DNA from: Verrucomicrobia bacterium 12-59-8
Lineage (GTDB): Bacteria > Verrucomicrobiota > Verrucomicrobiae > Verrucomicrobiales > Verrucomicrobiaceae
Length of the DNA: 23,694 nucleotides
Direction: 5' to 3'
NCBI GenBank assembly: GCA_002279765.1
Contig: NCCR01000098.1
Coordinates: forward strand, 1 to 23,694
Shown here: piece after piece, positions 1 to 23,694 of the stretch
Numbering within the stretch: the first letter of the stretch is position 1
How the letters are laid out: every line of letters starts with the position of its first letter
Position numbers and translations under genes: made by a program
Notes under the pieces: generated by a model
Seen by the model: the letters and a program-made list of their open reading frames with translations, nothing else
Told to the model about the DNA's origin: nothing
Databases searched by the model: none

Positions 1-1657
1 CGGCACCCACATCGACAAAGTGGCCGAGCAGCACCTGACGCTTTTCCAGTTTGGGACCATTCAGCGCCATCGCCAGAAACAGCCGCCGCGCCAGCACCCG
101 GCTCTGACGCGCAATCGCATCGAGTTCGAACTGCAGGGACGGATGCAGCAAATCCTTTGCGTCTCCGGCACCCAACGGCAGCCATTTCAGCGGATACCAT
201 GTGGTATAGAAGCTAGCAGCAAGCAGGGCGGCCTTCGCTCGCACCTTCCAAGGCAGGGTCGGATTCACCGCGTCCCCCCCAAGATTGAGATGAGGCTCCA
301 GCGCCTCACGTGCGATGAAGAGCCGCATGATCTCGCTGCTGCCTTCAAAGATCGTGTTGATGCGTGAATCACGAAACAGTCGTTCAACCGGTTCGGGTGC
401 GTCCCCTCGTGCTTTCAACGAAGCCGCAGTTTCAAAGCCACGACCACCACGCATCTGCATCGTGTCATCCATGATGCGCCAGGACTTTTCGCTACCCCAG
501 AGTTTGCCGATCGCGGCTTCGAGGCGGACGTCGGCATGCTTGTCACGATCCACCATGGCCGAGACATAACGCACGATGCTTTCCATCGCGAAGGTGTCGG
601 CAGCCATGCGGCTGAGTTTGTCCGCAACCGCAGCGTGGCGGCCAATCGGCTGCCCCCACTGCTCACGCGACCGCGCCCAGCGGCTGCTGATTTCCAAACA
701 GCGCTGCGACAGGCCTGTGCAGGCAGCAGGCAGAGTAATGCGCCCCGTGTTCAAAGTCGTCAGAGCCACCTTCAGACCGCGCCCCACACCGCCCAGCACA
801 TTCTCCGCCGGCACGACCACATTCTCAAATCGGATGACGCCGTTGTAGAGCGCCTTCAGCCCCATGAAGCGGCAACGGTGCATCACCTCAACTCCCGGCC
901 AGCTCGTCTCCACAAGGAACGCCGTCGTGGCATGAGGCTTCGCCGCCGTGGGCGTTTTCGCCATCACCACGATCATCCCTGCTTTTGTGCCATTCGTACA
1001 CCACAGCTTCTCACCATTGAGGACGTAGTTCGCACCGTCCTCATCCAGTTTCGCCTCGGTCTTCATCCGTGCCGGATCGGATCCCACTTCGTTTTCCGTC
1101 AGTGCAAAGGCGCTGATCTCACCTTTGGCGCAGCGCGGCAGGTATCTGGCTTTCTGCTCTTCGGTGCCAAACAAAATGAGCGGCTGCGGCGCACCAATCG
1201 ACTGATGCGCCGAAAGCAGTGCCGCCAGATTGCCGCAACGGCTGCCGAGCAGCATGGCTGCCCGCGAATAATTCGTCTGCGACAGACCCAGCCCACCGTA
1301 TCTCACCGGGATCTTGATGCCAAAGGCGCCTATCCGCGCCAGCTCGCTCAGCAGCACATCGGGTATTTCTCCCGTCGCGTCAATTTCATCAGGGTCCGCA
1401 TGCTTGTCGAGCACGTCTTTAAGACGATGCAAAAACGCATCCCCTTGGTCGTGGTCTTCTCCGCTTTGTTTCGGAAACGGCAGCAGTTTGTCGAAATCCG
1501 GCTCACCGAAAAAGATGCCGGCGGCGAGTCCGGTGTTGCGCCTTTCATCGCGCGCGGCTTCCGCCATTTCGAGTGCGGCACGCTGACCCGCGTTCATGCG
1601 GGAGGTGTCGATGTGAGTCCTGGCTTCGTTCTTGGATTCTTCCAGAGTAGTTTTCAT
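1..1657 (-). CDS. Acyl-CoA dehydrogenase, VLCAD-like (3' end outside window)
   Basis: Flavoprotein catalysing the first, alpha-beta dehydrogenation step of fatty acyl-CoA beta-oxidation. I translated 552 residues from the ATG at 1657; the stop lies beyond the left edge. Visible landmarks are an N-terminal helical domain, the substrate/FAD-loop stretch FALTENEVGSDPA (about 184-196), LWCTNG (218-223), the region MQMRGGRGFE (400-409), and the catalytic-base motif TIFEGSSEIMR with Glu438. A further domain follows (from about 455), as in VLCAD and Bacillus FadE rather than the shorter ~380-aa MCAD class. The start has GGAG nine bases upstream and lies 24 bases after the preceding gene's stop, so it is the last visible member of the beta-oxidation operon. 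Family call is firm; chain-length preference is inference. Confidence 0.93.
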   Translation of the reverse strand, partial: MKTTLEESKNEARTHIDTSRMNAGQRAALEMAEAARDERRNTGLAAGIFFGEPDFDKLLPFPKQSGEDHDQGDAFLHRLKDVLDKHADPDEIDATGEIPDVLLSELARIGAFGIKIPVRYGGLGLSQTNYSRAAMLLGSRCGNLAALLSAHQSIGAPQPLILFGTEEQKARYLPRCAKGEISAFALTENEVGSDPARMKTEAKLDEDGANYVLNGEKLWCTNGTKAGMIVVMAKTPTAAKPHATTAFLVETSWPGVEVMHRCRFMGLKALYNGVIRFENVVVPAENVLGGVGRGLKVALTTLNTGRITLPAACTGLSQRCLEISSRWARSREQWGQPIGRHAAVADKLSRMAADTFAMESIVRYVSAMVDRDKHADVRLEAAIGKLWGSEKSWRIMDDTMQMRGGRGFETAASLKARGDAPEPVERLFRDSRINTIFEGSSEIMRLFIAREALEPHLNLGGDAVNPTLPWKVRAKAALLAASFYTTWYPLKWLPLGAGDAKDLLHPSLQFELDAIARQSRVLARRLFLAMALNGPKLEKRQVLLGHFVDVGA

Positions 1658-1681
1658 GGCTTGGTGCTCCAGTTGAGGGTT

Positions 1682-3718
1682 TTAATAATCAATGATGCCC
1701 GTATCCCGGGCGAAAGTGATGGGGCCGCCCCGGAACGGCGGGTAGCCGGTGCCGAGCACCATGGCCAGATCGATGTCATCCGCGTTGCGGGCGATGCCCT
1801 CCTTGAGGCACCGCATGGCCTCCTGGCTGATGAGCAGCGCGAGGTTGGTCTGGATGCTTTCGTGTTTCGGCAGATCAGAATGAGTGGCCGGAACAATTTC
1901 GCGACCTCTCTCATCATATCGATAGAAGCCCTGGCCGGTTTTCTTGCCGAGGTGACCCGCGTTGACCATCTTGTCCAGCGCGTCGGTGTGCGGGAAACGA
2001 TCCGGGAAAGCACCGGCCAGCGTCTTGGCCACATGCGCAGCCACATCGAGACCAATTTCATCCAGCAGCCGCATCGGGCCCATCGGCATCCCAAATTCAA
2101 GCATCGCAGCATCGATGTCCTTCAGCGGTATGCCACTCTCATGCAGTCTCACCGCTTCCATCAGGTAGGGCACCAAAATGCGGTTCACCAAAAACCCAGG
2201 ACAGTCTTTGACGACCACCGGCGTCTTACCAAGTTTCTGCACAAAGCTGACCACCGTGGCGAGCACATCCGGCGAAGTTTCCGGCAGCGTGATAATCTCC
2301 ACCAGTGGCATGCGATGCACCGGATTGAAGAAATGCAGACCAATGACGCGCTCCGGATTTGGCACGGTCTTTGCCAAATCCGACACAGATAACGCACTGG
2401 TGTTCGTGGCGAGAATGGTGTCGGCGGAGACACGAGCGGCAAGATCTGCGAAAATCTTCTTCTTCAACTCCATGCTCTCCGTTGCAGCCTCAATCACCAG
2501 ATGGTGCCTGTTGAGCGGCACCGGCACATGCGTCGTGCTGATCCGGTCCAGGGTGTCCCGGCCCTGCACCTTCGTCACCAGCCTTCGGCGCGTGGCGTCT
2601 GAAACGAGGCCATGAATCCGTTCCAGTCCACGCGCGAGGCTGTCGTTGGTGACGTCCGTCATTAGCACCCGGATACCACGCGAAGCGAGTATATGCGCAA
2701 TTCCAGCCCCCATTACGCCCGCACCGATGACCGTGGCGTCATGGATGGGCAGTGCCGTCCCACCGGAGGCAGGACGCTTGTTGGCTTCTTCGCGCTTGAA
2801 AAATAGGTCGATCAGCCGCGCCGAATCGCGGCCCTTGATCAGTTCGGCCACGGCATTGCGTTCCAGCAACAGCCCTTTGTCAACGTCACCATACACCGCA
2901 TGCGTGACAACTTCGACGGCCTTCAGAATTGAAGGATAGAGCCCACGCGTCTTTTCGAGCACCTTGCGTTTCGCCATGCGCCCGATGACCGCAGAGAAGA
3001 GATTTTCAAACCGGAACCGCAAACTAGGGCGTTTTTCACGCACGAGGCGGCAAGCAAGCGCATCCAGACGCTCCGCTGCCACCACGTGGCTGACGAGTCC
3101 TGCACGTTTCGCGGCATTGGCATTTAGCAGCTTGCCGGTGGTGATGAGATCGAGCGCCTTGCGCACACCGACGAGTCGTGACAGCCGCGTGGAGCCACCC
3201 CAGGCAGGCAGAATGCCGAGCTGGGTCTCCGGCAGGCCGATCTTGGTGCTATCGTGATCGCTGGCGATGCGCCAGTCGCAGGCGAGGGTTGCCTCAAATC
3301 CTCCACCCATGCAGGCACCGTTGATCGCAGCGACCTTTGGAATGCGTAGCCGGGCCAGACGGTCAAACACGGCCTGTCCGAGCCAGATCAGATCATTCAC
3401 CCGGACATGCTGCATGCTACGAATGGCTTTGATGTCAGCACCGGCAATGAAAATGCGCTCCTTTGCGCTCCTTAGCACCAGGGCTTTGACGCGGGTGTCG
3501 TGTTCGATGGTTTCAAGGAGATGGTTAAACTCTCGCAGAGTCTCCTCGTTCCAGACATTGGCGGATGATTTGGGTGTATCAAAAGTGATCCATGCGATCC
3601 CATCGTGATCAACATCGAGCCTGAAATGTTTCGGCGGCATCGGATGACCGTGGATGATGTCCTCCAGCACATGTGGTGGATCGTGAATGATCGAAGGGCA
3701 GTTGAGTAGAGTTTTCAT
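1682..3718 (-). CDS. fadJ: Bifunctional enoyl-CoA hydratase / 3-hydroxyacyl-CoA dehydrogenase
   Basis: Multifunctional beta-oxidation enzyme, 678 aa from the chosen start, close to FadJ/FadB length. The N-terminal crotonase domain (about 30-220) has the oxyanion stretch GADIKAI and both catalytic glutamates, Glu142 (GGGFEATLACD) and Glu164 (GLPETQLG). The C-terminal dehydrogenase has the NAD fold GAGVMG (332-337), NTSALS (439-444) and catalytic His462 in HFFNPV, then a duplicated C-terminal domain with GYPPFRGGP (658-666). An alternative ATG at 3757 overlaps the thiolase stop as ATGA and adds 13 residues. I prefer 3718 because that extra stretch is AT-rich, unlike coding DNA here, and the region around 3718 matches the starts of its neighbours. 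It pairs with the thiolase upstream as the usual trifunctional complex. Confidence 0.95.
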   Translation of the reverse strand: MKTLLNCPSIIHDPPHVLEDIIHGHPMPPKHFRLDVDHDGIAWITFDTPKSSANVWNEETLREFNHLLETIEHDTRVKALVLRSAKERIFIAGADIKAIRSMQHVRVNDLIWLGQAVFDRLARLRIPKVAAINGACMGGGFEATLACDWRIASDHDSTKIGLPETQLGILPAWGGSTRLSRLVGVRKALDLITTGKLLNANAAKRAGLVSHVVAAERLDALACRLVREKRPSLRFRFENLFSAVIGRMAKRKVLEKTRGLYPSILKAVEVVTHAVYGDVDKGLLLERNAVAELIKGRDSARLIDLFFKREEANKRPASGGTALPIHDATVIGAGVMGAGIAHILASRGIRVLMTDVTNDSLARGLERIHGLVSDATRRRLVTKVQGRDTLDRISTTHVPVPLNRHHLVIEAATESMELKKKIFADLAARVSADTILATNTSALSVSDLAKTVPNPERVIGLHFFNPVHRMPLVEIITLPETSPDVLATVVSFVQKLGKTPVVVKDCPGFLVNRILVPYLMEAVRLHESGIPLKDIDAAMLEFGMPMGPMRLLDEIGLDVAAHVAKTLAGAFPDRFPHTDALDKMVNAGHLGKKTGQGFYRYDERGREIVPATHSDLPKHESIQTNLALLISQEAMRCLKEGIARNADDIDLAMVLGTGYPPFRGGPITFARDTGIIDY

Positions 3719-3753
3719 GGCTTTGAGTTGGATGAGAATGTTCTGTTTTAAAT

Positions 3754-5025
3754 TCATAATGCTTCGAGGCAGGCCGCCATCCCCTGCCCGCCTCCGACGC
3801 AAAGGCTGATGACGGCGCGCTTGCCATCGCTGGCATGAAGTTGATTGAGCGCTGTCTGCACCAAACGTGCACCGGTCGCTCCCACGGGGTGGCCGAGCGC
3901 GATGGCTCCGCCACAGGCGTTGATCTTCGCGGGGTCAAGCTCACCCAGCGGTGCCTCCAATCCGGCGCGGCGGGCGCTGGCGGGATCAGCGAGACATTTC
4001 ATGACTGCCAGCACCTGGGCGGCAAAGGCTTCATTGAGTTCAAAGACATCCGCATCATCCAGTTTCCAGCCGCTGCGATGCAGTGCTGCATCCAGCGCAC
4101 GCACCGGACCAAGCCCCATGCGTGCGGGATCACAACCGGTAGCCGCATAACTGACAAGGCGGCCCAGCGGCTTCCAGTTGTGCGCCGCAGCAGCTTCTTC
4201 GGTGGCGACGAGCAGGGCCACCGCGCCATCGGTGATCTGGCTGGAGCTGCCTGCGGTTACTGTTCCAGTGACCGTGTCAAAAAGCGGCTTGAGTCTGCCC
4301 AGCTTTTCGAGGCTGGAGTCGGCACGGATGCCGTTGTCCGTCTCCACGATGTTGTGACCGAGCACCGGCGCGATTTCCTGATTGAGCAGGTGATTCGCCC
4401 GTGTGGCGCAAAGATGACTGCGCATGGCAAAGGCGTCCTGCATGTCACGCGTGATGCCAAACTCACGCGACAGCACCTCGGCGGTCTGCCCCATGTTCAA
4501 ACTCGAAACAGGGTCCGTCAGGCCAAGTTTCAGGCCGATGACAGGGGCAAAGTCAGCCGGACGGAAATGCAGCGCGGCTTTGGCACGACCGCTTAGGTCG
4601 CGGGCACGGCTCAAGGCGGTGAATTTTTCCACCGCAGGCCGTGAGAAATAGAATGGCATGTTGCTCATGCTTTCCGTCCCGCCGACAACGAAGACTTCGC
4701 CCTGTCCTGCGCACATTTTCGCATGCGCGAGCGTCAGCGCCTCCAGGCCGGAGGCGCAGTTGCGATGCACAGTCATGGCGGGCTTCGATTCTGGCAGACC
4801 TGCGCGCAGCGCGATGACGCGGGCGATGTTCATCGCTTCCGGCGGCTGGCCGACACAGCCTAGGATGGTTTCATCAACCAGCATCGGGTCGATGCCAGTG
4901 CGGGTGAGCAGTGCAGCGACAGCATGACGACCGAGTTCGACGGCATCCAAATGTGCGAGATCGGTGCCAGCGCGCGAAAAGGGCGTACGGACGGCGGCAA
5001 CTATGACAAGAGAGGGAGTTTTCAT
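3754..5025 (-). CDS. fadI: Acetyl-CoA acyltransferase (3-ketoacyl-CoA thiolase)
   Basis: Thiolytic cleavage of 3-ketoacyl-CoA to acetyl-CoA and a shortened acyl-CoA, the last step of beta-oxidation. The protein is 423 aa, nearer FadI than the ~387-aa FadA. The nucleophile Cys90 lies in HRNCASGLEA, the NEAFA motif is present, His379 sits in GGAIALGHPVGATGAR, and the second catalytic Cys409 is in CVGGGQGMA near the C terminus. The start at 5025 lies four bases after the TAA of the upstream ligase gene, which argues for coupling and against the longer in-frame ATG at 5085 that would overlap the ligase. The stop is at 3754, 35 bases before the preferred start of the next gene. Confidence 0.95.
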   Translation of the reverse strand: MKTPSLVIVAAVRTPFSRAGTDLAHLDAVELGRHAVAALLTRTGIDPMLVDETILGCVGQPPEAMNIARVIALRAGLPESKPAMTVHRNCASGLEALTLAHAKMCAGQGEVFVVGGTESMSNMPFYFSRPAVEKFTALSRARDLSGRAKAALHFRPADFAPVIGLKLGLTDPVSSLNMGQTAEVLSREFGITRDMQDAFAMRSHLCATRANHLLNQEIAPVLGHNIVETDNGIRADSSLEKLGRLKPLFDTVTGTVTAGSSSQITDGAVALLVATEEAAAAHNWKPLGRLVSYAATGCDPARMGLGPVRALDAALHRSGWKLDDADVFELNEAFAAQVLAVMKCLADPASARRAGLEAPLGELDPAKINACGGAIALGHPVGATGARLVQTALNQLHASDGKRAVISLCVGGGQGMAACLEAL

Positions 5026-5029
5026 GGCG

Positions 5030-6517
5030 TTAGGAGCTGAGTGCCACATTGGCTGTGGCGGGTTGGGCTTTGGGGCGATGATCAACGATTTTCTCCTCCT
5101 TCAGGAGGCGGCCGACGCCGAGTTGATCGCGAAGTTCAGACAGTGAATGGAAGTGAAGACCGTTCGGTGTGATCTCCGTGGCTTCGTGGAAGCGGCGGGA
5201 GACGGCGAGTTCGAGTTCGGATTCGCGCACGCCGGGCTCGGCAGTGAGGTGCAGATGCACCTCGTCCATTTCGAGCGGGTCATCATGGCGCTTGCGCAGT
5301 TCAATCTGCCAGGCGGCGATGCCTTTCTGATCATCCAGCAGATGTTCGAGGAGGTTGAAGTTCACCAGTGTGCCCTTCAGCTTGTCCACATGCAGTTCAC
5401 GCACTTCACTCACGCGTGAGATGGGACCCAAAAGGCGCGGACAGGTGCGACCACAATTGGGGCACTTTTCCCAGGTCAGTCCGCCTTCCGCGATATCTCC
5501 CGTGCGATAGCGCAGCACGACGGTGCCACGCGCATTGAGCGGCGTGAAGACGATCTCGCCGGGCTGGCCATCGGGAACGACCTCGCCAGTTTCAGGGTTG
5601 ATCAGTTCTACCATTCCCAAATCCGGGCTCAAGTGATACCCGCTGGCTTCATGAGATTGTCCGACGCATTCGGGAAAGGCCATTTTCGCTTCCGTGAAAC
5701 CATAAGTGGCCATGACATGCGTGTCGGGGCTGCCAAGCAGTGAGGCGAGTTCGCGCAGGCGTGCACGCAGGCCATCGGCAACTTTTTCACCGCCGAGGAC
5801 GATCCGTTTTAAATTGGGCCAATGCCTGCCGGTTTCATAGGCCTCACGCAGCACGTGGTAGATGAAGGTGGGCATACCGATGAGGATGTCCGGCTGGATT
5901 TTGTCGATGAGCCTGATGTTGCCATCGGTGCCGAGCGTCTTGCCGCCACCCGTGCTCAGCATGAAAGTGCCAAAGCCAAGCCCCGCGTGATGTGCCAGCC
6001 AGAAGGCGAGATGCGGCGCATAGGGGAAAAGATTAACGTGTTTGAAATCCCGCTGCGATCGCCCAGCGAGCATCAAGCGGCTGCCGCTGATGTCGAGATT
6101 GTGTAGATCATGCTTTGTGTAAAGAAACGGCACAGGATCCGATGAACGGCCCGTGGTGCTGGTCAGCAGGATGGGACGGAATTCAGCTTCAGCCTTCTCT
6201 TTCGCCGCAGCGCGGCCATGCAGCAGCACAGAGCAGATCATGCTAGGCTCGCGGCGGAGAACCGCTTCATCAGGCATGAGGACAAAATCACGCGGGTTGG
6301 CGAGATCCTTCTTCGAAGTGAACGGCACGTGGCTCCAGTCTTTGAGCGACTTGATGTCGAGAGGATGAATGCCGTGCTCTCCGAAAACGCGGTGGTAATG
6401 CGCGCTGAAGGGAATGACGCGGTGGCACAAATACTCACGCAGCTGCGTGATCTGCCACTCGCGCCATGTCTCAGGCGGCGTGGCGTTCCAATCGGGTGTG
6501 TGATGGAGCAATTTCAT
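5030..6517 (-). CDS. PaaK-type (phenylacetate-CoA ligase family) acyl-CoA ligase
   Basis: Adenylate-forming CoA ligase of the phenylacetate-CoA ligase family, 495 aa. A phosphate-binding loop STTGRSS (120-126), the adenylate motif ATYGFTEAK (270-278), the hinge region LRYRTGD (335-341) and a cysteine cluster KCPNCGRTCPR (351-361; C352, C355, C359), like the metal site of PaaK relatives, are visible. A lysine-rich end (470-479) may hold the C-terminal catalytic lysine. The start at 6517 has AGGAG ten bases upstream; the longer in-frame start at 6655 would overlap the patatin gene far more. Even so, it overlaps the end of the patatin gene by 47 bases. Between a lipase and beta-oxidation genes it probably activates the released fatty acid, taking the place of FadD. 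That substrate is inference; an aromatic acid is possible. Confidence 0.85.
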   Translation of the reverse strand: MKLLHHTPDWNATPPETWREWQITQLREYLCHRVIPFSAHYHRVFGEHGIHPLDIKSLKDWSHVPFTSKKDLANPRDFVLMPDEAVLRREPSMICSVLLHGRAAAKEKAEAEFRPILLTSTTGRSSDPVPFLYTKHDLHNLDISGSRLMLAGRSQRDFKHVNLFPYAPHLAFWLAHHAGLGFGTFMLSTGGGKTLGTDGNIRLIDKIQPDILIGMPTFIYHVLREAYETGRHWPNLKRIVLGGEKVADGLRARLRELASLLGSPDTHVMATYGFTEAKMAFPECVGQSHEASGYHLSPDLGMVELINPETGEVVPDGQPGEIVFTPLNARGTVVLRYRTGDIAEGGLTWEKCPNCGRTCPRLLGPISRVSEVRELHVDKLKGTLVNFNLLEHLLDDQKGIAAWQIELRKRHDDPLEMDEVHLHLTAEPGVRESELELAVSRRFHEATEITPNGLHFHSLSELRDQLGVGRLLKEEKIVDHRPKAQPATANVALSS

Positions 6518-7508
6518 GGCTGATTGTCTCCTGGTTGAGGTTGGTTTCGGTTTGTAACAGGGCACGTATGGCAGGCAGCGCGGCGGTTGCGGCGTCACGA
6601 CCGGCCTGTAGGTATTGCCCAAAATTTTCAAAGTCATGCCACGTCGAGGCGACAAAATGCGGATGGATCACCACATCGGCAGCGGCCTCCTCTTTGGCGA
6701 TGAGATGCAGCTGCGCTGCCATCAAAGCGCGGCGGAAGGTGTCCAGCACGTTCCCATAAGCGAGCAGGTTGACCTTGCGCCAGAAGGTGAGGAACATGCG
6801 TGAAAACACACGGAACGCGGGCTTGTCGTCCGTCATGAACACACGTTCGCTCTTGGACTCGAAATCGTCCGGAGCGGGCATGACATTCACCGCAATGACG
6901 GCATCCACATGGAAGTGTTTTTTGAGGATTGTCACCGGCAGCGGTTCAGAAGCTCCACCGTCGGTGTAACGTCGGCCATACAGTTTGACCGGAGCACACA
7001 CTGCCGGAATGGCAGAACTGGCATGCACGGCATGAGAAACGCTGCCGGAATCGAAGACATGCGGCGTAAGACGGTCCAGATCAGTGGCGATGACAATCAG
7101 CGGTTTATCCAGATCAGCAAAAGTCTTGTCACCCAGATCGCGTTCGAGTTGCTTGCGCAGCTTCTCGCCACGAATCAGTCCTTCCGAGGGCGGGATGATG
7201 TAATCCATCAGAGCCTTCAGTGCGGCACGGTCTTTGATCTCCTTCGCGCGCTCCTCAAGCTGCATGCCATTGAGTCCAGCGGCCCAGAGCGAACCTACGT
7301 AGGCTCCCATGCTGCAACCGGCAATAGCGGCGATGGGGACGCCCGCTTCTTCCAGCACCTGAATCACGCCAGCGTGGGCCAAGCCGCGCGCACCACCACT
7401 GGACAGAGCCAGCCCGATTTTTGGTGTTTTAGCTCCCCCTGAGCCGTGCTTTGCGCTTTCTTCGGCACGTCTCCATCCCTGGAAGGGAAGTTGGAGCTGG
7501 ATGTTCAT
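6471..7508 (-). CDS. Patatin-like phospholipase (RssA/NTE-like)
   Basis: Serine lipid acyl hydrolase with a Ser-Asp dyad, 345 aa. The oxyanion-hole motif SGGARG (37-42), the nucleophile elbow GCSMG with Ser66 (64-68), and the dyad DGG with Asp183 (183-185) are all present, so it should be catalytic. There is no signal peptide or obvious membrane segment, which suggests a cytoplasmic or membrane-peripheral protein acting on acylglycerols or phospholipids. It is the first gene of the minus-strand lipid operon, and the ~85 bases between it and the divergent gene at 7594 must hold the operon promoter. I could not assign -35/-10 boxes there with confidence. The start at 7508 is the only ATG in frame before the catalytic core and has a weak AGG upstream. 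Confidence 0.93.
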   Translation of the reverse strand: MNIQLQLPFQGWRRAEESAKHGSGGAKTPKIGLALSSGGARGLAHAGVIQVLEEAGVPIAAIAGCSMGAYVGSLWAAGLNGMQLEERAKEIKDRAALKALMDYIIPPSEGLIRGEKLRKQLERDLGDKTFADLDKPLIVIATDLDRLTPHVFDSGSVSHAVHASSAIPAVCAPVKLYGRRYTDGGASEPLPVTILKKHFHVDAVIAVNVMPAPDDFESKSERVFMTDDKPAFRVFSRMFLTFWRKVNLLAYGNVLDTFRRALMAAQLHLIAKEEAAADVVIHPHFVASTWHDFENFGQYLQAGRDAATAALPAIRALLQTETNLNQETISHEIAPSHTRLERHAA

Positions 7509-7593
7509 GACCTGCGAGGGTTGTTAATGAATTGGACCCTCCATTGAGAAATTAATTCAAAAATTGCGGTTCTCTGTGCATAAATATCGCGTC

Positions 7594-7869
7594 ATGAACG
7601 ACTCCGAACTCAACCGTATGCTCAAACATGCCGCAACCGCCACCTCGGCAGCAGTGCCGCATGCTCTGGAGCAGATGATCATGGAGCGAGTGCGGAGCGA
7701 TGATGGCCGGGCAAGACGCTGGCGCTCCTTTGTCCAATGGCTGCTGCTCCTGGCCGCCCTCTCCGGCATCGTGACTGCAGGCGCGGTGGGCTGGGCAATG
7801 GCTTCGCGTGACACCACCCATACCACGCCACCCACCATGGAGCTGTTTCGCACAGGAGAGCCGCAATGA
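7594..7869 (+). CDS. Small single-TM protein, CnrY-like putative anti-sigma factor
   Basis: A 91-aa protein with about 46 cytoplasmic residues, one transmembrane helix (about 47-70, WLLLLAALSGIV...) and a short periplasmic tail. I do not recognise it by sequence motif alone. The call rests on position and shape: it precedes a CnrX-like sensor and an ECF sigma gene, and CnrY of Cupriavidus metallidurans is likewise a ~95-aa, one-helix protein whose cytoplasmic N terminus sequesters the sigma factor. A TTG at 7564 would add ten residues; the ATG at 7594 is preferred. The stop overlaps the next start as ATGA (7866-7869), which argues for translational coupling. It is divergent from the lipid operon. 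Confidence 0.55.
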   Translation: MNDSELNRMLKHAATATSAAVPHALEQMIMERVRSDDGRARRWRSFVQWLLLLAALSGIVTAGAVGWAMASRDTTHTTPPTMELFRTGEPQ

Positions 7870-8324
7870 CCTCAAGGGTGAAATGGCTGCTGCTCTCGGT
7901 TTTTTTCTCCGCTGCCTTGGCCGGGGGAACTGCATGGCTGGTCACGGACTGGACGCTCCATCGCCACGGCGAAAGTCACGCTAACGATCACGCACCGACA
8001 GATCTGCATGAGTGGATGCATGAGCACCTCGACATCACACCGGAGCAGCACGAAAAACTCGAGCCTCTTGAAATGGAGTTTGAAAAACTCCGTGCGAAAT
8101 TGAAGGACGAACTTCGGCTGGCCGATGTCGCACTGGCCCAGACCATCCGTGATCCGAAGATGAACGAAGCGGCGATGAACGCGGCCTTGGAACGGCTGAA
8201 CAAAGCCCAAGGCGCACTGCAGCGTGCCACGCTGGAACATTTTTTTGTGATGAAACGCTACCTGCGACCTGTGCAGGCCGCCAAACTCCTGGAGTGGACC
8301 CATGACAGCCTCACCCGCGATTGA
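7866..8324 (+). CDS. CnrX-like periplasmic metal-sensor protein
   Basis: Membrane-anchored periplasmic protein of 152 aa: an N-terminal hydrophobic helix (about 6-26), a His-rich linker (HRHGESHANDH, 32-42), then a helical hairpin domain of the metal-resistance/CnrX type. Residues matching the metal ligands of CnrX are all present: His48 and His52 (DLHEWMHE), Glu69, His125 and Met129 (LEHFFVM). Their spacing (+4, +17, +56, +4) equals that of His42, His46, Glu63, His119 and Met123 in CnrX as I recall it. The stretch GALQRATLEH is also close to CnrX. In that system Ni/Co binding causes release of the sigma factor. A Spy/CpxP-like chaperone role is the main alternative, but the sigma gene beside it favours sensing. 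Confidence 0.75.
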   Translation: MTSRVKWLLLSVFFSAALAGGTAWLVTDWTLHRHGESHANDHAPTDLHEWMHEHLDITPEQHEKLEPLEMEFEKLRAKLKDELRLADVALAQTIRDPKMNEAAMNAALERLNKAQGALQRATLEHFFVMKRYLRPVQAAKLLEWTHDSLTRD

Positions 8325-8916
8325 TGCGCTGCTGCTGCCGCAGACCGAGGTCTCCGCTGACGATTCAGCGGAGACGACGCACCTCCTTGCCGCACAGGCG
8401 GGCGACATGGCCGCGTTTGAATGGATCGTTCGGCGGCATGAGGAAAAGCTGTTTGGCTTTTGCTGCCGCTGGCTGCGCTGTGTGGAGGATGCGCGTGAAG
8501 TCTGCCAGGATACGTTTGTGCGCGCATGGCAGGCACTGCCAGAGTTCGAAGGCCGGGCAAAGCTTTCGACCTGGCTGTATCAGATCGCTTTAAACCTGTG
8601 CCGTGACCGCGCCAAATCGCGTGCTTCACGCCAGCGTGATAACACCACGACGATCAACGATCTCGAACAACCTCTGACGTGTCCGCAGAATGCTCCTGAT
8701 GCGAGCGCGGAGTGGCAGAGTGAGATGCAAAAGCTCGATCGTGGTCTGGCCCTGCTGCCGGAAAAACTGCGCACGGCCCTGATGCTCAGCACCATGGAAG
8801 GCCTCAGCCACGAGGAATGCGCCAAAGTGCTGAACTGTTCTGTGCGGGGCACCGAGGGCCGCATCTACCGCGCACGGCAGATGCTGCTGCGCTGGTGGGA
8901 CGAAGAAGGTCAGTGA
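8302..8916 (+). CDS. ECF-family RNA polymerase sigma factor (CnrH-like)
   Basis: Extracytoplasmic-function sigma factor, 204 aa. Region 2 spans about 27-107 (HEEKLFGFCCRWL, DAREVCQDTFVRAWQ, STWLYQIALNLCRDR), followed by a linker, and region 4 about 145-196 (LPEKLRTALML, GLSHEECAKVLNCS, GRIYRARQML). No region 3 is present, as expected for the class. The start at 8302 overlaps the sensor gene's end by 23 bases and has GGAG upstream. It most likely transcribes its own operon and a metal-homeostasis regulon located elsewhere. Its stop overlaps the convergent antiporter gene's stop by seven bases (8910-8916), so there is no room for a terminator between them. Confidence 0.93.
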   Translation: MTASPAIDALLLPQTEVSADDSAETTHLLAAQAGDMAAFEWIVRRHEEKLFGFCCRWLRCVEDAREVCQDTFVRAWQALPEFEGRAKLSTWLYQIALNLCRDRAKSRASRQRDNTTTINDLEQPLTCPQNAPDASAEWQSEMQKLDRGLALLPEKLRTALMLSTMEGLSHEECAKVLNCSVRGTEGRIYRARQMLLRWWDEEGQ

Positions 8917-9716
8917 TCATCACCGGCAACGCCCAGCGCTTTTTCAATGACCTGCGCGGCATCTGTGCGCCAGCTTATGATGACGCTGGGAAACAAGCCA
9001 CCGAAAATTAGAAAGACGACGCAGGCGGTGAGCGGCCAGCGTTCACGCGGTAGAGCATCGGGAATGTCGATCACATGCTTGGGCAGGACTCCCAGAAATA
9101 GGATGTTAAATAGACGCAGGAAATTGATCGCATTGAAGACAGTGGAGACCAGCAAAAGGATGCCTGCCGCCAGATGGTTTTTCAACATGCCGTGGAAGAT
9201 CAGCTCTTCAGCGCAATAACCCAGTGTTCCGGGCAGGCCGACGAGCGCCAGACCACAGACCAGAAAGAAAACGGCCAGGCGGGGTGCTTTGGCAGCAAGC
9301 CCCAGATGCATCAGCGGGTCCTCCGTACTGCTGACTCGAGCCTCCAGCACACGCACAATGCAGATGAGACCCGTGGAAGCTGCGGATACGACGAGCCAGT
9401 GCATGAGCGCACCGGTGATTCCTTCAGTATTGGCTGTGGCAATACCCGCAAGCATAAAGCTGGCCTGGCTGATGCATAAGAAGCCCAGCAAGCGGCGCGG
9501 CTTTTTTTCGGCAAAAGCCCGCAGACTGGCAACGCAGACCGTGGCGACGGCAGCGATGCTGAGAACATCAAATGCATGTCTGGCATTCGGCGGTAGCGCC
9601 ATGCCTTCCGAACGGGCGACGAGAAGCATGCCGAGGTGGCCGTTAAAGAGCAGCACCTTCGGCAGAAGATGCCCTTTTTCAAAAGCCTGCACCACCCCAG
9701 CATGGAGTGGGAACAA
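8910..9716 (-). CDS. NuoM/NuoN-like proton antiporter subunit, C-terminal fragment (frameshifted gene)
   Basis: C-terminal 268 aa of a polytopic membrane protein of the proton-translocating antiporter family (NuoL/M/N, Mrp). It holds about seven hydrophobic segments and the motif KGLFPLHAGVVQAFEKG, which corresponds to the conserved lysine/W-L-P-x-A region of NuoL/M. The TTG at 9716 is only the first possible start; homology-like sequence (LTHSAAFEGLSQ, TFGLIILAVVC) continues upstream in this frame to about 9814. The preceding 120-aa reading frame ends nearby at 9803. The two are parts of one ~418-codon gene separated by a one-base loss in a C run. As written the protein is broken. It is the third gene after dabA and dabB. 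Confidence 0.8.
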   Translation of the reverse strand: MFPLHAGVVQAFEKGHLLPKVLLFNGHLGMLLVARSEGMALPPNARHAFDVLSIAAVATVCVASLRAFAEKKPRRLLGFLCISQASFMLAGIATANTEGITGALMHWLVVSAASTGLICIVRVLEARVSSTEDPLMHLGLAAKAPRLAVFFLVCGLALVGLPGTLGYCAEELIFHGMLKNHLAAGILLLVSTVFNAINFLRLFNILFLGVLPKHVIDIPDALPRERWPLTACVVFLIFGGLFPSVIISWRTDAAQVIEKALGVAGDDH

Positions 9717-9802
9717 ACCCTTGCGGCAAACGACCGCCAGAATGATCAGCCCGAAGGTCAGTTTGCCGCCCTGTGAGAGACCCTCAAACGCCGCACTATG
9801 CG

Positions 9803-10165
9803 TCAGCGCGATAGGGCAGCGTAGGCCGTCTGCGTGGCAAGCGATATGAGCAGCATTCCGGCCATGGCCCGGCCGCCCGCATCACGCCTGGGCGCCAGCA
9901 CCAGCACAATGATTGTCAATGCTGCGTAAAAAGCCATCGGCACTGCATTCAAACCATCCGCTTCGAACCAGGGAATGAGTGGATCAACCAAGCGCCCATG
10001 CCCCGCAGCAATGACTTCCCGCGCGGCACCCATGAAAGTCACGAAAGCAATGACAGCTGCCAAGACGGCGGGCTTGTGCGGCTGCCTGGTCCGCCAGGTT
10101 GACACGACACCGCCCAGCAAGCACACCAGTCCGGTGGTGAGATAAGGCAGTGAAAGGTGTTCCAT
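9803..10165 (-). CDS. NuoM/NuoN-like proton antiporter subunit, N-terminal fragment (frameshifted gene)
   Basis: N-terminal 120 aa of the same membrane protein as the downstream fragment. It has four likely helices: about 6-20, 33-50, 77-92, and a last one containing MAGMLLISLATQTAYAA. The frame stops at 9803 immediately after ...TAYAALSR. Inserting one C in the run at about 9815-9817 would read ...AAPIALTHSAAFEG and join the two pieces without a gap. The ATG at 10165 lies 14 bases after the dabB stop, so the gene belongs to the dab operon. I see no GWE motif like the one in DabB/NuoL helix 5. A programmed -1 shift is conceivable, but no classic slippery heptamer is visible. Mutation or sequencing error is more likely. 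Confidence 0.74.
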   Translation of the reverse strand: MEHLSLPYLTTGLVCLLGGVVSTWRTRQPHKPAVLAAVIAFVTFMGAAREVIAAGHGRLVDPLIPWFEADGLNAVPMAFYAALTIIVLVLAPRRDAGGRAMAGMLLISLATQTAYAALSR

Positions 10166-10179
10166 AAACTTGTCTTAGA

Positions 10180-11529
10180 TCAGGAAACAGGGGTCTCAAC
10201 TCCATGAGTGGCAGGTTTGGCCGCTGGCTGCTGAGGCAGAAATTCGGGCTCGAAAATGGCCAGCCCGCGCGCCAGCGTCTGAAGAGGAGCGACGATCCAG
10301 CGCTCGACAATGGCATCATAAAAACCGCGGCCCAGTGCCCAGCGATAAAGCCAGATCTGCAGTGCGGGCGGCAGCAGGGATTCGTAGCAGCCTCCCGTGG
10401 GATTGAGTTTGCCGCCAGCGGCGGCATGCACGCGATGGTAATCCCGCAGCATGGAGGGAGCGCGCAGAAACTGCAGCGTGCGCAGCATGGCGTGGCCGAC
10501 CAGATGGATGACTGCAAATGTGGTCCAGCCAAAGCCAATCTCGGCAAAGATGAGGCCGAGCTGCGTCTGCGCCGCATAGGCCAGGGAGGTTTTGGCATCG
10601 GCACAGGTGCGGTGGATGAGCGTACCGAGAAAAGCCGTGGTGAGACCGATGAAGATGACAAAGCTGGTGGCAATCATCGATTGATGAATCATCGGTTCGA
10701 TCCGCAGCAGCAAATATGCCCCGGCGTGAACCGAGATGGCCCCATAAAAGATCGCGCTGGAGGGTGTGGGGCCCTCCATGGCCCGTGGCAGCCAGCCGCA
10801 AAAGGGACCTTGCGAAGATTTGCCACCAGCGGCGATGACAAGCAGGACAGCAATGAGTGTGGAGGCAGTGCCGTTGAGCTTGTTCCCACAATCAGGCCAG
10901 TCGCCACTGAACATGCCCGCCCATGACGTGGTACCGAACCAGTGATGGGCGAGGAAGATGGCGAGCAGCATGAACAAATCAGCCGCACGATAGCTGGCAA
11001 ACACCCACAGTGCATTGCGCACCGGATCGGGACGGTATTGGAAGAAGGCGACGAGCAGCACCGAGGTGATGCCAACGATTTCCCAGCCGACAATGAGCAG
11101 ATCGAGCGAGTCGGCGGTAAAGACGAGCAGAGCGCCAAAAGTGAAAAGATGCAGCAACAGGAAAAACCGGTAAAACCCTGGATCACGATGCAGGTAGCGC
11201 ACCGAGAATGAACCCACGATCCCGGCGAGCACCACAGTGATGCCCACCAGCGGCAGGGAAAGTCTGTCTATCAGCAGAGACAGCGAATAGCCGTAGTTCG
11301 CGACGGTAAACCAATCTCCCAGCGCCACGCGCTCAGTATGCATGCCGCCAGACACCATGCTCCAGCCAATCATGATCGTCAGAAAGGTGAGAAAGGCATA
11401 GGTCGCCTTCGTGATGCGCGACATGACACGCTCTGAAACGTGGCCGCCAAGCAGCCAGATGATGCCCAGCATGAGAAACAACGCACCGGGCGTGGCAATG
11501 AGGAGAGGAAGGAGGGGTTGCAGGGACAT
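10180..11529 (-). CDS. dabB: DabB, NuoL-like membrane subunit of the DAB inorganic-carbon transporter
   Basis: Membrane partner of DabA, thought to couple cation movement to CO2 hydration and bicarbonate accumulation. The protein is 449 aa, polytopic, and NuoL-like. Conserved charges seen are Glu150 in GWEIVG, Lys237 in GGKSSQGP followed by WLPRAMEGPTP (246-256), and Lys313 in DAKTSLAYAAQTQLG. The His-x3-His helix HLVGHAML (342-349) is followed by Arg350 where NuoL has lysine. The start at 11529 (MSLQPLLPLL) is 28 bases after the dabA stop; the longer in-frame start at 11712 would overlap dabA by 155 bases. Other NuoL-like proteins could be confused with it, but direct linkage to dabA makes the DabB call good. 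Confidence 0.88.
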   Translation of the reverse strand: MSLQPLLPLLIATPGALFLMLGIIWLLGGHVSERVMSRITKATYAFLTFLTIMIGWSMVSGGMHTERVALGDWFTVANYGYSLSLLIDRLSLPLVGITVVLAGIVGSFSVRYLHRDPGFYRFFLLLHLFTFGALLVFTADSLDLLIVGWEIVGITSVLLVAFFQYRPDPVRNALWVFASYRAADLFMLLAIFLAHHWFGTTSWAGMFSGDWPDCGNKLNGTASTLIAVLLVIAAGGKSSQGPFCGWLPRAMEGPTPSSAIFYGAISVHAGAYLLLRIEPMIHQSMIATSFVIFIGLTTAFLGTLIHRTCADAKTSLAYAAQTQLGLIFAEIGFGWTTFAVIHLVGHAMLRTLQFLRAPSMLRDYHRVHAAAGGKLNPTGGCYESLLPPALQIWLYRWALGRGFYDAIVERWIVAPLQTLARGLAIFEPEFLPQQPAAKPATHGVETPVS

Positions 11530-11557
11530 TGGCAAAAAATGAAAAACACTGTACCCA

Positions 11558-14488
11558 TCAGGCGGCGGCCTTCGGATCAATGCGGGCAAGGGGGAGGTGC
11601 CCCGTTTTGCCATGATACCAAGCCATTGAGCTGGGAGCGACAGGCAGAGGCTCCTCGTTGCCTTCGAGCCTTTCGAAAACACCGTCGCGATAAACCTCCA
11701 CATGGCCGTCATCAGGATCCATGGCGGCCATGCGGATCCACTGGTTGCAGACGAACTCGGTGAGCTCCGCGCTGGCTTTAATGGTGCTCATGAGGCGCTG
11801 CGGAGTGGTTTCCACCACAAAAAGCAGGCGCACCGGCTCGTGAATCTCGACGGTTTGCACCGGCAGACCGGTGCGCAGATCTCCCTGATAGCCGTTCATG
11901 ACGCCAACGAGACCGCTGATGTTGTGCGGGAGCTTGGTGCCGCTGCCATAAGCCTCCACGTCAACGGTGGAGAAATAGCACTCCAGGTTGATGCCGCCGC
12001 AGACGGGAATGACCGCCCCCAAGACACGGCCCAAGGCATCATTGGTGGGATCCTTGGTGGCATCGTAGGAGACAAGGAAGGCACGGCGGTCCATAAACAG
12101 ACCTTTGGTGATTTCACGCCTCCCGACAAAGGTCACGGCGTTGGTGCAGTGGCCGTATTCAGGCCGCGGCTCCCCAATGTGCTCCGCTCGCTCCTGCACG
12201 CGCCGGAGGCTTTGTTCAGGGGTGATGTCACTGCCTGCCGTCGCGAAGCGACGTGAGCGCTCATGCGCGCTGAGTTTGCGAGCCTTGTCGAGCGACTGCT
12301 TGACGCGCACGAGGTCCCCATAGTGAGTTTCAGGAACGAGGTCCACGTCAAAGAAATGAATGTCCTCGCTGCAAGTGTCGTGGTAGCCGCCAAGAAACCA
12401 GGTGTCTTCAGGAATGATGACCCCTTTGCTCCGCAAGGCCTCCCGCACCTCAGGACGATTGGCAACGAGGGCAAACAGGCGCGCGTTGGGAGCACCACTG
12501 CGACCTCCACAGGCACCACAGCAGTAGGTGGACTCGTAGGGGTTGTTCAGACTGGTCGAGCCATGCCCGAGAACGACTACCAGACGCGCATGGCCCTTGT
12601 GCAGCCCGGCCGGCCCGAGAACGGAATAAACACACTCCGCCTGCTCCGGAGTGGTGAACCCGCGCATGAGACCGGTGGTGGCATTCCGTGAGGCTGCATC
12701 ATCACGCATGAAGGCGAACTCGGTCTTCGGCTCCGGCAGGAAGGCACGGTTGAGCTGCTTGATGAAACGACCGTAGGCCAGCGGGGTCAGCACGCGCAGC
12801 ACGAGCGGGAAGAGGCTGAAAAATCCGAGGCACGCCGTGCTGAACCAGCCGCGCACCAGGGTGCGTGAAGAGATGAAACCATTGCGCGCCACACGTGCCC
12901 ACACACGGCGCAGCCCCTGGCGCTGCTCATGCAGGTGCTCATGCTCCGCGACCGGCACTTCACGCACTGCATGCGCTGGCTTGACGACGACCGGGCACAA
13001 CGAGACTCCGCCCGCATCATCCATGCCGGCGTAATCGATGGCCATACCGAAAAAACCAGCGGCACCCACCGTCTCGATGCTGGGATCAACCTCTTCGAGC
13101 ACGCGACGTATGGATTCCTCACGTTCGTCGATGCAGAAGACGACCTGGGCGACGAGGCGGTTGCTTTTACGCACCATCCACGGCATGGCACGATGTTTGG
13201 TCAGCGGAATGAGGATGCTGCGTTCATGCCGACGCTCGTAGGCAAGGTGGAGCAGCCGGCGGCGCTCGGTTTCATGGCAGGCGAGAATCTCATGGTCCAG
13301 ACGCACAAGCTCGTCATCCGACAGCGCATTGATGGCGCTGCTGCTTAAGCCCACTAGCTGGGCGACATCAAACATGTGTGCGATATGAGTGAGCGGATCA
13401 AAACGTGGTACGGACAGCCTGACGGCACGCCATGCGGTGGTGTCAGCGGTAATGTCCTGCAGCGCCGCCACGGTGTAGGTGAGACGCAGCGCGAGAAACT
13501 CCATGATCGAGCAGCGGACGCGGTCATGCGGGGCGAGTGCGACATCATTCTCCAGCGTGCGGACCATGCCAGCCCAGCCACGCAGGGCGAGCAGCTCCGC
13601 CGTGAGGTATTCCCCCCACTGATCGGCAGGCACAGCGAGCTGTTCGAGAGCGTCCAGGACAACGGCTTCGGCATCCATGCCGCCGGACTCCTGCCGCCGG
13701 AAAGCGGCACGGACGCCGCCAAGATGCGCAGGGAATATTGCGAATGCCTGCGGCATGATCTTGCGCACGGCCGTAAGCAGGCCTTTCTCGCGCAGCGGCA
13801 TCGGCCAGTAGGCGATGCCCTGGTCAAGATAGGCCCCCACGAGGCGGATGAGCGGCGGATGGATGAGCTGATCCATGTCGATGTCATACTGTGCAAGCAC
13901 AGCGTCACGCGGACGTTTCGGCCTGTCTGCGACGGGTGCAGGCTGCGGCTTCATGCGGGCCAGACAGGCATCCCACAGCGCCTGCGGCCTGTCCTTGCGC
14001 AGCCTGCTGCTGCTGGAGTCTGGCAGATCGCGGCGGAAGGACCGCAGCCAGTCCGCCTCCTCAATCTGCCAGGAGATGTTGATGCCATTCACGCGGCGCA
14101 CGCCTGGAGTGAGCATCGTGCGCCGAAGCTGGCGGCGCGTGAGCCTGCCCGGCAGAATCTCCGCGTCGGGCTCACGGTTGATGATGTCGTCGATGTCTTC
14201 ATCAAGGATGCGCTGATGTTTGCGCTCGGATTGATAGGCATCTTCGGCGAGAAACGGCTCGGCTCCAAACAAACGCCCGCCCTCTATGACGGCCGCTTCA
14301 AACCTTTTGTGCTGCAATGAATGCAGCGTGTTTTGATGCACGAAGACGCCGATGGGGCCCTGTGTGGGCATGAATTGGGCGGCATGCTCCACCACTTGGC
14401 GGAGATGCTCAAGACACCCTCCTGACGGCTGAGCGGCCTGCAAGGCACCGTGACAGCCACAGGTGCCGTGATCAGTGTGATTGTTCAT
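11558..14488 (-). CDS. dabA: DabA (DUF2309), zinc subunit of the DAB inorganic-carbon transporter
   Basis: Large cytoplasmic subunit, 976 aa, with a beta-carbonic-anhydrase-like zinc site; with DabB it traps CO2 as bicarbonate in an energy-coupled manner. The four zinc-site residues are present: Cys452 and Asp454 in VVFCIDERE, His642 in VVLGHGSTS, and Cys657 in TYCCGACGG. The H-to-C spacing of 15 equals that of His524/Cys539 in Halothiobacillus DabA as I recall it. Other family landmarks are GPIGVFVHQNTLH near residue 50 and the C-terminal stretch CGGINLECYFS (830-840). The start at 14488 has little Shine-Dalgarno sequence. It begins 261 bases after the histidine-kinase stop, so it may have its own promoter. 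The gene is intact. Confidence 0.95.
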   Translation of the reverse strand: MNNHTDHGTCGCHGALQAAQPSGGCLEHLRQVVEHAAQFMPTQGPIGVFVHQNTLHSLQHKRFEAAVIEGGRLFGAEPFLAEDAYQSERKHQRILDEDIDDIINREPDAEILPGRLTRRQLRRTMLTPGVRRVNGINISWQIEEADWLRSFRRDLPDSSSSRLRKDRPQALWDACLARMKPQPAPVADRPKRPRDAVLAQYDIDMDQLIHPPLIRLVGAYLDQGIAYWPMPLREKGLLTAVRKIMPQAFAIFPAHLGGVRAAFRRQESGGMDAEAVVLDALEQLAVPADQWGEYLTAELLALRGWAGMVRTLENDVALAPHDRVRCSIMEFLALRLTYTVAALQDITADTTAWRAVRLSVPRFDPLTHIAHMFDVAQLVGLSSSAINALSDDELVRLDHEILACHETERRRLLHLAYERRHERSILIPLTKHRAMPWMVRKSNRLVAQVVFCIDEREESIRRVLEEVDPSIETVGAAGFFGMAIDYAGMDDAGGVSLCPVVVKPAHAVREVPVAEHEHLHEQRQGLRRVWARVARNGFISSRTLVRGWFSTACLGFFSLFPLVLRVLTPLAYGRFIKQLNRAFLPEPKTEFAFMRDDAASRNATTGLMRGFTTPEQAECVYSVLGPAGLHKGHARLVVVLGHGSTSLNNPYESTYCCGACGGRSGAPNARLFALVANRPEVREALRSKGVIIPEDTWFLGGYHDTCSEDIHFFDVDLVPETHYGDLVRVKQSLDKARKLSAHERSRRFATAGSDITPEQSLRRVQERAEHIGEPRPEYGHCTNAVTFVGRREITKGLFMDRRAFLVSYDATKDPTNDALGRVLGAVIPVCGGINLECYFSTVDVEAYGSGTKLPHNISGLVGVMNGYQGDLRTGLPVQTVEIHEPVRLLFVVETTPQRLMSTIKASAELTEFVCNQWIRMAAMDPDDGHVEVYRDGVFERLEGNEEPLPVAPSSMAWYHGKTGHLPLARIDPKAAA

Positions 14489-14749
14489 CGAGGGTTTAAA
14501 GCCATTGGCATATCACTAAAGGGGGGCGGTGATAGCTCCGCCATCCCTTGCAAAGGGGGTATTCTGCTACGGACTGCTGGGGTTCCATTTTTACCTTCCT
14601 CACACAGGTGCCCCCCTCCAACTCGGCAGAGGGGGCGAAAAGCGGCATTATACGAAGGATTCAAGGGGGCAGTGTCCGAGAATGACCACCGCAACTTTTG
14701 CATCGTGCCTGTCGAACCACTTTGTGAGGCAAACGAGCCCATCCCAGCT
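14489..14749 (-). promoter_or_regulatory. Intergenic region upstream of dabA with candidate promoter and inverted repeats
   Basis: This non-coding gap separates the sensor kinase from dabA. On the minus strand there is an exact TATAAT at 14652-14647, about 160 bases before the dabA start, but no good -35 box, so the promoter is tentative. Between it and dabA lie three inverted repeats: CCCCCTC/GAGGGGG (14612-14618 with 14629-14635), CCCTT/AAGGG (14545-14549 with 14553-14557), and GGCGG/CCGCC (14525-14529 with 14538-14542). The G- and C-rich stems could form leader-RNA structure or be remnants of a dispersed intergenic repeat. Neither can be decided from one copy. Confidence 0.4.
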
Positions 14750-16060
14750 TCAACCGGGCGGTGTCTGGAGCGGAATCACGACCTCAATTCGCAGCCCTTG
14801 CGGTATGATGCTGCTGGCGGTCAGCTCGCCGCCGGACTGCCGTGCACGTGCACGCATGCCCACCATGCCGAGGCTAGGACTGTAAATAATATCACTGGTG
14901 TGATTGGGCAGTCCTTTGCCATTGTCCTCAATGGTGAGAAGGATGTTTTTATCCCGATGCGTCAGGCTAACTTTCACTTCCGTAGCTTCCGAGTGCCGGG
15001 CGATGTTGGTAAAAGCCTCCTGGGCGATGCGGAAGAGATGCGTTTCCGTTTCATCTGCAAGCCGGCCCGTGAAGTCAGAATCGTAATCCACTCTCAGACG
15101 CGTGCGCTGGCCAAATTTTTCCGCCAGCCAACGCAGGCCGGCATCCAGACCAAAATCATCAAGAATGACGGGCCGCAGCAGATGCGAGAGTTCGCGCACG
15201 TTGGCGATAGATTCATCCACCAGATGCAGGCAGTCGGCGCGCAAGGATGGCAGATCCTGGGTGGAGCCCTTGGTCAGGTTGGAGCGAACGGCGGCCAGTG
15301 ACTGGCCTAACTCATCGTGCAGTTCATGAGAAAACCGCCGTGCGGCCTGCTCCTGGGTCTGCAGCATGTGCCAGGACACACGGCTCAGTTCTTCGGACTG
15401 CCAACGAATGCGCTGGATGCTCTTGCGGGCAAAGGCAATGGTCAGAATGGCGGAAATGGCGGCCAAGATGGAGCTGGAGCCCAACAACAGGGTCGAGTCA
15501 TCACTGAGATCCTGCGACTGCTTCTCAAGCTGGCGTTCGGTTTTTGTGAGATGCTCAGAACTGCTTTTGATGAGCTTGTTGACCAGCTCGACGACTCGTC
15601 CGTGATTCGAGAACAGAGTCTCCAGCTTGTCCCGCTGCACCGTTTCACGACTTTCCAGCAGCCGGTGTGATTCCTGGGTGAAAGCTTTGACGCTCCTATC
15701 CAGATCCGCCCACAGTTCCGCATCCGCCAGGGACCTTACCTCCGGCCCCAGTCGAGAAACTTGGCGATCACTTTCATCCAGCTCCTGCACCAGCCTGGCC
15801 AGATCGTCGCGCTTCAGCTCAAATTGGGCGAACTGATGCAGCACCCCCGTCATGGTGTTTTCCTCAGACTGCACATCCTGCCGCAAACGGGCGATGAGGA
15901 ACTGGTCCCGCGCCATCTGCTCCACCCCGTGCCGGATGCCCTGACTCTGACGCACGGCGATGAGGCCCGCCGTTCCGAGCAGCACCATCACCAGCAGGAA
16001 GCCCAGCGCGAGCACGCGCAGGACATAACGTTCAGTGATCCGCAGAAATGTGAATGACAT
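14750..16060 (-). CDS. Sensor histidine kinase, NarX/UhpB-type (HisKA_3)
   Basis: Membrane sensor kinase, 436 aa. There is one helix at about 15-36, a helical, mostly charged extracytoplasmic domain (about 37-188), and a second helix at about 191-211. The dimerisation/phosphoacceptor motif FSHELHDELGQSL has the likely phospho-His248, and the ATPase has its N box at EAFTNIARH (348-356), DNGKGL (379-384) and GMVGMRARA (398-406). I recognise no named sensory domain in the extracytoplasmic part; heptad-like leucines suggest a four-helix bundle. It starts 21 bases after the SulP-carbonic anhydrase stop, and the matching LuxR-type response regulator is encoded just upstream of that transporter. The pair therefore probably controls this locus in response to a signal linked to inorganic carbon or anions (inference). 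Confidence 0.92.
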   Translation of the reverse strand: MSFTFLRITERYVLRVLALGFLLVMVLLGTAGLIAVRQSQGIRHGVEQMARDQFLIARLRQDVQSEENTMTGVLHQFAQFELKRDDLARLVQELDESDRQVSRLGPEVRSLADAELWADLDRSVKAFTQESHRLLESRETVQRDKLETLFSNHGRVVELVNKLIKSSSEHLTKTERQLEKQSQDLSDDSTLLLGSSSILAAISAILTIAFARKSIQRIRWQSEELSRVSWHMLQTQEQAARRFSHELHDELGQSLAAVRSNLTKGSTQDLPSLRADCLHLVDESIANVRELSHLLRPVILDDFGLDAGLRWLAEKFGQRTRLRVDYDSDFTGRLADETETHLFRIAQEAFTNIARHSEATEVKVSLTHRDKNILLTIEDNGKGLPNHTSDIIYSPSLGMVGMRARARQSGGELTASSIIPQGLRIEVVIPLQTPPG

Positions 16061-16081
16061 GACGGCAGTGAGGAAAGAAGA

Positions 16082-18007
16082 TTAAAGGGCCTCGACCATG
16101 GGGATCGGCAGCGGAGAATGGCTGGAGCCTTCGGTCTGAAAGAAAGAAACCATGCCGGTATGAATGTCATACAGGGCTCCGACGATGACCAGTTGTCCGG
16201 CTTGCACCAGCCCGGTCAGAGTGCTGCTGCGCTCGGTGATCTTGCGCATGGTACGCAGCACATTGCGGCGAGAGACTTCGTTGGCGTAGGCCGCCTTCTC
16301 ACCGGCCAGCCACTCACCTTCACGCTTGCAGGTGCTGCGATCGACCGAGCTTTGAATTTCCGTGATGAGCGATTCAAGATTCACACAGCCCGTGGCTTCC
16401 ACGACCGTTTTGTTGCTGCAAATCAGATCCACGGCGGCATTGACCGCACCACAGGATGTGTGCCCCATGACGAGAATCATTCGCGCACCCGCCACCGCAC
16501 AGCTGTACTCCAGGCTCCCCAACACCTTGTCACGCGCGACGTTGCCTGCAATGCGCACGCTGAACACATCCCCCAGGCTCAAATCGAAAACGAGTTCTGC
16601 AGGCGTACGCGAGTCGATGCAGCTAAGCACCACCGCCATGGGAAACTGACCAGCCGAAGTCGCATCCACCAAACGGCCAATGTCGCGCGTCAGCTGCTGG
16701 CCTTCCCGGAAGCGCTCGTTGCCTGCCTTGAAGATTTCCAGCACCCGTTCAGGCGTCAGGCTGTTCTGCACTTCGCGACTGCTGTAATCCAAAAACCGAA
16801 TGCCGTCATTGAGCCCGGGGTACTTGTCTTTGAATCCTGCCAGGCTGAGCTGCACACCGTGCTCCTTCGCAGTGTTCTGCTGGAAATCGTTGATCAGGTT
16901 CAGAACGTCCGCATCAATGTAGTCCGTCCCACGCGCATCCAGGAGAATGCGGCCGCCGTCCGGCACGCTGCGCAGAGTTTGCTCCAGCTTAGCACGGCTG
17001 AAAAAACTCACCTGATGGGCCAGCTCAATGCGCAACACGTCTCCGGCAATGTGCCGCTCCATATACTTGCGCAGCGGATGGCTCAAAGTGCTGCGCAAAA
17101 TAAAACCGATGCTCACAGCAAGGCCAATGAGAATGCCAACCAGCAGGTCGGTCAGAACGATGGCCACGATCGTGATGATGAACGGCAGGAACTGTTTCCA
17201 GCCATCAGCCCACATTTGTTTGAGAAGTGCAGGACTCGCGAGCTTGAGGCCGGTCATGAACAGGATGGCACCCAGAGCGGCAAGCGGGATCTGATTCAGC
17301 AAGCCGGGCACCAGCAGTACGCTGCCAAGCAACAGAACGCCGTGGAAGATGGCGGAGAACTTGGTCTTCCCCCCAGCGTGGATGTTCACACTGCTGCGCA
17401 CGATCACACTGGTCATGGGCAGTCCGCCGATCAGCCCTGCAGTCACATTGCCAATCCCCTGCGCGATCAGCTCACGGTTGGGCGGACTGTTGCGCAGCTG
17501 CGGGTCAATCTTGTCCACCGCCTCCAGATTGAGCAGTGTCTCCAAACTGGCCACAATGGCGATGGTGAAAGCCGCGCCATAGACAGCCGGATTCCCCAAG
17601 GCGGAGAAATTGGGCAGTCTGAGAAAGCCGATAAACGCGCCGAGGTCCTGCGCCACCGGAACCTGCACCATGTGCGAGGACTCAATGACCCATGAACCGC
17701 CCAACTGCTTCAGCAGCAAACTGATGCCTACGCCCGCCACCACGACAGCCAGAGGACCCGGTACAGGGCCGTTCTTCAAGAATTTGCTCTTATCCCATAG
17801 AATGAGCAGAGCGATGGACAGCCCTCCCACCAGCGCAGCGCCTGGCTGGATGTCAAACAACGCGGACCAAATCTCGGTGAAGGTGTTCTCATGGTCGGGC
17901 TGCTGGAAATACATGTCCCCTTCCGAGTCGGGGTCGTGCCCCACGACGTGTGGGCTTTGTTTGAGAATCAGGATGACGCCGATGGCCGCTAACAGGCTCT
18001 TGCTCAC
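16082..18007 (-). CDS. SulP anion transporter (N-terminally incomplete) fused to STAS and beta-carbonic anhydrase
   Basis: Main part (641 aa) of a SulP-carbonic anhydrase fusion, a class thought to import bicarbonate or another anion and interconvert it with CO2. The transporter part has the signature [16 protein letters not shown] (154-169) and [10 protein letters not shown] (175-184). The STAS domain is about 325-410 ([17 protein letters not shown]), and the beta-carbonic anhydrase about 420-625 with zinc-site Cys463, Asp465 and Arg467 (CIDSR), His516 and Cys519 (HTSCGAV). The frame opens with GTG at 18007 inside the transporter, at [14 protein letters not shown], overlapping the stop of the N-terminal piece. 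About 23-26 residues that normally precede this point are absent. The transporter is likely non-functional as written, while the anhydrase looks complete. Confidence 0.92.
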
Positions 18008-18297
18008 ACGGCAAGCATCACGGCCAGAAGGAACGTCTCGAACGATCCCAGATTGCCGATCTGTGCGGCCACAATTGCGGTCAAGCCTGCGGCGGGCCCA
18101 CTGACGCTCGTCTGTGAACCGCTGAGGAATCCGACCAAAATGCCGCCGATGATTCCCGAGAGGATGCCCGCAAACAGCGGCGCATTAGACGCCAGCGCCA
18201 CGCCAAGACAAAGCGGCAGAGCCACCAGAAAGACGACGAGTCCGGCGGAGAGTTCTTTGAGTGGGGAAACAGGTGAGGCCGAGTGAGTGGCAGGCAT
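18004..18297 (-). CDS. SulP transporter N-terminal fragment (split from 16082-18007)
   Basis: First 97 aa of the SulP transporter. A short cytoplasmic start leads into [29 protein letters not shown] SulP helix 1, then [18 protein letters not shown] and the conserved [14 protein letters not shown]. It ends ...FLLAVMLAV and stops with TGA at 18006-18004. In intact relatives this helix runs on through a segment containing the conserved FFPSSVIKG motif into LLAAIG, which here reappears in a different frame. The junction therefore combines a deletion of roughly 70 bases with a frame change. The stop and the GTG of the next frame overlap as GTGA, so coupled translation of two chains is possible on paper. 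The gene starts 102 bases after the response-regulator stop. Confidence 0.86.
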
Positions 18298-18399
18298 GTG
18301 GGATGAGTTGGATCAGACTTGTGGGTCAGCGAATTTCAAACCTCCTGACATTCGACTTCCAAGAACAAACTAGCCAATACCTTCCAGTCGCCCAGATGA

Positions 18400-19041
18400 T
18401 CAGTCAATCAACCCGTTGCGAATGGAAAAGCGCACCAGTTCGCCGATGGAATGCAAGTTGAGCTTTTCCATGATACGGCCCCGGTGAGCCTCCACAGTGT
18501 ACACGCTCAGGTTCAGCACTGAGGCGATTTCCTTGTTGGTCTTGCTCTCCGAGATCATCTGCAGCACCTCCCGTTCCCGTGGTGACAACAGGTCGATTGG
18601 GTTGGTGACGTGCTTGCGATAATCATCAAGCACCGCATCGCTGACCTCCGGACTGAGAAATCCCTTGCCGTTAGCGACAGCACGCACGGCAGAGAGAAGA
18701 TCGCTTTCGTTGCTGTCCTTGAGCAGGTAGCCGTTGGCTCCAGCACGCAGCATTTCACGCACATAGACGGAGTCTTTCTGCATGGAGAGCGCCAGGATGC
18801 GCGCCTTCGGCACTGCCTTGGTGATTTGCCGCGCGGCCTCGATGCCGTTGAGTTCGGGCATGGTCACATCCAAGACCACGATGTCAGGCTGTAGATCAAT
18901 AGCTTTGTCCACGGCATCACGGCCATTCGCGGCCTCGCCCACAACTTCCATGTCCCACTGCGCGGCGAGGATCATACGAAAGCCGTTGCGGACCACAGCA
19001 TGGTCATCGGCAAGAAGAATGCGTGTGGGTTTGGCAGACAT
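18400..19041 (-). CDS. NarL/FixJ-family response regulator (LuxR-type HTH)
   Basis: DNA-binding response regulator, 213 aa. The receiver domain (about 6-125) has the acidic pair Asp12/Asp13, phosphoacceptor Asp58 in VVLDVTMPE, Ser86 and Lys108 (YLLKDS). The LuxR/GerE helix-turn-helix (about 150-208) shows LLSPREREVLQMI, SKTNKEIASVLNLSVYTVEAHRGRI and a NarL-like end. The ATG at 19041 begins the receiver fold directly (MSAKPTRILLADDH); the longer in-frame start at 19149 would add 36 non-domain residues. It is the first gene of the minus-strand carbon locus and its natural partner is the kinase at 14750-16060, with the transporter between them. A weak -10-like TATGGT lies at 19056-19051, but it is too close to the start for a confident call. 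Confidence 0.95.
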   Translation of the reverse strand: MSAKPTRILLADDHAVVRNGFRMILAAQWDMEVVGEAANGRDAVDKAIDLQPDIVVLDVTMPELNGIEAARQITKAVPKARILALSMQKDSVYVREMLRAGANGYLLKDSNESDLLSAVRAVANGKGFLSPEVSDAVLDDYRKHVTNPIDLLSPREREVLQMISESKTNKEIASVLNLSVYTVEAHRGRIMEKLNLHSIGELVRFSIRNGLID

Positions 19042-19152
19042 GGGAAGACCACCATAGCGAACCTGCGGCTTACGGCAAAGGGCAAAAAACCGCCGCCATT
19101 TTGTGGGAACCTCTCCGTCCGGTCGTCCTAGAAGGTGCCCACAACCCACCTA

Positions 19153-21258
19153 ATGCCCCCCTTCCGCCTCTCCAGACTTTGTCTCAGCATCGCCTTGGCT
19201 CCCATGATAAGCCATGCCGAGTCCGCAGTAAAAGCACCGGGAGAAGGCGGCTCGCTGGCTGATGAATTGTCGCTAGAAATGCCCGAAATCGTCATCGAGG
19301 GCAAGGCGGAGAGCCTCATCGGAATAGCAACCTCGGCCTCAAAAGGCCAGACCAGCGCCAAGGAACTCATGGCACGGCCCTTTTCACGTCGTGGCGAGTT
19401 GCTGGAAAGCATTCCGGGCTTTATCGCCACGCAGCACAGCGGTGATGGCAAGGCGAACCAGTATTACCTGCGCGGCACGAACCTCGATCACGGCACCGAC
19501 TTTGCGATCTATGTGGATGGCATGCCGGTGAACCTGCGCAACCACGCGCACGGCCAGGGCTATGCGGACACGAACTTCATCATCCCGGAGCTGGTCGGTC
19601 AGCTTGAATATTGGAAGGGCACCTACTACGCGCAGCATGGTGATCTCAGCTCCACCGGAGCGGCTCGCTTCAAGCTGCTGGATGCGCTGCCGCAGGGCAT
19701 TCTCTCCACCACCTGGGGCGAATATGAGTACTCGCGCACGCTGATCGCGGACACGATCCAGGCTGGCACCGGGCAGCTCACCTTGGCCTTGGAGCATCAG
19801 TACTACAACGGCCCTTGGGATTTGCATTCAGACGCCACCCGCTTGAACGGTTTCCTGCGCTGGCACTGGGAGGACGCCAGGGACAAGATCAACCTGACCT
19901 TCATGGGCTATCACGGCCAATGGAAGTCCACCGACCAAGTGCCACAGCGTGCCATCGACAGCGGTCTGATCGGTCGTTATGGGAACCTTGATCCAACAGA
20001 CGGTGGCAATTCACAACGCTACAGCCTGTCGTTCGACTGGGTGCGCAATGAAGGCCGCACCACCACACGTGCCAATGCTTACGCGGGCTTTTACGACCTT
20101 GATCTGTTTTCCAATTTCACCTTCTACATGGACAGCATCGCACGTGGCGACACGCTGGGTGACCAGTTCGAGCAAAAGGACCATCGCTGGTTTCTCGGGG
20201 GCGAACTCGCGCGTGACTGGCGTTTCGATGCCATGGGTCAAGAGCAGCGCTTTACACTCGGCATGCAGTTGCGTACGGACATCATCACCGGCCTTGGCCT
20301 GTACAACACCTCTCAGCGCGAGCGCTGGAACACCGTGCGGCAGGATGACATCACCCAGTCCACGTACGGCCTCTACGCGGAGGCTGAACTCAAGCCCGTT
20401 CGCTGGCTACGCATCATCCCCGGTCTGCGCGGCGACTTGTTTCAATTCAACGTGGAAAAGAGCAACCTCCCGGAGAATGCGGGGTCGCTGACCAAGGGCA
20501 TCGTCAGTCCGAAGCTCAGCATGGTGTTCGGCCCCTGGGCTAAAACAGAGCTATATGTGAACGCTGGCATGGGCTTCCACAGCAATGACGCACGCGGAGT
20601 AAACATCACGACCGATCCTAACACTGGCGGCCCGGCAGATCGCGTCAATCCGCTGGTGCGCACCTACGGCGCAGAAATCGGCATTCGCAACGAGTCCATT
20701 CCCAAGCTGGTGAACACACTCTCCTTTTGGATGCTGCACAGCGATTCGGAGCTGATCTACACGGGTGATGCCGGCACCACCGAGCCGGGAGCAGCCTCAA
20801 TACGCCATGGCATTGAACTTTCCAGCTACTGGCGTCCCGAGGATTGGGTCATGGTCGATATAGAGGCAACGTTGACCGAAGCTCACTTGGTCAATACCGA
20901 TCCACCCAACCAAAAGATCCCCAACTCCATTCCCTACACCTTCAATGGCGGCATCACGCTCGGGGGCACGCAGGGCTTCTTCGGCTCGTTGCGTGCTCGT
21001 TACTTTGCACCACGGCCCTTGGATTCAGTGGTGGACGTCAAAACGCGCGATTCATTGCAGGTCAATGCCCGCCTCGGCTATCGCAAGAAAAATTGGGAGA
21101 TCGCCATGGACTGTCTGAACCTGCTCAACCGCAGCGACTACGATGTGGCCTACTACTATGCCTCCCAGCTTAAAAGTGATGCAGCCCCGGTGGATGGTGT
21201 GCATGTGCATCCCATTGAACCGCGCATGTTTCGTCTCTCGGTGACCTGGCGCTTCTAA
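19153..21258 (+). CDS. TonB-dependent outer-membrane receptor
   Basis: Outer-membrane active transporter, 701 aa. From the ATG at 19153 the N terminus is a standard signal peptide (about 1-22, likely cut after SHA). A possible TonB box follows (PEIVIEG, 44-50), then the plug domain (about 65-180) with YYLRGTNLDHGTDFAIYVDGMP and KGTYYAQHGDLSSTGAARF. A ~500-residue beta-barrel rich in alternating aromatic residues ends in the terminal Phe of SVTWRF. A GTG at 19135 would add six residues in front of the signal peptide. The ligand is not evident; the plug is His-rich (RNHAHGQGYAD) and the end has HVHPIEPR, which could fit a metal complex, but that is a guess. It is divergent from the response regulator, sharing about 110 bases of upstream DNA. 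Confidence 0.92.
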   Translation: MPPFRLSRLCLSIALAPMISHAESAVKAPGEGGSLADELSLEMPEIVIEGKAESLIGIATSASKGQTSAKELMARPFSRRGELLESIPGFIATQHSGDGKANQYYLRGTNLDHGTDFAIYVDGMPVNLRNHAHGQGYADTNFIIPELVGQLEYWKGTYYAQHGDLSSTGAARFKLLDALPQGILSTTWGEYEYSRTLIADTIQAGTGQLTLALEHQYYNGPWDLHSDATRLNGFLRWHWEDARDKINLTFMGYHGQWKSTDQVPQRAIDSGLIGRYGNLDPTDGGNSQRYSLSFDWVRNEGRTTTRANAYAGFYDLDLFSNFTFYMDSIARGDTLGDQFEQKDHRWFLGGELARDWRFDAMGQEQRFTLGMQLRTDIITGLGLYNTSQRERWNTVRQDDITQSTYGLYAEAELKPVRWLRIIPGLRGDLFQFNVEKSNLPENAGSLTKGIVSPKLSMVFGPWAKTELYVNAGMGFHSNDARGVNITTDPNTGGPADRVNPLVRTYGAEIGIRNESIPKLVNTLSFWMLHSDSELIYTGDAGTTEPGAASIRHGIELSSYWRPEDWVMVDIEATLTEAHLVNTDPPNQKIPNSIPYTFNGGITLGGTQGFFGSLRARYFAPRPLDSVVDVKTRDSLQVNARLGYRKKNWEIAMDCLNLLNRSDYDVAYYYASQLKSDAAPVDGVHVHPIEPRMFRLSVTWRF

Positions 21259-21639
21259 CCCCTTCGATGACCTGCGGTTCGTCGCTATCCAGCGATTGCT
21301 TGCGCCTCCCGTTGCCCCCCCCTCGCAGCCAGCAGGCCGGGCAGCATCACTGCCCCAAAAGGGCCTTCCGGTTGGTGATGCGCGCCCACCTATAAAGGCA
21401 GTCAACAGTTGGAGTTGTCAGAAATATCTCACAAATGTCATAATTGATTAATTTATTGTATGTGATTTGCAAAATTGCCATTATTTAATTTGGACCTATA
21501 GCCATTTAAGCATAATTAATCGAAATAATCATAAACTAAACGCTTTACAGAGAATTGTTTCAATTATAATTCATGGCGTGTTATTCATTTAGGTTCGGTG
21601 AATCTATTCTGAGTGTCATTAATGCTAGCATTTGCATCC
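21259..21639 (+). promoter_or_regulatory. Intergenic region with AT-rich tract and candidate promoter
   Basis: A 381-base gap. The first ~160 bases are GC-rich and hold two small hairpins, TCGCT/AGCGA (21282-21286 with 21291-21295) and GGGCAG/CTGCCC (21339-21344 with 21350-21355). Neither has a proper U tract, so termination of the receptor gene there is only possible. From about 21415 to 21610 the sequence turns strongly AT-rich. A promoter-like pair TTTACA (21544-21549) and TATAAT (21565-21570), with a short 15-base spacer, lies about 70 bases before the PEP-CTERM start. I see no coding sequence in the gap. Confidence 0.4.
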
Positions 21640-22464
21640 ATGAAAACGCCATCTTCTGCCCATCAGCCGCAAGGCCTGCCTATATCGGTTGCCACTGCTG
21701 CCGTGCTGCTTGCTTTTACCAGCTTTGGTTTTGCCTCCACCATTGAACTGAATCAGCCCTACGTCCCGGCCGGTGCGAACTACAGCATCACCGCACTGCA
21801 AAACCTGACTCCTTTGACCTTGGATGGTGGAACACCGGTGGGAGCCAATCCGAATGTGAACTTTGAGTTCCAGGGTGGTTTCGGGGTACGCTATCAGACG
21901 GCCTACGGCCAACTGACCGATTTTGGCATCGGCCTCTACGATGCGAGCTGCGCCCCCGGCATCCAAACTGCTTCCACCGGCCTGAGCATCGCTTTTGACC
22001 ACTTGGTCTCCAGCCATGGCCTCTCCGCCACCCTGGGAGACTTCGACCTCGACGAATTTTCGATCGACGCCAATCCCGGCAAGGTGGCCCCGACAATCTC
22101 CATCTATGGCAACGGCGGTTTACTGCTCGGTAACTTTTCGACCGCAGACATCATTGCTGGCAATGCCATGAGCTTGCTGACGAGCAATGATCCGATCACC
22201 CAGACGGACCTTTGGAAGCTCAACTTGGATGCGCTGGTCGGCCCCAACGTTCAGATTTCAGGCTTTACTCTGGCCGCAGACACCCACAATGGGAGCGGCA
22301 GCTTGATGGCCGTCGAGAGTGAACCCTACTTTTTCGTCGCGGTGAACGGCGGCGACTGTGCCATGGTTCCAGAGCCGGGCTCGGCCTTCCTGATCTTGAG
22401 TGCCGGCATCGGTACCCTGATCGTCACCCGCCGCCGCAGTCGCGACCTGTTCTCAGCCAAGTGA
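21640..22464 (+). CDS. PEP-CTERM sorting-domain protein (exosortase substrate)
   Basis: Secreted protein of 274 aa. A signal peptide (about 1-33, hydrophobic ISVATAAVLLAFTSFGFA) is followed by a ~205-residue beta-rich extracellular domain that I do not recognise, with two cysteines. The C-terminal sorting signal has VPEPGS (243-248), a hydrophobic helix (AFLILSAGIGTLIV) and the basic tail TRRRSR. Such proteins are cleaved and anchored by an exosortase and are common in Gram-negative bacteria that make exopolysaccharide, including Verrucomicrobia. Earlier starts at 21622 (ATG) and 21613 (GTG) are possible; 21640 gives the cleanest signal peptide. No exosortase gene is in the window. The gene stands alone between an AT-rich upstream region and a strong terminator. 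Confidence 0.9.
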   Translation: MKTPSSAHQPQGLPISVATAAVLLAFTSFGFASTIELNQPYVPAGANYSITALQNLTPLTLDGGTPVGANPNVNFEFQGGFGVRYQTAYGQLTDFGIGLYDASCAPGIQTASTGLSIAFDHLVSSHGLSATLGDFDLDEFSIDANPGKVAPTISIYGNGGLLLGNFSTADIIAGNAMSLLTSNDPITQTDLWKLNLDALVGPNVQISGFTLAADTHNGSGSLMAVESEPYFFVAVNGGDCAMVPEPGSAFLILSAGIGTLIVTRRRSRDLFSAK

Positions 22465-22495
22465 GCGGTCTTTAATTTCATCCTATTCACGATCA

Positions 22496-22529
22496 GCCGT
22501 GGGAGCAGCCAGTCTCCCACGGCTTTTTT
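22496..22529 (+). terminator. Rho-independent terminator after the PEP-CTERM gene
   Basis: A perfect 10-bp stem GCCGTGGGAG / CTCCCACGGC with an eight-base loop (22506-22513) is followed directly by six T residues (22524-22529). It lies 31 bases after the stop of the PEP-CTERM gene. The opposite strand has no T tract after the stem, so it should act mainly on plus-strand transcripts and not on the convergent polymerase gene. Confidence 0.92.
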
Positions 22530-22550
22530 GTACTCTTGCGCCTGTGGGTT

Positions 22551-23694
22551 CTACTCCTTGAACTCCTCCCGGTCAGGTATCCGTGTGAAGGCGATCTTGG
22601 TGCCCGAAAACGTGCGGACGGTGTCAGGAGTGAAGCCGATCACCACGGAATCGCGGCCGAACTTTTGATTAATTTTATCCATCACATGGCTCAGATGTTC
22701 GCGCTGCTCCTTCGGTGCCGACGCGCCCGATGAGTCGAAGAGTTCAAGCTGCTGCGGCGAAGCCTCGGCCACCAGGCCAAACAGAGTCACGGAAACCTTT
22801 TTCACCCGCTGCCAGCGCGCCTGCTTCATCACCTGCTGCCACAGTTCAGCCAGCACCCGTGCCAGCACGATGCTGTCTGACCCCTCATCAAACTTAGCCT
22901 GAGCTTCACAGCGCGGCCCGTCCTCAGTCCGCACACTTAGATGGAGATGCCTAGCGCGGTACTTCATGCGACGCAGTCGGCTCGCCGCCTTCAGCAACAG
23001 CCTGCGGGCCACAATGCCCGCCGCCGGTGGGGTGCGCAATTCCGGGGCCAGCACATGACTGTGTCCTATCGTGCGATGCGCTGGAGGAACGTCATCCTCT
23101 GTCGCGCCGCCATGCAGTCCGTGCCAGAACCGATCTCCACACACCCCGCCCCAGGCCCGATGCAGGGTCTCACGCTCAGCGGCCCACAGATCCTCCATCG
23201 TACGAATACCGCAGGCATGCAGGCGCGGCTCCATACGGCGGCCGATCCCGCACAGATCGCTCAACTCCAGTTCCAGCAGCCGTCCCGGTAGTTCTTCCAG
23301 TAGCAGCACCACCAGACCGTCCGGCTTCTGCATGTCGCTGGCCACCTTCGCCAGAAAGCGGTTCGGAGCCAGGCCGATGGAGCAGGTGATGCACTCGCCC
23401 ACACGTTCCCGCAGCCCTTGTTTGATGCGTCTGGCCAGATCCATCGCTACCCCCAGGCGGCGATGCGGTGCATCCAGCTTGCAGGCCATCTCGTCGATTG
23501 AGCAGATCACCTGCACCGGGAAATGCCGCTCAACCTCCTCGATGATCTTGTGATGAAAATCCACATACACATCGTGCCCAGCCATCACCGTGATGAGTTC
23601 CGGGCAGCGCCGCCGCGCCTCGCCGATGTTCGTGCCGGTCTTGATCCCAAACTTTTTCGCCTCATGGCTGGCCGCGATCGCACACGTCGCGTCC
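22551..23694 (-). CDS. Y-family DNA polymerase (DinB/UmuC-like), 5' end outside window
   Basis: Translesion DNA polymerase, with 380 residues visible; the N terminus lies beyond the right edge, where the frame is still open. The fragment begins in the palm/fingers region (SHEAKKFGIKTGTNIGEARRRCP). It contains the catalytic SIDE motif (CSIDEMA, encoded near 23500), then SIGLAPNRFLAKVASDMQKPDGL, a helix-hairpin-helix thumb (LSDLCGIGRRMEPRL), and a little-finger domain from about 23000 downward. The intact Asp-Glu pair in SIDE argues for a catalytic polymerase rather than the inactive ImuB type. Relatives are often mislabelled ImpB. Nothing else of an SOS cassette is visible on this side. It converges on the PEP-CTERM gene. 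Confidence 0.9.
   Translation of the reverse strand, partial: DATCAIAASHEAKKFGIKTGTNIGEARRRCPELITVMAGHDVYVDFHHKIIEEVERHFPVQVICSIDEMACKLDAPHRRLGVAMDLARRIKQGLRERVGECITCSIGLAPNRFLAKVASDMQKPDGLVVLLLEELPGRLLELELSDLCGIGRRMEPRLHACGIRTMEDLWAAERETLHRAWGGVCGDRFWHGLHGGATEDDVPPAHRTIGHSHVLAPELRTPPAAGIVARRLLLKAASRLRRMKYRARHLHLSVRTEDGPRCEAQAKFDEGSDSIVLARVLAELWQQVMKQARWQRVKKVSVTLFGLVAEASPQQLELFDSSGASAPKEQREHLSHVMDKINQKFGRDSVVIGFTPDTVRTFSGTKIAFTRIPDREEFKE

Follow-up and report, generated by a model that had tools for sequence, protein, structure and literature searches.

This study identified, within the window (the whole stretch of DNA analysed, 23,694 nucleotides), a set of three genes resembling those of CnrY, CnrX and CnrH together with the gene of a TonB-dependent receptor, and sequence comparison makes it probable that a CnrYXH-like switch has here been rewired to this import receptor, with nickel or cobalt as the most likely metal. 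Of the periplasmic switches for nickel/cobalt resistance CnrYXH is the best known, and in this lineage its sensor parts appear to have been put to new use, in uptake instead of defence. In the circuit that we propose, the anti-sigma protein Y would retain H, the sigma factor, at the membrane, and the periplasmic sensor X would bind a divalent metal through a His-His-Glu-His-Met site and signal to Y. The freed H would then guide RNA polymerase to a GGG-N16-CGT promoter predicted to precede one gene, that of the TonB-dependent receptor through which the metal would be imported across the outer membrane.

The three genes of the trio lie on the forward strand in the order Y, X and H, and they overlap by 4 nt (Y/X) and 23 nt (X/H) as read in the window. 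Y (7594..7869) is an anti-sigma-like protein of 91 aa, recognised as an open reading frame with a weak NCBIfam antisigma match (1.3e-5) and a profile match to the CnrY-type set, and its single transmembrane segment was placed by eye at about 7729-7803 on the same strand. X (7866..8324) is a CnrX-type periplasmic metal sensor of 152 aa with an N-terminal transmembrane anchor, as indicated by PDB, Pfam, AlphaFold and Foldseek comparisons, and H (8302..8916) is an ECF sigma factor of 204 aa according to Pfam and the PDB. The preliminary description had likened this arrangement to CnrY, CnrX and CnrH, and the likeness was confirmed. A scan of genome contigs yielded 35 loci, and Y, X and H were complete and in order in 31 of 36 when the window is included; four of the five incomplete trios are truncated where the contig ends, and in the fifth (L031) no Y was detected. 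The genome-wide counts given here derive from the genomes of relatives.

H matched both Pfam sigma profiles, r2 (2.5e-17) and r4 (1.4e-12). In the PDB it matched CnrH (4cxf, 7.4e-19), but a chain of the sigma-H/AlgU type scored better (1e-26), and nothing on the classification of CnrH was found in the open-licence literature. Pairwise comparison of Y with CnrY showed no similarity (shuffle z 0.7) and the profile of Y returned nothing relevant from the PDB; profile-profile comparison with the CnrY-type set gave a probability score of 87.8 over 44 columns, covering the cytoplasmic part. Neither Y nor the receptor gave a Pfam match, at E up to 1, to a FecR-type or N-terminal signalling domain.

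The identity of X is more firmly anchored in known structures. Unguided phmmer searches against the PDB returned CnrX (3zg1, E=4.8e-12) and NccX (4clv, E=8.7e-11), the Pfam match was to Metal_resist (E=8.2e-13), and the best 15 Foldseek matches of the AlphaFold model (pLDDT 86.5) were all CnrX or NccX. In a gapless core alignment, H48, H52, E69, H125 and M129 of X fall on H42, H46, E63, H119 and M123 of CnrX, and the corresponding forward-strand codons lie at 8007..8021 (His48 and His52, the first ligand pair), 8070..8072 (Glu69) and 8238..8252 (His125 and Met129). We take H42, H46, E63 and H119 to be the metal ligands of CnrX. Met123 is given as a ligand too in PMC7689651. Among relatives, H48, H52 and E69 were kept in 121/121 rows (the window plus 120 of 172 matches) and H125 and M129 in 120 of these rows, the remaining one being gapped. 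All five were kept in 44/44 rows of a wider set reaching other families, Proteobacteria included, which amounts to 43 distinct rows because L123 and L196 represent one and the same locus. The equal spacing of five CnrX-equivalent ligands, claimed earlier from the letters of the window, is thus borne out by alignment to CnrX and by conservation. An identical ligand set occurs in modules standing before copper-resistance genes, so that the metal cannot be read from these five residues, and the pentad as proof of nickel or cobalt was ruled out.

Besides the members of the trio, the most frequent neighbour, obtained by clustering of called genes, is a TonB-dependent receptor, which was present in 22 of the 36 loci. 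In 17 loci it follows H in the same orientation after 9-346 nt; in five (the window, L001, L004, L006 and L032) it is found 4.5-10.2 kb downstream, separated from H by genes for a histidine kinase, a response regulator and SulP and sometimes by inorganic-carbon genes. In the window, the receptor gene, the predicted target of H, occupies 19153..21258 on the forward strand; its mechanical open reading frame begins at a GTG (19135), and the ATG at 19153 was judged more likely as the start. The protein has a plug and a beta-barrel (PF07715 and PF00593), and its outer-membrane receptor character is also seen in Foldseek matches and in an AlphaFold barrel whose plug is modelled at low confidence. 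The preliminary description had read the module as a metal sensor, an anti-sigma and an ECF sigma, which stands, and had suggested that it may control a regulon other than cnrCBA, which is probable; it had missed this likely target 10 kb downstream. The lipid and inorganic-carbon loci that it named as neighbours are present, but only in 14/36 and 9/36 loci respectively, many loci being cut short.

The linkage extends beyond the first set of loci. The receptor family is present in 27 of 29 X-bearing genomes, the exceptions (G010 and G025) being small assemblies. Across 288 genomes of the order, X was detected in 81, the receptor in 121 and both in 76, so that the receptor occurs in 76/81 X-bearing versus 45/207 X-less genomes (Fisher 3e-31, a value that ignores kinship), and 50 of 85 order-wide X matches are followed by a same-strand receptor gene less than 3.5 kb away.

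Some peculiarities of the neighbouring genes were also observed. The Dab-type antiporter subunit is represented by two open reading frames in the window (8910-9716 and 9803-10165, minus strand) compared with one of 453-467 aa in seven relatives, and the SulP/carbonic-anhydrase-like gene by two (16082-18007 and 18004-18297, minus strand) compared with about 760 aa in several relatives. A PEP-CTERM-like protein is encoded behind the receptor at 21613-22464, and likewise in L001, L012 and L032, a single gene intervening in the first and last of these. In L010, the gene directly behind the receptor (4380-4811) encodes 143 aa that include the stretch HPCALC and gave no Pfam match. In many X-less Verrucomicrobiales loci (L137-L176), a small membrane protein of about 120-200 aa is encoded before the receptor. 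Its end is conserved and rich in proline (APPLPPPR, for example), and four of these proteins gave no Pfam match over the cut-off.

The predicted H-dependent promoter of the receptor gene is located at 19099..19127 on the forward strand and has the form TTTTGTGGG-N14-GTCGTC, with a -35 TGGG, 16 nt and a -10 CGT. This motif was found, with 0-2 mismatches, shortly upstream of 28 of 29 receptor genes (the window and 28 others), with the 14 spacer bases varying freely, and the one exception, L085, belongs to the most distant genome of the set. Written as TTNTGTGGG-N14-GTCGTC, it is near-unique: exact matches numbered 17 across 29 genomes, never more than one per genome, and every one stands before the receptor and none before other genes, compared with six matches for the reversed pattern used as a control. 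In 6 of these 17 genomes the receptor lies outside the examined locus of the trio, and in 3 the trio and the receptor are on different contigs. At up to three mismatches the window holds a single match, the perfect one, and since 49 of 100 shuffles also have a match at that laxity, the weight rests on the perfect match and its conservation and not on the count. The lipid and inorganic-carbon genes were rejected as targets on this single position and on the locus counts given above. With one mismatch allowed, both the motif and its reversed pattern commonly match away from the receptor order-wide, so that weaker extra targets may exist. The trio, the motif and the receptor are also carried by a culturable relative, Brevifollis gellanilyticus NBRC 108608 (L021). 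One genome, G001, carries two trios and two receptors (L001 and L015), the promoter of the second receptor having two mismatches, and it offers a natural test of cross-talk.

These exact matches also bear on the possibility of an ordinary metal-stress role, in which the trio would switch an RND pump located elsewhere and the receptor would be a bystander. The absence of an efflux pump noted in the preliminary description holds within the window but not for the relatives, where a search for CzcA/CnrA-type RND genes placed the heavy-metal RND family (TIGR00914) over the cut-off in 29/29 genomes, and both the CnrH system (PMC7689651) and the copper modules are resistance switches. The placement of every exact match in these 29 genomes before the receptor, although weaker sites before RND genes may exist, and the persistence of the trio-receptor linkage across the order argue against such a bystander role, which we consider improbable.

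In distant families the motif reads RTGGG-N15-TCGTY, and this strict form was present in 45 of 63 distinct receptor upstreams with X versus 0/40 without X. Eighteen of the 63 lack it, and 10 also lack the relaxed core, [GTA]GGG-N16-CGT. The relaxed core was detected in 28/28 first-set, 25/35 distant and 2/40 X-less receptor upstreams, against shuffle expectations of about 2.9, 3.1 and 2.8, respectively, counts to be read with the motif having been derived from the receptor upstreams themselves and the relaxed form picked after inspecting the sets. For these counts, 40 of 45 X-less receptor genomes were used (G125, G149, G154, G192 and G253 were left out), L120, L121 and L133 were omitted as having no receptor in the stretch examined, and L123 and L196 were counted once, giving the 63 distinct X-bearing and 35 distant upstreams. 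Across the receptor tree, the X label switches no fewer than 7 times. When 7 independent pairs were compared, the motif went with X in a mean of 4.8, went against it in 0 and showed no difference in 2.2 (median sign-test p 0.0625); this kinship control agrees in direction with the motif tracking X, and is borderline and not strong alone.

The core of this motif recurs in the promoters of related switches. According to PMC9045368, cnrYp and cnrCp are CnrH-dependent promoters, and GGGG-N16-CGT was found in both of them on pMOL28 of C. metallidurans. Among plasmid trios related to X (6 viewed of 79 records), five stand directly before copA-copB with the same five ligands and the sixth, from Caulobacter, lies among copper genes. 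AGGG-N16-CGT occurs upstream of copA in 5/5 sphingomonad trios. For the upstreams of cnrC and the five copA genes, a spacer of 16 was matched in 6/6 (P 8e-9 versus shuffles), and among the other spacers from 10 to 22, 15 was matched three times, 12 and 17 once each and the rest never. A -10 CGT is general among ECF sigma factors and their usual -35 has AAC, as stated in PMC8103513; a GGG -35 would be a mark of the CnrH-type group. H probably reads the receptor motif, to judge from this shared core. As a separate observation, the CnrX-type trios on sphingomonad plasmids before copA-copB (L208-L212 and L058) raise the idea that modules of this kind widely have copper as their input or output.

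Some other protein might read the receptor promoter, for example the adjoining NarL-type response regulator (18400-19149), the trio then controlling other genes. The gene of this regulator is divergent from the receptor in the clade of the window and from Y in L012, L017, L020, L022 and L023. In L010, L014, L015, L016, L018, L021, L024-L026 and L029, however, the receptor and its motif stand behind H, and the stretch examined contains no gene that clusters with the regulator. Moreover, the motif tracks X, carries the CnrH promoter core and is not palindromic, and we regard such a reader as very improbable.

Autoregulation of the trio was rejected, as the relaxed core precedes Y in 1 of 32 upstreams (0.9 in shuffles) and the strict motif stays at shuffle level; a sigma-70 promoter scan upstream of Y found none. 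Because the trio is not under the GGG-N16-CGT promoter, the circuit would be an open loop, as in FecI-type systems. FecI is an ECF sigma factor serving the gene of a TonB-dependent receptor, with the signal passing through the signalling domain of the receptor and FecR. The module studied here resembles FecI-FecR-FecA in having an ECF sigma that would serve a receptor gene without driving its own expression, and differs in that the signal would enter by a CnrX-type periplasmic sensor and not by a receptor signalling domain and FecR. A lack of autoregulation among FecI-like ECF sigma factors is described in PMC8103513.

As regards the substrate, nickel or cobalt, free or chelated, is most likely what the receptor imports; this is our best guess from gene neighbourhoods. 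Plasmid relatives of the receptor were viewed in 11 of 55 records, two of them without annotation. Seven of the nine annotated loci have nikR, HoxN or hydrogenase genes beside the receptor or no more than 5 kb from it, which suggests nickel or cobalt; of the remaining two, one is near cobalamin genes and one has HupE/UreJ 7 kb away. The receptor of the window is 40-43% identical to these seven, which may be of the same kind as Bll6948, Daro_3944 and others, named as nickel TonB-dependent transporters in PMC11247825. Unlike the NikR-linked nickel receptors, it is paired with a sigma switch and NikR is not adjacent. A HupE/UreJ gene lies directly downstream of the receptor in 4/8 X-less Verrucomicrobia loci, and six receptor histidines, four of them in the plug region, are near-invariant across 62 sequences that include the nickel-linked ones.

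The main alternative is copper, because the copper-linked trios share the ligand set. H would still drive the receptor, but the metal would be copper (or zinc) and the receptor an OprC-like importer or a part of copper handling, which is possible although we hold it to be rather unlikely. Besides the plasmid trios before copA-copB, this reading draws on L216, one of the eight X-less loci, where genes for a multicopper oxidase and a YHS-domain protein precede the receptor. It also draws on OprC, which the Foldseek comparison of the receptor returned from rank 21 on, below receptors for PQQ and iron. The gene content of the nearest genomes also speaks against nickel. A survey of hydrogenase, urease and HupE genes covered G001-G029 without G010 and G025 (27), 15 distant X-bearing genomes and 20 with neither X nor the receptor; in the 27 X-bearing first-set genomes it found no NiFe hydrogenase, a full urease in 2 (two more having weak partial matches), HupE_UreJ in 2 and HupE_UreJ_2 in 2. 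Against copper stand the nikR, HoxN or hydrogenase genes beside the plasmid relatives and the HupE/UreJ genes behind the X-less receptors, L216 itself included.

Other approaches to the substrate gave less direction. NikR was found in 0/20 close X-bearing, 10/15 distant X-bearing and 23/45 X-less genomes, a distribution showing that the trio is no simple stand-in for NikR, and CbiM was found in 0/80 genomes, both surveys covering 35/81 X-bearing and 45/45 X-less genomes. Before the X-less receptors, NikR boxes with at most 3 mismatches were counted in 13/40 versus about 10 in shuffles. A phmmer search of the receptor against the PDB gave no match at 1e-5, its profile reaches BtuB, YncD and a PQQ transporter weakly, and its Foldseek matches included receptors for PQQ, iron, copper and B12 without distinction, which makes structure no guide to the substrate. 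The window gave no match in Rfam and tRNA scans, and hence no known B12 riboswitch precedes the receptor.

The direction of the response is, by analogy with CnrX, presumably induction by metal. According to PMC7689651, metal on CnrX, with Met123 recruited, loosens the grip of CnrY on CnrH. If this mechanism holds here, periplasmic metal would induce its own import receptor. A metal-induced importer is counter-intuitive and counts against our best explanation, the rewired import switch; if import answers shortage, the polarity of the sensor must be inverted. Ferric citrate, on the other hand, induces its own import in the Fec system. That the sensor reports periplasmic metal to control import, either with the metal-free form freeing the sigma factor or in a Fec-like manner with the sensor reading the substrate, is to us an evenly balanced proposition.

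Taken against the known systems, the module agrees with CnrYXH of Cupriavidus metallidurans pMOL28 and with NccYXH in gene order, CnrX fold, five ligands and ECF sigma, and also in having a GGG-N16-CGT promoter just behind the sigma gene and before the target. It departs from CnrYXH, a nickel/cobalt resistance switch (PMC7689651), in having a TonB-dependent receptor as the predicted target in place of the cnrCBA RND efflux genes, and in lacking a GGG-N16-CGT promoter before Y, where cnr has the CnrH-dependent cnrYp (PMC9045368); on these two differences we do not count it as a CnrYXH member. With the sphingomonad plasmid trios, whose X is labelled 'periplasmic heavy metal sensor', it shares the trio, the five ligands and the promoter core before the target, whereas the target there is copper resistance and the X of the five viewed is 34-38% identical over about 70-76% of the length. 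No description of a CnrYXH-like trio driving an import receptor was found in the open-licence literature.

The same parts and promoter core would accordingly serve three outputs, namely RND efflux, copper resistance and outer-membrane uptake, and GGG-N16-CGT would provide a testable rule for locating genes controlled by CnrH-type sigma factors. A single import gene would be the main output of the trio in Verrucomicrobiales. Our data thus point to a candidate regulator of metal uptake for this order, and to a clean case for asking whether the polarity of such a sensor can flip.
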